Shown one piece after another: positions 1 through 64,000 of a DNA stretch of 64,000 nucleotides. This stretch comes from Sphingobacteriaceae bacterium. Lineage in GTDB: Bacteria > Bacteroidota > Bacteroidia > Sphingobacteriales > Sphingobacteriaceae. A model generated the notes under the pieces. The model saw only the letters and a program-made list of their open reading frames with translations. It did no database searches and had not been told where the DNA came from. The DNA lies in NCBI GenBank assembly GCA_947460875.1, contig CANHGR010000009.1:1-64000 (forward strand), in the 5' to 3' direction. Both the position numbers and the translations under genes were made by a program. The number at the start of each line of letters is the position of its first letter. Position 1 is the stretch's first letter.

Positions 1-309
1 GTATATTATAGAGGGGAATCTAAGATTGAAAACAACAAGTCTGTCACAGTAACCCTTCCAGATTATGTAAATGCTCTTGCCAACAATTTTTCAATACAGA
101 TTACAACAATTTATGAGGATGATGCCGATGAAAATATTGTATATAGAACGTCAAGAGTAAAAAATAATATGTTTAATGTATATGGAAAAAATGGCAGTTT
201 CTATTGGATTGTTTATGGTCAAAGAGCTGCGGTCGAAGTGGAGCCTATTAAGGCAGCAGTAGAAATTGCAGGTGATGGGCCTTATAAATATATTAACCGA
301 AAAAAATAA
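1..309 (+). CDS. C-terminal end of a surface or tail-fibre-like protein (partial)
   Basis: An open frame enters from the left edge and stops with TAA at 307-309, giving the last 102 residues of a longer protein. The segment is rich in beta-type sequence (VTVTLPDYVNAL, then FYWIVYGQR, then GDGPYKYI near the end). It has no catalytic motif that I recognise. The pattern of a VTVxLPDY stretch followed by a short YWxVYG segment resembles the end domains of beta-structured tail-fibre or cell-surface proteins, but this is from memory of the pattern and is weak. The start and the rest of the gene lie outside the window. Nothing downstream on the same strand looks co-transcribed. Confidence 0.6.
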   Translation, partial: VYYRGESKIENNKSVTVTLPDYVNALANNFSIQITTIYEDDADENIVYRTSRVKNNMFNVYGKNGSFYWIVYGQRAAVEVEPIKAAVEIAGDGPYKYINRKK

Positions 310-662
310 TGCTCTTCATTCACAGTTTTAAATTGCTTACGGTTAACTGATAATTCGTTACCGATAATTAATAGCTATTCATTCATACATAATTTCAAGT
401 TTCGATGTGGATTGAGAACACTCCATAAATTTAGTTGAACTAAAAATCCTATAGGTAGGGTAAAAATCTTTTTGTATCGCGTAATACTAAAGATGATGGG
501 ATGCCTTCTATGTTATTTCGCCCTTCTAGTAGCTAAGATGCCCTTAATTGTACCATAATTTGAATGATTATGGCCATGATTTGCAATGCTAAGACAATAA
601 GTTTGCAAATTAACAGCCTAAAAAGCTAAAATCTCAACACTTTCCAAAAACCCCATAAAACA
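310..662. other. Intergenic stretch with no recognisable gene
   Basis: About 350 bases of AT-rich DNA between the partial surface protein and the tRNA terminator. All frames are interrupted and I see no RNA gene, strong hairpin or repeat in it. Confidence 0.5.
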
Positions 663-696
663 CAAAACCCCTCAGAACTTAATCTGAAGGGCTTTT
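663..696 (-). terminator. Hairpin downstream of tRNA-Val
   Basis: CCCTCAGA and TCTGAAGGG form a stem with one bulged base. Read on the minus strand it lies just past the tRNA 3' end and is followed by T-rich sequence (GGGGTTTTGTGTTTT), as expected of a tRNA terminator. The plus-strand side also has a short T run, so it may act both ways. Confidence 0.5.
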
Positions 697-701
697 TGAA
701 G

Positions 702-776
702 TGGGAGCTACTGGGTTCGAACCAGTGACCCTCTGCTTGTAAGGCAGATGCTCTGAACCAGCTGAGCTAAGCTCCC
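702..776 (-). tRNA. tRNA-Val (anticodon TAC)
   Basis: The minus strand folds as a full cloverleaf of 75 nt. The acceptor stem starts GGGAGCT and closes with AGCTCCC plus discriminator A. The D arm is AGCTCAGCTGG-like. The anticodon loop is CTTACAA, giving anticodon TAC (Val, GUA codons). The T arm carries the standard GGTTCGAACCC. The CCA end is not encoded, because the bases after the discriminator are C-T-T, so CCA must be added after transcription. Confidence 0.93.
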
Positions 777-873
777 ATTTGTTGTTTCCTTTGCCGGTTA
801 AACCCAGGTTTTAAAGGACTGCAAATATAGTAGCTCAAATCAACTCTGCAAAATAAAATTCAAAATCAAGAAA

Positions 874-1330
874 TTAGCCTAACTCAGATATACTTGTGTT
901 CTTAATTTTTAGATATAACTCATTAGAATAGAATGATTTGTATATATAATCGGTTACGCGGGCGCCATTAATTTTATGTTCCAGGGTAGATATAAATGCT
1001 GCTAATGCAATGATAGGAACTGCCTATTTTACCGTTGCGGGCATTTTCTGATCTCATTGGTCGCTTGATACCCATCCATTAATGGCATATTAATATCCAT
1101 TAGAATAACATCCAATAGGGCAGATTTTAATTTTTCAATGACCGCTAATCTATTTTCAGTGACAATAGGGCCGATATCCCATTTCCTGAGAATTTTCTTT
1201 AGCAGTAAAACATTTATTTGGTTATCGTCTGCGATAAATACATGTAGTCCGGTTAGATCTATATTTTTCTCTGCTGCAGGGGTAGCCTGCCATAGACAAC
1301 TATACTGATGACAATAGGTGAAATCCAGAT
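874..1330 (-). pseudogene. Broken receiver domain, probably the end of a hybrid histidine kinase
   Basis: Read on the minus strand, the DNA translates to a response-regulator receiver domain: an acidic pocket (FIADDNQIN), the phosphoacceptor loop (VILMDINMPLMDGYQA), a beta-4 motif (VPIIALAA) and the late lysine in DYIYKSF, ending at TAA 874-876. The frame is broken. A one-base shift lies near 1041-1047 and an in-frame TAG at 1024-1026. The usual Thr/Ser of the ALTA motif is Ala and the usual Lys-Pro is Lys-Ser, which also suggests relaxed selection. The upstream limit is uncertain, since no kinase catalytic domain can be followed beyond about 1330. A hybrid sensor kinase is the likely ancestor, because the receiver sits at a C-terminus. 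Confidence 0.7.
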
Positions 1331-1812
1331 GACGGTATAAATAGTTGCTAGCTTTTTATTAACAAATAAAAACCATTTGTAGAGTTAAGAGATTGATCGG
1401 CTGTGCATTGATGAGCATATTACTCCAAATAATCAGCATCTCCAGCCAAACTAGATATTGGCTAATGAATTCGCTGTAAGCTTTGTCGTACAATAAAAGT
1501 TTTTAAACGAATGTATTTAATAGCAAAAAGCAATTCCTCTTCCTGCTTGAAAGTACCGATCATTTTGAAGGGCAATTGGAACAATTCGTAGACTTTGATT
1601 AAAGCGAATCCCAGTATGGCATACATGATCTTAAGCCTGGCTTGCTTAAATGAATCCGGGTATGAAAGAAGTAGTTTTTAATGACCAGTTGAAGGGCAAA
1701 AGGGATCGATTTATTGATTCTTGTAAAGCTACAATACAGTATCTATTGACGTAGTTTTTGGGCCTAATCTCTTGCATAAGATCAATTCTCATCTCTGATA
1801 AATATTTAATTA
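1331..1812. other. Decayed non-coding DNA
   Basis: No intact gene is present. On the minus strand there are short hydrophobic translations in shifting frames, for example YTVIWISPIVISIVVYG near 1310-1370 and KIMYAILGFALIKVYELF near 1570-1640. They are separated by stops and frame changes and look like remnants of one or more lost genes. I could not assign them to a family. Confidence 0.45.
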
Positions 1813-1866
1813 TTGGCAAGTTTTAGTTTATTCTTCTTTACTTTTGGGAAATTATCAAATCAAACT

Positions 1867-2313
1867 ATGAATACTTACACCGTTTTATTAGAGGCTCATT
1901 CAGGGCTGCGTTATCTAGTGCTTTTTTTGATACTTTTTGCTTTGATACAGTCTCTAGCAGGTTGGTTGGGCCAAAAAAAGTATACGGAAAGTAATCGAAA
2001 GATTAATCTTTTCGCAATGATATCTGCTCATATGCAGCTACTTGTCGGAATAATTTTATATTTCTACAGCCCTTTAGTTAGGACAGACGACATCGGTTCT
2101 GCGATGAAAGATTCGATGACGCGATACTGGACTGTTGAGCATGCCGCAATGATGCTTTTTGCCATTGTATTATTTACAGTTGGTCACTCTCGCTCAAAGA
2201 AAGCGATTGAAGCAGTTCACAAACATCGTTCAGTCGCTATTTTTTACGGCTTAGGTCTTTTAGTTGTGATTGTGTCAATTTTGCAAAGCGGGCGACCAAT
2301 TCTAGGAAGATAA
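1867..2313 (+). CDS. Small four-helix membrane protein, cytochrome-b-like family
   Basis: The product is 148 residues with about four hydrophobic segments (near residues 12-32, 45-66, 92-110 and 122-140) and short loops. Relatives in Bacteroidota are often labelled cytochrome B-like, but I see no proven haem ligand set. Histidines occur in EAHSGLRY, ISAHMQLL, VEHAAMM and VGHSRS, which would allow haem binding. I chose the ATG at 1867 (MNTYTVLLEAHSG) over an in-frame start at 1813, because that extra stretch is unconserved-looking and the usual family members begin at MNTYT. It ends just upstream of the trp promoter and seems to be a single-gene unit. Confidence 0.7.
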   Translation: MNTYTVLLEAHSGLRYLVLFLILFALIQSLAGWLGQKKYTESNRKINLFAMISAHMQLLVGIILYFYSPLVRTDDIGSAMKDSMTRYWTVEHAAMMLFAIVLFTVGHSRSKKAIEAVHKHRSVAIFYGLGLLVVIVSILQSGRPILGR

Positions 2314-2326
2314 TTTCTGGAAATAT

Positions 2327-2355
2327 TTGCAGTTACAATTTTCTTTATATTTTTG
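2327..2355 (+). promoter_or_regulatory. Bacteroidota-type promoter for the trp leader
   Basis: TTG at 2327-2329 is followed after 18 bases by TATTTTTG at 2348-2355, matching the -33/-7 consensus (TTG, about 19 bases, TAnnTTTG). The start of transcription would fall near 2360, almost on the ATG of the leader peptide at 2361, so the transcript could be nearly leaderless. Confidence 0.55.
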
Positions 2356-2360
2356 TCATC

Positions 2361-2432
2361 ATGACGTTGACAATTTATACTAATAAATGGTGCTGGCCTG
2401 CAAATGTTTTGCGGAATGGAATAATTTGTTAA
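2361..2432 (+). CDS. trpL: trp operon leader peptide
   Basis: This 23-residue reading frame starts MTLTIYTNK and continues W-C-W at codons 10-12 (TGG at 2388 and 2394), then PANVLRNGIIC and TAA. Two Trp codons separated by one codon in a peptide this short are far above chance. The peptide sits between a promoter and a rho-independent terminator just before trpE, the classical arrangement of ribosome-mediated attenuation. When charged tRNA-Trp is scarce, the ribosome would stall at these codons and favour read-through. The peptide itself probably has no other function. Evidence is from position and composition; I did not verify conservation. Confidence 0.75.
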   Translation: MTLTIYTNKWCWPANVLRNGIIC

Positions 2433-2460
2433 AATAGACTTAATCAGAACCTAACATATT

Positions 2461-2491
2461 AACCCGGCGCAATATAACGTCGGGTTTTTTT
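2461..2491 (+). terminator. Attenuator terminator before trpE
   Basis: AACCCGGCG (2461-2469) pairs with CGTCGGGTT (2478-2486) through nine pairs including one G-U, with an 8-base loop and a run of seven T. It stands 28 bases after the leader peptide stop and 31 bases before trpE. A hairpin directly after the Trp codons (CCTGCAAA with TTTTGCGG, about 2397-2414) and a weak pairing of 2409-2413 with 2468-2472 are candidates for the alternative fold. Confidence 0.75.
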
Positions 2492-2522
2492 ATTAAAATA
2501 CTTCAGAATTCTACAACTCAAC

Positions 2523-3926
2523 ATGTACACTCTTTATACCACATATAAGCGACTATTAGCCGATACAACCACCCCGGTAAGTATCTATCTTCGGCTGCGC
2601 GATGTTTTTCCGAACAGCATTTTACTAGAAAGTTCAGACTACCACGGCCGTGAAAATAGTATGAGCTATGTGTGTTGTGATCCCATTGCAGGTATCGTTA
2701 TGAAGGATGAGGTGCTTACTGCTTATTATCCCGATGGAAAACAAACTGAGACTCCCGCAGAAGGCTTAGATCTTGTTGACCACGTAGCGCAATTTCGAAA
2801 TAGCTTCAAGTCTGACGATGAAACAGCTTTCAAGTTTATATCGAACGGCTTGTTTGGATATTTTACGCACGAAGTGGTTAACTATTTTGAAGATATAAAC
2901 TTGAAGCAAGATAAGGATTCTGTAAAAAACATTCCTTTACTACAATACCATATTTATAGATACATCATAGCGGTTGACCATTTTAAAAATGAGCTGTATC
3001 TTTTTGAGCATCAAACAAGTGCGGATAGCCCTAGTGGTCTTCAACGAATAGAATACCTAATACAAAACAAGAATTTTCCTGAGTATCATTTCAATTGCAC
3101 CGGCAAAGAGAATTCAAATTTTTCAGATGAAGAATTCATTCAAGTTATCAAAGATCTGAAACAACATATCTATCGTGGGGACGTGTTTCAAATAGTTCCA
3201 TCACGAGCGTTTTCATGCTCATTTTTTGGCGATGAATTCAATGTTTATAGAGCCTTAAGGTCCGTTAATCCATCTCCTTATCTTTTTTATTTTGATTACG
3301 GAAATTTTAAGTTATTTGGGTCTTCGCCCGAGGCCCAACTTACCGTAAAAGGCAGAGAAGCAACAATTTATCCAATTGCGGGCACCTTTAGACGCACCGG
3401 CGATTCAATTCTTGATGCGCAGCTTGCGCAAAAACTAGAAGCCGACCCAAAGGAAAGCGCTGAACATGTCATGCTAGTTGATCTCGCTCGGAATGACCTT
3501 AGCAGACATTGCGACAATGTGGAAGTGAAGGCCTTTAAAGAAGTGCAATACTACTCTCATATTATTCACTTGGTATCAAAAGTAACCGGACAATTACAGC
3601 CGGGCGTAGATCCATTTTATGTAGTGGCTGACACGTTCCCCGCAGGTACATTAAGCGGTGCTCCCAAATACATGGCGATGCAGTTAATAAACAAATTTGA
3701 GAATGGTCAACGGGGTTTCTACAGCGGAGCAATAGGTTACATGGGCTTCAACGGCGATTTTAATCATGCTATAATGATACGATCGTTCATGAGCCGGAAC
3801 AATACGCTTTATTTTCAGGCAGGTGCCGGCATTGTAGCCGATTCTGATCCTGAAAGTGAGTTGACTGAAGTAGATAACAAAATAATGGCACTACGCGTTG
3901 CTATACAAATGGCAGAGGAATTATAA
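2523..3926 (+). CDS. trpE: Anthranilate synthase component I
   Basis: This 467-residue enzyme converts chorismate to anthranilate with ammonia supplied by the TrpG subunit, the first committed step of tryptophan synthesis. The C-terminal chorismate-binding domain (about residues 200-460) shows PIAGTFRRTGDS, DLARNDL, GTLSGAPKYMAM and the final HAIMIRS and GAGIVADSDPE motifs. Near residue 34 the LLESS motif is the usual site of feedback inhibition by tryptophan. It is followed after five bases by trpG, so the two subunits are made from one message under the upstream attenuator. p-Aminobenzoate synthase PabB is the main alternative, but the LLES motif, the leader and the neighbouring trpC favour TrpE. 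Confidence 0.95.
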   Translation: MYTLYTTYKRLLADTTTPVSIYLRLRDVFPNSILLESSDYHGRENSMSYVCCDPIAGIVMKDEVLTAYYPDGKQTETPAEGLDLVDHVAQFRNSFKSDDETAFKFISNGLFGYFTHEVVNYFEDINLKQDKDSVKNIPLLQYHIYRYIIAVDHFKNELYLFEHQTSADSPSGLQRIEYLIQNKNFPEYHFNCTGKENSNFSDEEFIQVIKDLKQHIYRGDVFQIVPSRAFSCSFFGDEFNVYRALRSVNPSPYLFYFDYGNFKLFGSSPEAQLTVKGREATIYPIAGTFRRTGDSILDAQLAQKLEADPKESAEHVMLVDLARNDLSRHCDNVEVKAFKEVQYYSHIIHLVSKVTGQLQPGVDPFYVVADTFPAGTLSGAPKYMAMQLINKFENGQRGFYSGAIGYMGFNGDFNHAIMIRSFMSRNNTLYFQAGAGIVADSDPESELTEVDNKIMALRVAIQMAEEL

Positions 3927-3931
3927 TTGGT

Positions 3932-4501
3932 ATGAAGAAGATTTTGGTTATAGACAACTACGATTCGTTTACATTTAACCTGGTTCATCTACTAAATGAA
4001 TGTGGGCATAAAGCCACCGTTTGGCGGAACGATAAGTTTGAGATCGAGGATGTGAATGAATTTGACAAAATATTGCTCTCGCCAGGTCCTGGTATCCCAT
4101 CTGAGGCTGGATTATTGCTGGAAGTGATCAAGACTTATGCGACGAACAAAAGCATTCTTGGAGTATGCCTTGGAATGCAGGCAATGGCCGAAGTATTTGG
4201 AGGTACTTTATATAATCTTTCCAGACCGGTTCATGGGCGAGCAACGTCTATTGATGTTTTAGATAGTGATGAGGAACTCTTTAAAGGCCTTCCGAAGTCT
4301 TTCCTAGTAGGTAGATATCACTCTTGGGCGGTAAGTGATCAACAACTTCCCGACATAATAAAGGTAACTGCAAAAGATACCGAAGGGGTAATCATGGCAT
4401 TGCGTCATGCAGACTTAGATGTCCGTGGCGTGCAGTTCCATCCGGAATCGGTATTAACCGAGAATGGGAAGCAGATCATCGGCAACTGGTTGGTAAATTA
4501 A
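3932..4501 (+). CDS. trpG: Anthranilate synthase component II, glutamine amidotransferase
   Basis: This class I glutamine amidotransferase of 189 residues is a full-length stand-alone subunit. It shows the oxyanion motif LSPGPGIPSEAG, the nucleophile C79 in GVCLGMQ, and H170 and E172 in QFHPES, a complete catalytic triad. It hydrolyses glutamine and channels ammonia to TrpE. Such subunits often serve both anthranilate and p-aminobenzoate synthesis, and no separate pabA is seen in the window. The gene starts five bases after trpE and ends 11 bases before trpC. Confidence 0.94.
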   Translation: MKKILVIDNYDSFTFNLVHLLNECGHKATVWRNDKFEIEDVNEFDKILLSPGPGIPSEAGLLLEVIKTYATNKSILGVCLGMQAMAEVFGGTLYNLSRPVHGRATSIDVLDSDEELFKGLPKSFLVGRYHSWAVSDQQLPDIIKVTAKDTEGVIMALRHADLDVRGVQFHPESVLTENGKQIIGNWLVN

Positions 4502-4512
4502 TCCAGAATAAA

Positions 4513-5304
4513 ATGAATATTCTTGATCGCATTGTTGCCAGAAAATTAGTTGAAATTAGTGTTGCAAAAACCACTGTCTCGATTGTAGAACTTGAAAAAG
4601 CCGAGCTGTTTAATCGAGAATGCTACCGATTAAATGATTTCATCGTAAATCCCGATAAATCAGGAATTATAGCAGAATTCAAAAGAGCCTCTCCATCAAA
4701 GGGAATTATTAATGATAAAGTAAGTGTAGCCCAGGTCACAAAGGGATACGCTTCTGCTGGAGCATCGGCGCTGTCAGTTTTAACGGACCATGATTTTTTT
4801 GGCGGCAGCCTTGCTGATTTGGCTGAAGCGCGTAAAGAAAACGAAATTCCGATCCTACGTAAGGAGTTTATACTTGATGAATACCAAATCATCGAAGCGA
4901 AGGCATGGGGTGCAGATATTATTCTTTTGATCGCCGCCATTCTTACGCCAGCCAGGATATCGGCATTAGCTCAGTGTGCTCAAAATTTGGGTATGAGTGT
5001 CCTATTGGAAGTCCATAACAAAGAAGAACTTAACCGCAGTTTATGCGATGAACTGAGTGCAGTAGGGGTAAATAATCGCAACCTCACGGATTTTTCAGTT
5101 TCAGTGCAGCACTCATATGATCTTGTTGACGTTATTCCGGATAATTTTCTTAAGATTTCTGAAAGCGGGATAAGCAATATAGACACGATAAATGAGCTAA
5201 AAATGGCGGGCTTTAATGGGTTCTTAGTCGGCGAAAACTTCATGAAGGAGGCAGACCCGGGCCAAGCGATGCAGAACTTCGTTGATAAGCTGAGTAGAAT
5301 ATAA
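4513..5304 (+). CDS. trpC: Indole-3-glycerol phosphate synthase
   Basis: This 263-residue TIM-barrel enzyme closes the indole ring of carboxyphenylaminodeoxyribulose phosphate. Family motifs are present: IIAEFKRASPSKG near residue 52, ALSVLTDHDFFGG, LRKEFILDEYQI, GVNNRNL and the phosphate-binding ISESGI. It is a single-function protein, not fused to TrpF. It directly follows trpG, so trpD, trpF, trpB and trpA, which commonly accompany these genes in Bacteroidota, must lie outside the window. The run ends with a 46-base gap before hflX, and I see no strong terminator there. Confidence 0.95.
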   Translation: MNILDRIVARKLVEISVAKTTVSIVELEKAELFNRECYRLNDFIVNPDKSGIIAEFKRASPSKGIINDKVSVAQVTKGYASAGASALSVLTDHDFFGGSLADLAEARKENEIPILRKEFILDEYQIIEAKAWGADIILLIAAILTPARISALAQCAQNLGMSVLLEVHNKEELNRSLCDELSAVGVNNRNLTDFSVSVQHSYDLVDVIPDNFLKISESGISNIDTINELKMAGFNGFLVGENFMKEADPGQAMQNFVDKLSRI

Positions 5305-5350
5305 AAACAATCGGCTACATTAGTATGTACAATAAAGCAAGGGTAAAAGT

Positions 5351-6547
5351 ATGGGAAAAAAGAAGCTTTTTGATACATCGATAAAAATCGAGAAAGCGGT
5401 GCTTGTGGGGCTCGTTACTCTTGGCCAAAGCGAGGAACAAGAGAAAGAATATCTTGAGGAGCTTGAATTTCTTGTGGATACAGCAGGCGGTGAAACAGTA
5501 CGGTCCTTTATGCAAAAAATGCAAAAGCCAGACCGTGCAACGTTCGTTGGAACAGGAAAACTTGAAGAAATAAATGCCTATGTGAAGTCTGAAGAGATAG
5601 ACATGGTTGTTTTTGACGATGAATTAAGTCCGTCACAACTGCGTAATATCGAAAAGGAACTCCAAGTGAAAGTTCTCGACCGCAGTAACCTGATCCTCGA
5701 TATTTTTGCAAAGCGCGCTCAAAGTGCGCAGGCAAAAACCCAGGTGGAGCTTGCTCAACTTCAATATTTGCTACCGCGATTAACAAGGCTTTGGACTCAC
5801 CTTGAACGCCAGAAAGGTGGAATTGGGATGCGCGGACCTGGCGAAAGTCAGATTGAAACCGATCGTCGTATTATTTTAAATAAGATATCGCTGCTAAAAG
5901 AGCGACTGAAGTTGATTGACAAACAAAATGAAACCCAGCGTAAAAACAGAGAGAAAATGGTGCGGGTAGCTTTAGTTGGCTATACCAATGTTGGGAAATC
6001 TACAATTATGAACATGATCGCCAAGTCTGACGTTTTTGCTGAGAATAAGCTATTTGCAACCCTCGACACTACAGTTAGAAAGGTTGTGATTGAAAATGTA
6101 CCTTTTTTACTCTCAGACACCGTTGGATTCATTAGGAAGCTGCCCCATCATTTAGTTGAGTGTTTCAAATCCACGCTTGACGAAGTTAGAGAAGCCGATA
6201 TCCTTGTGCATATTGTCGATATATCACATCCTAATTTTGAAGATCACATGCAAACCGTCAATGAAACGCTTAAAGAATTAGGCGTTATTGATAAGGAGAT
6301 GATCATAGTTTTTAATAAAATAGATATTTATAAGTCGGTTGAGGAAAATGATGTGCAGCAGATTGACGGGTTAGAAGCGATGACAGTGAGTGAGTTTAAA
6401 AATAGCTGGATGGCGAAGACCAATAAGCCTGCCATATTTATTTCCGCTCTGAATAAACACAATATCGAAGAATTCCGTATGTTGCTTTATAACAAGATCA
6501 AAGCAATTCATATGGAGCGGTATCCTTACAATAATCTTTTATATTAA
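5351..6547 (+). CDS. hflX: Ribosome-associated GTPase HflX
   Basis: The protein has 398 residues. The N-terminal HflX domain leads into the family linker GMRGPGESQIETDRR near residue 158. The GTPase domain follows, with G1 GYTNVGKST, G3 DTVGFIRKLPHHLV and G4 NKID. HflX binds the 50S subunit and splits stalled or heat-damaged ribosomes. The start ATG follows a 46-base spacer after trpC. It is followed by rbfA, another ribosome factor, which supports a role in translation. The same strand and tight spacing suggest partial co-transcription with the genes around it. Confidence 0.94.
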   Translation: MGKKKLFDTSIKIEKAVLVGLVTLGQSEEQEKEYLEELEFLVDTAGGETVRSFMQKMQKPDRATFVGTGKLEEINAYVKSEEIDMVVFDDELSPSQLRNIEKELQVKVLDRSNLILDIFAKRAQSAQAKTQVELAQLQYLLPRLTRLWTHLERQKGGIGMRGPGESQIETDRRIILNKISLLKERLKLIDKQNETQRKNREKMVRVALVGYTNVGKSTIMNMIAKSDVFAENKLFATLDTTVRKVVIENVPFLLSDTVGFIRKLPHHLVECFKSTLDEVREADILVHIVDISHPNFEDHMQTVNETLKELGVIDKEMIIVFNKIDIYKSVEENDVQQIDGLEAMTVSEFKNSWMAKTNKPAIFISALNKHNIEEFRMLLYNKIKAIHMERYPYNNLLY

Positions 6548-6600
6548 GGCTTATTCATAAATGTATTCGAAATTATTCACCCTTATATCCCTCAGATACC

Positions 6601-6963
6601 ATGGAGTCTAAACGTCAACAAAAATTTGCAGGTGTAATTCAGAAAGATCTGGCCGATATTTTCCATAGAGAAGGGGCCAATTTTTTACCTAACTCCTTGG
6701 TTACAATAACTAAAGTCAGAGTGACCCCTGACCTCGCCATTGCGAGAATATTTTTAAGCTTCTTTAACAATTCTAATACTCATCTAGCGTTAAATACCAT
6801 TAAAGCGCATGCAAGTGAGATTCGTTATAAACTCGGTAGCCGCATTAAAGACCAGGCTAGGGTAATACCACACCTTGAGTTTTTTCTGGACGATACTAGT
6901 GAATATGTGGAGAGAATGGATAAATTGTTTGACAAAATAAGTAAGGAGACTTCAAACGAATAA
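6601..6963 (+). CDS. rbfA: 30S ribosome-binding factor A
   Basis: The product has 120 residues, the usual size. It starts MESKRQQKFAGVIQKDLADIF and carries the KH-like RNA-binding fold with the conserved VTITKVRVTPDLAIARIFLS core and the terminal RVIPHLEFFLDD strand. It helps mature the 16S rRNA 5' end on the small subunit. It begins 53 bases after hflX and is followed 22 bases later by a TonB-domain protein. Confidence 0.93.
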   Translation: MESKRQQKFAGVIQKDLADIFHREGANFLPNSLVTITKVRVTPDLAIARIFLSFFNNSNTHLALNTIKAHASEIRYKLGSRIKDQARVIPHLEFFLDDTSEYVERMDKLFDKISKETSNE

Positions 6964-6985
6964 ACGTTCATCTTAATTTTCAGAT

Positions 6986-7651
6986 ATGTTTTTAACTTGG
7001 CTGCTCTTCATTTTAGTTTATATTTCAGGGTTATTTCATGCTGATCAGCCAGAATTTAAAGGCGGGCAAGAAAAGTTAATCTTATTTATCGCTAACTCCA
7101 TTATCTACCCCGAGTTTGCCAAACAAAACTGCCTTCAGGGCACTATCCAGATTAGGTTCAAATTAAACTCTAAGGGCCTTATTACAGACTCTAAAGTGCA
7201 GAAAGGTTTTGGAGTTGATCTAGACAAAGAGGCCCTGAGAATTATACGGCTCACTAGCGGAAAATGGACGGTGCCTGCAGGTTATGACACGACAAATTCA
7301 CTTGTACTGCCAATAAATTTTTCCTTAAAAGATTATAAATGTGAACAGCGTTCGCGCGATGATATCAATGCTTCGATAGCAGCATATAGAGCGCAACAGG
7401 ATCTTACTAAAGTGCTTGTTAATTATTACACCAAAAAATTAGCGGGGACGCATAATAAAACCGAAGAGCCAAGAATTATTCAACTGAAGGAGGAGCTGGG
7501 TTACGATGAGAAGTATATCGATCGACTATTGAGGATCGGGCAAAATAAGCTTAAGCAAGGCGACAAGGAAGGGTCCTGCGATGATTTTAACCTGGTACGC
7601 GGTCTTGGAAGTGATAAAGCGGACAAACTTATTGCTTTAAACTGCTGGTAG
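6986..7651 (+). CDS. Exported TonB-domain protein with a C-terminal helical repeat
   Basis: The product has 221 residues. Residues 1-18 are a hydrophobic signal peptide. Residues about 25-115 form a TonB C-terminal domain (YPEFAKQNCLQGTIQIRF, then FGVDLDKEALRIIRL and LPINFSL). The remainder is helical and ends with a GDKEGSCDDFNLVRGLGSD motif, typical of the TPR-like repeats that follow TonB domains in this phylum. It lacks the proline-rich spacer of a true energiser, so it is more likely a periplasmic binding or adaptor protein than a working TonB. Two cysteines (CLQG and the final C-W) could form a disulfide. The role is unknown. Confidence 0.75.
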   Translation: MFLTWLLFILVYISGLFHADQPEFKGGQEKLILFIANSIIYPEFAKQNCLQGTIQIRFKLNSKGLITDSKVQKGFGVDLDKEALRIIRLTSGKWTVPAGYDTTNSLVLPINFSLKDYKCEQRSRDDINASIAAYRAQQDLTKVLVNYYTKKLAGTHNKTEEPRIIQLKEELGYDEKYIDRLLRIGQNKLKQGDKEGSCDDFNLVRGLGSDKADKLIALNCW

Positions 7652-7652
7652 C

Positions 7653-8051
7653 TTGAAGCGAATCAAGAATGTCTCTGTATTTTTCGGCTTGTTGGATCTT
7701 CTGAGCCTTATCCTTATAAGCCATCAAGAATACGCTATACTCGCGAATTATCGTCTCATACCGGAAGACGCACTTTCACAAACAAAAGTTGTTTTACTTC
7801 TCATCACTTATCCGCTACTTTTCGTTGCGGCGATAGGTTTTTTTCGGTTTAAGAAATTCAGTTTTATCGTATACTATTTTTTGTTTCCGGTGCGATTGTT
7901 GATTTGGATATTCTCTTTCGGCTTTCTTTCGTTCTTGAGAGATTACACGACGGACCCAGCGTTGTCTGATTGGTTGTTTCGACTCCCAATTATCCTCGAG
8001 TTTTTCAGATTATACTATACCGTAAAAATTCACAGAGATTATTTCAGATAA
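7653..8051 (+). CDS. Membrane protein of unknown function
   Basis: The protein has 132 residues with three to four hydrophobic helices. It starts MKRIKNVSVFFGLLDLLSL from a TTG at 7653, one base after the preceding stop. No early ATG exists in this frame, and the opening residues look like a true N-terminus. It ends eight bases before the aat start, so it probably belongs to the same transcript. No motif gives a function. Confidence 0.6.
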   Translation: MKRIKNVSVFFGLLDLLSLILISHQEYAILANYRLIPEDALSQTKVVLLLITYPLLFVAAIGFFRFKKFSFIVYYFLFPVRLLIWIFSFGFLSFLRDYTTDPALSDWLFRLPIILEFFRLYYTVKIHRDYFR

Positions 8052-8059
8052 GTATATTC

Positions 8060-8689
8060 ATGATAGCCAAGCTCAACAAACATGATCTGTTGTTCCCTAG
8101 TCCTGAACTGGCAGCAGAAGATGGATGGTTAGCAGTCGGAGGAGACTTGTCGCCCGAACGATTGGTGGTCGCTTACAACAAAGGAATTTTCCCTTGGTAT
8201 AATGAGCCGCCAATCCGTTGGTATTCTCCACATGAACGATTTGTGTTGTTGCCAAGCAAACTCAAGATCAGCAAGAGCATGGCTAAAGTGATTGCCTCCG
8301 GACAATTTAAGATTACTTTCGATCAAGATTTTGGAAACGTCATTAGGGGATGTTCAATGATTTCACGTGAGGGGCAGGCTGGCACCTGGATAAACTCCGA
8401 AATGCAGCTAGCGTATCTCGTGTTACATCGACTTGGATATGCTCATTCCGTTGAGGTATGGTCTGGCGATGAATTAGTTGGCGGATTATATGGAGTGGTT
8501 TCGGGTAATATTTTTTGTGGAGAAAGTATGTTTAGTAAAGTAAGTAACGCTTCAAAAGCTGCACTGATTTGGCTATGTCAGCAAAGAAATTACAAATTAA
8601 TTGACTGTCAGATTTTTACCGAACACTTGAGTCGGATGGGAGCGGAGATGATATCTCGGGAGGAATACATGAGTTTTTTAAAGCCCTAA
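8060..8689 (+). CDS. aat: Leucyl/phenylalanyl-tRNA-protein transferase
   Basis: The product has 209 residues. It transfers Leu or Phe from aminoacyl-tRNA to proteins with N-terminal Lys or Arg, marking them for the ClpS-ClpAP N-end rule pathway. Family features are FPSPELAAEDGWLAVGGDLSPERL near the start, GIFPWYNEPPIRWYSPHERFVL, GTWINSEMQLAY, and GGLYGVVSGNIFCGESMFS. I chose ATG 8060 (MIAKLNKHD) because an upstream in-frame start would add 30 residues lying over the previous gene. It converges on the SNF2 gene, with the two stop codons sharing bases 8686-8689. Confidence 0.95.
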   Translation: MIAKLNKHDLLFPSPELAAEDGWLAVGGDLSPERLVVAYNKGIFPWYNEPPIRWYSPHERFVLLPSKLKISKSMAKVIASGQFKITFDQDFGNVIRGCSMISREGQAGTWINSEMQLAYLVLHRLGYAHSVEVWSGDELVGGLYGVVSGNIFCGESMFSKVSNASKAALIWLCQQRNYKLIDCQIFTEHLSRMGAEMISREEYMSFLKP

Positions 8690-11577
8690 CTAAGTATTTC
8701 CCTGATATTTTGAGCGGACAATGACTTTACAAAACTTTCTTCGGTAGTGATCAGTGATTCTGCTACTCTTTTCTTGCGATTCTGGAGAGCGAGAATTTTT
8801 TCCTCAACACTATCTTTAGTAATGAATTTATAGATAAACACGTTCTTGGTTTGCCCAATTCGATGTGTACGGTCGATCGCCTGCTGCTCTACGGCAGGAT
8901 TCCACCACGGATCAAGTATAAACACATAATCTGCACCGGTTAGATTTAAGCCGACTCCGCCAGCTTTAATAGATATCAAAAACAGTTTGATGTCATTGTT
9001 CTCTTGAAATTCTTTAACAATTTCACCCCTGTTGTTCGTCGATCCATCTAAATAAGCATATGGTGTTTTTTGTTTGTTAAAATAAGTACGGTAGATATCA
9101 AGATGCTTTACAAACTGAGAAAAAATAAGCACTTTGTGCCCACGCGATAAGACATTTTCAAGTGTATGAATAACATTCTCAAATTTCCCCGAATCTCCTT
9201 CGTAGCCTTCATCAACCATCTTCGGGTGATTAGATATTTGGCGCAGCTTAGTAAGACCTTGAAGTAGTTGAATTGGCTTTTTAGCTAAAGATCCGTTGCC
9301 AAGTTCTTTTAAAAGTTCATTTCTGTATTCAGATTTAATTTTTTCGTAGTAACTAGTTTGATCCTCTGTCATTTGACAATAGAAAAGATGTTCGGTTTTT
9401 GGAGGCAACTCTTGAGCTACTTGCATCTTTGTGCGCCGAAGCACAAATGGCTTGATCAATACCTGCAACCTACGAGCTTTTTCTTCATCTTTTTTCTTTT
9501 CGATTGGAACTACAAAATCACTCTGAAAGAAGCTTTGATTGCCTAGTAATCCGGGATTGATAAACGACATTTGTGTCCACAAATCATTAACTGAGTTTTC
9601 AATCGGCGTACCGCTTAACACCAATTTATGCCTTGATCGGAGAGTTTTTACAGCTCGGAAGGCTTTAGAAGATGGATTTTTTATATTCTGACTTTCATCC
9701 AGTATGATATAATTAAAATACAGATTTTTTAGCTGATCGATATCTACTCTTGTGATTCCATAGGTAGTGAAAACCACATCATAATTCATAAATAGCTCAA
9801 CATCCTTATTTCGGAATGTCCCGGTATGCGTTAGAATTTTTAAATCTGGCGCAAATTTTTCCGCTTCATTAAGCCAATTGTAGATTAATGATGTGGGCAT
9901 TATAATTAGTGATGCAGAATGCCCTGCATCATCTTGTTCTTCTTTGATCTTTTGAAGAAGTGCTAAGGTTTGGACTGTTTTCCCCAAGCCCATATCATCT
10001 GCCAGACAACCGCCGAAGTTATATTTACGCAAAAAGTAAAACCAATCATAACCTGCTTTTTGGTAGGGGCGAAGCGTTCCTTTAAACCTCAAGGGAATGT
10101 CTACTTCAGTTATTTCTTCAAAATTAGACAGCTGCTTGAGCTTGTTTCCAATTGAAACTGTAGCTAACTCGCTGTTCGCGAAGTCATTGATAAGGCCAAT
10201 ATGATGTTTTTTTAATTTGAGATGTTGATTGCCTTCAGTGAAATGTAATAGATTCCCATACTGCGAAAACCACTTTTCAGGAATGATCGCAATCTCTCCA
10301 GTAGGCAGGGTAAATTCCCGGATTCTGTTTAAAATATGCTGTTTTAGATCTATAAAAGGCACCTGGTAAGATCCGAAATAGACAATTGCAAACATATCGA
10401 ACCAATCATTATTTTCCCTGAACTCTAAATCGATTTTGCTGGATCCAAGAACAAACTTTTTTTCGCCATCAGCTTGATGAAGCTGAAAGCCCTTTTCTAA
10501 TAATTCGTCATGGTGTTCATTTAGCCAGTTTATTGCCTTAAAGGAATTCTCTCCTTCTTCTGCCGCTGTTTCAACGTCGAGGTGAGCGAACAAAGATCCA
10601 GAGGACTTTAATCCCATAGATTTTAATTCATTTAGCTTATTTTTTTCCCAGGTTAGTGAGCGTTTGATTCGATGGAAAATATATTCCTCGTCCTGTTGTT
10701 GCATATGTACTGACACATGAATATCATTTCCGGCCGGAAAGATGTATTCGCCATATCGAAACAACAAATACAGTTGTGCTTCACCTGATATCGTAAAATC
10801 TATTTTTAAAACCGGGACAGCATCATATTTTTCTGTTACAATTTGGAATCCTTCGGCATAAACGTGGTGTTTTTCAATTAATGGGGCAACAAATTTTTCA
10901 AAGTATGTTTTCTCTGATGAGCGAGGGATTGAAATAAATCGTTTTGTAAGAAAGGGAATCAATTTTTTACCTTCAACATTGTGATCGAGATGATAAAGAG
11001 TATCCTCTAAGAGCAACCAGGCGGGTTGGTTGCAGATTATTTGGGCATCCTTGAACATAAATTCGATTCGTAATCCTTGATATTTAATCGTTGGGAAGTA
11101 TCTTGTCTCTATTGCATCGCGGCGAAAATGAAAAAGCACCGTTGCTGGCTCATCTGCTAGTCTGATTTTTTTTTCAACAGGCCAGCCCTCTTTACTCATT
11201 AGATACAACTCCTTATTTCCGAGTAACTTAAACGCCTCTATCAGTCTTTTTTCTATTCTTGGACGATATTTGTTGTAGAAGGACTCGCTAAAAAGCTTCC
11301 CGAAGAATTCGGAAGGACGAATGGTTTTTTTATAATATCGCTTTATGACATTGCTCTGCTCAATTTCTTCGAGCAACTTGATTAGCTTGTGATCATCCTC
11401 GTCTAAAATTCGTGAAAACTCTTTAGAAGTAATTGCAAATAATCGCTGATAAGTTAGCGAGTGCCCCCCATCGGCATTTAACTGCACCACGTGTGGTTCA
11501 ATTAGATAACCAAGAAAATCATGTTTGCATATAGCATACACAATTTTACAAGGTTTAGTACTATCAACACGAAGCAT
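8686..11577 (-). CDS. SNF2/Rad54-family DNA-dependent ATPase
   Basis: The protein has 963 residues. The C-terminal half is a complete Swi2/Snf2 ATPase: GCLADDMGLGKT (Walker A), DESQNIKN (Walker B variant DESQ), LSGTPIENSVNDLW (motif III), KVLIFSQFVKHLDIY (motif IV) and DRTHRIGQT (motif VI). The first roughly 480 residues are a variable bacterial SNF2 N-terminal region without a motif I can name. I see no SWIM zinc finger, nuclease or methylase fusion. Such proteins translocate on duplex DNA or remodel RNA polymerase (RapA-like). It follows dapF on the same strand after a 97-base gap. No defence genes are nearby, so a housekeeping role is more likely. Confidence 0.9.
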   Translation of the reverse strand: MLRVDSTKPCKIVYAICKHDFLGYLIEPHVVQLNADGGHSLTYQRLFAITSKEFSRILDEDDHKLIKLLEEIEQSNVIKRYYKKTIRPSEFFGKLFSESFYNKYRPRIEKRLIEAFKLLGNKELYLMSKEGWPVEKKIRLADEPATVLFHFRRDAIETRYFPTIKYQGLRIEFMFKDAQIICNQPAWLLLEDTLYHLDHNVEGKKLIPFLTKRFISIPRSSEKTYFEKFVAPLIEKHHVYAEGFQIVTEKYDAVPVLKIDFTISGEAQLYLLFRYGEYIFPAGNDIHVSVHMQQQDEEYIFHRIKRSLTWEKNKLNELKSMGLKSSGSLFAHLDVETAAEEGENSFKAINWLNEHHDELLEKGFQLHQADGEKKFVLGSSKIDLEFRENNDWFDMFAIVYFGSYQVPFIDLKQHILNRIREFTLPTGEIAIIPEKWFSQYGNLLHFTEGNQHLKLKKHHIGLINDFANSELATVSIGNKLKQLSNFEEITEVDIPLRFKGTLRPYQKAGYDWFYFLRKYNFGGCLADDMGLGKTVQTLALLQKIKEEQDDAGHSASLIIMPTSLIYNWLNEAEKFAPDLKILTHTGTFRNKDVELFMNYDVVFTTYGITRVDIDQLKNLYFNYIILDESQNIKNPSSKAFRAVKTLRSRHKLVLSGTPIENSVNDLWTQMSFINPGLLGNQSFFQSDFVVPIEKKKDEEKARRLQVLIKPFVLRRTKMQVAQELPPKTEHLFYCQMTEDQTSYYEKIKSEYRNELLKELGNGSLAKKPIQLLQGLTKLRQISNHPKMVDEGYEGDSGKFENVIHTLENVLSRGHKVLIFSQFVKHLDIYRTYFNKQKTPYAYLDGSTNNRGEIVKEFQENNDIKLFLISIKAGGVGLNLTGADYVFILDPWWNPAVEQQAIDRTHRIGQTKNVFIYKFITKDSVEEKILALQNRKKRVAESLITTEESFVKSLSAQNIREILS

Positions 11578-11674
11578 AAATGTTAAAATTAGCGCAATGT
11601 AATTCTAAATATGAATTATTTCAGACAGAATGCTTCGGTTTTTGTGAAAATTCGTCGAATTCTTTGTTAAATTT

Positions 11675-12463
11675 TTATTGAATCTCCATTTTTCCCTCAA
11701 AAACAAAGGTTGCTGGGCCTTCCAAATAAACATCAGTGAAAATATGCCCATCATAATTGAATCGGATATTGAGTTTGCCGCCCTTGACATTAATGGGAGT
11801 AGAAATATAACCTAGTTGATTTTTATATTTAGCCATTGCTAAGGCCACTGCCGTTGCGCCTGTACCACAAGCAAATGTTTCGTTTTCAACACCTCGCTCG
11901 TACGTTCTCACAGAGTAGTGGTCGCCGAAATCCTCTGTAAAATTGATATTAATCCCTTCAGCTGCATACCTATCGTTGTATCGGATTGCCTTGCCTTCTC
12001 GGTAAACATCATGGCTTTTTAAAGATGATTGTAGAATTACATAGTGCGGAGATCCAGTGTTAAGAATGTATGCAGCCCCATCACGGGCAATATCATCAAC
12101 GTCAATCATCTTAAGACTAACCCAATCTTCACTATCTGAAATTTTGGCATAATGTGGACCATCAACTGCCAGAAAGTTAGTTTCCTGATAGACAATATTT
12201 AACTTCTTTGCGAAGGCTACGATACACCGACCTCCATTCCCGCACATGCTACTGGGTCTGCCATCAGCGTTATAGTAAATCATCTCAAAATCGTACCCCT
12301 GGGCATTTTGGAGGAAGATAATGCCATCTGCCCCAATTCCGAATCTGCGGTCGCATAATGAAGCAAGTAAATCAGGATTATGATGGTTAATAATCTTATT
12401 ACGATTATCTACAAGGATAAAATCGTTGCCTGCGCCTTCGTATTTATAGAAATTTAACTTCAT
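11675..12463 (-). CDS. dapF: Diaminopimelate epimerase
   Basis: This 262-residue enzyme converts LL- to meso-diaminopimelate for lysine and peptidoglycan synthesis without a cofactor. Both active-site cysteine motifs are present: MCGNGGRC near residue 73 and FACGTGATA near residue 196. The N-terminus FYKYEGAGNDFILVDN is typical. The gene stands alone apart from the downstream SNF2 gene. Its upstream region faces the degQ promoter region, a divergent arrangement sharing about 210 bases. Confidence 0.95.
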   Translation of the reverse strand: MKLNFYKYEGAGNDFILVDNRNKIINHHNPDLLASLCDRRFGIGADGIIFLQNAQGYDFEMIYYNADGRPSSMCGNGGRCIVAFAKKLNIVYQETNFLAVDGPHYAKISDSEDWVSLKMIDVDDIARDGAAYILNTGSPHYVILQSSLKSHDVYREGKAIRYNDRYAAEGININFTEDFGDHYSVRTYERGVENETFACGTGATAVALAMAKYKNQLGYISTPINVKGGKLNIRFNYDGHIFTDVYLEGPATFVFEGKMEIQ

Positions 12464-12606
12464 GACTACTTACAAGATTACAAATTGCCAGCCAAACTAT
12501 TTCCAGATATTAAGTTTTTTTTGTTTATTTAGTTATCTGAGAGGGTGCGAGAAAAAGTATGTTTTTACATTTAACATATTTTAACATAATTATCGGCACA
12601 CAAAAC

Positions 12607-12638
12607 TTGCATATACCGTTAAACTGGTATTAATTTTG
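12607..12638 (+). promoter_or_regulatory. Promoter of degQ
   Basis: TTG (12607-12609) and TAATTTTG (12631-12638) are separated by 21 bases and match the Bacteroidota sigma-A consensus at every conserved position. Transcription should begin near 12645, giving a 5' leader of about 30 bases before ATG 12675. Confidence 0.65.
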
Positions 12639-12674
12639 ACTAAATAATTCCGAAAAATTTTTAATTGGCAAAAT

Positions 12675-14204
12675 ATGAAAAAGATAATCGTAACACTATT
12701 AACAGCTTGCGTGGGTGGCGCGGTAGCCATCGGCGCTTACAAGCTGATGGAGAACCAACAGGTAAATGGTCTTAGTCTGGATGAGAAACAGAAATTGTAT
12801 TTCGCCAACAATCCTGCTAATATCACGTCTTCGGTGGGAGCAGTCGACTTTGTTCAGGCTGCAGCAGCTGTCACTCCTGCTGTAGTTCATATTAATACAA
12901 CGTACGAAGGCCAATCTTCAACAAGGCAGGGAGGCTCTCAGCAAGAGATGGGCGATCTTTTTGATCAATTCTTCGGCGCACCACAAATGCGCTCTAGAGC
13001 ACCTGTTATGGCTTCAGGCTCAGGAGTTATAATTTCTGACGATGGCTATATTGTTACAAATAACCATGTTGTTGAAGACGCAACCAAAATCGAAGTAGTT
13101 TTAACTGACAAGCGTTCGTTTGAAGGTAAAGTCATTGGTCGTGATGCAAATACCGATCTAGCACTGATAAAAGTATCGGCAACCAACCTTCCAATAGTAA
13201 AACTTGGCAATTCTGATAATGTGCAGGTAGGAGAATGGGTTTTAGCAGTTGGATATCCACTTGCTCTAGAAAGCACTGTCACCGCTGGGATAGTAAGTGC
13301 AAAGGGAAGAAGCATTGGGATTCTAGATCAGCCACGACCTCAACAATTTAACAACCGGAATGGCTCTGAACCTCAACAAAGAACGGCAATCGAGTCGTTC
13401 ATTCAGACAGATGCGGCGATTAATCGAGGGAATAGCGGCGGTGCATTGGTCAATGCAAATGGAGAGCTAGTGGGTATAAACGCTGCTATTGCTTCACAAA
13501 GCGGTACATATGAGGGATATGGATTTGCAATCCCCATTAATCTAGCAAAGAAAGTATTAGATGATTTTAAAGAATTCGGAGCAGTAAAACGGGGGGTAAT
13601 AGGTGTTTCATTCAGAGATCTTAACGCTAGCGCAGCTAAAGAATTAGGAATTGAACAAATTAACGGTTTATACGTAAATGATGTAGCTCCGGGAAGTGGC
13701 GCAGCATCCGCAGGATTAAAACAAGGGGACATCATCACGAAAGTTGAGAATACTACAATTTACGCATCCTCTGATCTTCAAGAACGTGTTGGAAGACTCC
13801 GTCCGGGGGATAAAATTCAGTTGACCTACCTTCGCAACGGTAAGCCGTTCAACGCAAGCGTAACATTGAAAGACGTCGAGTCTGTTAAGTTTGCGGGCAA
13901 TACTGCAGCTGGTCGCTCCTCGGCAGAAATTTACAGCAAATTAGGAGCAGGCTTCAGTCCCTTAACTGCTGCACAAAAGCAGAGATACAGAATAAGTTCA
14001 GGTGTTATTGTTTCTGAAGTACGTTCAGGTGGAATATTTGACGATGTCGAGATTCCGAAAGGTGCAATTATTACGCAGATCAATGGTAAAGACGTAAATA
14101 GCAGGGAAGAAATCAATACCGCTTTAGGTGTTACAGATCAGACAGTTACAATAAAAGGTATTGCTGACGGTGGTAGCTTCCGTGTAACGGTTCCGATACA
14201 ATAA
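12675..14204 (+). CDS. degQ: Periplasmic serine protease of the Do/HtrA family
   Basis: The product has 509 residues. An N-terminal hydrophobic segment (residues 2-22) exports or anchors it. The trypsin-like domain carries the triad H131 (TNNHVV), D161 (NTDLAL) and S254 (RGNSGGAL). Two PDZ domains follow: the first is around GLYVNDVAPGSGAASAGL, and the second has a diverged ligand loop (GVIVSEVRSGGIFDD). It degrades or refolds damaged envelope proteins. The domain set is that of DegP/DegQ/MucD; I cannot tell these apart by sequence alone. It is a single-gene unit with its own promoter and terminator. Confidence 0.93.
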   Translation: MKKIIVTLLTACVGGAVAIGAYKLMENQQVNGLSLDEKQKLYFANNPANITSSVGAVDFVQAAAAVTPAVVHINTTYEGQSSTRQGGSQQEMGDLFDQFFGAPQMRSRAPVMASGSGVIISDDGYIVTNNHVVEDATKIEVVLTDKRSFEGKVIGRDANTDLALIKVSATNLPIVKLGNSDNVQVGEWVLAVGYPLALESTVTAGIVSAKGRSIGILDQPRPQQFNNRNGSEPQQRTAIESFIQTDAAINRGNSGGALVNANGELVGINAAIASQSGTYEGYGFAIPINLAKKVLDDFKEFGAVKRGVIGVSFRDLNASAAKELGIEQINGLYVNDVAPGSGAASAGLKQGDIITKVENTTIYASSDLQERVGRLRPGDKIQLTYLRNGKPFNASVTLKDVESVKFAGNTAAGRSSAEIYSKLGAGFSPLTAAQKQRYRISSGVIVSEVRSGGIFDDVEIPKGAIITQINGKDVNSREEINTALGVTDQTVTIKGIADGGSFRVTVPIQ

Positions 14205-14218
14205 TGATTGTCATTTTA

Positions 14219-14256
14219 TAAAAAGCTCTCCGAGAAATCGGGGAGCTTTTTGTTTT
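14219..14256 (+). terminator. Terminator after degQ
   Basis: AAAAAGCTCTCCGA and TCGGGGAGCTTTTT pair around a GAAA loop with one mismatch and run into TTTTTGTTTT. The A-rich left arm makes it symmetric, but no gene converges on it. Confidence 0.85.
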
Positions 14257-14380
14257 CAAAGTTTTATGGTTTAGATTGTTTCTAAATAACCTAAAAGCCA
14301 ATACTACTAGCTAAATCCTTTATATTTTCTATCATTATTTAGATATTTTTGCCCTTGCCCAAATCATAATTTAAGAGGTA

Positions 14381-15166
14381 ATGAGTAATTTAAAAACAAC
14401 TTTATCGTCGTCGCTGGGGAAAAAGATAGTGATGAGTCTAACAGGCCTGTTCTTATGTACTTTCCTGATCGTGCATCTAATAGGGAATTTGCAACTATTT
14501 AAAGATGACAATGGATTAGCCTTTAATGCCTATGCATACACAATGACGCACTTTACGCCAATAAAGATTGTCTCTTATCTTCTGTATGCTTCGATAATCG
14601 TACATGCTATGTACGCGCTAATTCTTACATCGATGAACAAAAAGGCTCGCCCTGTTGGATATGCTCAACAAAATGGCAATGCTAATAGTCCTTGGACTTC
14701 TAGAAACATGGGCATTTTGGGAACAATCTTGCTTATTTTCATTGTGATACACATGAATAATTTTTGGGCTCAATATCATTGGGCCGATCTTCCCTATGCG
14801 AAATATGAAGTCAGCCTGACGGATCCTGCCGATGTTAAATTCACATCCATCCCGTTTGACGGATCAAAAATTGCGCATACCGATTATGTAGATATAGAAC
14901 ATGGAGTTAAGGTTTTAATTGCAAAAGATCTTTATCTCATCGTTGGCGAACTTTTTAAACAATGGTGGTATGTGTTACTGTATGTTGTTTCGATGGTAGC
15001 ATTAGCTTTCCACCTTTTTCATGGCTTTAGAAGTGCATTTCAGACTTTAGGATGGGATCATAAAAAGTACGTATCTGCCATTCGATTTATTGGCGAATGG
15101 GGATTCGGATTGCTTATCCCGATAGCATTTGCCGCAATGCCTTTATATTTTTTCTTTTTCAAATAG
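14381..15166 (+). CDS. sdhC: Succinate dehydrogenase cytochrome b subunit
   Basis: The protein has 261 residues with five transmembrane helices. This is the single-subunit type B anchor that replaces separate SdhC and SdhD. Candidate haem-ligating histidines lie in the helices (IVHLIGNLQLF, IIVHAMYAL, IVIHMNNFW, AFHLFHGFRSAFQTLG). It anchors SdhA and SdhB in the inner membrane and passes electrons to menaquinone. A TATTTTTG box at 14344-14351 could be the -7 element, but no TTG is at the right distance. A perfect hairpin lies between this gene and sdhA. Confidence 0.93.
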   Translation: MSNLKTTLSSSLGKKIVMSLTGLFLCTFLIVHLIGNLQLFKDDNGLAFNAYAYTMTHFTPIKIVSYLLYASIIVHAMYALILTSMNKKARPVGYAQQNGNANSPWTSRNMGILGTILLIFIVIHMNNFWAQYHWADLPYAKYEVSLTDPADVKFTSIPFDGSKIAHTDYVDIEHGVKVLIAKDLYLIVGELFKQWWYVLLYVVSMVALAFHLFHGFRSAFQTLGWDHKKYVSAIRFIGEWGFGLLIPIAFAAMPLYFFFFK

Positions 15167-15172
15167 ATTATC

Positions 15173-15190
15173 TTCTCGCTTTTGCGAGAA
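15173..15190 (+). promoter_or_regulatory. Intercistronic hairpin between sdhC and sdhA
   Basis: TTCTCGC and GCGAGAA form a perfect 7-bp stem around a TTTT loop, 18 bases before the sdhA start. No T run follows, so it is not a terminator. It may set mRNA stability or sdhA translation. Confidence 0.5.
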
Positions 15191-15208
15191 CTAAATAAAA
15201 ATTCAGAG

Positions 15209-17143
15209 ATGAAGTTAGATGCTAAAATTCCGGAGGGTCCCTTATTTGAGAAATGGCCGAAACATAAATTCAACCTGAAATTAGTTAACCCGGCCAATAA
15301 AAGAAAGTACACGATACTAGTTGTAGGTACCGGACTTGCAGGGTCGTCGGCTGCCGCTTCGCTTGCAGAGCTTGGATATAATGTAAAGACTTTCTGTTTC
15401 CAGGATAGTCCTAGACGCGCGCACTCAATTGCCGCACAAGGTGGAATTAATGCTGCAAAAAATTATAGAAATGACGGCGATAGCGTTTACCGCCTGTTTT
15501 ACGATACGATCAAAGGCGGAGACTATCGCGCAAGAGAAGCAAATGTTTATCGCCTTGCAGATGTTTCTGTAAATATAATTGACCAATGTGTTGCTCAGGG
15601 TGTGCCTTTTGCCCGCGAGTATGGTGGCTTGTTAGACAATCGCTCTTTTGGGGGCTCTCAAGTGTCGCGCACGTTTTATGCACGCGGCCAGACAGGTCAA
15701 CAGTTATTGCTTGGGGCGTATTCTGCTCTTAATAGACAAATACATCAGGGAACTATCAAGTCATATAATCGGCATGAGATGCTTGATGTTGTTGTTGTAG
15801 ACGGAAAAGCTCAAGGTATTGTAACCCGAAACCTTATTACAGGCGAGATTGAAACTCATGCCGGCCATGCTGTTTTGTTATGTACAGGCGGCTATGGCAA
15901 TGTATTCTACCTCTCTACAAATGCAATGGGCAGCAATATTACCGCGGCCTGGAAAGCGCATAAACGTGGGGCCTATTTTGGCAATCCTTGTTTCACACAA
16001 ATCCACCCTACCTGTATTCCCGTTTCCGGAGATCACCAGTCGAAGCTAACCCTCATGTCAGAGTCTTTGCGAAATGACGGACGAGTTTGGGCACCAAAAA
16101 CAAAAGAACTGGCTGAAAAACTTCGTAAAGGAGAGTTGAAAGGTTCTGACTTGAAAGAAGAGGATAGGGATTATTTCCTTGAACGGAAATATCCAGCTTT
16201 TGGTAACCTCGTTCCTAGAGATGTGGCTTCACGAAACGCCAAAGAGATCGTTGATGAGGGAAGAGGCGTTGGAGGATCGGGAGTAGCAGTATTCCTCGAC
16301 TTTGCAGAGTCAATTGCACGTTTGGGCGAAGATTCTGTACGCGCAAAGTATGGTAATCTGTTCGATATGTATGAGCAGATCACTGCCGAAAATCCGTACA
16401 AGCAGCCAATGCGTATTTATCCTGCGGTACACTATACAATGGGCGGACTTTGGGTTGATTATAATTTGCAAACGACAGTCCCGGGTTTATACGCTCTGGG
16501 CGAAGCTAATTTTTCTGATCATGGAGCCAACAGGCTGGGCGCATCGGCGTTAATGCAGGGTTTAGCCGACGGTTATTTTGTAATACCCTATACCGTAGGC
16601 GATTACTTGGCTAACATCGGACCTAAACCGGTAGATGATTCTCATCCTGCGTTTGCTGAGACTAAAAAGGCAGTTGAAGATCGCATCGCAAAACTTTTAT
16701 CCCTTAAAGGAACCAAAACGGTTGATGAATATCATCGTGAATTAGGTCATATTATGTGGGAATACTGTGGTATGGCACGTACAGAAGAAGGTCTCAAAAA
16801 AGCGAAGGGACTAATCTCTGAACTGAGAGCAGACTTTTGGAAAAATGCGATCGTTCCTGGAACTAATAGTGAATTTAATCAATCGCTTGAAAAGGCAGGT
16901 CGGGTTGCCGATTTTCTGGAGCTCGGCGAGCTAATGGTCGACGATGCATTAGATCGTAAAGAATCATGTGGTGGACATTTCCGCTTAGAGAGTCAAACTG
17001 ATGAAGGTGAGGCTCTACGCGATGACGATAACTACGCATATGTTGCAGCTTGGGAATACAAAGGCGACAATACACCGGAACAACTACACCGCGAGGAGTT
17101 GGTGTTTGAAAATGTTAAATTGACACAAAGAAGTTATAAATAG
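15209..17143 (+). CDS. sdhA: Succinate dehydrogenase flavoprotein subunit
   Basis: The product has 644 residues. The FAD-binding Rossmann motif [19 protein letters not shown] starts near residue 36. The covalent flavin-attachment histidine lies in [15 protein letters not shown], and substrate-binding and catalytic residues lie in the HYTMGG and [13 protein letters not shown] regions. It oxidises succinate to fumarate, with electrons passing to SdhB. The long-form sequence fits the type B succinate:menaquinone oxidoreductases of Bacteroidota. I chose ATG 15209 over an in-frame TTG at 15182 that lies inside the upstream hairpin. Confidence 0.95.
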
Positions 17144-17148
17144 AAGTG

Positions 17149-17239
17149 AGTATTGAGATGTGAGAAAATTCACATACCGGGGATTCAATATTATCGGTAA
17201 TTGATATTCGCCATGTCTCATATCTCACATCCCAATACT
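17149..17239. repeat. Long inverted repeat between sdhA and sdhB
   Basis: AGTATTGAGATGTGAGA (17149-17165) and TCTCACATCCCAATACT (17223-17239) are complementary at 16 of 17 positions, enclosing a 57-base loop. It begins six bases after the sdhA stop and ends seven bases before the sdhB start. The GAGATGTGAGA-type unit has the look of a dispersed REP-like palindrome. In the message it would fold into a long stem separating the two cistrons. Confidence 0.7.
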
Positions 17240-17245
17240 AATAAA

Positions 17246-18016
17246 ATGAGTGCACACATGAATTTGACCCTAAAAGTTTGGAGGCAGAAGAATGCCAATG
17301 ATAAAGGTGGATTTGTAACCTATAAGGCAGCAGACATCTCTCCGGATATGTCATTCTTAGAGATGCTGGATGTTGTGAATGAGGGCCTCATAAAAAAGGG
17401 AGAAGATCCGATACATTTTGATCATGATTGCCGTGAAGGTATTTGTGGAATGTGCTCTTTATATATAAATGGACGCGCGCATGGCCCGAAACGTGCGATT
17501 ACTACCTGCCAACTTCATATGCGTAGTTTCTCTGATGGCGAAACTATTACCATTGAACCATGGAGGGCTGCTGCTTTTCCAGTTGTTAAAGATCTTGCGG
17601 TTAACAGACAAGCATTTGACAGGATTCAGCAATCCGGTGGATATGTTTCAATTAATACAGGCGGTGTGCCCGATGCGAATGAAATCCCAATTCCAAAGTT
17701 TATTGCGGATGAAGCATTTAATTCTGCTACCTGTATAGGCTGTGGTGCCTGTGTGGCGGCTTGTAAAAATGCTTCTGCGATGTTGTTTGTTTCAGCGAAA
17801 GTTTCGCAGTTAGCATTACTTCCACAGGGTCAGCAAGAGCGCTATCAGCGAGTACAAGCAATGGTTGCACAAATGGATGAAGAGGGATTTGGAAATTGTA
17901 CTAATACAGGTGCTTGCGAGGCCGAATGTCCAAAGGAAATTTCGATCACGAATATTGCCCGCATGAATAGAGAGTATTTTACTTCTAAATTTTTTAAAGA
18001 AGAAGAAATTCATTAA
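17246..18016 (+). CDS. sdhB: Succinate dehydrogenase iron-sulfur subunit
   Basis: The product has 256 residues. The N-terminal plant-type [2Fe-2S] site is [15 protein letters not shown] with a later C in TTCQLH. The C-terminal ferredoxin region is [15 protein letters not shown] and [17 protein letters not shown], supplying the [4Fe-4S] and [3Fe-4S] clusters. It relays electrons from the flavin to the haem subunit. ATG 17246 ([12 protein letters not shown]) was chosen because an upstream start at 17201 would lie inside the inverted repeat; ATG 17261 is also possible. It closes the sdhCAB operon. Confidence 0.94.
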
Positions 18017-18041
18017 TTTTGTAATACGAGGCAAAGGAGGA

Positions 18042-18087
18042 TTTTAATAGAAAAGCTCGACAGGAATGTCGAGCTTTTCTATTAAAA
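18042..18087. terminator. Bidirectional terminator after sdhB
   Basis: A perfect 21-bp stem (18042-18062 with 18067-18087) closes on a GGAA loop. The arms are A/T-rich at the base, giving T runs on both strands, so it can end sdhB transcription and transcription arriving from the repressor remnant on the minus strand. Confidence 0.85.
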
Positions 18088-18095
18088 CTGATTTT

Positions 18096-18473
18096 TTAGC
18101 CAATATTATTCACGTAATAATATTTATAAACTGTTGTTTTTTGAATAGAAATTAGATTTGGACCAATAAACCTTATATCTGCGCCAGATAGTCTGCCTTG
18201 CTCAGGTACGTAGTTCTTTTTGAACTGTTCCAAAAGCTTAAACATTTCTTCCGCTTCCTCTAAATTGATCTTGTTCTCTTTTACGAAAAATAAAAACATA
18301 CGTTCTACTGAATTCCCAAAGTAACTTGTTAAAAGTTTTTCGGTTACAAAGCTCTTATACTCATCTCTGCTAACCAATGGATCATGCCGGGCGCTTTTGC
18401 CGAATGCTTTTTCTAACTCCCACAATACTTACATGATTTGCTCTTTTGCTCTCGTTAGTTCTCTAATGTCTAT
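18096..18473 (-). pseudogene. Remnant of a BlaI/MecI-family repressor
   Basis: The minus strand encodes the start of a BlaI-type protein (IDIRELTRAKEQIM), then an in-frame TAA, then VLWELEKAF. It jumps directly to GKSARHDPLVSRDEYKSF and the C-terminal dimerisation region (YFGNSVERMFLFFVKENKINLEEAEEMF). Family members have about 40-45 more residues between WELEKAF and the PLVSRDEY segment, holding the winged-helix recognition helix. The start codon position reads ATA (18471-18473). Three lesions (lost start, stop, internal deletion) make it non-functional as a repressor. A 109-residue product from the downstream in-frame part (18425 to 18096) is possible but would lack a DNA-binding domain. 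Confidence 0.8.
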
Positions 18474-18505
18474 GCGGTAAATTATTGTTTTATTCAAAAA
18501 AATAT

Positions 18506-18552
18506 AACTAAAAACTTAGTTTGACAATGGTTAAAAAAAACTAAACTAAGTT
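18506..18552. promoter_or_regulatory. Operator-like dyads upstream of the BlaI remnant
   Basis: AACTAA-AAAC-TTAGTT (18506-18521) is a perfect 6-bp dyad. A wider 10-bp dyad pairs AACTTAGTTT (18513-18522) with AAACTAAGTT (18543-18552). They lie about 35-80 bases before the lost start of the BlaI-like gene, where such repressors usually bind their own promoter. Function is inferred from position only. Confidence 0.5.
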
Positions 18553-18679
18553 TTCGCGGGTGGGCCTAAGCCAATCCATGTGCGATATCTCTGATGCTGG
18601 CGTTGCTGCCGATTTTCGAATGATAGAAACAATTTTATTATCCATGTCCGAGACTCTTGCCGGTCGCGAGACTTGGACT

Positions 18680-19099
18680 TTATATTGGATTAAAAGAGAT
18701 TGGAATGATGCAAGAAACTCTGACGAGAACTTTTTTATCTTGATAACCGGGTTTCCATTTTGGACTATTCTTAATTAATCGAATCGCTTCCTCGTCTAAG
18801 CCATAACCCAAACCTTCTACGAGGGTAACGTTGCTTATATCGCCACTTTTCTCAATAATAAAGCTAACGTAAACCTTTCCGGAAATTTTATTTTTTAAAG
18901 CATTTTCAGGATAACGCAAATTATGGGAAAGATAAAAGGCCCAGGTTTCACCTTTGAACTGAGGTTTGATTTTTACTTTGTCATAATCGACAAGCTCTTC
19001 AATTTCTGTATTTTGAATAGAATTTGGACTTTTTTGCTGCGCTAAAGCACTAAGCATAAAATTAAGAAGTATGAATATTAAAAGGCTTATTTTTTTCAT
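18680..19099 (-). CDS. Secreted single-domain TonB-like protein
   Basis: The protein has 139 residues. Residues 1-20 are a signal peptide ending in LSALAQQ. The rest is a TonB C-terminal domain: NLRYPENALKNKISGKVYVSF, then GLGYGLDEEAIRLIKNSPKWKPG and VRVSCIIPISF. It lacks a proline-rich spacer and a lasting membrane anchor. In Bacteroidota such domains are also found attached to BlaR1-type sensors, so its position beside a BlaI remnant may mean it was once part of that module. It appears intact, while its neighbours on both sides are broken. Confidence 0.7.
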   Translation of the reverse strand: MKKISLLIFILLNFMLSALAQQKSPNSIQNTEIEELVDYDKVKIKPQFKGETWAFYLSHNLRYPENALKNKISGKVYVSFIIEKSGDISNVTLVEGLGYGLDEEAIRLIKNSPKWKPGYQDKKVLVRVSCIIPISFNPI

Positions 19100-19167
19100 A
19101 TCTTAAACTTATAACTTTTCTTATTACGTAGCAATTAAAATGTAAGCTTGGGCGGTAACTTTGTCCC

Positions 19168-19338
19168 TTAAAATATGCTTATAAAAGTTTTATTTAGTGT
19201 TGGCATAGTAAAACTACTGCTCAGGTTATCTTTTTGAATCTCCCGCGCAGGTTTACTAAGTTGAAAAATGCTGATAAAAATAATCACGGGGATTAAAAGA
19301 AGTATACACGGTGAAGCAGGTTTGTTTCGTTTTTTCAT
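19168..19338 (-). CDS. Possible small single-helix membrane peptide
   Basis: A 56-residue frame starts MKKRNKPASPC, has one hydrophobic helix (about residues 12-27) and a polar tail. An in-frame start at 19356 would add six residues. It lies within a patch of pseudogenes and may itself be a fragment. I recognise no family. Confidence 0.25.
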   Translation of the reverse strand: MKKRNKPASPCILLLIPVIIFISIFQLSKPAREIQKDNLSSSFTMPTLNKTFISIF

Positions 19339-19469
19339 GTTCTCTTCTTTTGGCATTCAAATCAACATTAACTTTTTTAGCTCTTAAAATATACTAGACT
19401 AACTGCCGTCACTCCTAGATGAAATGCCCTTTCAAACGTACTAACCGACGGTAGTATCGTTAGATTTAT

Positions 19470-20178
19470 AATATCACACGTTGCATTGTTGTAGACGATG
19501 AGCTGCTCGCTTTGGACATTCTTGTGGCCTAGATTTCCAAGGTGCCAACACTTGATCTTGTTAAAGCAACAACAAGCGCGTTTGAATTATTAGCCCTTGG
19601 ACAGAATGGGAAGGCAGATCTCGTTTTTCTTGATGTGCAAATGCCCAAGTTGACGGGTATTCAGTTTGTTGAAATTATTAACGGAAAATCTAATATTAAC
19701 GACAGCCTATCCTCAATATGCTCTTGAAGGGTATGATTTGGATGTTTCTGACTATCTAATAAAATCCATAGCATTTGATAGGTTTTATGAGGCAGTCGAA
19801 AAAGTCGAAATTGCTTTAAAAGGGCCACAAACAAATCGACAAGACAATTCGCAGATTTTAAAAAGTAGTAATGACTTCATCTTTGTAAAGACCAAGCATA
19901 AAATCTAGAAAGTATACGTAAACGACATCCTTTACATCGATGGTTTAAAAGATTGTATATCAATATTTACTCCAGCAGAGCCTATCATTATACCCCAAAA
20001 TATGAAAAAGATGGAAGAAATTTTATCGCCTTCGCAGTTCATACGCGTTCATAAATCGTACATCGTTGTGGTCGATAAGACAGAATCAATTGAACGTAGC
20101 CTGATTTTGATTGGCGATAAAGTAATCCCGATCGGGTAGACTCACAGGGATCATTTTTTTAAAATGATTGAAAATTAG
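19470..20178 (+). pseudogene. Broken LytTR-type response regulator
   Basis: Joined across frames, the translation is a LytR/AlgR-family regulator. The receiver has CIVVDDELLALDIL, the phosphoacceptor loop LVFLDVQMPKLTGIQF and the beta-4/5 region LTTAYPQYALEGYDLDVSDYLIKS. The LytTR DNA-binding domain has FIFVKTKHKI, YVNDILYIDGLKDC and FIRVHKSYIV. It is broken by TAG at 19530-19532, a frameshift near 19690-19700, TAG at 19906-19908 and TAG at 20137-20139; the final TAG is at 20176-20178. The start codon is also lost (AAT at 19470). No sensor kinase partner is adjacent. The domain order and total length match an intact regulator of about 235 residues. Confidence 0.85.
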
Positions 20179-20183
20179 CCTCT

Positions 20184-20921
20184 CTAAGGCTTGGCTAACG
20201 CGATTTGAATTCTTTTTTCGCATTCTGCGACGAGCTGCTCAACCGGGCTATCTTTGGCTTCTAATGGTTGTAAGACAGTCCAGGTAATTTTGTCGCCGAA
20301 GCTTAGGGGAAACATTCCATAACGAGTAAGCTTCCATGAGCCGTCGATGCATATTGGAACGATAAGTGCATGCGGCACTTTTTTAAGTATAGTTGCGATT
20401 CCGCCAACTGCAAAGGACTTCAAGTCCCCGTCTTTAGATCTTGTTCCTTCAGGAAATATCACGGTCGACCAGTTTCTTTCATTCATCCGTTTTGCTAAGC
20501 CCAAGATTTCTGCAACCGCCTGTTTGCTGTCTTTTCGATCTATATTTGCACCGCCGCCATATTTAAGGTTTATAGAGACGCTAGGTATTCCTCTGGTTAG
20601 TTCGATTTTAGAAATAAACTTTGCATGATATCTGCGTAAATACCAAATTAGCGGTGGTACATCATACATACTTTGATGATTTGCAACAAAAATAATAGGC
20701 CGATTGACCGGGAGATCCTGACTATTGCTAAACCTTACTCTGGCCCCCACTAAATGATAGGTTAGAACAAGTAAGAGATTCATAAAGTCTACAACACGTT
20801 TATGCATGGAATATCCGCCGTATTTTACAGATAACCATTGAATGGGATGGAAGACTGTCAATATTATTCCGAAGCCGATGTAGTGCACCGGCGATGTTAA
20901 GTACCCTAGAATTTTCTTCAT
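20184..20921 (-). CDS. plsC: 1-acyl-sn-glycerol-3-phosphate acyltransferase
   Basis: The product has 245 residues. Acyltransferase block I is NHQSMYD near residue 82 (the catalytic His and Asp of the HX4D motif) and block III is FPEGTRSKDGD near residue 157. Two N-terminal hydrophobic stretches place it at the membrane. It acylates lysophosphatidate to phosphatidate in phospholipid synthesis. Its start overlaps the end of the NUDIX gene by four bases, which suggests translational coupling. Confidence 0.92.
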   Translation of the reverse strand: MKKILGYLTSPVHYIGFGIILTVFHPIQWLSVKYGGYSMHKRVVDFMNLLLVLTYHLVGARVRFSNSQDLPVNRPIIFVANHQSMYDVPPLIWYLRRYHAKFISKIELTRGIPSVSINLKYGGGANIDRKDSKQAVAEILGLAKRMNERNWSTVIFPEGTRSKDGDLKSFAVGGIATILKKVPHALIVPICIDGSWKLTRYGMFPLSFGDKITWTVLQPLEAKDSPVEQLVAECEKRIQIALAKP

Positions 20922-21481
20922 AAGATTTGTTTTTGCTCCAGCATCAGTTTTATTTTAAGAATTGCAGCAACGCTTATTGAATCTGTAATTTTGCCAGAAA
21001 GAAGCAAGGTATAGGCTTCTTCAAATGGAAGTTTTAATATTCGAAGGTCCTCCGTTTCTTCGGGGTTGGATTCCCCTTCAATTAGGTCAGTTGCCAGATA
21101 AATAATCGCTAGCTCATCACTAACAGAATTAGAGAGGTGCATTTTCTGTATAATGGTCCATTTTCTGGCGATTAAGCCGGTTTCTTCTTTTAACTCCCTT
21201 TTTGCAGATTCTAAAGGATCTACGGCCAATAAGCCGCCGCCTTCAGGAATCTCCCAACTATACGTATTAAGGGGAAAGCGATATTGTCCGACCAACCAAG
21301 TATTGTGATCTTCGTCTAGCACGATGATTCCAATGGCTATGTTCTTGAAGTGAACAGTTCCATAAATCCCTTCGCCTCCCTTTGGATTTAATATTTGATG
21401 TTCAGTAACAGTAATCCATGGATTATCATATTTTTCTGAACTTGATAAAATTGTCCAGGGATTAACGTCCTGTTTATTCAT
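20918..21481 (-). CDS. NUDIX hydrolase, ADP-ribose pyrophosphatase-like
   Basis: The protein has 187 residues. The NUDIX box GGLLAVDPLESAKRELKEETGL (given as key residues G, E, R-E, E-E and G in correct spacing) spans about residues 83-105. The N-terminal beta strands and overall length match ADP-ribose pyrophosphatases of the NudF type, which hydrolyse ADP-ribose to AMP and ribose 5-phosphate; the exact substrate is inferred. ATG 21481 (MNKQDVN) is preferred over an in-frame start at 21496, which would sit inside the T run of the metK terminator. It overlaps plsC by four bases. Confidence 0.88.
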   Translation of the reverse strand: MNKQDVNPWTILSSSEKYDNPWITVTEHQILNPKGGEGIYGTVHFKNIAIGIIVLDEDHNTWLVGQYRFPLNTYSWEIPEGGGLLAVDPLESAKRELKEETGLIARKWTIIQKMHLSNSVSDELAIIYLATDLIEGESNPEETEDLRILKLPFEEAYTLLLSGKITDSISVAAILKIKLMLEQKQIL

Positions 21482-21493
21482 CTTGCAAAATAA

Positions 21494-21525
21494 CAAAAAA
21501 AGCCTTTCCGATTACTCGGAAAGGC
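21494..21525 (-). terminator. Terminator after metK
   Basis: GCCTTTCCGA and TCGGAAAGGC form a perfect 10-bp stem around a 4-base loop. On the minus strand it is followed by TTTTTTT. The NUDIX start codon lies only 12 bases beyond the T run. Confidence 0.9.
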
Positions 21526-21547
21526 TCTGTAAACTTATTATAGTATG

Positions 21548-22801
21548 CTACTTAATGTTAAATGCGGCTTTAATTTTGTCAACGAAATCAAGTTTTTCCC
21601 AAGTGAAAAGCTCTACTTCAACAGTTTTCCTCTCTCCATTTGCACCCTCGAATACTTTTGTAACAACCTCGTTCTTACGTCCCATATGTCCGTAAGCTGC
21701 CGTTTCAGAATAGATTGGGTTTCTTAATTTTAATTGGGTTTCGATTCCATAGGGAGTAAGGTCGAAAATTTCCACTACTTTCTGCGCAATCTCGCCATCA
21801 GTCATGTTCACTGTCTTTCCCGTTGTACTTACAAATACCCCCATTGGGTCTTTAACTCCAATCGCATAAGAGACCTGCACTAGGATTTCAGAAGCAACAC
21901 CTGCAGCGACTAAGTTTTTTGCGATGTGACGAGTAGCGTATGCGGCAGAGCGGTCAACTTTTGAAGGATCTTTTCCTGAGAAAGCACCGCCGCCATGAGC
22001 ACCTTTTCCACCATAAGTATCTACGATGATTTTTCTGCCTGTTAGGCCCGTATCGCCATGAGGTCCACCGATTACAAATTTCCCGGTAGGGTTGATATGA
22101 TATTTAATGCTATCTGTAAATAATTTTTGAAGCTCAGGTGTTAGATGAGCCTTTACACGTGGAATAAGAATGGCAATGATGTCCTTCTTAATCTTGTCTT
22201 GCATTGCTTTTTCAGTATCGAAATCATCATGTTGTGTAGATACGACGATAGCTTCAATACGAATCGGTCTGTGATCATCACTATATTCAATTGTTACCTG
22301 AGATTTTGCATCCGGACGTAAATACGGAATATCCTTATTTTCGCGACGTAATACAGCAAGTTCTAGTAGAATTTTGTGGGCCAAATCTAATGCCAAAGGC
22401 ATATAGTTAGCCGTTTCGTTTGTGGCATAACCAAACATCATCCCTTGATCGCCCGCCCCCTGCTCTTGTTTCTCCTTACGATCAACGCCCTGATTAATAT
22501 CAGCCGACTGTTCATGAATTGCTGATAACACTCCGCAGGAGTTGGCTTCAAACATATATTCCGATTTTGTGTACCCGATCTTACGGATGACGTCGCGGGT
22601 AATTCTCTGTACATCGAGGTAAGATGTCGATTTAACTTCTCCTGCGAGGATAACTTGTCCAGTCGTCACAAGGGTTTCACAGGCTACTTTTGAATCGGTA
22701 TCCCAAGCAAGAAAATTATCAATAAGAGCATCAGATATTTGATCTGCTACTTTATCCGGGTGTCCTTCTGATACAGATTCTGAAGTAAATAAATAAGGCA
22801 T
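21548..22801 (-). CDS. metK: S-adenosylmethionine synthase
   Basis: The product has 417 residues and makes S-adenosylmethionine from methionine and ATP. Signature motifs are present: [17 protein letters not shown] at the N-terminus, [12 protein letters not shown] near residue 117, and [19 protein letters not shown] near residue 270. It supplies the methyl donor for cellular methyltransferases, several of which lie in the glycan cluster at the far end of this window. I looked for a SAM riboswitch in the leader and saw none. Confidence 0.96.
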
Positions 22802-22993
22802 AGAAAACTAAGTTTAGATAAAGAAATTGTTGAACTCGGATAACGTAAGTCTGATTGCAGTCTAGAGATTGTATTTAGCAATTTTTTGGCGTGGTTGCAA
22901 TCAAAGCAAATCAATCCACCTGTCGTACGCCAAAACTACAATAATTTTCATATTCCGGAAAATTTACGAGTACTTTGCGGAAATTTATCTCCA

Positions 22994-23866
22994 TTGAAAA
23001 AGAGCATTTTATTCATAGTCAACCCCATATCGGGGGGGAAAGATAAAACGGGGTTCCCGAAATTGGTTGAACAGCATTTAGATAAAAATAAGTTCGACGT
23101 TGAGTATGTCTATACCGAAGCTGAAGGGCATGCTAAGTCGATTGCTGCCGGAGCAGTAGCAAATAATACCGATATAATAGTTTCTGTGGGTGGAGACGGC
23201 ACCATGAATGAGATCGCTTCCGCTGTCGAAGGATCAGGCAAAATAATTGGAATTGTGCCATATGGTTCCGGTAATGGCCTTGCGCGTTCCCTAGGTATAC
23301 CAATGAACTTAAAACAAGCCGTGCGTAGGTTTAATAATTCCAGTCAGGATACGATTGACTCTGGTGTTTTAAATGGGAGAAAATTTTTTAATATGGCCGG
23401 AATGGGATTTGACGCTACAATAAGTACGCGCTTTGCCGAAGATAAAACGAGAGGACTGATAGGCTACGTAAAGACAACTTTGCAAGAAATATCAAATTAT
23501 AAACCCCAGAAATATAAAATTGAAGTAGACGGGAAATTACATGAATACGAAGCGTTTATGCTGAGTATTGCCAACTCTTCTCAATTTGGAAATAATGCGC
23601 ACATTGCGCCTTCTGCATCGGTTCGCGATGGCTTGCTTGACGTTTGTATCATCAAGCCTTTTCCGCTGTATCTTTTTCCAGTAATGGGGTACCATATGTT
23701 CAGCAACACTGCCGATAAGTCGCCTTATGTCGAGATAGTAAAGGGTAAAAAAATCCGAATTATTCGAGAACAGCCGGGGCCTGTACACGTTGATGGTGAA
23801 CCTTGTCAGATGGGCGAAGAGATCGCCATCGACGTAAAACCTTTGAGTCTAAATGTTTTAAAATAA
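22994..23866 (+). CDS. Diacylglycerol/sphingosine-type lipid kinase
   Basis: The protein has 290 residues. The catalytic motif SVGGDGTMNEIASAV and the PYGSGNGLARSLGI segment define the DAGK catalytic family (YegS/DgkB type), which phosphorylates lipid alcohols with ATP. The N-terminal FIVNPISGGK is the usual opening. I chose TTG 22994, since homologues start MKKSILFIVNP; the open frame upstream to 22886 adds 36 unlike residues and reaches into the metK promoter region. The lipid substrate cannot be read from sequence. Bacteroidota make sphingolipids, so a sphingoid base is possible. Confidence 0.85.
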   Translation: MKKSILFIVNPISGGKDKTGFPKLVEQHLDKNKFDVEYVYTEAEGHAKSIAAGAVANNTDIIVSVGGDGTMNEIASAVEGSGKIIGIVPYGSGNGLARSLGIPMNLKQAVRRFNNSSQDTIDSGVLNGRKFFNMAGMGFDATISTRFAEDKTRGLIGYVKTTLQEISNYKPQKYKIEVDGKLHEYEAFMLSIANSSQFGNNAHIAPSASVRDGLLDVCIIKPFPLYLFPVMGYHMFSNTADKSPYVEIVKGKKIRIIREQPGPVHVDGEPCQMGEEIAIDVKPLSLNVLK

Positions 23867-23991
23867 ATATATACCTATATTAATATATAATAAGCTATTG
23901 CTGGTTGCGTTGGATAATTTGTTTCCAAATGCATTAAATACATTCTTCGGTTTGCATGATTATTACTGACTGTTATAAATCATTTAATTTG

Positions 23992-25425
23992 ATGAAAGGC
24001 CTTTTAAGTCTCATTTTAGCTATTTTTTTTTCTGTCAATTTCTGTGAAGCTCAAATCAGGATAACTCCAACAAATATTGACGATTGGATTAAGAAGAATT
24101 TCAGCGGACAAGGCGTTATCATCGGAAAGGTGAAACATTCAGGCAATCAGTTATCTATGGCTTCGTTCACGAGTTCGACGAACGTGTTACAAATCCCAAA
24201 GGGACTCATACTGTCAACCGGCACCGCGCAAGGATCCTCCGGGGTAAATAACCAATATAATCGTACGAGGGCATTTGGGGACATGAAATTTCCTGAAACC
24301 GACGCCGATATTTCCAAAATAATACCTGAAAAGCTTTATGATATAAGCATCATCGAATTTGATTTTGTACCCCTTGCAAATAGTTTGCAATTCACTTACC
24401 AATTTGGCTCAGATGAATATCCTGAATACGTCGGTACAGTATATAATGATGTTTTTGCGTTTTTCATATCCGACGATACCTCCGTGAAGAATATTGCTCT
24501 TATACCCAGTAGCAGTACTCCGGTTAGTATTAATACCGTGAATCACAAAACAAACTCAGAATTCTTTTTAGATAACAATGTTTTTTCTGAAACCGTTATA
24601 AAAAGACAAATTCCTCTAACAACAAACACACGTAAAAGGGGCTTTTTGGGTAGTATACTATATGGTATCAAGTCTTTTTTTACACCCAAACAGATAGAGG
24701 CCGCAGATCGTGTGATCATTCGGCCAGATCCGACACTGCTTAAAAAAGTTAATCAATCCTTGTATCGAAACCTGCAATATGACGGCATCACTAAAAAGCT
24801 AGTCGCCCAAGCCTATGTCGAGCCCTATAAAAAATATCATCTTAAAATTGTTATCGCAGATGTCTCTGATAATATTTATGATTCGGGGGTTTTTATTGAA
24901 GATGGAAGTCTAACTTCAAAAAAAGATGCCTTGCAGCCGGGTTTTGTTAACTACCCTGACTATAGTAAGGTCGTAGATCCCCTTCTTATCCTTGAGGGAA
25001 AAAAATTAGAAGATATTATTCCTTTAGGCTTCAGAGAAAATCAATTGGCGCAGGAACGTCGGGCAGAGATAGAAAAGCTTGCTGAGGCAAACGAAATAAT
25101 CTATTTTGATTTCGACAAGTCAGACATAACTTCAATAGAGCTAAACAAAATAAAGCGAATTGCTGAAATATACTCAAAAATTAAAGACGAATATAATATT
25201 AGAATTGCTGGTCACACCGATAGCGTTGGCGCGTTAGATTATAATTTTGACCTTTCGAAAAGGAGAAATCAGGCTGTTATCGAAGCTTTAAAAGAACTAA
25301 TTAAAGATGAAGTAAAAATTTTGAGTAGTACCGAGAAAGCCTACCTTCAACCTGCCGCCGATAATAAAACAGATGATGGCAGGATGAGAAACCGCCGAGT
25401 TGAAATAATTTTTGTAAAGAAATAA
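23992..25425 (+). CDS. Choice-of-anchor L and OmpA fusion protein
   Basis: The protein has 477 residues. Residues 1-20 are a signal peptide (MKGLLSLILAIFFSVNFCEA). Residues about 25-300 are a choice-of-anchor L domain (LILSTGTAQG, EFDFVPLANSLQFTYQFGSDEYPEY, AFFISDD). Residues about 375-477 are an OmpA domain that binds peptidoglycan (IYFDFDKSDI, IAGHTDSVGALDYNFDLSKRR, RNRRVEI). This pairing suggests an envelope protein tied to the cell wall with an exposed beta domain. I chose ATG 23992, which sits directly at the signal peptide. It overlaps the SUI1-like gene by one base (TAATG). Confidence 0.85.
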   Translation: MKGLLSLILAIFFSVNFCEAQIRITPTNIDDWIKKNFSGQGVIIGKVKHSGNQLSMASFTSSTNVLQIPKGLILSTGTAQGSSGVNNQYNRTRAFGDMKFPETDADISKIIPEKLYDISIIEFDFVPLANSLQFTYQFGSDEYPEYVGTVYNDVFAFFISDDTSVKNIALIPSSSTPVSINTVNHKTNSEFFLDNNVFSETVIKRQIPLTTNTRKRGFLGSILYGIKSFFTPKQIEAADRVIIRPDPTLLKKVNQSLYRNLQYDGITKKLVAQAYVEPYKKYHLKIVIADVSDNIYDSGVFIEDGSLTSKKDALQPGFVNYPDYSKVVDPLLILEGKKLEDIIPLGFRENQLAQERRAEIEKLAEANEIIYFDFDKSDITSIELNKIKRIAEIYSKIKDEYNIRIAGHTDSVGALDYNFDLSKRRNQAVIEALKELIKDEVKILSSTEKAYLQPAADNKTDDGRMRNRRVEIIFVKK

Positions 25426-25778
25426 TGAGCGACAAGCGATCAAAGAAATTTAACAGCTTCGAAGGAATTGTGTTTTCTACAGCGCCTGATTACGTATTTG
25501 AAGATAATTCTTTGCAAGAAGAGTCCTCTCCAAGCCGGGTTCAAGATCTGAGGGTGCAATTAGATAAAAAGCGTCGAGCGGGCAAGGCTGTCACACTTAT
25601 TACAGGGTTTAATGGGAGTTTCGGCGACTTAGAAACTTTAGGAAGAAAGTTAAAACAGAAATGCGGGGTTGGAGGTTCGGCCAAAGACGGGGAAATACTA
25701 ATACAAGGAGATTTTAGAGAAAAAATATTAACTATATTAAAAGAGGAAGGATATAAGGTGAAACTGGCTGGCGGGTAA
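25425..25778 (+). CDS. SUI1/eIF1-family translation factor homologue
   Basis: The product has 117 residues. The C-terminal SUI1 domain reads VTLITGFNGSFGDLETLGRKLKQKCGVGGSAKDGEILIQGD, cited here as the span 65-105, with the conserved GCGG-like CGVGGSAK loop. The bacterial form (YciH) is thought to affect start-codon fidelity on the 30S subunit, but its role is poorly settled. It starts in the stop codon of the OmpA-type gene, so it is probably translated by coupling. Confidence 0.9.
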   Translation: MSDKRSKKFNSFEGIVFSTAPDYVFEDNSLQEESSPSRVQDLRVQLDKKRRAGKAVTLITGFNGSFGDLETLGRKLKQKCGVGGSAKDGEILIQGDFREKILTILKEEGYKVKLAGG

Positions 25779-26059
25779 CTTTAATAAATTTTATAAAAAA
25801 ACACATTTCCAACTTGTATTTTTTAGAAAAAATGTTTTTCATTGTAATTAATTCTGAAATTTCCACTATCATTATGCTCTAATGAGGATGCTGCTGAATA
25901 AGTAATGGAAATGATTTAATGTCGTAAATGTTTTTTTTTTAAAATAGTTTTTTATTTACACTAAAATTATATTTTTGTCCTCCTTGATTTTTATACATAG
26001 TAATAAACAAAGCAATTAAATACACAACTAAAATTAAACCCAAACTAAAACTTTAAAAA
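25779..26059. other. Leader region of the exbB operon
   Basis: About 280 AT-rich bases without a gene. A TATTTTTG box at 25970-25977 fits the -7 promoter element, but no TTG stands at the usual distance, so it is a weak candidate. I see no strong hairpin or repeat. Confidence 0.35.
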
Positions 26060-26887
26060 ATGGCAAACGCACCAAAACCAAAAACAGAGAAAAAAGAGGG
26101 CTCAGGTTCGAGCATTTTCGCAAGCTTAGCGATCGTTATTTGTATCCTTGTTGGTATCTTATTATGGAAATTTGTAGCAGGCGACCCGAGCAACTTCGAA
26201 GGCGGCGATGCTGAAAATGGTCACCCACTTCCAGGTAATTACTTCGGAATGGTTTATAAAGGGGGCTATGTAGTACCGGTTCTGGTAGGATTATTCTTAA
26301 TGGTTATCGTATTCTCTATAGAAAGATATTTTGTGATTAGTAAAGCGTCAGGAACTGGAAACGTTGATACGTTTGTAAAGAAAATCCAAAGCCTATTGGG
26401 TTCAGATAACTTAGATACAGCAATCTCAGAATGCGACAAGCAAAAAGGATCAGTTGCTAACGTGATTAAATCTGGCCTTAAGAAGTATAAGGAGATGGAA
26501 GCTGATACAAAGATGAACACCGAGCAAAAATGTCTTGCTATCCAAAAGGATATCGAAGAAGCAACAGCGCTTGAAATGCCTATGCTTGAGCAAAACCTAA
26601 CTGTAATTGCAACTTTGGTATCTATCGGTACATTGATGGGTCTATTAGGAACAGTAACAGGTATGATCAAAGCATTTGCGGCTTTATCAACAGCAGGTTC
26701 TCCGGATCAGGCTGCTCTAGCGAATGGTATCTCTGAAGCACTTATCAACACTGCAACAGGTATCTCAACTTCGGCGCTTGCCATCGTAATGTACAACATC
26801 TTCACTTCTAAAATTGATAAGCTTACTTATTCAATTGATGAAGCAGGTTTCTCTATTGTACAGACTTACGCAAGTACACACAAATAA
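26060..26887 (+). CDS. exbB: ExbB/TolQ-type proton channel subunit
   Basis: The protein has 275 residues with three transmembrane helices (about residues 20-40, 70-88 and 175-200, plus a fourth near 225-245). The MotA/TolQ/ExbB core is marked by LTVIATLVSIGTLMGLLGTVTGMIKAF and ISEALINTATGIS. With ExbD it converts the proton gradient into motion of TonB for transport through outer membrane receptors. An N-terminal extension with a first helix before residue 60 is common in this phylum. A terminator-like hairpin follows it inside the operon. Confidence 0.92.
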   Translation: MANAPKPKTEKKEGSGSSIFASLAIVICILVGILLWKFVAGDPSNFEGGDAENGHPLPGNYFGMVYKGGYVVPVLVGLFLMVIVFSIERYFVISKASGTGNVDTFVKKIQSLLGSDNLDTAISECDKQKGSVANVIKSGLKKYKEMEADTKMNTEQKCLAIQKDIEEATALEMPMLEQNLTVIATLVSIGTLMGLLGTVTGMIKAFAALSTAGSPDQAALANGISEALINTATGISTSALAIVMYNIFTSKIDKLTYSIDEAGFSIVQTYASTHK

Positions 26888-26905
26888 TTTTTGAAAAAAA
26901 AGATT

Positions 26906-26934
26906 CCGGATTTATGGAAATCCGGTTTTTTTTT
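26906..26934 (+). terminator. Terminator-like hairpin between exbB and exbD
   Basis: CCGGATTT and AAATCCGG form a perfect 8-bp stem around ATGG, followed by nine T. It stands 18 bases after exbB and 50 bases before the first exbD, so part of the transcription should stop here. Confidence 0.8.
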
Positions 26935-26983
26935 CATCATAAGAACAAAAAAATAATTAAGTACTTATTTTAATAATAGGACA

Positions 26984-27598
26984 ATGCCTAGAATAAAAAT
27001 TGGAAGAAAGAGTACAGCAATCGATATGACTGCCATGTGCGATGTGGCGTTCCTGTTGCTTACGTTCTTTATCTTAACTGCAACGGCGCGTCAGGTTGAC
27101 CCTCTTCCTGTTGATATGCCGTCTTCAACTACCCAGGCTAAATTGCCTGATTTGGATGTAGGAACGATATCGATTGGCGATGGAAAGGTTTTCATGGGAA
27201 TAAGCGGTCAGCACGTTCGTGAAGCTTGGCTTGAAAAGGTTGGTGCTAATTTTGGTCAGGGGTTCAGCGCTGCAGAAAAGAAAGAATTCTCATTGCTAGA
27301 AAGCTTTGGTGTTCCAATTCAGAATATGCATGAGTTTCTAGCTGCCGATCCAAAACTTCGTGCTCAGCCGGGTTTTCAACCGGGTATACCGTTAGATACG
27401 GTTAAAAACGAATTGTTCTTCTGGATAATTGAGGCTCGTAGAGCAACAAAAGAAGCTGGAAATGATATGCGTATTGCTATCAAAGGAGATATCAAACAGG
27501 AATATCCTCTTGTTAAAGAAGTTATCGAGATCTTGCAAAAGCAAAAAGTTAACAACTTTAGTTTAATCACTGCTCTCGAAGCTGCTCCAAAGAAATAG
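26984..27598 (+). CDS. exbD: ExbD/TolR-type protein, first copy
   Basis: The protein has 204 residues. The single N-terminal helix contains the conserved proton-carrying aspartate (MTAMCDVAFLLLTFFILTA, D19). The rest is periplasmic. It is longer than a typical ExbD (about 140 residues), with an inserted segment between residues 70 and 140. It works with ExbB and TonB. A second, different copy follows after 28 bases. Confidence 0.9.
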   Translation: MPRIKIGRKSTAIDMTAMCDVAFLLLTFFILTATARQVDPLPVDMPSSTTQAKLPDLDVGTISIGDGKVFMGISGQHVREAWLEKVGANFGQGFSAAEKKEFSLLESFGVPIQNMHEFLAADPKLRAQPGFQPGIPLDTVKNELFFWIIEARRATKEAGNDMRIAIKGDIKQEYPLVKEVIEILQKQKVNNFSLITALEAAPKK

Positions 27599-27626
27599 AT
27601 AATTAATAATTTAAAGATTTAGACAA

Positions 27627-28172
27627 ATGGCAGAATTAGATACCTCCGGCGGAGGCAGTAAAAAGGGCGGGAAGATAAGAAGTAAAAAGCAGTCTACCCG
27701 CGTAGATCTAACAGCGATGGTGGATCTTGCCTTCCTGCTCATTACATTCTTTATGTTGACGACGACTCTTGCGAAACCACAAGCGATGGACTTGGTAATG
27801 CCTGATGACTCCGACAAAGAGGAAGAACTTAAGGTTGCAGATGATAGATCAATGACTATTTTGCTAGGGTCAAAAGATCAAGTGCAATGGTATATGGGTA
27901 AGGCTTCAGATCCTCAAAATCTTACAAAGGATTTCTTTGGTGCTAATAATATCAGGAAAGCAATTTATGATATGAAGGAGCAGGTTAAAAAGAATTACCC
28001 AGATGATCCTGCTAAAGATTTGTTGATTTTGATTAAGCCGAGCGATAAGTCAACGTATAAAAATTTAGTCGATATCCTCGATGAAATGAAGGTGACTGAT
28101 GTTAAGAAGTATGCGATCGTCGACATTCTCCCGGTTGAAATACAATCTTTAACCAGCAGTGGTATCTATTAA
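27627..28172 (+). CDS. exbD: ExbD/TolR-type protein, second copy
   Basis: The protein has 181 residues. The membrane helix with the key aspartate is LTAMVDLAFLLITFFMLTTTL (near residue 33), after a basic, glycine-rich cytoplasmic start. The periplasmic part differs from the first copy. Paired unlike ExbD proteins are usual in Bacteroidota TonB loci and may form a heteromeric complex. It is followed 38 bases later by tonB. Confidence 0.9.
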   Translation: MAELDTSGGGSKKGGKIRSKKQSTRVDLTAMVDLAFLLITFFMLTTTLAKPQAMDLVMPDDSDKEEELKVADDRSMTILLGSKDQVQWYMGKASDPQNLTKDFFGANNIRKAIYDMKEQVKKNYPDDPAKDLLILIKPSDKSTYKNLVDILDEMKVTDVKKYAIVDILPVEIQSLTSSGIY

Positions 28173-28210
28173 ATTAAAGACGTTATTAAATACCATTAAA
28201 AAATAAAACT

Positions 28211-29011
<801 letters not shown>

Positions 29012-29024
29012 GCATTAAATAATA

Positions 29025-29255
29025 ATGCTTAATTCAAAAGAAAGACTGCATAAATCGCCTGGACAGGTATTTATGCAGTTTTTAGGTTTATTGATGTTTG
29101 CATTTTATTTTATTCTAGGTTTGGTGATCATTTTTTGGAGTGATTTTCCACTGGAGTTCAGTAGATTTTACCGGATTTTATTCGGAGTAGCTTTGATCGT
29201 GTATTCTTTTTTCAGGTTTGTAAGGATTATGCAGGTTCGAAATGAAGAAAGATGA
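29025..29255 (+). CDS. Small two-helix membrane protein
   Basis: The product has 76 residues with two hydrophobic helices (about residues 15-37 and 48-65) and a basic end. I recognise no named family. It starts 13 bases after tonB and overlaps the PstS-like gene by four bases (ATGA), so it is part of the same transcript and could assist the TonB complex or the lipoprotein that follows. Confidence 0.75.
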   Translation: MLNSKERLHKSPGQVFMQFLGLLMFAFYFILGLVIIFWSDFPLEFSRFYRILFGVALIVYSFFRFVRIMQVRNEER

Positions 29256-30163
29256 AACAGACAATAGGTGTAGCCGGATATTTGATCTTGCTTTGTTTAC
29301 ATTCATGTAGCAGTTCGAGTTCAGATCAAGCACGAAGTTTTACGTCGGGATCTTCTATCATCATTGCAGATGAGAGTTTTGCGCCGATAGTGGAAGATGA
29401 GTTGTTTGTTTTTAAAAAAAGTTATCCGGACGCTGAGATAAATGTAAAGTATCGGCCGGAAATTCAACTTTTAAATGCGTTCTTAAATGATAGCGGACAG
29501 GTTGCTGTGATGTCGCGGAGGTTAACTGTCGAAGAAAGGAAGATTTACGAAAATAAAAACATTGTTGTACGCGTTAATCGGTTTGCTGTAGACGGTATCG
29601 CTCTGGTTACACACAAAACAACAGTAGATAGCAACATAGCTGTTGATGAACTAGTTGATGTGATGAAAGGTAACAAGGGAAATATACAAAACCTTGTTTT
29701 TGACAATGCCAACTCAAGCACAGTTCGTTATTTGAAGGAAATAAGTGGAGTGAAGGATTTGCCTAAAACGGGAATTTACGCTCTTAAGTCAAATTCGGAA
29801 GTGATTAAATTTGTTCATAATAATCCGGGTTCAATAGGCGTTATAGGTGTAAATTGGATGAAAGGCGCCTCAGATAAGGAAACGAGGACCTATATTAGTA
29901 ATTTGAAAACGATGGGGGTGAAAAATTCGGCGGGTAAGAAAGGATCTGATGATTATTATTATCCGGATCAAAATAGTTTAGCATTAGGGTTATACGCTCT
30001 TACAAGAGAGCTTTTTATTATAAATTGTGAAGGGGGCCCTGGTCCTGGTGCAGGATTTGCATCATTTATAGCCGGAGAACGAGGGCAGCGTATCGTTTTA
30101 AAATCAGGACTTTTGCCTGATAAGATACCGTCCCGCGAAATAATTATTAGAAGTAAATTATAA
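29252..30163 (+). CDS. PstS-like substrate-binding lipoprotein
   Basis: The protein has 303 residues. The signal peptide ends in LHSC, a lipobox with the lipidated Cys at residue 19. The mature part is a phosphate-binding-protein fold (IIIADESFAPIVEDEL, VAVMSRRLTVEE, VDGIALVTHK, NPGSIGVIGVNW). No pstC, pstA, pstB or phoU is nearby. It is embedded in a TonB operon, so it may bind phosphate or another oxyanion at the periplasmic face for TonB-linked import, or serve as a sensor. The function is inferred from fold only. Confidence 0.8.
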   Translation: MKQTIGVAGYLILLCLHSCSSSSSDQARSFTSGSSIIIADESFAPIVEDELFVFKKSYPDAEINVKYRPEIQLLNAFLNDSGQVAVMSRRLTVEERKIYENKNIVVRVNRFAVDGIALVTHKTTVDSNIAVDELVDVMKGNKGNIQNLVFDNANSSTVRYLKEISGVKDLPKTGIYALKSNSEVIKFVHNNPGSIGVIGVNWMKGASDKETRTYISNLKTMGVKNSAGKKGSDDYYYPDQNSLALGLYALTRELFIINCEGGPGPGAGFASFIAGERGQRIVLKSGLLPDKIPSREIIIRSKL

Positions 30164-30174
30164 AATTGTAGTAT

Positions 30175-32004
30175 ATGAAAATCATGAAAAAGACATTTAA
30201 AGCAACATTGGCGTTGGTTTTATTGGGTTCAGCGGTTTTTGCGCAAAGTCTAGCCGATGCAAAAAAAGCAATAGATGCCGAACAATACCTAAAAGCCAAA
30301 AGTATCCTTAAGGGCCTTATCAAAGCAAAACCTGCTGATGCTGAGAACTATTTTTATCTCGGTGATATATATTTGAAGGACGAATACGTCGATTCTGCAA
30401 AAATAACATTCGCTCAAGGTGTAACCGCAGACGTTGAATATCCACTTAACTATGTGGGCTTAGGCGCAATTGACCTAGAGAATAATAATAAGGTAGCTGC
30501 CAAGGCAAATTTCGAGAAGGCAAAATCGTTTGTAAAAAAGAAGGACTACACGCCGTTTTTAAACGCGGCTAAGTTTTATACGTTCGCCTCGGTTCCTGAT
30601 TTTGATGCCGCGCTTAGCTATCTCGAAGCTGCAAAACTTTTAAATTCAAAAGATGCGCAGATTAGTTTGGCTTTTGGTGATACGTATCGTGAGAGAAATG
30701 ATAACAGCAAGGGCGATTTAAGTGCTTCCTACAAAGCATACCAAGAAGCATACACACTGGACAATTCTTTATTACGTGCAAAAGTTGAAACAGCTGTAAT
30801 TATAAAGAGGGCACAAGCTTGGGAAGATGCTATAAAAGCTTTTAATGAAGTAATTGCAATTAACCCTAATTATGGTCCTGCATATCGTGAACTCGCCGAG
30901 ACATACAGACTTTGGGCGAGAGTTGAAACTACAGATCGTGATTTGCACTTTAACAAAGCCCTTGACGCCTACAAGAAGTACCTTGACTTAACAGATAAAT
31001 CATTGGAGTCTCAATTGAGATATGCTGAGTTCCTTGTATACACAAGAAATTGGTCGGAAGTTAAAAGAGTGGCTGATGAGATGGGAAGAGTACCTGGGGT
31101 AAACTTAAAAGTTAGACGCTTTCAGGGTTACGGAGCCTATGAAAACAAAAATTTCCCTGAGGCAGAAGAAAGATTAACTGACTTTATTTCAAAAGCTGAG
31201 TCAGGTCGTATTATTCCTCAGGATTATTATTTCCGTGGACGTGCTAGGATGGAAAACGGAAAAATGAGAGAGGCATTGGGCGACTTAAAGAAGGCCGTGG
31301 AAATGGATTCTACAAATGCTGAAGATGTAAGCGCTGTCGCACTTAAATTATATAGCGACAAAAAATACGCTGAGGCTGCTGAATTGTATGAGTCATCTGC
31401 AAGTAAGAACGCTAGCGCTTCAAAAAAGGCTACGGACTATTTTAACATGGGGATGAGTAATTACAATCACTTTTTAACTAATTTCGACAGAGATACTGTT
31501 AACAGACAAAAGGGTATGCCCTTACTAGTTAAGGCTGATTCTGCGTTTAGTTACCTTAATCGCATTGCTCCTACATTTCTAGGGGCGTATAATATGCGTG
31601 CCCAAGTAATTAACAAAACGGACGATCCGAAAAATCTTCAAGGTCTGGCTATTCCGTATTATGAGAAATATATCGAAGTTGTAAAAGCCAAGGCACCGAC
31701 TCTGGCTGACGCAGATAAAATTATAGTAATTAACACTTACAAAAGCAGTATTGCGTTTAATATCTTCTATAAGAAATACCAAACCGCAACTGACCCGCTT
31801 GTGAAACTTGCCGCGTTGCAGAAAACGAAAGAGTATCTACAGAAGGTGACAGACTTAAATCCCGATGATATTTATTCTCCAGCAAGAGAAGCAACAGCGA
31901 CTACTCCAGCAACCGCTGCCATCACTACAAAAGATTTGATGGGTCAGATCGATACTCTTGTAGCAGATTTGCAAAAGAGAACTGGAACTGCGCCTGCTCA
32001 ATAA
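30175..32004 (+). CDS. Large TPR-repeat periplasmic protein
   Basis: The protein has 609 residues. Residues 1-23 are a signal peptide (ending VFAQS). The rest is almost entirely helical tetratricopeptide repeats, for example AENYFYLGDIYLKDEYVDSA, AINPNYGPAYRELAETY and EDYYFRGRAR-like units; the C-terminus is Ala/Thr-rich. It probably acts as a scaffold. It begins 11 bases after the PstS-like gene and closes the operon. ATG 30184 is a possible alternative start. Similar exb-pstS-TPR gene orders are common in the phylum, so a joint role is likely but unproven. Confidence 0.85.
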   Translation: MKIMKKTFKATLALVLLGSAVFAQSLADAKKAIDAEQYLKAKSILKGLIKAKPADAENYFYLGDIYLKDEYVDSAKITFAQGVTADVEYPLNYVGLGAIDLENNNKVAAKANFEKAKSFVKKKDYTPFLNAAKFYTFASVPDFDAALSYLEAAKLLNSKDAQISLAFGDTYRERNDNSKGDLSASYKAYQEAYTLDNSLLRAKVETAVIIKRAQAWEDAIKAFNEVIAINPNYGPAYRELAETYRLWARVETTDRDLHFNKALDAYKKYLDLTDKSLESQLRYAEFLVYTRNWSEVKRVADEMGRVPGVNLKVRRFQGYGAYENKNFPEAEERLTDFISKAESGRIIPQDYYFRGRARMENGKMREALGDLKKAVEMDSTNAEDVSAVALKLYSDKKYAEAAELYESSASKNASASKKATDYFNMGMSNYNHFLTNFDRDTVNRQKGMPLLVKADSAFSYLNRIAPTFLGAYNMRAQVINKTDDPKNLQGLAIPYYEKYIEVVKAKAPTLADADKIIVINTYKSSIAFNIFYKKYQTATDPLVKLAALQKTKEYLQKVTDLNPDDIYSPAREATATTPATAAITTKDLMGQIDTLVADLQKRTGTAPAQ

Positions 32005-32033
32005 GTAGCTCTGAAAAAGAGCTAAATATTTTT

Positions 32034-32070
32034 GCAAAAGAGACCGATTTTTTCGGTCTCTTTTGCTTTT
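32034..32070 (+). terminator. Terminator of the TonB locus
   Basis: GCAAAAGAGACCGA and TCGGTCTCTTTTGC form a perfect 14-bp stem around a T5 loop and are followed by a short T run. A weaker AGCTC/GAGCT hairpin stands just before it (about 32007-32024). Confidence 0.9.
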
Positions 32071-32135
32071 TAGACCATCGTGAGAAAAATATTACAAAGA
32101 ATTATTTAGAAAGAGTATTTATAGACTTTTTTGTG

Positions 32136-32166
32136 TTGATAAGACACAACTATCGTGCTATATTTG
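32136..32166 (+). promoter_or_regulatory. Promoter of the nuo operon
   Basis: TTG (32136-32138) and TATATTTG (32159-32166) are 20 bases apart, an exact fit to the Bacteroidota -33/-7 consensus. The start of transcription would be near 32173, just before ATG 32185. This argues against the in-frame GTG at 32155 as the nuoA start. Confidence 0.7.
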
Positions 32167-32184
32167 CCCGACATTTCAAATAGA

Positions 32185-32556
32185 ATGGAAGTACAAAGCA
32201 CACCTGTAAATTATCTGCCCATTATCTTCCAAATACTTGTGGCTCTAGGTTTCGCTGTCGGCACGATGGTTGTGACACACATGATCGGTCCGAAACGCAG
32301 AACTGCAGAGAAACTAACTCCTTTCGAATCCGGAATAGAAGTTATTGGAAATGCAAGGCAACCATTCTCAATCAAGTATTTTTTGGTAGCTATTTTATTT
32401 GTATTATTTGATGTGGAGGTGATTTTTATGTACCCATGGGCGGTAAACTTTAGGGAACTTGGACTCGACGGGATGATTCAGATGTTCATTTTTATGGGAA
32501 CATTACTTTTGGGTTTTATTTATATTATAAAAAAGAAGGCGCTCGATTGGGAGTAA
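32185..32556 (+). CDS. nuoA: NADH-quinone oxidoreductase subunit A
   Basis: This membrane subunit has 123 residues and three helices. Conserved features are KRRTAEKLTPFESGIE-like (here PKRRTAEKLTPFESG), the following KYFLVAILFVLFDVEVIFMYPWA helix with its acidic pair, and a lysine-rich end. It lies at the joint between the membrane arm and the quinone cavity of complex I. The ATG at 32185 is supported by the promoter position. First gene of nuoA-N. Confidence 0.94.
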   Translation: MEVQSTPVNYLPIIFQILVALGFAVGTMVVTHMIGPKRRTAEKLTPFESGIEVIGNARQPFSIKYFLVAILFVLFDVEVIFMYPWAVNFRELGLDGMIQMFIFMGTLLLGFIYIIKKKALDWE

Positions 32557-32696
32557 TAATCAAATTACAGAAGATCGAATACAGCATTAAACGTGTAAAT
32601 TTGCAGAGTTAAAGTTCAATAATTAGATCGTTTAAACGGCGAAGTTTTTAACCTAATTATTGACAGAATTTAAGATTTTTTTTGGCGAAGGCAAGT

Positions 32697-33239
32697 ATGA
32701 GTGATGTAAAATTAGTTGAAGCTCCCCCCGGTGTCGAAGGGTCCGGTTTTTTTGCAACCTCTTTAGATAAAGTGGTTGGCCTTGCCCGCTCACATTCTTT
32801 ATGGCCTTTGCCGTTTGCCACTTCATGCTGCGGAATAGAATTTATGGCCACAATGGGATCTCATTATGATCTCGGCAGATTTGGTGCAGAGCGCCCCAGC
32901 TTCTCGCCTCGCCAGGCAGATATGTTAATGGTGATGGGGACGATCGCTAAAAAAATGGCTCCGGTACTTAAGCAGGTTTATATTCAGATGGCCGAACCGC
33001 GTTGGGTAATTGCCGTTGGCGCCTGTGCTTCTAGCGGAGGAATTTTTGATACTTACTCTGTATTGCAAGGCATTGATGAAATTATACCGGTAGATGTTTA
33101 TGTGCCGGGTTGCCCGCCAAGGCCCGAAGCGATTCTCGATGGTGTCATGAGAATACAGGATTTGGTTAGGAATGAGTCGCTGAGACGCAGAGAGTCACAT
33201 GAATACAAACAATTACTAGCGAAATACGGCATCCAGTAA
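32697..33239 (+). CDS. nuoB: NADH-quinone oxidoreductase subunit B
   Basis: The product has 180 residues and carries cluster N2, the last iron-sulfur centre before quinone. Ligands are visible as the tandem CC in [12 protein letters not shown] in VGACASSGG and C in [15 protein letters not shown] 32697 ([12 protein letters not shown]) is preferred over a TTG 15 bases upstream. It follows nuoA after 140 bases in which I see no terminator. Confidence 0.95.
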
Positions 33240-33743
33240 ATGGGCAAATTAGATACTCAGTTTTTAATTCAGAAGTTAACCGCCGAGTTCGGCGACAAAA
33301 TATCGGCTCCATCAGAGCCATTTGCCTTGCTGACATTTGAAACGAGTAAGGAAACTATCAGTTCAGTCTTAGCTTTTTTGAAGAATGACCCTGAGCTAAA
33401 TTTCAACTACCTTACTGATATCACCGGAATTCATTATCCCGAAAAACATCTTGCTGTTGGTGTGATCTATCATGTTCACAGTTTAGTTAATAATGTTAGA
33501 GTAAGAATTAAGGTGTTTTTGGATGCAACTAATCCGACGATTACAACGGCAACAAGCCTTTGGGAGGGCGCCAATTGGATGGAGCGTGAGACCTATGATT
33601 TTTTTGGTATTATTTTCGAAGGCCACCCCAATCTACAGCGCATTTTGAATGTTGATGATATGACGGTGTTCCCGATGAGGAAGGAATATCCTCTTGAAGA
33701 TCCAAATAGAGTAGATAAGAGGGATTTTTTCTTTGGAAGGTAG
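33240..33743 (+). CDS. nuoC: NADH-quinone oxidoreductase subunit C
   Basis: The product has 167 residues of the 30-kDa subunit family. The signature ERETYDFFGIIFEGHPNLQRIL lies near residue 116 and the final EYPLEDPNRVDKRDFFFGR segment is typical. It is separate from nuoD, unlike the fused NuoCD of enterobacteria. It starts at the base after the nuoB stop codon. Confidence 0.94.
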   Translation: MGKLDTQFLIQKLTAEFGDKISAPSEPFALLTFETSKETISSVLAFLKNDPELNFNYLTDITGIHYPEKHLAVGVIYHVHSLVNNVRVRIKVFLDATNPTITTATSLWEGANWMERETYDFFGIIFEGHPNLQRILNVDDMTVFPMRKEYPLEDPNRVDKRDFFFGR

Positions 33744-33756
33744 GGTGAAGAGCTGT

Positions 33757-33802
33757 AAGTGATAAGTAATAGGTTTTAGGTTATAAGTAATAAGTTAAAA
33801 TA
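33757..33802. repeat. Short imperfect repeat between nuoC and nuoD
   Basis: The spacer holds ATAAGTAATAGGTT and, after about 15 bases, ATAAGTAATAAGTT: two direct copies differing at one base, in a T/A/G-only tract. This looks like a fragment of a dispersed intergenic repeat. Confidence 0.5.
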
Positions 33803-33852
33803 GATAGAAGCGAACGAAAATTTTAAATTCATTTCGCCTTTTAAATAGAAGT

Positions 33853-35064
33853 ATGCAGAACCACCCGGTGCTAACAGATAACGATCCTCAGGGAGAAACG
33901 ACCACGCTAAACCTTGGGCCTACCCATCCGGCTACCCATGGAGTCTTCCAGAATGTGTTGGAAATGGATGGGGAACGTATTGTTAGCGGTGTTTCTACAA
34001 TCGGATATATCCACCGGGCTTTTGAAAAAATTGCCGAGCACAGACCTTTTTACCAAATCACACCTTTAACTGATCGGATGAACTATTGTTCATCACCGAT
34101 TAATAATATGGGCTGGCACATGACAGTTGAGAAACTTCTGGGCGTGCAAACGCCGAAGCGTGTCGACTATATGCGGGTTATTGTCATGGAACTGGCGCGT
34201 ATTTCAGATCATTTGATTTGCAATGGCATCTTAGGCGTTGATACAGGAGCCTACTCAGGCTTTTTATATCTGATGGAAGAAAGGGAGCACATCTATGAGA
34301 TTTACGAAGAGATATGTGGCGCTCGCCTAACAACCAACATCGGACGTATCGGTGGCTTTGAACGTGATTTCAACGATATCGCATACGCTAAACTTGATAA
34401 GTTCTTAAAGAATTTTCCGCCAATTTTAAGAGAATTCGAAGAGCTTTTTAATAGGAACAGGATTTTTATCGACCGTACAACCGGAGTTGGGGCTGTTGAT
34501 GCAGAAACTGCTTTAAATTATAGCTGGAGTGGCCCAATTTTGAGGGCATGTGGAGTCGACTATGATGTCCGTGTCAATGAGCCTTATTCTTCGTACGAGG
34601 ATTTTGATTTTGAAATCCCGGTAGGGACTACAGGGGATGTTTATGACCGGTTCATTGTGCGCAATGAAGAAATGTGGCAAAGTGTTCGGATCATTGAGCA
34701 AGCGCTTGAAAAGATAAAAAAGGAACCTAAGGGAGTATTCCACGCGGATGTCCCTGAATTTTACCTTCCTCCAAAAGAAGAAGTATATAATAACATGGAG
34801 GCATTGATCTATCATTTCAAAATTGTGATGGGCGAGATTGACACACCAAAAACAGAAGTTTATCATTGTGTAGAAGGTGGCAATGGCGAACTGGGCTTTT
34901 ATTTGGTAAATGATGGCGGCAGAACACCGTACCGTCTTCACTTCCGTAGGCCAAGCTTTATCAATTACCAGATGTATGCTCCGATGAGCAGAGGTATGTT
35001 GCTTTCGGATGCGATAATTAATATGAGTAGTTTAAATGTAATAGCAGGAGAATTAGATGCTTAG
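33853..35064 (+). CDS. nuoD: NADH-quinone oxidoreductase subunit D
   Basis: The 49-kDa subunit has 403 residues and forms most of the quinone pocket with NuoB. Motifs are NLGPTHPATHGVFQ at the N-terminus (with the quinone-binding His), YIHRAFEKIAE, NNMGWHMTVEKLLG and the closing DGGRTPYRLHFRRPSF. It follows a 109-base spacer with a short repeat and overlaps nuoE by eight bases. Confidence 0.95.
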   Translation: MQNHPVLTDNDPQGETTTLNLGPTHPATHGVFQNVLEMDGERIVSGVSTIGYIHRAFEKIAEHRPFYQITPLTDRMNYCSSPINNMGWHMTVEKLLGVQTPKRVDYMRVIVMELARISDHLICNGILGVDTGAYSGFLYLMEEREHIYEIYEEICGARLTTNIGRIGGFERDFNDIAYAKLDKFLKNFPPILREFEELFNRNRIFIDRTTGVGAVDAETALNYSWSGPILRACGVDYDVRVNEPYSSYEDFDFEIPVGTTGDVYDRFIVRNEEMWQSVRIIEQALEKIKKEPKGVFHADVPEFYLPPKEEVYNNMEALIYHFKIVMGEIDTPKTEVYHCVEGGNGELGFYLVNDGGRTPYRLHFRRPSFINYQMYAPMSRGMLLSDAIINMSSLNVIAGELDA

Positions 35065-35572
35065 TATTACTGAAACAGAAGTGGTGTCATTTTCTCAGGA
35101 GCTTATTTCTAGGTGTAATGAAGTAGTGGCACGATATCCGGAAGGAAAGCAAAAGTCGGCCTTGCTGCCAATTTTACATTTCGTGCAGGCAGAATTCGGT
35201 TGGGTAAGTGCTCCAGCGATGGACAGAGTAGCGGAATTTTTGGACATTGCTCCGATTGAAGTTTATGAAGTTGCTACATTTTATACGATGTTTTTTCTTC
35301 AGCCTAGAGGAAAGTATGTTCTTGAAGTTTGCCGTACCGGACCTTGTTGTTTAGTTGGCGCAGAAAAGATCATGAGGTACATTGAGCAGAAGCTAGAAGT
35401 AAAAGAAGGCGAAGTTACGGCTGATGGAATGTTCAGTTGGCGCGGCGTTGAGTGCCTTGCTGCCTGCGGTATGGCTCCGGTTTTGCAGATCGGACCCGAA
35501 TATACTTTTTATGAGAACCTTGATGAACGCAGGGTTGATGAGTTGATCAGTAATTTAAAATCAAAGCAATAA
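35057..35572 (+). CDS. nuoE: NADH-quinone oxidoreductase subunit E
   Basis: The product has 171 residues with a thioredoxin-like [2Fe-2S] domain (cluster N1a). Ligands are the two cysteines of EVCRTGPCCLV and those of VECLAACGMAP. The helical start with ALLPILHFVQAEFGWV is standard. With NuoF and NuoG it forms the NADH-oxidising module, present here although many bacteria with a nuo operon lack it. Confidence 0.95.
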   Translation: MLSITETEVVSFSQELISRCNEVVARYPEGKQKSALLPILHFVQAEFGWVSAPAMDRVAEFLDIAPIEVYEVATFYTMFFLQPRGKYVLEVCRTGPCCLVGAEKIMRYIEQKLEVKEGEVTADGMFSWRGVECLAACGMAPVLQIGPEYTFYENLDERRVDELISNLKSKQ

Positions 35573-35579
35573 TAATACA

Positions 35580-35598
35580 TGCTGAGCCTGTCAAAGCA
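35580..35598. repeat. Degenerate copy of a common intergenic palindrome
   Basis: TGCTGAGCCTGTCAAAGCA between nuoE and nuoF resembles the widely spread CTGAGCCTGTCGAAG-type element, with short complementary ends (TGCT/AGCA). It is only 19 bases, so it may be a chance or decayed copy. Confidence 0.3.
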
Positions 35599-35609
35599 TA
35601 AATAAACAC

Positions 35610-36968
35610 ATGAGCAGAAAATTGTTATTAGAACATATTAACGTGCCCGGCATAAACACATTCGATGTTTACCGTCAGAATGGTGGTTATCGTTCTGTAG
35701 AAAAAGCTTTGAAAACATTATCGCCGGATGACATCGTAGAGGAAGTGAAGAAATCGGGACTTCGAGGCAGAGGTGGTGCCGGATTTCCTACCGGGATGAA
35801 GTGGAGTTTTTTGGCTAAGCCGGAAGGCGTTCCTCGCTACCTCGTTTGTAATGCCGACGAATCAGAGCCGGGAACTTTTAAAGATCGTTACCTAATGACC
35901 TATATCCCTCATCTTCTTATAGAAGGGATGATTGTTTCCAGCTTTGCGCTTGGCGTTAACACTTGCTATATCTATGTACGGGGCGAAATGATGCCTCAAA
36001 TCTGCATTCTTGAAAAAGCCATCGTGGAAGCAAAGAATGCTGGATTTCTTGGAAAAAATATTTTAGGTACCGGATATGACCTCGAAATGTATGTGCAGCC
36101 AGGTGGTGGAGCATACATTTGTGGAGAAGAAACCGGATTATTGGAGTCTTTAGAAGGTAAGCGTGGAACACCTAGAATAAAACCTCCATTTCCGGCCGTC
36201 TCCGGATTGTATAATTGTCCGACGGTTGTGAATAATGTCGAAACAATCGCAGCTGTAGTTCCGATCATTAATGATGGAGCAGACGAGTATATGAAAATCG
36301 GGATCGGTAGAAGTACTGGAACAAAGCTTATCTCGGCAGGTGGTAATCTAAACAAGCCTGGTGTTTACGAGATTGAACTCGGTGTCCCCGTTGAAGAGTT
36401 TATTTATTCCGACGAATATTGCGGTGGGATTGCCAATGGCAAAAGATTAAAAGCAGTTGTTGCGGGAGGTTCATCTGTGCCAATTCTTCCTGCAAATCTA
36501 ATTTTGAAGACCGTTAATGGCGAAAGCCGATTAATGAGTTACGAGTCACTAGCCGACGGTGGATTTGTTTCCGGCACTATGTTAGGCTCGGGAGGATTTA
36601 TTGCATTTGACGAAGATCAGTGTATAGTACGCAATACCTGGAACTTTGCCCGATTTTATCATCATGAAAGTTGTGGACAATGTTCGCCTTGCCGTGAAGG
36701 AACAGGCTGGATGGAGAAGGTATTGCACCGTTTAGAGTACGGTCATGGTAAGTTAAGCGATATGGATTTGCTGGTTGATGTTTCTAAAAAAATTGAAGGC
36801 AACACTATTTGCCCTTTAGGCGATGCTGCTGCCTGGCCGGTTGCCAGTGCGATACGTCATTTTAGAGATGAGTTTGAATGGCATGTAAACGATCCAAAAT
36901 CTGCCATGGAAAGAAACTATGGGTTAGCTCATTACGCCGATCCTTTAGAGATAGAAGTAAAAGGCTAA
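35610..36968 (+). CDS. nuoF: NADH-quinone oxidoreductase subunit F
   Basis: The product has 452 residues and binds NADH and FMN and carries cluster N3. Features are the FMN/NADH glycine-rich GLRGRGGAGFPTGMKW, GGAYICGEETGLLESLEG, and the [4Fe-4S] ligands in ESCGQCSPCREGTGW with a later C in GNTICPLGDAAAW. It is followed by a 127-base spacer and then nuoG. Confidence 0.95.
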   Translation: MSRKLLLEHINVPGINTFDVYRQNGGYRSVEKALKTLSPDDIVEEVKKSGLRGRGGAGFPTGMKWSFLAKPEGVPRYLVCNADESEPGTFKDRYLMTYIPHLLIEGMIVSSFALGVNTCYIYVRGEMMPQICILEKAIVEAKNAGFLGKNILGTGYDLEMYVQPGGGAYICGEETGLLESLEGKRGTPRIKPPFPAVSGLYNCPTVVNNVETIAAVVPIINDGADEYMKIGIGRSTGTKLISAGGNLNKPGVYEIELGVPVEEFIYSDEYCGGIANGKRLKAVVAGGSSVPILPANLILKTVNGESRLMSYESLADGGFVSGTMLGSGGFIAFDEDQCIVRNTWNFARFYHHESCGQCSPCREGTGWMEKVLHRLEYGHGKLSDMDLLVDVSKKIEGNTICPLGDAAAWPVASAIRHFRDEFEWHVNDPKSAMERNYGLAHYADPLEIEVKG

Positions 36969-37095
36969 AAGAAAACAATAAAAACACCGTTCTCATTATA
37001 CACACAAAATGATGATGAGATGCATGAAAGAGCGTCGACGGTAAATGAATTTAGATACAAGGAGATTTAACTTTTGAGTTTTTCAATTCTAATTT

Positions 37096-38097
37096 ATGGA
37101 AAAAGTTAAAGTAACGATAGATGGGATAACCATCGAAGTGGATGCCGGAACATCTATTCTCAATGCTGCAAGGCAAATTGGGGGTGATGTTGTTCCGCCT
37201 GCGATGTGCTATTATTCCAAATTAAAAGATAGTGGGGGCAAGTGCCGTACTTGTTTAGTGAAGGTAAGCAAGGGTTCCGAAAAAGATCCGCGGCCAATGC
37301 CTAAGCTTTTAGCTTCTTGTCGTACGGCAGTGATGGATGGGATGGAAGTTCAGAATATTACTTCGCTCGAAGTTGTTGAAGCACGTAAAGGAGTTGTTGA
37401 AATGTTATTAATCAATCACCCTTTAGATTGCCCGGTTTGTGATCAGGCCGGCGAATGTCATTTACAGGACTTAGCCTATGAACATGGCGTTGAGAAAACT
37501 CGTTATGAGTTTGAACGAAGAACGTTTGATAGGATAGATATTGGCGATAAAATCCAGCTGCATATGACTCGATGCATTTTATGCTATCGTTGTGTGTTTG
37601 TTGCAGATCAGCTTACAAATCAGCGTGTTCATGGAATTTTGGGACGTGGAGATGCCTCTGAGATATCGACTTATATTGAAAAGGCAATTGACAATGATTT
37701 CTCTGGAAATGTAATTGACGTTTGTCCGGTTGGTGCCTTGACTGATAGAACTTTCCGATTTAAAAATCGAGTATGGTTTACAAAGCCTGTTGATGCTCAT
37801 CGCGATTGCCCAACATGTTCTGGTAAAGTAACCTTGTGGTATAAAGGAGAAGAAGTGATTAGGGTAACTGCACCTAAGGATCAGTTTGGTGAGGTGGAAG
37901 ACTTTATTTGCAATACCTGTAGATTTGAAACTAAGAACACAAGCGATTGGGTTATTGAAGGACCTCGTCAAATAGCAAACACATCTGTAATTTCTTCAAA
38001 TCACTATGAAATCGCTCAACCGCCGCCTGTAATTAAGACAAACCTGGTCTTGCAGGAGGCTAATAAAGAACAATTTGAAAAAGCAACAAGATCCTAA
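37096..38097 (+). CDS. nuoG: Short NADH-quinone oxidoreductase subunit G
   Basis: The product has 333 residues, while NuoG of enterobacteria has about 900. Present are the [2Fe-2S] site N1b (C38, C50, C53, C75), N5 with H108, C112, C115, C121, and N4 with C160, C163, C166, C210. After these comes C238-x2-C241 and C272-x2-C275, a paired CxxC arrangement at the place of the Mo/W-bis-MGD [4Fe-4S] region. The protein then ends without the large molybdopterin-like domain. Short NuoG is usual in this group, so it is not a truncation by mutation. It ends one base before nuoH. Confidence 0.93.
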   Translation: MEKVKVTIDGITIEVDAGTSILNAARQIGGDVVPPAMCYYSKLKDSGGKCRTCLVKVSKGSEKDPRPMPKLLASCRTAVMDGMEVQNITSLEVVEARKGVVEMLLINHPLDCPVCDQAGECHLQDLAYEHGVEKTRYEFERRTFDRIDIGDKIQLHMTRCILCYRCVFVADQLTNQRVHGILGRGDASEISTYIEKAIDNDFSGNVIDVCPVGALTDRTFRFKNRVWFTKPVDAHRDCPTCSGKVTLWYKGEEVIRVTAPKDQFGEVEDFICNTCRFETKNTSDWVIEGPRQIANTSVISSNHYEIAQPPPVIKTNLVLQEANKEQFEKATRS

Positions 38098-39132
38098 ATG
38101 GAATTAGCATTTGTTATAGAGAAATTTGTATTAATCACGGTAGTGTTTGTACTAACGTTATTGGTAGCGATGTATTCTACACTTGCGGAACGCAAGATTG
38201 CGGGCTTCCTCCAAGATCGGGTTGGACCGAATCGTGCCGGGCCCTTTGGTATTTTACAACCGCTTGCCGATGGAGCTAAGATGTTTTTCAAGGAAGAGAT
38301 TATCCCAACAGAATCAAACCGCTTTTTATTCATTGCAGGGCCATCACTTGCAATTTTAACCGCCTGTATTGGCAGCGCGGTAATCCCATGGGGACAAAAG
38401 CTAACGTTTGGAGATTATGTAGTTGACCTGCAGGTAACAGATATTAACGTTGGTATACTGTATATTTTTGGAGTGGTTTCTCTCGGAGTTTATGGAGTAA
38501 TGATTGGCGGATGGGCCTCAAATAATAAGTTTTCTTTGATGGGAGCTATTCGCGCGGCTTCGCAGAATATTAGCTACGAAATACCAATGGGGCTCTCTAT
38601 TATTGCCTTGCTGATGGTTACTGGTACTCTTTCTTTAAAAGAGATAAGTGAGCAACAATCTGGATTTGTAAACTGGAATATTTGGTATCAGCCGCTTGGA
38701 TTTTTGATATTTTTAATTTGCGCTTTTGCAGAGACAAATCGTACTCCATTCGACCTTCCCGAGTGCGAAACCGAATTAGTAGGAGGGTACCATACCGAAT
38801 ATTCTTCTATGAAACTCGGATTTTATCTGTTTGCGGAATACATCAACATGTTTGTTTCATCAGCAGTGATGGCAACCTTATATTTTGGCGGATATAACTT
38901 TCCGTTCATGTATGATTTAGGTTTGTCTGAAAATTGGATCACAATCATTGGGGTGATCATGCTTTTCGCGAAAATTTTCTTTTTCATCTTCTTTTTTATG
39001 TGGGTTCGATGGACGATCCCACGTTTTAGATATGATCAGTTGATGAATTTAGGTTGGAAGGTATTAATTCCCCTAGCTATCGCTAATATCGTTTTGACAG
39101 GAATTGTTATTACAGTTAAAGATCTTTTATAA
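38098..39132 (+). CDS. nuoH: NADH-quinone oxidoreductase subunit H
   Basis: The membrane subunit has 344 residues and eight helices. It meets the quinone pocket with the conserved AERKIAGFLQDRVGPNRAGPFG loop near residue 30, and the acidic-rich EEIIPTESN and AETNRTPFDLPECETELVGG loops. It starts right after the nuoG stop. Its last bases run into the upstream reading of nuoI, but the preferred nuoI start lies after it. Confidence 0.95.
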   Translation: MELAFVIEKFVLITVVFVLTLLVAMYSTLAERKIAGFLQDRVGPNRAGPFGILQPLADGAKMFFKEEIIPTESNRFLFIAGPSLAILTACIGSAVIPWGQKLTFGDYVVDLQVTDINVGILYIFGVVSLGVYGVMIGGWASNNKFSLMGAIRAASQNISYEIPMGLSIIALLMVTGTLSLKEISEQQSGFVNWNIWYQPLGFLIFLICAFAETNRTPFDLPECETELVGGYHTEYSSMKLGFYLFAEYINMFVSSAVMATLYFGGYNFPFMYDLGLSENWITIIGVIMLFAKIFFFIFFFMWVRWTIPRFRYDQLMNLGWKVLIPLAIANIVLTGIVITVKDLL

Positions 39133-39145
39133 GGAGCCTGGGATT

Positions 39146-39640
39146 ATGGAATCATTAAGCAACAGAAAGAAAGTTTTAGAACAGGCGCCGATGAATTTCT
39201 GGGAACGTATTTATCTCCCCGCTATTTTTAAGGGCATGGCTATTACCTTCATGCATATGTTCAAGAAGAAAGAAACGATCTTTTATCCTGAGGTTGAACG
39301 TGAATTTTCAGAAAATTGGAGAGGTATGCACTCGCTTAAACGCGATGAAAATGGCAGAGAACGTTGTACCGCCTGCGGACTATGTGCACTCTCTTGTCCC
39401 GCGGAAGCGATAACAATGATTTCTGCAGAGCGTAAAAAGGGAGAAGAGGATTTATATCGTGAAGAAAAATATGCAGCCGTTTATGAGATCAATATGCTAC
39501 GCTGCATTTTTTGCGGCTTGTGCGAAGAAGCCTGCCCTAAAGAAGCAATTTATCTAGACGGACCAATTGTGCCCGCGGACTATTTAAGAAAAGATTTTAT
39601 CTATGGAAAAGATAAGCTGGTGGAGGCTCCATTAAACTAA
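39146..39640 (+). CDS. nuoI: NADH-quinone oxidoreductase subunit I
   Basis: The product has 164 residues with two [4Fe-4S] clusters (N6a and N6b). The ferredoxin motifs are CTACGLCALSCP and CIFCGLCEEACP. ATG 39146 was chosen over 39104 because the latter overlaps nuoH. An AAGGAG sequence stands nine bases before it, a rare Shine-Dalgarno-like site in this window. Confidence 0.94.
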   Translation: MESLSNRKKVLEQAPMNFWERIYLPAIFKGMAITFMHMFKKKETIFYPEVEREFSENWRGMHSLKRDENGRERCTACGLCALSCPAEAITMISAERKKGEEDLYREEKYAAVYEINMLRCIFCGLCEEACPKEAIYLDGPIVPADYLRKDFIYGKDKLVEAPLN

Positions 39641-39644
39641 CTAT

Positions 39645-40142
39645 ATGTCTTTATTCTATTTTGTAGCACTTCTTTCGATCTTTTTTGCCTTGATGGTCAT
39701 CTTTGCAAAAAATCCGGTTCACAGTGTCTTATATCTGATTATCACATTTTTCACGTTCACTATTCATTATATTCTCCTCAATGCTCAGTTTTTGGCTGTT
39801 GTAAATTTCATCGTATATATGGGTGCTATCCTTGTGCTGTTTTTGCACGTGTTGATGTACATGAACTTAAATAACGAAGGGAGCGAGATGAAGTCGATGT
39901 TAATGAAGGTTTCCGGCCTTATCGCAGGGATGTGTTTATTGGTTACTCTTGTAGGTTCTATGAAAACTCTCGCGGTATCTGATCCTGTTAATTTACAGGA
40001 TGCTGATCTCGGCTTGGTAAAGAACCTGGGTAAGGTGCTATTTTCAGAATTTTTATTGCCATTTGAAGTGTCATCAATATTGTTATTGTCGGCTATGGTA
40101 GGCGCAGTTTTATTGGCTAAAAAGGAGCCTAAATCTATATAA
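39645..40142 (+). CDS. nuoJ: NADH-quinone oxidoreductase subunit J
   Basis: This membrane subunit has 165 residues and five helices (for example FYFVALLSIFFALMVIF and AVVNFIVYMGAILVLFLHVLMY, with the pi-bulge helix motif YMGAILVLFLHV). It helps couple the quinone site to proton channels. Its stop overlaps the start of nuoK by one base. Confidence 0.93.
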   Translation: MSLFYFVALLSIFFALMVIFAKNPVHSVLYLIITFFTFTIHYILLNAQFLAVVNFIVYMGAILVLFLHVLMYMNLNNEGSEMKSMLMKVSGLIAGMCLLVTLVGSMKTLAVSDPVNLQDADLGLVKNLGKVLFSEFLLPFEVSSILLLSAMVGAVLLAKKEPKSI

Positions 40143-40471
40143 TGGAACAATTAACACAAACGATACAAAGCGTTCCGCTCAATCATTACATACTGTTCAG
40201 TTCGATCATTTTTGCAATCGGCGTAATTGGGGTACTTATTAGACGCAATGCAATTGTGATATTCATGTCAATTGAGTTGATGCTGAATGCGGTAAATCTA
40301 CTCCTTGCGGTATTTTCAGTTTATCATGGAGATCCGGCGGGTCAGGTATTTGTGTTTTTTGTGATGGCCTTAGCTGCTGCAGAAGTGGCCGTTGGTCTGG
40401 CAATAATTGTAATGGTTTATCGAAACACACATTCGATTGATATAAATGTGTTGAATCGGTTAAAATGGTAA
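40142..40471 (+). CDS. nuoK: NADH-quinone oxidoreductase subunit K
   Basis: This membrane subunit has 109 residues and three helices. The two conserved membrane glutamates of the E-channel lie in FMSIELMLNAVNL and ALAAAEVAVGLAI. The length is standard. It is translationally coupled to nuoJ. Confidence 0.94.
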   Translation: MEQLTQTIQSVPLNHYILFSSIIFAIGVIGVLIRRNAIVIFMSIELMLNAVNLLLAVFSVYHGDPAGQVFVFFVMALAAAEVAVGLAIIVMVYRNTHSIDINVLNRLKW

Positions 40472-40492
40472 GTATTCAGTAGCGTATATATA

Positions 40493-42400
40493 ATGATAAA
40501 TTTAGTCTGGTTAATTCCTTTATTCCCTTTAGCAGGATTTCTGATCAATGGTTTGGGCAGAAATGTATTGCCGAAGAGTATTGTAGGGTTCATAGGATGT
40601 TTGAGCGTTTTATTATCATTCGGACTAAGCATCGGAATTTTCCTTGAATTAAATGCCTCAGATACAAAATCATTTGAGATTCTATTATTCGATTGGATAA
40701 GTGTAGGAAATTTATCGATTCCGTTCTCATTCTTGATCGATCCTCTTAGCGCGATTATGCTGCTCATCGTTACAGGAATAGGATTTCTAATCCATATTTA
40801 TTCAACCGGATATATGCATAGTGATGCCGGTTTTGCGAAGTTTTTTTCCTACCTCAACCTGTTTATATTCTTCATGCTATTATTAGTATTGGGATCAAAC
40901 TACGTGGTGATGTTTATCGGTTGGGAAGGCGTTGGTTTATGTTCTTATCTGCTCATCGGATTTTGGTTTAGCAATCCAACCTATGCAAGTGCCGCCAAGA
41001 AGGCCTTTGTGATGAATCGTATCGGCGATCTTGGTTTCTTACTCGGAGTATTTTTGATCTTCACAACCTTCGGGAGTGTAGAGTTTGTAAAAGTATTTCC
41101 CCAGGCGGCTACTATGGTATCGGGTGATAGCGTATTAGTATTGATCACTATTCTACTATTTATCGGGGCCACTGGAAAATCGGCTCAATTGCCCTTATTT
41201 ACATGGCTTCCCGATGCAATGGCCGGACCAACACCTGTATCGGCTCTGATACATGCCGCAACAATGGTAACAGCAGGGATATATATGATCGCTCGATCAA
41301 ATATTCTTTTCACGCTTTCGCCACTAACCTTGAGTATCATAGCCGTTATCGGACTAGCAACCGCCATATTAGCGGCCACTATCGCTTTAACGCAAACTGA
41401 TATCAAGAAAGTGCTAGCCTACTCAACAGTTTCTCAATTGGGATATATGTTTCTTGGTTTGGGGGTTGGCGCTTATACCGGAGCTTTCTTTCATGTTATT
41501 ACGCATGCATTTTTTAAGGCTTTATTATTTCTCGGCGCAGGATCAGTAATCCATGCAGTAAGTAATGAACAAGACATGCGCCAAATGGGTGGTTTAAAAA
41601 AGAAACTGCCAATAACTTTTTTAACCATGTTGATGGGTACGATAGCGATATCAGGTATCCCACCATTTTCAGGATTCTTTTCTAAAGATGAGATATTAGC
41701 ACATGTTTTTGAATACAATAAGATACTTTGGATTATTGCTTTAATCGGTGCGATGCTAACGGCATTTTACATGTTCAGGATGTTGTTTTTGACTTTTTAC
41801 GGCACGTTTAGAGGCACGACGGAGCAAGAGCACCATCTTCATGAATCGCCATTTTCTATGACTTTCCCTTTGATAGTTCTAGCAATACTTTCGGTGGTTG
41901 GAGGATTTATTGGTATTCCACATGTGCTGGGTGGCCATCATTGGCTGGCCGAATTTCTTTCGCCGGTGTTTGCTGCGTCGAACGCGAGAACAGAATCAAT
42001 AGTCCCTGACGCTACTACAGAGTACATGCTAATGGCTGTTTCTGTAGCTGCTGCCATCATAGCTGCAATAGGCGCTTATATCAGGTATCTTAAGAGCGCT
42101 CATATTCCGGTTCCAGATAACGGTGAACGTACTGCCTTAGCAAGCTTGTCGTTTAATAAATATTATGTAGATGAAATTTATGATTCCTTGATAGGGAAGC
42201 CTTTGAATGCATTATCGCAATTCTTTTTTAAGGTAGTGGACAAATCAGGAATTGATGGTTTAGTTAACGGCCTGGGCAAGACTGCAACTGCGTCTAGCCA
42301 GGGATTGAGATTACTACAAACGGGGAATGTTGGTTTCTATATCTTTATTATGGTGGTAGGGATTATTGCGATGTTATTTTATGGATTTTATGAAATTTAA
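40493..42400 (+). CDS. nuoL: NADH-quinone oxidoreductase subunit L
   Basis: The product has 635 residues, the distal antiporter-like subunit of the membrane arm with the long lateral helix at the end. Proton-channel residues are in GWEGVGLCSYLLIGFW (Glu), ATGKSAQLPLFTWLPDAMAGPTPVSALIHAATMV (Lys and His) and THAFFKALLFLGAG. It pumps protons coupled to quinone reduction. Length and motifs are complete. Confidence 0.95.
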   Translation: MINLVWLIPLFPLAGFLINGLGRNVLPKSIVGFIGCLSVLLSFGLSIGIFLELNASDTKSFEILLFDWISVGNLSIPFSFLIDPLSAIMLLIVTGIGFLIHIYSTGYMHSDAGFAKFFSYLNLFIFFMLLLVLGSNYVVMFIGWEGVGLCSYLLIGFWFSNPTYASAAKKAFVMNRIGDLGFLLGVFLIFTTFGSVEFVKVFPQAATMVSGDSVLVLITILLFIGATGKSAQLPLFTWLPDAMAGPTPVSALIHAATMVTAGIYMIARSNILFTLSPLTLSIIAVIGLATAILAATIALTQTDIKKVLAYSTVSQLGYMFLGLGVGAYTGAFFHVITHAFFKALLFLGAGSVIHAVSNEQDMRQMGGLKKKLPITFLTMLMGTIAISGIPPFSGFFSKDEILAHVFEYNKILWIIALIGAMLTAFYMFRMLFLTFYGTFRGTTEQEHHLHESPFSMTFPLIVLAILSVVGGFIGIPHVLGGHHWLAEFLSPVFAASNARTESIVPDATTEYMLMAVSVAAAIIAAIGAYIRYLKSAHIPVPDNGERTALASLSFNKYYVDEIYDSLIGKPLNALSQFFFKVVDKSGIDGLVNGLGKTATASSQGLRLLQTGNVGFYIFIMVVGIIAMLFYGFYEI

Positions 42401-42419
42401 TCAGAGAGGTATCAAATAG

Positions 42420-43880
42420 ATGGAACTTTTACTTCTTTTATTTTTACCCCTAGTCGGAGCAATTTTTGCATTCCTTTTAGGCAAGTCGGAAATTGCTAAA
42501 ACTGTGGCCATCGTTTGGTCTTTACTTTCATTGGCTCATACTCTGAGTATTGTGAGCCGCTTCGTGCCCGATGCATCGACCCAATTCCTGATAGACGCTG
42601 AATGGATCGAAAGTCTCGGGATACGATTTATTGTAGGCATTGACGGAATTAGTATGCTCATGGTCTTATTGACCAATGCCCTTATCCCGCTTATTATATT
42701 AGCAAGCTTCAAGCAGAATTTTAAAAATCCGGGTGCTTTTTATGGACTAGTGTTGTTTATGCAAAGCGGGCTTTTAGTCGTTTTTACAGCCTTAGATGCT
42801 TTCTTGTTTTATGTCGGATGGGAAGCTGCGCTTATACCTATTTATTTTATTTGCGCGCTTTGGGGAGGAGAGAACAGAATACGCGTAAATTTAAAGTTCT
42901 TCATATATACTATTGCAGGTAGTTTGATCATGTTGATCGCTATTATCTTTTTATATACCCAAACAGCGAATAAGGAGTATGGAATAGAAGCACTCTACAA
43001 TCTTAATCTAGATTCAACCGCTCAGGGATGGGTATTTTGGGCATTTTTTCTAGCTTTTTCAATTAAAATGCCGGTGTTTCCGTTCCATACCTGGCAACCG
43101 GATACGTATACTGAGGCGCCAACTGCCGGGACCATGTTATTGTCCGGTATTATGTTAAAGATGGGGATCTACGGCGTCATTCGCTGGCTTATTCCTATAG
43201 CACCGATTGGTTTTGAGCAATGGGGAAACACAGCCTTAGTTCTATCAATTATCGGAGTAGTTTATGCTTCAATAATTGCATTTACCCAAGAGGACGTCAA
43301 ACGATTAATTGCCTATTCATCGATCGCTCACGTTGGATTAATATCTGCCGGCATATTTGCATGGAATCTTCAAGGCTTACAGGGAGCGATGATCCAGATG
43401 TTAAGTCACGGACTAAATGTAATTGGCTTATTTTTTGTGGTTGATATCATCATAAGACGTTTAAATACACGCGAAATCGACCAAATGGGTGGTATTGCGA
43501 AGAATGCGCCTAAACTTGCAATTGCTTTTCTTATCATTCTTTTGGGTGCTGTCGCATTACCGCTTACCAATGGTTTTATCGGCGAGTTTTTATTGCTGAT
43601 GGGCATTTATAATTTTAATTTTTGGGCTGCAGTCATTGCAGGCTTGACAATCATTTTTGGCGCGGTGTACATGCTTAGAATGTATCAAAAAGTAATGCTT
43701 GGCACTGCCAATGAGGTGACCATTAATTTTTCAGACATCAGGGGCACCGAGTTCGCAGTATTATTTATTATTTGTGCCTTCGTGATTATTATAGGAGTTT
43801 ATCCAAAGCCGCTACTTCACATTTCTGAGGCCGCAGTAAACAATCTTATAGAAACTGTAAATAGTAAAATTCAAAGATGA
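42420..43880 (+). CDS. nuoM: NADH-quinone oxidoreductase subunit M
   Basis: This antiporter-like subunit has 486 residues. The channel glutamate lies in FYVGWEAALIPIYF, the lysine in FSIKMPVFPFHTWQPDTYTEAPTAG, and other conserved parts in LIAYSSIAHVGLI and MLSHGLNVIGLF. It overlaps nuoN by four bases. Confidence 0.95.
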   Translation: MELLLLLFLPLVGAIFAFLLGKSEIAKTVAIVWSLLSLAHTLSIVSRFVPDASTQFLIDAEWIESLGIRFIVGIDGISMLMVLLTNALIPLIILASFKQNFKNPGAFYGLVLFMQSGLLVVFTALDAFLFYVGWEAALIPIYFICALWGGENRIRVNLKFFIYTIAGSLIMLIAIIFLYTQTANKEYGIEALYNLNLDSTAQGWVFWAFFLAFSIKMPVFPFHTWQPDTYTEAPTAGTMLLSGIMLKMGIYGVIRWLIPIAPIGFEQWGNTALVLSIIGVVYASIIAFTQEDVKRLIAYSSIAHVGLISAGIFAWNLQGLQGAMIQMLSHGLNVIGLFFVVDIIIRRLNTREIDQMGGIAKNAPKLAIAFLIILLGAVALPLTNGFIGEFLLLMGIYNFNFWAAVIAGLTIIFGAVYMLRMYQKVMLGTANEVTINFSDIRGTEFAVLFIICAFVIIIGVYPKPLLHISEAAVNNLIETVNSKIQR

Positions 43881-45262
43881 GCGCACTGATAACGATATCA
43901 ATACTAGCGATTGTTGTTCTATACTTAGGACTTTTTAAGGCCGAAAAGTTCTTGCTGCCAGTTACAGTTGGCGGTCTACTTCTTGCTCTAGGTTTTGCGG
44001 TAGCAGAATGGGATATAAATTCCGCTCCTATTTATAGTGGAATGATGTTGTATGACAATTTCGCTGTGGCTTTTTCTTCACTTGCAATTGTCTCAACTAT
44101 TCTAATTTTACTCCTTTCTGGAGGGTATTTTGAAAAGATCAGTACCCACGTATCTGAATGTTACACACTGATACTTTTTACCTTGGCAGGTATAATTGTG
44201 ATGGTTTCGTACCACAATTTGGCTATGCTTTTTGTCGGAATTGAAATCATGTCCGTTAGCCTCTATATTCTCGCCGGGATCAGAAAAAATGATTTTGGGT
44301 CTAATGAGGCAGCATTGAAGTATTTCTTAATGGGTGCTTTTTCGACAGGATTTTTACTCTTCGGTATTACATTAATTTATGGAGCAGCCGGATCGTTTGA
44401 TTTAACTGCTATAAAGCACTACGTTGAAGCGGTGCAAAGTGGGCAAGTAATTTCTCCCTTGTTTTATGGAGGAATAATCCTTCTGATTGTGGGCATGTGC
44501 TTTAAAATTGGCGCCGCTCCCTTTCACTTCTGGACGCCTGACGTTTATCAGGGATCGCCTACCCTCATTACCGCTTTTATGGGTACCGTGGTTAAAACGG
44601 CCGGTTTTGCAGCATTTTTGCGCTTGTTTTCATACTCTTTTGGTTCGGTCCATGAGTTTTGGATGCCGGTTCTTCTGGCTATTGCCATCCTAACGTTGTT
44701 GATTGGAAACATTACTGCGCTCTATCAAAATAGCTTTAAGCGGATGCTTTCGTATTCAAGCATTTCGCACGCCGGATATATGCTATTCGGGTTAATCGCA
44801 CTGCAGGCAAGTTCTGCCGGATCTGTTTTTATTTACGCGTTTGCATACTCATTAGCTTCGATAGTGGCATTTGCCGTTTTAATTTTATTGCAAGATCAAA
44901 CGGATGCTGAATCTTTCGACGGGTTTAATGGCCTCGCAAGAAAAAATCCTTTCCTTGCTTTCACTTTAACCGTAGCAATGTTATCCCTAGCAGGAATTCC
45001 TTTAACGGCGGGCTTTATCGGCAAGTTTATGATGTTTTCTGGTGTGCTTAGCGAACAGCATATTTGGCTGGTAATAATCGCCGTAATAAATGCAATTATT
45101 GCTATCGGCTACTACCTGAAGGTAATAATTTCAGTTTACTTTAATGATACTGATCGATCTGAAGTTAACGTGCCGTTTTCCTACAAAATAGTATTGGGGG
45201 TCTCGGCGCTCACAATGGTTGTTTTAGGTGTCTATCCTGCATTCCTGCCAAGTATTTTCTAA
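43877..45262 (+). CDS. nuoN: NADH-quinone oxidoreductase subunit N
   Basis: The third antiporter-like subunit has 461 residues. Motifs are AMLFVGIEIMSVSLYILAGI (Glu), FKIGAAPFHFWTPDVYQGSPT (Lys) and MLSYSSISHAGYM. It ends the nuo operon. The next gene begins 55 bases later with its own frame; I see no terminator between them. Confidence 0.95.
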   Translation: MSALITISILAIVVLYLGLFKAEKFLLPVTVGGLLLALGFAVAEWDINSAPIYSGMMLYDNFAVAFSSLAIVSTILILLLSGGYFEKISTHVSECYTLILFTLAGIIVMVSYHNLAMLFVGIEIMSVSLYILAGIRKNDFGSNEAALKYFLMGAFSTGFLLFGITLIYGAAGSFDLTAIKHYVEAVQSGQVISPLFYGGIILLIVGMCFKIGAAPFHFWTPDVYQGSPTLITAFMGTVVKTAGFAAFLRLFSYSFGSVHEFWMPVLLAIAILTLLIGNITALYQNSFKRMLSYSSISHAGYMLFGLIALQASSAGSVFIYAFAYSLASIVAFAVLILLQDQTDAESFDGFNGLARKNPFLAFTLTVAMLSLAGIPLTAGFIGKFMMFSGVLSEQHIWLVIIAVINAIIAIGYYLKVIISVYFNDTDRSEVNVPFSYKIVLGVSALTMVVLGVYPAFLPSIF

Positions 45263-45317
45263 TAAACGAGAGAAAATTATTCAATTTAATATTCGTAGAT
45301 TTACGGATAACGAGTAT

Positions 45318-45947
45318 ATGTACGAGATTTGGGAAACTCTCCGCCAATTTGTAGACCCGGAGCAATTACTTAGGGAAGGAGGATTTTACGTTCTTCTTTT
45401 TGTTATTTTTGCTGAAACGGGTTTGTTTTTTGGTTTTTTCCTTCCTGGAGATTATTTACTTTTTCTTGCAGGAATGTTTGTTGCTACCGGACGACTTGAC
45501 ACGAGTATTTATCTGTTGTGCCTTGGCCTGGTGATAGCAGCCATACTCGGCAACTTTACGGGTTATTGGTTTGGCAGGAAAACCGGACCGGTTTTATATC
45601 AACGGGAGGATACTTGGGTATTTAAAAAGCGATATCTTGTCGCCGCAGAAGTGTATTATAAAAAGCAAGGTGCATTTGCGTTGATCATGGGAAGATTTAT
45701 TCCAATTGTACGCACCTTTGCGCCAATTATAGCTGGCATAGTATTGCTAGATTTTAGAAAGTTCGCATTCTATAATATAGCCGGTGCCATTCTTTGGATT
45801 TGCTCATTAACATTGCTTGGGTTTTTCCTAGGAAGAAGTTTTGAAAAAGAAATAAATGATTACCTATTATACATAATAGTAGGTTTCGTTGTTGTAACAT
45901 CGTTCCCGTTAATATGGGCGTACTTAAAAAAAATTAAGATAAAATAA
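45318..45947 (+). CDS. DedA-family membrane protein
   Basis: The protein has 209 residues and five or six hydrophobic segments. The DedA/SNARE-associated core appears as ETGLFFGFFLPGDYLLFLAG (start), GNFTGYWFGRKTGP and FALIMGRFIPIVRTFAPIIAG, with the R in GRFIPIVRT. Members act in membrane homeostasis; some flip undecaprenyl phosphate or phospholipids, but the substrate here is unknown. ATG 45318 was chosen because the longer reading lies over the end of nuoN. Confidence 0.88.
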   Translation: MYEIWETLRQFVDPEQLLREGGFYVLLFVIFAETGLFFGFFLPGDYLLFLAGMFVATGRLDTSIYLLCLGLVIAAILGNFTGYWFGRKTGPVLYQREDTWVFKKRYLVAAEVYYKKQGAFALIMGRFIPIVRTFAPIIAGIVLLDFRKFAFYNIAGAILWICSLTLLGFFLGRSFEKEINDYLLYIIVGFVVVTSFPLIWAYLKKIKIK

Positions 45948-45953
45948 ATTGAG

Positions 45954-45971
45954 CCGGATATCAAAGTCCGG
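45954..45971 (+). promoter_or_regulatory. Small hairpin before ppa
   Basis: CCGGA and TCCGG form a 5-bp stem around an 8-base loop, followed by AATAAAAAT and the ppa start. Too weak for a firm terminator; possibly a translation-linked element. Confidence 0.3.
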
Positions 45972-45980
45972 AATAAAAAT

Positions 45981-46517
45981 ATGAGTAAAGAGTCCCCGTG
46001 GCACAACATTTCTCCAGGCGAGAACATACCGGTGAACGTCAACGCAATTATTGAAATTCCTAAAGGGTCAAAAGCTAAATATGAGATTGATAAAGAATCT
46101 GGACTATTAAAGCTCGATCGGGTCTTATTTTCTTCTGTGATGTATCCTGCAAATTATGGTTTTATTCCGCAAACCTACTGTGATGATCATGATCCATTGG
46201 ATATTTTGGTTCTTTGTTCTGTTGATGTTTATCCTCTGTCGATTGTAGAAGCAAAAGTAGTCGGTGTAATGCACATGGTTGACAGCGGAGAACAGGATGA
46301 TAAGATCATTGCGGTAGCATCAAAAGATATGTCTGTCAACTATATCGATGATTTGGATCAGTTGCCTCCTCATACTATGACTGAAATTGTACGCTTCTTT
46401 CAAGATTACAAGGCCTTAGAGCATAAGAATGTAACAGTTGAAAATCTAATGGGCAAGGAAGCAGCACATAAGATTATCCAAGAAAGTTTAAAGCTTTATC
46501 AAACTACATTCCTTTAA
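45981..46517 (+). CDS. ppa: Inorganic pyrophosphatase
   Basis: The soluble type I enzyme has 178 residues. The metal-binding motif [11 protein letters not shown] (with the DxDPxD pattern) and the [17 protein letters not shown] and [15 protein letters not shown] segments are complete. It hydrolyses pyrophosphate and drives biosynthetic reactions. It starts 33 bases after DedA with a small hairpin between. Confidence 0.95.
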
Positions 46518-46528
46518 TAGGCAGCAGG

Positions 46529-47848
46529 ATGAGTTTACAATTATTTTTTACAATTTTTCTGGTATTTCTAAACGGGTTTTTCGTTGCAGCAGAATTTGCA
46601 ATTGTTAAAGTTCGAGCATCTCAAATAGAAATCAAAGCAAAATCCGGAAGTCGCTCAACTAAAATTGCCAAATACATTACACAACATCTAGACGGCTATC
46701 TCGCTGCGACGCAACTCGGGATTACTTTGGCTTCTCTTGGCTTGGGTTGGGTTGGCGAGGAGGTGATGACCGAGCTTGTAAACCATTTATTCGTATTCTT
46801 AAATATCGATATCTCCACTAGCCTTGCCAGTACGATGGGTTTAATTATCGCGTTCATGATAATCACGGTTTTACACATTGTTTTTGGTGAACTCGCTCCA
46901 AAATCTCTCGCTATACAGCGTCCCGTTGTAACTACAATGGGTGTAGCCATACCGTTGCACTTTTTCTATTTGGTTTTCAGACCCCTAATTTGGGTATTAA
47001 ATGGTTTTGCGAATTTGATCCTGAGGGCGATTGGCATTAATCCAATTTCCGGACATGAAGCACATCATAGCTCAGAAGAGTTACAATATTTGCTCGATCA
47101 GGGTAAAGAAACGGGCGTTATCGATAGGAATGAGCATGAGCTAATTAAAAATGTATTTGATTTTAATGAGCGCGTTGTTAAAAATATCATGGTTCCAAGG
47201 ACCAAAATATCGGGAATCGAATTGACGACACCACATAGCGAACTGCTTGATATTATCATAAAGGAGGGATATTCAAGGATCCCGGTATACGATGAAACCA
47301 TTGATAAAATTGTGGGTATCGTTCAAGCTAAAGATATTTTACCGCTGCTCGTATCGAATAAGAAGCTTATATTGAAAGACATCATACGAAATCCATATTT
47401 TATTCCTGAAACAAAAAAGATCAACGATCTGCTAAGCGAGCTTCAGCAAAAAAGGATACAAATTGCAATCGTTCTCGATGAATTCGGGGGCACCGCAGGC
47501 ATGGTCACTCTAGAGGATATTGTCGAAGAATTAGTGGGCGAAATTCAGGATGAATATGATGAGGAGAAGCCGATTGTTGAGAAAATTTCTGAGTTTGAGT
47601 TTGTGGTAAATGCTGTGGCTAGTATTTACGATGTCAACGAATACCTCCCACATGACCTACCCGAAGATGGGGATTACGATACCATTTCCGGTTTGGTAAG
47701 CCATCTATTTGGGAAAATTCCTGAAGTGGGCGAGTTGAAAGATTTTTACGGATATACTTTCACAGTGTTAAAGAAAGCTGAACAGAATATCGAATTAGTA
47801 AAAATGGAATTGGTCATCAATAAAGAAGATGCCGTAGATTTGCGATAA
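46529..47848 (+). CDS. CNNM/CorC-type transporter with CBS domains
   Basis: The protein has 439 residues. Domains in order are a DUF21 membrane domain with about four helices (residues 1-190), a CBS pair (about 205-330, with VPRTKISGIEL and GYSRIPVYDETIDKIVGIVQAKD) and a CorC/HlyC C-terminal domain (about 345-430). Such proteins are linked to magnesium or cobalt export. The old label is hemolysin-like, but no toxin role is implied. It follows ppa, a magnesium enzyme, after 11 bases. Confidence 0.9.
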   Translation: MSLQLFFTIFLVFLNGFFVAAEFAIVKVRASQIEIKAKSGSRSTKIAKYITQHLDGYLAATQLGITLASLGLGWVGEEVMTELVNHLFVFLNIDISTSLASTMGLIIAFMIITVLHIVFGELAPKSLAIQRPVVTTMGVAIPLHFFYLVFRPLIWVLNGFANLILRAIGINPISGHEAHHSSEELQYLLDQGKETGVIDRNEHELIKNVFDFNERVVKNIMVPRTKISGIELTTPHSELLDIIIKEGYSRIPVYDETIDKIVGIVQAKDILPLLVSNKKLILKDIIRNPYFIPETKKINDLLSELQQKRIQIAIVLDEFGGTAGMVTLEDIVEELVGEIQDEYDEEKPIVEKISEFEFVVNAVASIYDVNEYLPHDLPEDGDYDTISGLVSHLFGKIPEVGELKDFYGYTFTVLKKAEQNIELVKMELVINKEDAVDLR

Positions 47849-47849
47849 A

Positions 47850-48554
47850 ATGCACCTCTTTTATACACCTGATCTTGACGTCCAGCAAGAATATATTCTC
47901 AACGAGGAAGAAAGCAGGCATTGTACCAAAGTTCTAAGGTTAGAAAAGGGCGATACTGTTCAACTTATAAATGGACATGGCGGTTTTTTTGTCGCTCGTA
48001 TCGTTCAGACTCACCCCAAGGCTACCGAGCTCGAAATCATTTCCCATCAGGAAGAATTTGGGAAGAGAAATCATTACCTGCATATTGCGGTAGCTCCAAC
48101 AAAAAATATAGAACGTTTTGAATGGTTTCTTGAAAAGGCCACCGAAATTGGCGTTGATGAAATCACTCCTATTGTATGCGATAGATCTGAACGAAAGGAT
48201 TTAAAGATTGATCGCCTTTCTAAATTGATTATTTCTGCAGCTAAACAATCTTTAAAGGCCTATATTCCGAAGCTAAATGACTCTGTAAAATTAAAGAGCT
48301 TTTTATCAGAAAACCGTTCCGGACTAAAATTCATGGCTCACTGTATGGATACTGAGAAATCTGCGTTAAAAGATATATTGAAGCTTCATTGTGAGTATCT
48401 TGTACTGATAGGACCTGAGGGCGATTTCTCCCCGGAGGAACTAAAAATGGCATTAATGAAGGGATATTTTCCTGTATCTTTAGGTGATAGCAGACTTCGA
48501 ACTGAAACTGCTGCATTGGAGGCTTGTTTTGAAATTAATTTTTTAAACCGATGA
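47850..48554 (+). CDS. rsmE: 16S rRNA m3U1498 methyltransferase
   Basis: The product has 234 residues. It belongs to the SPOUT superfamily. The PUA-like start is HLFYTPDL and the trefoil-knot SAM-binding region is LIGPEGDFSPEEL and SLGDSRLRTETAALEA near the C-terminus. It methylates U1498 of 16S rRNA. The stop overlaps the start of the DUF4159 gene by four bases (ATGA). Confidence 0.94.
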   Translation: MHLFYTPDLDVQQEYILNEEESRHCTKVLRLEKGDTVQLINGHGGFFVARIVQTHPKATELEIISHQEEFGKRNHYLHIAVAPTKNIERFEWFLEKATEIGVDEITPIVCDRSERKDLKIDRLSKLIISAAKQSLKAYIPKLNDSVKLKSFLSENRSGLKFMAHCMDTEKSALKDILKLHCEYLVLIGPEGDFSPEELKMALMKGYFPVSLGDSRLRTETAALEACFEINFLNR

Positions 48555-49207
48555 GGCTACTTGGAGTTTTGTTTTCTAGCATTGGAATTCTTATTTGTGG
48601 ATTTTCTGCTCCGTCATACAAAATGGCGCAGTTAAAATACAATGGAGGTGGAGATTGGTACGCCAATCGTACGGCATTGCCCAATCTGATCACTTTTTGC
48701 AATAAGAATTTAGGAACTAATTTTGACCCTACGCCGGTTAATGTAGAAGTTGGTAGCGCTGAGTTATTCAATTTTCCATTTGTTTATATGACTGGGCATG
48801 GAAATGTTCTTTTTTCCGATCAGGAGGTCCAAAATCTAAGAAAATATCTAATTGGCGGTGGTTTTCTACATATTGATGATAACTATGGACTTGATAAATT
48901 CATTCGGCCACAGATGAAAAGGGTTTTCCCGGAGCTTGAGTTTATAGAATTACCGTTTGATCATGTGATATACAATCAGAAATTTAAATTCGCCGGAGGT
49001 CTCCCTAAAATTCACGAGCATGATGCGAAACGTCAGCAAGGCTTTGCGCTTATTTTTAAAGGAAGAGTGGTCTCATATTATTCTTTCGAAACAGATTTAG
49101 GCAATGGATGGGAAGATTTCGGAACGTATAGCGGTGACACTGAAACTGCACGTCTGAAATCATTGCAGATGGGAGCCAATTTGGTACAATATGCGTTAAC
49201 CCAATAG
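48551..49207 (+). CDS. DUF4159 protein, exported
   Basis: The protein has 218 residues. An N-terminal hydrophobic segment (residues 1-20) probably exports it. The rest is a DUF4159 domain (FVYMTGHGNVLFSDQEVQNLRKYLIGGGFLHIDD and PQMKRVFPELEF), which folds like a glutamine-amidotransferase-like domain. The function of the family is unknown. It is translationally coupled to rsmE. Confidence 0.85.
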   Translation: MRLLGVLFSSIGILICGFSAPSYKMAQLKYNGGGDWYANRTALPNLITFCNKNLGTNFDPTPVNVEVGSAELFNFPFVYMTGHGNVLFSDQEVQNLRKYLIGGGFLHIDDNYGLDKFIRPQMKRVFPELEFIELPFDHVIYNQKFKFAGGLPKIHEHDAKRQQGFALIFKGRVVSYYSFETDLGNGWEDFGTYSGDTETARLKSLQMGANLVQYALTQ

Positions 49208-49209
49208 AT

Positions 49210-49710
49210 GTGTATCATATTCAGATCAATAGTGAATGCACTTACGAAATTCAATCAGAAGGAAAAGATTTAATCGTTAACGGGAAAATTGAATCGGTCG
49301 ACATCCATTCAGTGAATTCAACGATCAGTCATTATTTAAGGGATAGCAGATCCTATCGTACTGAATTGGTATCCTTTGATCCTGTATTACGATCGGGTGC
49401 AGTTAAAATCAACTCGAACATCTATCAGTTTACTGTGACGGATCAATATGATGAATTACTTCGCAAGTTGGGCCTTGATAAACGTCAAACGGCCAAAGTT
49501 GCTGAGCTAAATGCGCCAATGCCGGGATTAGTGATTCAAATGATTGCAGAAGAAGGGCAGGAGGTTAAGAAGGGACAAAATCTACTAATCCTCGAAGCAA
49601 TGAAAATGGAAAATATCATTAAGTCGCCGGCGGATCTGACCATTGGATCTATAAAAGTCAAACCGGGAGATAAGGTTGAAAAAAACCAACTCCTTTTAAC
49701 TTTCCAGTAG
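49210..49710 (+). CDS. Biotin carboxyl carrier-like protein
   Basis: The product has 166 residues. The C-terminal biotinyl domain carries the modified lysine in LEAMKMENIIKSP (near residue 132) within a typical lipoyl-type barrel starting LNAPMPGLVIQM. The N-terminal part (first 80) is an unusual leader of beta strands, as in the biotin carrier of acyl-CoA carboxylases. It uses a GTG start, because the nearby ATG at 49208 is out of frame. The partner carboxylase subunits are not in the window, so the acyl substrate is unknown. Confidence 0.88.
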   Translation: MYHIQINSECTYEIQSEGKDLIVNGKIESVDIHSVNSTISHYLRDSRSYRTELVSFDPVLRSGAVKINSNIYQFTVTDQYDELLRKLGLDKRQTAKVAELNAPMPGLVIQMIAEEGQEVKKGQNLLILEAMKMENIIKSPADLTIGSIKVKPGDKVEKNQLLLTFQ

Positions 49711-49722
49711 CTACGGTAATCT

Positions 49723-51315
49723 TTATCTAGGAGCCCTGAATTGAGGCTTATTTCTTGAGCTAATTTCCGGGTCACCTACCAATGTCATTGCACAACGAAA
49801 GCCTAACTCTGCACTTGCTTCATCCTGTTGCATAAAACGACGTGTTGCAGGGTTTAACCAATAGGCCCGATCATTCCATGATCCACCTTTATAAACTCGT
49901 GATCGATTATTAACTAATGAAGTTGTTCCGTATAAGTTTGTATTCACGGTGTCTGCGTGTCCTCTAAAGTCGGGGTTATAGATTTTAGAGGAGGCATAAC
50001 TACCAGCTACATGTTTAGAAGTGGAATCAGTTCTTGAATTAAGTTCTTCCCAGGTTTGTTTCCTTCTTGAAGGTGCAGGAATAGTAATCGGTTTGCCGTA
50101 TTTATCTTTAGCATAAACTCCTTTAGATGGATCGGCCAATTGTTTATCCACGTATTGGTTTCCACGGAATGGATTAAAATCTTGGAAATCTTCAAACGAT
50201 AATTTACGGTAGACATCTGCAGTCCATTCGTTTACGTTACCCGACATATTATAGAGACCGAAATCATTTGGGATATACGCACGTACAGGCGCTGTAATAT
50301 CTGCTTTATCATTCAGATATCCACCAGTACCCATGTTATCGCCTTCACTTCGTTTAAAGTTTGCTAGAATTAATCCTTGTGTTTTCTTTTTTGGTGATCT
50401 AACGCCAAGTCCATTCCAAGGATATACTTTTCCGTCTTCAATATTTTCATACTGTGTATTTCCTGCAAGCGAAAGCGCTGCATATTCCCATTCGGCCTCT
50501 GTAGGTAAGCGATACGGCTGCTTTAGCTCACCGTCCTCTACTCTGACTGGCCTAACAGATTTAGTACCTGTGCTAGTTTCTGTCGGAGTGGCAACTGATT
50601 TAGGGTCAATATCTTTTATCATTTTTTTGCCGTCGATTCCTTCGCCGCGATATTGTCCGTTCAAATAAATATCAGTACTAAAAGGTTCTGTTGACGCGGG
50701 AGCCATCGTGGTTGCATTTGCACCGCCTGGCGTGCTACCTTGGACTAAGGTTCTCAGCGATGTTAGACGCCCATTTTCGCGTAGAATTTGTTCATTTACC
50801 CTATCTGTTCGCCAATCGCAATAAGCAGCAGCTTGCTCCCAGCTAATTCCGACTACCGGATAGTCTTGAAACGCCGGATGCCGGAAATAATTATTTACGT
50901 AAGGTTCGTTGTAAGAAAGGGGCTGACGCCATACTAAGGTGTCAGGAATGCTATTATAATAATATTCGCGGTCTTCCGGAAAATATGTTTTAATCCAATA
51001 AAGGTATTCTCTCCAGTCAATGTTGGCTACTTCTGTTTCATCCATATAGAATGAGGCAACTGTCACCCTTCTTTTTGCATTATCAAATTCGTAGTTCAAA
51101 TCTTGATTCAGACTGCCTCCCATTACAAATGTTCCACCTTCGATGCTAATCAATCCGGGGCCAGGACCAGATTTAATTTTTTTATGAACCTGAAAACCAT
51201 AGTATTTATCGTTTAGTTTCCAGCCGGTTTTAGCGCTACTACTGCTTTTGCTACACGATGTAATTAGAACACTTGCTATTATTAACGCGCTAAAAACTAT
51301 AGATAATCTTTTCAT
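49723..51315 (-). CDS. gldJ: Gliding motility lipoprotein GldJ-like
   Basis: The protein has 530 residues. The signal peptide ends at a lipobox with Cys21 (VLITSC). The rest is a formylglycine-generating-enzyme-like (SUMF1) fold: GGTFVMGG near residue 61, FYMDETEVANIDWREYLYW, VVGISWEQAAAYCDWR, RLPTEAEWEYAA, NMSGNVNEWTADVY and GGSWNDRAYWL. In Bacteroidota this pattern is found in GldJ and GldK. The length and the DETEVxNxxWREYLYW segment favour GldJ. GldJ is needed for gliding and type IX secretion. It is divergent from porV, which supports the call. Confidence 0.8.
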   Translation of the reverse strand: MKRLSIVFSALIIASVLITSCSKSSSSAKTGWKLNDKYYGFQVHKKIKSGPGPGLISIEGGTFVMGGSLNQDLNYEFDNAKRRVTVASFYMDETEVANIDWREYLYWIKTYFPEDREYYYNSIPDTLVWRQPLSYNEPYVNNYFRHPAFQDYPVVGISWEQAAAYCDWRTDRVNEQILRENGRLTSLRTLVQGSTPGGANATTMAPASTEPFSTDIYLNGQYRGEGIDGKKMIKDIDPKSVATPTETSTGTKSVRPVRVEDGELKQPYRLPTEAEWEYAALSLAGNTQYENIEDGKVYPWNGLGVRSPKKKTQGLILANFKRSEGDNMGTGGYLNDKADITAPVRAYIPNDFGLYNMSGNVNEWTADVYRKLSFEDFQDFNPFRGNQYVDKQLADPSKGVYAKDKYGKPITIPAPSRRKQTWEELNSRTDSTSKHVAGSYASSKIYNPDFRGHADTVNTNLYGTTSLVNNRSRVYKGGSWNDRAYWLNPATRRFMQQDEASAELGFRCAMTLVGDPEISSRNKPQFRAPR

Positions 51316-51577
51316 TTGGAATCTGCAGGTGTATTTTAAACTAAGTTATTAAAATTACTAGATGTTAACAAGCAATTGTGGTTTGTACTTATTGTTCTTA
51401 AAACACCCTATGCTTCTATGAGTGCCACACAAAAATACGTTTTTAAATAAAATTAAACGCATTGCAGTCCGCTTTATTATGCGTTTGGGGTTCAAAACTA
51501 AAGTGCAGAATAGTATTGTGTAGATTTCTGTGTTTTAATAGTGAATTAATAGTCTATTTTGATAAATTTGATTTTAG
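51316..51577. promoter_or_regulatory. Divergent gldJ/porV control region
   Basis: 262 bases without a gene. -7-like boxes are TATTTTTG on the minus strand (51430-51437) for gldJ and TAAATTTG (51563-51570) for porV, but neither has a TTG at the usual spacing. Confidence 0.4.
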
Positions 51578-52786
51578 ATGCATCAATTAAAATACTGCTT
51601 CATTTTTGCTATTGCATTTTTGTATCTCTCCCCTTCTGATCTTTTTGCTCAAATTGGTGGAAGTAATGACCCAACGACAGACGGCAGAAAAGGAGCAAGG
51701 CTGATTGCAACGGGAGTGCCATTTTTGCTGATTACGCCCGATTCGAGATCAGGGGCTATGGGTGATGCCGGAGCTGCAATCTTTCCGGATGCAAATGCCG
51801 TTCATTGGAACCCTGCAAAGCTTGCATTTGTTGCAAATAAGACCGGCGCGTCTCTTTCATACAGTCCCTGGCTACAACGATTAGTGCCGGATATAAATCT
51901 GGCATATCTGTCTGCTTTTCGCCGTTTGGACGACCGAAATACGATTGGAGCTTCGCTGAGGTACTTCTCCTTAGGACAGATCCAGCTAATAGACGAAAAT
52001 CTAAATGACCAGGGAACTTATAACCCCAATGAATTTGCGATAGATGGGTCATTTTCGCGAAAGTTTGGAGACAATTTTTCGATGGGCACTGCAGTACGCT
52101 TTATTTATTCAAATCTAAATAGCGGTCAATTTTCTTCCGGGCAAGATCCGAGAGCGGGTACCGCCGTATCTGCCGACGTGTCTGCCTATTATACAAATGA
52201 CATGGAATTATTGAATGACGATGCACGTCTTGCCTTGGGTGTTAATATTTCAAATATTGGCAGCAAGATTGGATACGTTGAAGGGGGCTCCAGATCATTT
52301 CTTCCTACTAATTTGAAAGTGGGTTCTGCAACAACCTTTTACTGGTCAAATTCAAGTGAGTTTACATTTGCCCTTGATCTAAATAAGCTACTTGTGCCTT
52401 CTCCGCCAGAAATTGCGGTCGATCCAACTACAGGTGATACCTTTATTATTAAAGGAAGGAACCCGAGCACTTTGTCCGTTCCTGCTGCTATATTCGGATC
52501 TTTTTCGGATGCCCCGGGTGGTTTGAAGGAAGAATTACAAGAGATTAGCTATTCGGCTGGAGTCGAATATTCTTACAATCGGCAGTTTGCATTACGTGCC
52601 GGATATTTTTATGAAAACCCTAATAAAGGCAATAGGCAATACTTTACTGTGGGTGCTGGTTTGAGATATAATGTTTTAGATATTGACTTTGCATATTTAC
52701 TAGCTAATCAAGAGAAAAGTCCGTTAGCAAATACCCTTCGGTTTTCACTAGTTTTTAACTTTGAGGCTAAACAAAATAATCCGTGA
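51578..52786 (+). CDS. porV: Type IX secretion outer membrane protein PorV
   Basis: The product has 402 residues. The signal peptide ends in LFAQIGG. The mature part is a beta-barrel of the FadL-like PorV/LptO family: FLLITPDSRSGAMGDAGAA, NAVHWNPAKLAF and barrel strands to the C-terminus ending SLVFNFEAK. PorV shuttles T9SS cargo to the PorU sortase. A neighbouring gldJ is seen in related genomes. The usual partner porU is not between them. It overlaps ispF by four bases. Confidence 0.88.
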   Translation: MHQLKYCFIFAIAFLYLSPSDLFAQIGGSNDPTTDGRKGARLIATGVPFLLITPDSRSGAMGDAGAAIFPDANAVHWNPAKLAFVANKTGASLSYSPWLQRLVPDINLAYLSAFRRLDDRNTIGASLRYFSLGQIQLIDENLNDQGTYNPNEFAIDGSFSRKFGDNFSMGTAVRFIYSNLNSGQFSSGQDPRAGTAVSADVSAYYTNDMELLNDDARLALGVNISNIGSKIGYVEGGSRSFLPTNLKVGSATTFYWSNSSEFTFALDLNKLLVPSPPEIAVDPTTGDTFIIKGRNPSTLSVPAAIFGSFSDAPGGLKEELQEISYSAGVEYSYNRQFALRAGYFYENPNKGNRQYFTVGAGLRYNVLDIDFAYLLANQEKSPLANTLRFSLVFNFEAKQNNP

Positions 52787-53262
52787 AAATTAAGATAGGT
52801 TTTGGATTTGATGTTCATCAGATCCGTGAAAGCACGCCGTTCATACTGGGCGGAGTGAATGTAGAACATCATTCAGGAGCATTTGGACACTCGGACGCCG
52901 ATGTTTTAGTGCATGCTATATGCGATGCATTATTGGGTGCTGCGAATCTTCGCGACATTGGATATCATTTTTCCAACACCGACGAGCGTTGGAAGGGTAT
53001 TAGCAGCTTGATTATACTGAAAGAGTGCGCGAGGCTTATCGAGGATAAAGGATTTAAAGTAGGGAATATTGATGCGATGATTTGTTTAGAGGAACCGAAG
53101 ATTAATTCTTATGTACCATCAATGAAAAAAAACATCGCAAACGCAGTGAATGTAAGCGATGAAGATATTTCGATTAAAGCAACCACGAATGAAACGATGG
53201 GCTTTATTGGCCGAAAAGAAGGCATAGTTGCTTACGCGGTTTGTTTGATCGAAAAGTTCTAG
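52783..53262 (+). CDS. ispF: 2-C-methyl-D-erythritol 2,4-cyclodiphosphate synthase
   Basis: The product has 159 residues and performs a late step of the non-mevalonate isoprenoid pathway. Motifs are GFGFDVHQI (zinc-binding Asp and His), GHSDADVLVHAICDALLGAA, and KATTNETMGFIGRKEGI. It starts with GTG inside the porV stop and shares its stop-end bases with a small minus-strand gene. Confidence 0.95.
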   Translation: MKIKIGFGFDVHQIRESTPFILGGVNVEHHSGAFGHSDADVLVHAICDALLGAANLRDIGYHFSNTDERWKGISSLIILKECARLIEDKGFKVGNIDAMICLEEPKINSYVPSMKKNIANAVNVSDEDISIKATTNETMGFIGRKEGIVAYAVCLIEKF

Positions 53263-53420
53263 TGATTCTGATCAGGTAGTTTGATCGAGGAAAAATCTAC
53301 TCCGCATTTGCAGTTAGTGCTACAAGAGTTATTCGGACTCAAGGTTTTGTAAACAAGCTTGCCAACATAAATTACTGCTAATACAAAAAGAAATATCACA
53401 ACAATTTCCTGCATTTCCAT
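53259..53420 (-). CDS. Small Cys-rich membrane protein
   Basis: A 53-residue frame starts at ATG (53420) and stops at TAG (53259-53261). It opens MEMQEIVVIFLFVLAVIYVG, giving one transmembrane helix, then has a SCSTNCKCG cluster of three cysteines after a polar linker and a polar tail. The pattern of one helix plus a terminal Cys cluster matches the FeoB-associated Cys-rich membrane protein family, but no feo genes are in the window. It overlaps the ispF stop by four bases. A TACCTTTG box lies just upstream of the start on this strand (53425-53432), which supports expression. Confidence 0.6.
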   Translation of the reverse strand: MEMQEIVVIFLFVLAVIYVGKLVYKTLSPNNSCSTNCKCGVDFSSIKLPDQNH

Positions 53421-53538
53421 GTTGCAAAGGTAGTAATAATGGTATCGCCTAGTGTCAGCTATTTCTCAAGTTTGTATCAGACATGGATTTCTCCATTTAA
53501 AACTCTACCTTTGCAAAAAAAATTGACAAAGCATTTTC

Positions 53539-55350
53539 ATGCAAAAAATAAGAAATATTGCCATTATCGCCCACGTTGACCATGGTAAAACTACGTTAGT
53601 TGATAAGATATTACATCAAACCAACCTATTCCGTGATAATCAAGAAACAGGCGATTTGATTTTAGATAATAATGATTTGGAGCGCGAGCGCGGAATCACG
53701 ATTGTTGCCAAGAACGTTTCTGTGAATTATAAAGACGTCAAAATTAATATTATTGATACTCCAGGTCACGCCGATTTCGGTGGTGAAGTTGAACGTGTAC
53801 TTAAAATGGCCGACGGAGTGATACTACTTGTGGATGCATTTGAAGGCGCTATGCCTCAAACTCGGTTTGTAACACAAAAAGCCCTAGCATTAGGTCTTAA
53901 GCCTATTGTTGTTGTAAACAAAGTTGACAAGGAGAACTGTCGTCCAGAAGAAGTTTATGAATCAATTTTTGAGCTTTTTTATAATTTGGATGCGACAGAA
54001 GATCAATTGGATTTTCCGGTTATATACGGATCATCTAAGCAAGGTTGGATGAGTACTGATTGGAATCACCCAACAGAAGATATTACACCATTGTTGGATG
54101 CAATTTTAGAACATATACCATCTGCGCCTTCAGTGGATGGAACACTGCAAATGCAAATTACCTCGCTTGATTACTCTTCATTTGTTGGTCGGATAGCGAT
54201 TGGTAGGGTTGCACGCGGAACAATTAAAGAGAATCAACCGGTATGTCTGATGAAGAGAGACGGTAAAATTCAAAAATCTCGAATAAAAGAATTATACACT
54301 TTTGAAGGTCTGGGTAAAATAAAAGCTCAAGAAGTTAAATCCGGAGATATTTGTGCTGTTGTCGGTATCGAAGGATTTGACATCGGCGATACGATCGCAG
54401 ACATTGATGCGCCGGAACAACTATCTGTGATCCAGATCGACGAGCCGACGATGAATATGCTATTCACGATTAATAACTCACCTTTCTTTGGTAAAGAAGG
54501 AAAGTTTGTAACGTCAAGACATTTACGCGATCGCCTCTTCAAAGAGATGGAAAAAAATCTGGCATTGAAAGTTATTGAAACTGATTCGCCAGATGCATAC
54601 TTAGTTTATGGTCGCGGTATTTTGCACTTATCAGTGTTAATCGAAACGATGCGTCGCGAAGGTTACGAGATTCAAGTTGGGCAACCTCAGGTAATTGTAA
54701 AAGAAATCGACGGACAGAAATGTGAGCCGATTGAAACGCTTATTGTTGATGTTCCTGCGGAAGTATCCGGTAAGGTTATTGAATTAGTAACGCAACGCAA
54801 AGGAGATTTGTTGATTATGGAGCCCAAAGGCGACTTACAGCATCTTGAGTTTGATATCCCTGCACGCGGTATAATCGGTTTACGTAATAACGTTTTAACA
54901 GCAACCGCAGGGGAAGCAACGATGGCCCATCGCTTTAAAGCATATGAGCCATGGAAAGGGACGATCCCTGGAAGGTTAAACGGAGTATTGGTTTCGATGG
55001 AAAAAGGCCAGACTACAGCTTATTCGATCGATAAATTGCAAGACCGCGGGCGTTTCTTTGTAGATCCTGGTGCGGATGTTTACGAAGGACAGATTATGGG
55101 AGAGCATATCCGTGACAACGATCTTGTTATAAATCTTGTAAAGGGAAAGCCATTGACTAATATGCGCGCTTCCGGTACAGACGATAATACTCGTATTGCT
55201 CCAGCTATTAAGTTCTCATTAGAAGAAGCCATGGAATATATCCAGGCAGATGAATATATCGAGATCACACCGAAAAACATGCGTTTGCGTAAGATTTACC
55301 TTACAGAAAATGAGCGCAAGATTAACGCTAAGAAGTTTGTGAATCAGTAA
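53539..55350 (+). CDS. typA: Ribosome-binding GTPase TypA/BipA
   Basis: The protein has 603 residues. The G domain shows AHVDHGKTTLVDKI (G1), ERERGITI (G2), DTPGHADFGGEVERVL (G3) and VNKVDKE (G4). EF-G-like domains and the specific C-terminal domain follow, with full length. It acts on ribosomes in stress and 50S assembly. A TACCTTTG box at 53506-53513 may be the -7 promoter element. Confidence 0.95.
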   Translation: MQKIRNIAIIAHVDHGKTTLVDKILHQTNLFRDNQETGDLILDNNDLERERGITIVAKNVSVNYKDVKINIIDTPGHADFGGEVERVLKMADGVILLVDAFEGAMPQTRFVTQKALALGLKPIVVVNKVDKENCRPEEVYESIFELFYNLDATEDQLDFPVIYGSSKQGWMSTDWNHPTEDITPLLDAILEHIPSAPSVDGTLQMQITSLDYSSFVGRIAIGRVARGTIKENQPVCLMKRDGKIQKSRIKELYTFEGLGKIKAQEVKSGDICAVVGIEGFDIGDTIADIDAPEQLSVIQIDEPTMNMLFTINNSPFFGKEGKFVTSRHLRDRLFKEMEKNLALKVIETDSPDAYLVYGRGILHLSVLIETMRREGYEIQVGQPQVIVKEIDGQKCEPIETLIVDVPAEVSGKVIELVTQRKGDLLIMEPKGDLQHLEFDIPARGIIGLRNNVLTATAGEATMAHRFKAYEPWKGTIPGRLNGVLVSMEKGQTTAYSIDKLQDRGRFFVDPGADVYEGQIMGEHIRDNDLVINLVKGKPLTNMRASGTDDNTRIAPAIKFSLEEAMEYIQADEYIEITPKNMRLRKIYLTENERKINAKKFVNQ

Positions 55351-55375
55351 TTGTTTGTACAAGTTAGATTTATAC

Positions 55376-55406
55376 AAAGGCTCCACATGATGGGGCCTTT
55401 AACTTT
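55376..55406 (+). terminator. Terminator after typA
   Basis: AAAGGCTCC pairs with GGGGCCTTT (with one G-U) around a 7-base loop, followed by AACTTTTC. Moderate stem, weak T run. Confidence 0.6.
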
Positions 55407-55459
55407 TCAGTCTTTTTCAAGCTACAACTAAAAGACAAATTTTATCTAAGTTTGTGTTG

Positions 55460-56794
55460 ATGAGAATACCCTCCGTCCCGGGTTTCGACCAGGGTGCTTT
55501 TGAAAAGTATTTTAAGAATGCCGGCTGGCTGATGTACGGTAAAATACTGAGCATGGTCGTAGGGTTTATGATTGCCCAATTTCTCGGTCCGAGTGCATTT
55601 GGAGATTTAAGTTTTGCGACTGCTTTCACCGCCATAATTGCTGCAATCGGCACTTTGGGATTAGATAGCTTCATTATTAGGGAAATCTTAAATGATCCCG
55701 AAAAACAAAATGAAATTTTAGGAACGGCATTTTGGTTAAGAATTGTCGTCGGTGTTTTAATAATACCGGTCTCAGTCTTATCTTACTTATTTTTTCACAA
55801 TCTAGCCGATCAGCCAGGCGATAGTCTCACACTAATTATAAGCCTTTGTGCTTCGGCATCTTTTTTCAAAGCATTCAATATCATCGATTCTTATTTTCAA
55901 TCGCAAGTCAAGTCAAAGCATGTTGTACACGTGCAAAATAGTTGCCTGGTACTATCTTCGGCCATAAAAATCTGGTTTGTATGGCTAGAACTTCCGTTGA
56001 TTTATTTCGCGCTTGCTCTTGTGATCGACGGATTTCTTTTGTCGATTGGATTAGTCGTTATGTATCGTTATCAAAATCTGCACATCAGGCAATGGACATT
56101 TAGCGCCGACCGGGCAAAATCGTTGTTAAAGCAGTCCTGGCCCCTGATTTTAACCACAGTAATGATTACGTTATACATGCAGATCGATACGATCATGCTT
56201 AAAGATATCCGTGGAAGCGCACAAGTTGGAATCTACAGCGCCGCGGCCAGAATAAGTGAAGCATGGTATTTTATTCCGGTGGCGATAATTTCTTCTGTTT
56301 TTCCGGCTATCATATATGCTCGCAAAAATGATTCTGAGAGATACATGAAGCGGCTTCAAAATTTGTATGATTTATTAATTGGAATCAGCTTGCCGGTTGC
56401 TCTGCTTATTAGTTTTAGCTCAAATATTATTATTGATTTCTTATATGGAACGGAATTCGAGGGGGCGGGTCCTATACTTTCGATCCATATCTGGTCGGGC
56501 ATTTTTGTTTTTTTAGGCAGTGCAAGTAGTCAGTATTTGCTTGCCGAAGGTTTTACATTGATCTCGTTCTACAGAACAGCAATCGGAGCGGCGATAAACA
56601 TTGTGTTAAATCTGTTCCTAATTCCTTGGTATGGCGGAATAGGAGCTTCTATCGCAACTCTAATCGCCTATTTTGCGGCTACCTTTTCCATACTGTTGTT
56701 TCCAGGTGGAAGGCAGCAGGGATTGATGATGATAAAGTCATTGTTTTTAATAAGTATGATCGGGAATTTTTTCAGGTTACGATCGGATAATTGA
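55460..56794 (+). CDS. Polysaccharide flippase (Wzx-like)
   Basis: The protein has 444 residues with about 12 to 14 hydrophobic helices throughout, including AQFLGPSAFGDLSFATAFTAIIAAIGTLGLDSFI, cited as the span from residue 31. This is the MOP-superfamily flippase pattern, which moves lipid-linked sugars across the membrane. ATG 55460 was chosen since the in-frame GTG at 55454 overlaps a TAAGTTTG box (55447-55454) that fits a -7 promoter element. It is the first gene of a glycan cluster. Confidence 0.85.
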   Translation: MRIPSVPGFDQGAFEKYFKNAGWLMYGKILSMVVGFMIAQFLGPSAFGDLSFATAFTAIIAAIGTLGLDSFIIREILNDPEKQNEILGTAFWLRIVVGVLIIPVSVLSYLFFHNLADQPGDSLTLIISLCASASFFKAFNIIDSYFQSQVKSKHVVHVQNSCLVLSSAIKIWFVWLELPLIYFALALVIDGFLLSIGLVVMYRYQNLHIRQWTFSADRAKSLLKQSWPLILTTVMITLYMQIDTIMLKDIRGSAQVGIYSAAARISEAWYFIPVAIISSVFPAIIYARKNDSERYMKRLQNLYDLLIGISLPVALLISFSSNIIIDFLYGTEFEGAGPILSIHIWSGIFVFLGSASSQYLLAEGFTLISFYRTAIGAAINIVLNLFLIPWYGGIGASIATLIAYFAATFSILLFPGGRQQGLMMIKSLFLISMIGNFFRLRSDN

Positions 56795-56848
56795 CCTATA
56801 ACGGAAATTTAAAGTTTTAATATTATAATTGCTACAACGAGACAACAT

Positions 56849-57472
56849 ATGAATTTTTTAAAGAGAGCAATTAAATCGTTTTATCTGTCAATTAAAAGAA
56901 AACATGGAATTTCACGGCTGAAAAATGCTACTAAGAACTCAGTATTAAAAATAGTAATTGGCTCCAGCGATATTTATCAGGCTGGCTGGATTCCAACAGA
57001 GATGGATTACTTGAATATGCTCAAGGAGAATGACTGGAATTCATTCTTTAGCGACAAACAGATTGATGCCATTATTGCGGAGCATGTTTGGGAACATCTT
57101 ACGCCTGAGGAGGGCCTCCTTGCTGCTAAGAACTGCTATAAGTTCTTAAAAAAAGGGGGCTATTTAAGGATTGCGGTGCCCGATGGTCTGCAACCTGATC
57201 CAAATTATATTATGATGGTTAAACCGGGTGGGACCGGTAATGGCGCAGATGATCATAAGATTTTATATAATTATCAGTCAATTTCTCAGATGTTAGAGCA
57301 GGCCGGATTTTCTGTGAATTGTTTAGAGTTTTTTGACGAGAACGGAAAGTTCATCGAGAACTCCTGGAAGCCGGAAGACGGCCTTGTTCGTCGTTCTAAG
57401 AATCATGATCCTAGGAATGCTGATGGAATATTAAAATATACTTCTCTTATTGTTGATGCTGTAAAACTGTGA
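56849..57472 (+). CDS. SAM-dependent methyltransferase-like protein
   Basis: The product has 207 residues. It resembles a methyltransferase of the predicted SAM-dependent class: AEHVWEHLTPEEGLLAAKNCYKFLKKGGYLRIAVPDG, cited as the span from about residue 77, with an HPDG-like core. The N-terminal glycine motif is weak (VIGSSDIYQ in place of the usual GxGxG), so activity is uncertain. It overlaps the next gene by four bases. Confidence 0.65.
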   Translation: MNFLKRAIKSFYLSIKRKHGISRLKNATKNSVLKIVIGSSDIYQAGWIPTEMDYLNMLKENDWNSFFSDKQIDAIIAEHVWEHLTPEEGLLAAKNCYKFLKKGGYLRIAVPDGLQPDPNYIMMVKPGGTGNGADDHKILYNYQSISQMLEQAGFSVNCLEFFDENGKFIENSWKPEDGLVRRSKNHDPRNADGILKYTSLIVDAVKL

Positions 57473-58113
57473 AACACTCTGTCTCTCCATTTTCGTTATT
57501 AAGTCCGGAAAAGTTAAAAAAAGTCTTATCGTTTGGCACCAAAGGTTACCTATGTGATATAGGCTGGTTCAATAGCTTCCAATCTAAAATGCCTGTCGAC
57601 GTCAATGGTGAACCTATTCCATGGGTGACCTATTCATTTATTGACTTTATCGAAAAAAGGATAAAAAAGTCGCATCAGATATTTGAATTTGGATCAGGCA
57701 ATTCTACGTTTTATTATGCTAAAAGAGCTGGGAGAGTTGTTTCGGTGGAACATGATAAATTATGGTTCGACTTGATTTACGGCAATAAGCCTTCAAATTC
57801 AGACATGATATTTTGTGAACTGGAAGATGATGGGAAATATTGCCGGATGGCGGGAGGCTTTGATGAGAAATTCGATATTATAATCGTCGACGGCCGTGAT
57901 CGAGTAAATTGTTGTAAGCAATCTGTTCTGGCACTTACAACAGGTGGCGTGCTTGTGCTAGACGATTCGGAACGAACTCAATATCAAGAAGTTGGGCCCT
58001 ACATGAAGAGCCTAGGCTATAAGGAGATCGCATTTAGCGGGATAGCGCCAGGATCGTTCATTTATAAGTCGACCTCGGTATTTTACCGTGATGCTAACTG
58101 TTTGGATATATGA
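57469..58113 (+). CDS. Class I SAM-dependent methyltransferase
   Basis: The protein has 214 residues. Motif I is FEFGSGNSTFYYAKR near residue 70, followed by VVSVEHD as the acidic ribose-binding loop and IIIVDGRDRVNC as a later strand. No acceptor can be told from the sequence. It starts with a GTG inside the previous stop and is overlapped four bases by the next gene. Confidence 0.7.
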   Translation: MKHSVSPFSLLSPEKLKKVLSFGTKGYLCDIGWFNSFQSKMPVDVNGEPIPWVTYSFIDFIEKRIKKSHQIFEFGSGNSTFYYAKRAGRVVSVEHDKLWFDLIYGNKPSNSDMIFCELEDDGKYCRMAGGFDEKFDIIIVDGRDRVNCCKQSVLALTTGGVLVLDDSERTQYQEVGPYMKSLGYKEIAFSGIAPGSFIYKSTSVFYRDANCLDI

Positions 58114-58877
58114 GTGAAAATCCAATCAGCGATGGCGTAATAGAGGCCTACGAAGATTTTTATAAGGTTGATGATAAAGGCTGGCGTTTACTGGGGGCCA
58201 TGTTTAAGGCGCAAAACATAGTCGATGTGTGTAAAGGTTATACGTTCAACAAAGTTTTAGAAGTTGGTGCTGGAGATGGAAGTATTCTCTACTATTTGGA
58301 TAAATTTGTTTTTGCTCCCGAGCTTCATGCCTTGGAAATCTCACAAAGTGGGATCGAAGCAATTCAAAAAAGGGGTTTAAAGTGCCTGAGTTCCGTTGGG
58401 AAGTTTGATGGCTATAAAATCCCGTTCGGGGATGATGAGTTTGACCTCGTGATTTTGTCGCATGTGCTAGAACATGTTGAGTTTGAACGAAGCCTTCTTA
58501 GGGAAATAAAGCGCGTTTCTAAAATGCAGGTTATCGAAGTTCCGAAAGACTATCGATACGGTGTGGACCGACGCATGAATCATTTTCTAGCTTATGGGCA
58601 TATCAACATGTACACCCCCTCATCGCTTCGGTTCTTGCTTCAGTCTGAAGGGTTAGAAATAAAAAAGGATAAATTATCATTAACGAACCCTGCTGTTTCA
58701 GAATTTATAGCATCAGAAATAAAACAGAATCGCGGTTTTTTAATTAGCCTTAAGATTCATCTTGAATACAGATTAAAGACAATTCTGGGCGCTATCTTTG
58801 GAAGAAAAAAGCAAGAGCAATTTGTCAACGCCTATACCGTTCTCACAGAGAAGACATCTGCACTGCATATTTTTTAG
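58110..58877 (+). CDS. Class I SAM-dependent methyltransferase
   Basis: The protein has 255 residues. Motif I is VLEVGAGDGSILYYL near residue 49, the acidic loop is ALEISQSGIEA, and the post-motif SHVLEHVEF and VIEVPKDY fit a Methyltransf_11-type enzyme. It overlaps the preceding gene by four bases, so the three methyltransferase genes form one transcript. Acceptor unknown; by context a sugar of the surface polymer. Confidence 0.75.
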   Translation: MSENPISDGVIEAYEDFYKVDDKGWRLLGAMFKAQNIVDVCKGYTFNKVLEVGAGDGSILYYLDKFVFAPELHALEISQSGIEAIQKRGLKCLSSVGKFDGYKIPFGDDEFDLVILSHVLEHVEFERSLLREIKRVSKMQVIEVPKDYRYGVDRRMNHFLAYGHINMYTPSSLRFLLQSEGLEIKKDKLSLTNPAVSEFIASEIKQNRGFLISLKIHLEYRLKTILGAIFGRKKQEQFVNAYTVLTEKTSALHIF

Positions 58878-58879
58878 AA

Positions 58880-59791
58880 ATGCAAAACTTAGCTCCTATA
58901 GCATTATTTGTATTTAACAGACCTGAACATACCCGGCGTACTATTAAATTTCTACGGCAGAATTTGTTGGCTAATGAAACACGTTTGTTCATTTTTTCAG
59001 ATGGTGCTGAGGATCAACGTGATTTCGTCAAAGTGAACGAAGTTCGGGAGCAAATTTTTAGAACGGAAGGATTTAAGTCGGTAGAAATTATTGAGCGTCC
59101 GCGCAATTTCGGATTGGCAAATTCCATAATTACCGGCGTTAGTAGATTAGTAAACGAATATGGCAAAGTGATTGTTATCGAGGACGATCTAATCACTTCG
59201 CCGCATACACTTCAATATTTTAATGATGCCTTGACTGCTTTCGAGAAGGAGGAGAGGGTGATGCATATTGGGGCTTACATGTATCCTATCGATTACTCCG
59301 GCCTTCCTGAGACTTTTTTTTTCAGGGCGGCAACCAGCTGGGGATGGGCCACATGGAAGCGCGCTTGGAAAGATTTTGAGCCGGATATTGATGTTCTGAT
59401 GGCGGATTTTGATCAACAAAAGAAAAATCTTTTCTCCATTGATGGAACGATGAATTACTGGAAGCAGATGACTGATTTTAAATCAGGAAAGAATAACTCA
59501 TGGGCAATCCGATGGTACGCATCAATGTTTTTAAAAGGAGGTCTTTCAATTAATCCATCACAATCATTAGTAAATAATATTGGGCATGACGGTACCGGCG
59601 TACATTCCGGAACTACAGAAATTTTTACAGTCGCCATCCAGCATAAACCTGTCCGGTATTTCCCGACAGAAATATCTGAGAATCCATATGCATATGAGGC
59701 ACTTAAAAATTATTTCAAGAATAGAAAGGGGTCAATATGGGCGAGAATTGCTCGCTATTTGAACCAGCGCACCCCCCGTTGGACTAGATAA
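58880..59791 (+). CDS. Glycosyltransferase (sugar transferase)
   Basis: The product has 303 residues. The Rossmann-like N-terminus PIALFVFNRPEHTRRTIKFL and a metal-binding EDD motif (VIVIEDDLITSP near residue 97) mark a GT-A-fold transferase, related to the family of short sugar transferases with an ATSWGWATWKRAW segment. The sugar donor and acceptor are not readable. It begins two bases after the previous gene. Confidence 0.8.
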   Translation: MQNLAPIALFVFNRPEHTRRTIKFLRQNLLANETRLFIFSDGAEDQRDFVKVNEVREQIFRTEGFKSVEIIERPRNFGLANSIITGVSRLVNEYGKVIVIEDDLITSPHTLQYFNDALTAFEKEERVMHIGAYMYPIDYSGLPETFFFRAATSWGWATWKRAWKDFEPDIDVLMADFDQQKKNLFSIDGTMNYWKQMTDFKSGKNNSWAIRWYASMFLKGGLSINPSQSLVNNIGHDGTGVHSGTTEIFTVAIQHKPVRYFPTEISENPYAYEALKNYFKNRKGSIWARIARYLNQRTPRWTR

Positions 59792-59795
59792 GAAC

Positions 59796-60539
59796 TCATT
59801 TTTTGGCCGTTAAAATAATGTAAGGGGACAAAAATTTAGTTTCCAAAGGGATGATCTTGGTGTAGACCTTGCCAACCAACCAAATGGCTTTAACAAAGGC
59901 TTTAGTAAATGTAGATTTTTCAGTTTTGTTTTCAAGCCATACGCTGTACTTTCCATAGTATTTAGAGCGAACGTCTTTTAGCCCTAATTGTATACAGATA
60001 TCTGTCAGCAATTTTGGATCCATAGCACTGATATTGTGTTTTTCGTAATTCGGCATATCGAAGTTACGCTGTACCCATCCGTTGACACCCCTAAAATTTG
60101 GGATTGTGATCAGCAAAGTCGCGCCGGTATTTAGGAACTGTGTGTGCCTTGCAATGATATCTTTAGTGTCATCAAAATGCTCAATCAATCCGCAGGAAAG
60201 AACTAAATCATATTGTTTGTCCGGCTTGTAGCTGAAAAGATCAGCTTCGATCACAGTGATGTCATCCTGTTTTAAGCTGTTATTTTCTAGAAGATCTTTT
60301 ATAATGCCTGGGTGTACGAAATAGTCAAGCAAAGTGGAATCGATCTGATGAAACTTCTTGAGAAATATGGCATAATATCCGGGGAATCCACCAAGTTCAA
60401 TAGCCTCTTTTATATTTTGTCCGGATATTATTCGGGATACGAGGGGACCGAGTTCATACTTGGGCTGAATATTAAAAATCAGGTTCTTTTTTGATTCCCA
60501 GTAAGATTTCCAAAAGCTCCTATCTGTAAGGTCGTTCAT
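59796..60539 (-). CDS. SAM-dependent methyltransferase, opposite strand
   Basis: The protein has 247 residues. Motif I is EAIELGGFPGYYAIFL (a GxGxG variant, ELGGFPG), followed by later motifs VLSCGLIEHFDD and LLITIPNFRGVNG. It resembles small-molecule or sugar methyltransferases. It is the only gene of the glycan cluster on the minus strand and is flanked by plus-strand genes, so it must have its own promoter. It may be a later insertion into the cluster. Confidence 0.7.
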   Translation of the reverse strand: MNDLTDRSFWKSYWESKKNLIFNIQPKYELGPLVSRIISGQNIKEAIELGGFPGYYAIFLKKFHQIDSTLLDYFVHPGIIKDLLENNSLKQDDITVIEADLFSYKPDKQYDLVLSCGLIEHFDDTKDIIARHTQFLNTGATLLITIPNFRGVNGWVQRNFDMPNYEKHNISAMDPKLLTDICIQLGLKDVRSKYYGKYSVWLENKTEKSTFTKAFVKAIWLVGKVYTKIIPLETKFLSPYIILTAKK

Positions 60540-60640
60540 GGGAGCAAATTACTCTATTTGTAGGCTTAAAAGCAAATGAACTGCCGGCATGATTTAAAAG
60601 ATTTATAATAAATAGTTAATATTACATCATATTAAAAGAA

Positions 60641-61519
60641 ATGGAAACTCTTGAGAAGAATAGTTATAAAGCGCATCAGGAGCATTATCAAAATGTTTAT
60701 GCCGATCCTGATCCGGTCGTTGCAAGGATCCATAACTGGAAGAGTGATGATCCCTTAAGTTATTATCTGCATGAATCCTCCTGGAAATTAACAAATGAAC
60801 TAGCGATTCCGTTTACTACCTGGCTTACAGTTGGCGATGGATACGGTGCAGATGCAGGTTACCTTCTGAATCGAGGATGTACTGTTACAGCTTCAGATAT
60901 TTCAGCAACCATGTTGGAGGCTGCTTGTAGAAATGGATTTATAAAAGATTACGCGGTAGAGAACGTAGAGAAGATCAGCTTTGCTGATAGTTCGTATAAT
61001 TATGTTTATTGCAAGGAGTCTTATCATCATTTCCCGAGGCCATTTGCTGCATTCTACGAAATGATTAGAGTTTGTAACAAGGCAGTTGTCATACAAGAGC
61101 CTATAGATATTTTACAGACGATGCCAATTCTGCTTTTCATAAAAAATATGTTGGACCGTTTTAACCCTAATTTGATTAGCAAATTATGGAAGAATCGGTA
61201 CTCTTTTGAGACAGTAGGAAATTTTGTCTATAAAGTTTCCGAAAGGGAATTTGAAAAGGCGGCAATCGCAATAGGTTTGCCCGCAATTGCTTTCAAAGGC
61301 TATAATCACGCCAAAACCAAGAAGGGAATGACAGATATTTCTTCAGCGAAAAATACAGTAGCTTGGCGTAATATATTGAGTAGATTGGGCATCATCCCCT
61401 ATGAGCAGCTTAGTGCTATAATCTTTAAATCGATGCCGGATAATGGATTGATCCAAAGGCTTCAAGCTGAAGGGTATAAGTTTATTAAGTTTCCTGTTAA
61501 TCCATATCTTTCAAAGTAA
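60641..61519 (+). CDS. SAM-dependent methyltransferase
   Basis: The protein has 292 residues. Motif I is TVGDGYGADAGYLLNRG near residue 64, then VTASDISATML as the acidic loop and a KESYHHFPRPFAAFYEMIRV segment with the usual acidic-to-aromatic post-motif. The C-terminal 100 residues are an additional domain (EKAAIAIGLPAI) not seen in the other methyltransferases here. The acceptor is unknown. Confidence 0.75.
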   Translation: METLEKNSYKAHQEHYQNVYADPDPVVARIHNWKSDDPLSYYLHESSWKLTNELAIPFTTWLTVGDGYGADAGYLLNRGCTVTASDISATMLEAACRNGFIKDYAVENVEKISFADSSYNYVYCKESYHHFPRPFAAFYEMIRVCNKAVVIQEPIDILQTMPILLFIKNMLDRFNPNLISKLWKNRYSFETVGNFVYKVSEREFEKAAIAIGLPAIAFKGYNHAKTKKGMTDISSAKNTVAWRNILSRLGIIPYEQLSAIIFKSMPDNGLIQRLQAEGYKFIKFPVNPYLSK

Positions 61520-61526
61520 GTCGGTT

Positions 61527-62783
61527 TTGAAAATAGTCCATGTAAATACCTATGAAAACTTCGGCGGGGCAGGTATTGCCGGGCAGCGGCTGGTACATGC
61601 AATCAATGAACTTGAACTGGGTACCGCAACAATTTTAAGTGCTTCAACCACAGAATCTGGAGGAAATTTTTTTCATCGCGGACGATTTCCAGAGTTACTT
61701 ACAAAATTCAGTTTTGCTGCTGATACGGCATGGGTTTCATTAAATGCAGAGAAACCGCAATATCGGTTTGCTTTTAGCCCGGCAGTTTTTGGACGAGATA
61801 TCTCCACCTGGAAACGAATAATTGAAGCAGATATCATCCACTTGCATTGGATTAACCAAGGTTTTATTTCTATTTCAAACCTTAGAAGGTTGATAGCATT
61901 AGGCAAGCCTATCGTTTGGACATTACACGATATGTGGTCTTTTACGGGAGGCTGCCATTATTCCGGTATCTGCGATCATTTTAAAGGAAAATGCGGAAAT
62001 TGTTTTTTCTTAAAAAATCCGCATGGCGAGGATTTGTCGCATATCGGTTGGCTAAAAAAAGAGCACATTTATGCAGAAGCGAAAAATATAATATTCATAG
62101 CTTGCAGCAATTGGCTTGCCGGAGTTGCTAGGAGTAGTTCCTTGTTAAAGTCTGCTAGAATCAATGCAATTCCTAACCCAATTGACACAGCTCTTTTTTG
62201 TCCGCTGGATAAATCTGAACTGCGAAAGAAATGGAGAATAAGCCCTGATGTAAAATTGATACTATTTGGTGCTGCCAATATTTCTGAAAAAAGAAAGGGG
62301 CTTGTATACCTTATTGCGGCGCTGCAACTACTAAAAGACCTTAATAAAAATGCGGCCATTGAAGTAGCAGTTTTTGGGAAAAATAAATCATTTAGCTTAG
62401 ATTCAATTCCCTTTCCTGCACATAATCTCTCTGTTATTACTTCCCAGAAAGATATGTCTGAAATTTATGGAATGGCGGATGTTTTCGTACTACCTTCTCT
62501 TGAAGATAATTTGCCAAATACCGTGATGGAATCGATGGCTTGCGGTACGCCTGCCGTAGCGTTTAATATCGGAGGCCTTCCGGATCTTATTGAGCACCAG
62601 AAGGATGGTTATTTGGCAGAATATAGTTCTTCTGCTGATCTTGCTTTAGGAATTGAATGGATATTTTCAAACCCTGATCTGGCGATAAATGCCAGGCAAA
62701 AAGTGATCGAAAAATTTAGCAATGGCGTAATTGCAAGACAGTACATGAATCTTTATAAATCTGTTTTACATGATGAAGGATAG
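61527..62783 (+). CDS. Glycosyltransferase family 4
   Basis: The product has 418 residues and shows the GT-B architecture. The donor-site motif AISCSNWL is followed by the C-terminal glycosyltransferase 1 domain, with GAANISEKRKGLVYLIAAL and EDNLPNTVMESMACGTPAVAFNIGGLPDLIEH. The N-terminus VHVNTYENFGGAGIAGQRL is typical of colanic-acid type enzymes. It starts with TTG (MKIVHVN), seven bases after the methyltransferase, and overlaps the next gene by 14 bases. Confidence 0.85.
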   Translation: MKIVHVNTYENFGGAGIAGQRLVHAINELELGTATILSASTTESGGNFFHRGRFPELLTKFSFAADTAWVSLNAEKPQYRFAFSPAVFGRDISTWKRIIEADIIHLHWINQGFISISNLRRLIALGKPIVWTLHDMWSFTGGCHYSGICDHFKGKCGNCFFLKNPHGEDLSHIGWLKKEHIYAEAKNIIFIACSNWLAGVARSSSLLKSARINAIPNPIDTALFCPLDKSELRKKWRISPDVKLILFGAANISEKRKGLVYLIAALQLLKDLNKNAAIEVAVFGKNKSFSLDSIPFPAHNLSVITSQKDMSEIYGMADVFVLPSLEDNLPNTVMESMACGTPAVAFNIGGLPDLIEHQKDGYLAEYSSSADLALGIEWIFSNPDLAINARQKVIEKFSNGVIARQYMNLYKSVLHDEG

Positions 62784-63531
62784 AGATCCGGTATTATCAG
62801 TTATTACTATTGTCTTTAATAATGTAAAGGATATTGAACGTACAATGTTGTCTGTATTCGAACAAAGCTATCCTCATTTACAGTATATTATAGTTGATGG
62901 GGGCTCCGCAGACGGAACGGTTGATGTGATACGAAAATACGAAAGTCGCCTTACAGAATTTATATGCGAAAGTGATAAGGGGATATATGATGCAATGAAT
63001 AAGGGCCTGGCCTTAGCTACTGGTGACTATGTGCTATTCATGAATTCGGGAGATGAAATTTACGATCGCAGCACAGTTGAAAATGTGTTTTCTACAGCCT
63101 ACGGAGCTGACATTTATTATGGAGAAACAGAGATGTATGATGAATCAGGCAAGAACCTTGGAAAAAGAAGACATGCGGCACCCAATCAACTTACCTGGAG
63201 AAGTTTCCGATACGGAATGAGCGTAAGCCATCAAGCGATCTATGTGCGCCGTTTACTAGCCGAACCTTATGATTTAAAGTACCAGCTAAGCTCTGACATT
63301 GACTGGATACTAAAGTCGCTCAGGAAGGCCGGAAAGATAGTGAATGTAAACACGTACGTTGCTAAATATCAGGTTGGCGGGATTTCTAAAAAGAAACATT
63401 TGCAAAGTCTTAAAGAACGATTTGGAATTTTGACAAAATACTACGGTCTTCTGCCCAACATCTTCAGCCACGTTATTATTTCTTTCAAGTTAGCAGGATA
63501 TTACTTGAAGTATCGAAAGACAAATGATTAA
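62770..63531 (+). CDS. Glycosyltransferase family 2
   Basis: The product has 253 residues. GT-A features are SVITIVFNNVKDIERTMLSVFEQSYPHLQYIIVDGGSADGT at the N-terminus, cited as residues 10-50, and the DxD-like NSGDEIYD; SDKGIYDAMNKGLALATGDYV is the usual family motif. Sequence resembles WcaA-type transferases of exopolysaccharide clusters. Its stop shares bases with the stop of the opposite YfhO-like gene. Confidence 0.85.
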   Translation: MMKDRDPVLSVITIVFNNVKDIERTMLSVFEQSYPHLQYIIVDGGSADGTVDVIRKYESRLTEFICESDKGIYDAMNKGLALATGDYVLFMNSGDEIYDRSTVENVFSTAYGADIYYGETEMYDESGKNLGKRRHAAPNQLTWRSFRYGMSVSHQAIYVRRLLAEPYDLKYQLSSDIDWILKSLRKAGKIVNVNTYVAKYQVGGISKKKHLQSLKERFGILTKYYGLLPNIFSHVIISFKLAGYYLKYRKTND

Positions 63532-64000
63532 GAGGCCAAACTTTTTTCTTTCTTAAAAAACTTAAATATCAAGAATCCGAGTGCAACAATCAATACAAGA
63601 GACGAAATCAATGAAATTGTTTCTCCGGTATAATAGGAAACCGGTTCAAATTTAAATTCCAGTTTATGGTTGCCGCCAGGTAACTGAGCGCCGCGAAGGA
63701 TGTAATTTGCTCTGAAGTGGTCAATTTTCTCTCCGTCTACATAGGCATTCCAGCCCTTTGAATACCAAATTTCGGCAAATATCGCAACGACATCGCGTGC
63801 AGCAGAATACTCATAAACTAAATGATCAGGGCGGTAATCTGTGAGTCTTATAAAGGCGTTAGGATCATATCCTGCCTTCAGCGTATCAATCATCGGCGCA
63901 AAGCTTTCGTCGATATAAGCTACTTTCCTGGGGTCAAAGCTATTTATGGCAGTCATTTCCTGGTCTGGCCCCTTTACATAGACTACATCGGGAACAAACC
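63528..64000 (-). CDS. C-terminal end of a YfhO-like membrane protein (partial)
   Basis: The minus-strand frame runs out of the right edge; 157 residues are seen. It has a soluble part (VAIFAEIWYSKGWNAYVDGE and ANYILRGAQLPGGNHKLEFKFEP) and one helix at the end (residues about 113-133 of the visible part), then a basic tail. The pattern of the domain WNAYVDG...LRGAQLPGGNHKLEFxFxP and a terminal helix is found in YfhO-type multi-pass membrane proteins. The start lies outside the window. Confidence 0.75.
   Translation of the reverse strand, partial: FVPDVVYVKGPDQEMTAINSFDPRKVAYIDESFAPMIDTLKAGYDPNAFIRLTDYRPDHLVYEYSAARDVVAIFAEIWYSKGWNAYVDGEKIDHFRANYILRGAQLPGGNHKLEFKFEPVSYYTGETISLISSLVLIVALGFLIFKFFKKEKSLAS

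Follow-up and report, generated by a model that had tools for sequence, protein, structure and literature searches.

The trpEGC locus and its leader region

The window, a 64,000-nucleotide stretch of DNA from a Sphingobacteriaceae bacterium, carries trpE, trpG and trpC in succession on the forward strand, with hflX and rbfA after trpC (NCBIfam naming). An earlier note on this DNA had placed a promoter, a 23-codon open reading frame (ORF) with Trp codons at 2388 and 2394, a hairpin and a terminator with a T7 run upstream of trpE, and checks of the window sequence, its ORFs and its folds found every one of these parts where it had been placed:

2326-2329, + strand: TTTG, -33 promoter element (from the sequence; consensus TTTG/TANNTTTG, PMC6847099)
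2348-2355, + strand: TATTTTTG, -7 box of Bacteroidota sigma-A (from the sequence; in 81/81 loci the start codon follows the box at 3-9 nt)
2360-2361, + strand: predicted transcription start, 0-1 nt 5' of the leader ATG (from F. johnsoniae spacing, PMC6847099)
2361-2432, + strand: leader peptide ORF MTLTIYTNKWCWPANVLRNGIIC, 23 codons, Trp codons at 2388-2390 and 2394-2396 (ORF translation)
2398-2414, + strand: hairpin 1:2 (anti-antiterminator), 2398-2404 paired with 2408-2414 (fold -6.4 kcal/mol, z -2.0)
2409-2472, + strand: predicted antiterminator, 2409-2413/2468-2472, 2417-2419/2464-2466, 2422-2425/2458-2461 and 2427-2431/2452-2456 (co-transcriptional fold)
2461-2491, + strand: intrinsic terminator AACCCGGCG-8-CGTCGGGTT plus T run (hairpin 2461-2486, T7 run, -14.1 kcal/mol)
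2523-3926, + strand: trpE, anthranilate synthase component I (NCBIfam; TIGR00564 is the best match, below its cut-off)
3932-4501, + strand: trpG (NCBIfam match)
4513-5304, + strand: trpC (NCBIfam match)

The leader ORF begins 5 nt past the TATTTTTG box. Transcription in F. johnsoniae starts 4-5 nt downstream of the -7 box of a sigma-A promoter with the consensus TTTG/TANNTTTG (PMC6847099), and applying this spacing rule, which is borrowed from another genus, to the box at 2348-2355 predicts a start at 2360-2361, in agreement with the earlier proposal that it lies nearly on the leader ATG. A sigma-70-like promoter match inside the leader ORF (2353-2381) was rejected, as Bacteroidota promoters are of the TAnnTTTG type.

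Just 5' of the leader, positions 1861-2310 encode a small hydrophobic protein with a weak family match only; a similar protein also precedes the leader in one relative (L017, 5331-5783). Elsewhere in the window, a SAM-II riboswitch match of 51.8 bits lies at 22865-22925 on the minus strand.

The leader and terminator are conserved in Sphingobacteriaceae

The comparison set consisted of 80 named trpE loci from Sphingobacteriaceae-type organisms (TrpE identity 64-78%), the closest being that of Paradesertivirga mongoliensis, which together with the window gave 81 loci. A Trp-codon leader occupies the equivalent place in 80/80 relatives (81/81 with the window), its stop codon lying about 80-195 nt upstream of trpE, and an intrinsic terminator lies between leader and trpE in 81/81 loci. 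Two loci (L032 and L054) lack the ATG and have a GTG start at the same position. The first Trp falls at codon 8-13, mostly codon 10, and in nearly every locus 6-9 codons separate it from the start codon; the Trp motifs of the relatives are mostly WW, WWW or WLW, while three Mucilaginibacter-like loci (L043, L044 and L050) have a single Trp codon at the stall position. Hairpin 1:2 has a mean z of -1.7 over the 81 loci (z<0 in 73/81), and an antiterminator strand is nearly always present in the 80 relatives. The survey of terminators and antiterminators demanded a TTTG box 3-10 nt 5' of the start, which 0 loci failed, and a listing of leaders made without this requirement gives the same picture.

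A covarying antiterminator in the relatives

In the relatives, the Trp codons are directly followed by a strand, GCG[C/U]CGGG or a shorter form, that pairs with the terminator 5' arm CCCG[G/A]CGC, and nearly every locus has a duplex of better energy than its shuffles (mean z -2.9). The core pair covaries: counted over the 81 loci on anchored blocks, and not on the MAFFT alignment, 38 have C-G as the central pair and 23 have U-A, while in the other 20 the centre is unpaired, which speaks against the model; the terminator-side G faces C in 38/38 (Fisher 2e-9, ignoring phylogeny). The search for conserved Trp codons and covarying stems in relatives that the earlier note had proposed thus came out positive on both counts. 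Depending on the locus, the core falls in any of the three reading frames, and in 3 loci it is outside the ORF altogether; it is therefore conserved as RNA rather than as peptide. From 28 mixed sequences in a plain MAFFT alignment, RNAalifold returned no consensus structure for the antiterminator region, and from 11 mainly Mucilaginibacter-like sequences it returned a short helix only; the reason is that the variable hairpin is left unaligned by MAFFT. When the terminator 3' arm and the ribosome-covered part were removed before folding, a long antiterminator formed in most relatives tested.

The window itself differs from this pattern in that its core does not have the CGG strand present in the relatives. 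The weak pairing of 2409-2413 with 2468-2472 that the earlier note drew is correct, but it is merely the end of a longer helix: the co-transcriptional fold predicts an antiterminator of 17 bp in four blocks, of which this pairing is the first, at -10.4 to -11.0 kcal/mol (ribosome over 2402 or 2408, RNA ending at 2476). In a duplex test the window antiterminator is weak (-7.6 kcal/mol, p 0.15). Folding both states, as had been suggested, gave a divided answer, in that the antiterminator forms in RNA ending at 2476, while folds containing the complete terminator prefer the terminator; the predicted switch must therefore rely on the order of synthesis. Evidence from the window by itself is modest (fold z = -1.5), and on these fold predictions the argument for this genome is at its weakest in the window's own antiterminator. 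At the level of sequence, the main support for an attenuator in the window is conservation, with leader and terminator in 81/81 trpE loci.

The trpE leaders have a predicted near-leaderless start

The distance from box to start codon is 3-9 nt (median 6) in 81/81 trpE loci, and this predicts 5' UTRs of about 0-5 nt. When the box is required to be a strict TAnnTTTG, 74/79 ATG leaders have it at 3-8 nt, compared with 25/808 control ORFs (3%), which come from these loci and are at least 150 aa long. By comparison of sequences, a predicted near-leaderless start is a conserved property of Sphingobacteriaceae trpE leaders and not a quirk of one genome, and a leaderless trpE leader is a strong prediction. 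The earlier note had called such a start unusual, which is true of the Bacteroidota whose transcripts have been mapped, where leaderless mRNAs make up 5.5% in F. psychrophilum (PMC9723704) and 5' UTRs under 10 nt about 3.7% in B. thetaiotaomicron (PMC7366714), but on these predictions it is the rule in Sphingobacteriaceae trpE leaders.

Other leader peptides of the family provide a comparison. His-rich leaders (e.g. MPVVFTHHVHFHHRHCGDR) precede hisG in 29/30 family loci, and their box-to-ATG distance has a median of 33 nt (25 with a clear box), with only 2 at 7 nt; the short spacing is therefore not general to the leader peptides of this family. The His leaders were found by searching from hisG, as a pattern search for leaderless ones was swamped by chance matches; conserved His-rich leaders (HHxHxHHR) with ordinary 5' UTRs are seen at the hisG loci L129 and L127-L156. 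No convincing conserved leader was found at ilvD loci; in one genome, a possible branched-chain leader (MNPRLRRRLSITVTSLVPVINVIVVLLIASHSKVS) with a terminator lies near ilvD (L177, about 1222, minus strand).

The remaining trp genes of the genome of the window, trpD-trpF-trpB-trpA, lie on another contig, where they have a Trp leader and a terminator of their own:

L221:2725, own genome, contig C2: Trp leader MKYHSLNTAWWWRSKYRLQSN (WWW) 5' of trpDFBA
L221:2821-2843, own genome, contig C2: terminator 5' of trpDFBA

Within the family, 27/30 trpD loci have an upstream Trp leader, with a consistent variant of the promoter box (NATATTTG, mostly CATATTTG) at 5-17 nt. The median spacing is 11 nt, so the trpD leaders are predicted to be near-leaderless rather than leaderless. 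A search for the WWW pattern across the family was noisy. Judging from the trpE, trpD and hisG leaders, attenuators of the leader-peptide type are general in Sphingobacteriaceae.

Relation to known leader systems

Trp attenuation in Bacteroidota is no novelty: it has been on record since 2010 as the Bacteroid-trp RNA RF01692, 'Bacteroidete tryptophan peptide leader RNA' (Weinberg 2010, PMC2864571). The two elements are alike in their phylum, a short ORF with Trp codons (WWW in RF01692) and a terminator before trp genes. In loci matched by RF01692, however, box-to-ATG distances are mostly 18-23 nt, some shorter, and the stem sequences differ from those of the window. The model (cut-off 49 bits) has no match in 2250-2600 at E<=10 and none in the window's own genome, and a single sub-threshold match was obtained among the same-family genomes sampled. 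On sequence grounds, the window element is a divergent relative of RF01692 that the model does not detect. Upstream of the trp operon of F. psychrophilum, an element has been noted (PMC6414381), and leader-peptide attenuation of amino-acid operons has been inferred in that species, with structured elements before hisG and pheA (PMC9723704).

The enterobacterial trpL (Trp_leader RF00513; 14.2 bits in the window, below its cut-off of 41) shares a leader peptide in which Trp codons are adjacent, hairpins that exclude one another and a terminator; it has a Shine-Dalgarno 5' UTR and another type of promoter, whereas the window leader is predicted to be without that 5' UTR. In many Sphingobacteriaceae loci the antiterminator strand pairs, through its GCCG, with the last Trp codon (UGGC), which is the classical arrangement. 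The earlier suggestion that the mechanism may be unlike the enterobacterial one, made from the weak pairing in the window, does not hold in the relatives, whose core is a strong covarying GCG[C/U]CGGG:CCCG[G/A]CGC helix, and the logic therefore matches. In Sinorhizobium meliloti, the ATG of the trpL leader (trpL/rnTrpL) is the 5' end of the transcript (PMC7298713); this Trp leader ORF belongs to an alphaproteobacterium and is unlike that of the window in sequence and promoter, and the corresponding 5' end in the window is predicted from box spacing alone.

A probable ribosome-mediated attenuator of trpEGC

Across the 81 loci, the hairpin, terminator, Trp leader and covarying antiterminator point to a ribosome-mediated trp attenuator, the layout recognised in the earlier note, and attenuation at trpEGC is well supported by comparison. 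The element is very probably an attenuator of this kind with RNA polymerase starting no more than about 1 nt from the leader AUG. The start, the translation of the leader and the dependence on Trp are what we infer from this arrangement. A ribosome would load on the bare 5' end of the RNA. When charged tRNA-Trp is ample, it would run past the Trp codons, the antiterminator strand would be taken up by hairpin 1:2 or by the ribosome itself, and the terminator at 2461-2486 would form and stop transcription. When charged tRNA-Trp is scarce, the ribosome would stall at 2388/2394 and mask 2398-2404, the first arm of hairpin 1:2; the strand 2409-2431 would then be free to pair with 2452-2472 as the latter emerges, which would block the terminator and allow trpEGC to be transcribed.

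The attenuator could be real but have an ordinary 5' UTR, with the true start upstream or the peptide begun at an internal codon. In some relatives another ATG does follow within the first few codons (MMN.., MLMN..), leaders recognised by RF01692 mostly have 18-23 nt between box and ATG, and the window start is a predicted one. We regard this as unlikely, given the spacing of 3-9 nt in 81/81 loci, a start codon kept as GTG in two of them, the mere 6-9 codons from start to first Trp in nearly all, and the fact that no comparably conserved second box was seen in the 81 loci. Less likely again is a terminator that sets constant low expression in this genome, its antiterminator having decayed and its Trp codons being irrelevant. 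The weak window duplex and a core without the CGG strand of the relatives would fit such decay, yet the leader has kept its Trp codons, the hairpin, the terminator and the spacing of the promoter are likewise retained, an alternative 17-bp antiterminator is predicted, and the same genome has a second Trp leader. Control by a Trp-binding protein (TRAP-like), a T-box or a riboswitch in place of a translating ribosome would likewise end in a terminator before trpE, but it is highly improbable, with no Rfam family above chance in 2250-2600 and with a start codon whose conservation, like the in-frame Trp codons, makes sense only under translation.

A conserved leaderless attenuator would be a natural reporter for how leaderless initiation works in Bacteroidota, and the same reporter could show whether the ribosome follows RNA polymerase closely enough there to control termination. 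The trpE (predicted 5' UTR of about 1-2 nt), trpD (about 6 nt) and hisG (about 28 nt) leaders offer a ready-made comparison within one family.

Trp leaders across Bacteroidia

The regions upstream of 33 trpE genes from genomes of the class, a small sample, were surveyed, and nearly all that were complete have a Trp-codon leader. The box-to-start distance is at most 8 nt in 16 loci from 11 families (in some the box has a single mismatch, and two of the leaders contain just one Trp), 9-14 nt in 5 loci and at least 15 nt in 8 loci from 6 families, the last group including four loci (L196, L197, L208 and L211) from genomes recognised by RF01692. As RF01692 matches 14/295 class genomes, the Rfam model covers only part of the Bacteroidia Trp leaders. 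From these spacings, leaderless appears to be the common form of Trp leader in the Bacteroidia sampled, and it is this prevalence that appears to be new; open-licence PMC literature yielded no report of leaderless Trp leaders in Bacteroidota, which does not in itself prove novelty.

Short leaderless upstream ORFs act as attenuators in mycobacteria, and leaderless mRNAs are common in Actinobacteria; these are likewise leaderless regulatory short ORFs, in another phylum and for another amino acid. Bacteroidota do not use Shine-Dalgarno sites. Tentatively, and with somewhat less than even confidence, we suggest that leaderless is the ordinary, selected design of Trp attenuators across Bacteroidia, in which the ribosome would load on the bare 5' AUG as it emerges and stay coupled to polymerase in a phylum without Shine-Dalgarno sites, and that the RF01692 lineages gained their 5' UTRs secondarily.

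In one locus, a sub-threshold match to the Rfam family Flavo-1 lies over the leader and terminator region on the strand opposite trpE (L218:403-498); Flavo-1 may partly be terminator hairpins.
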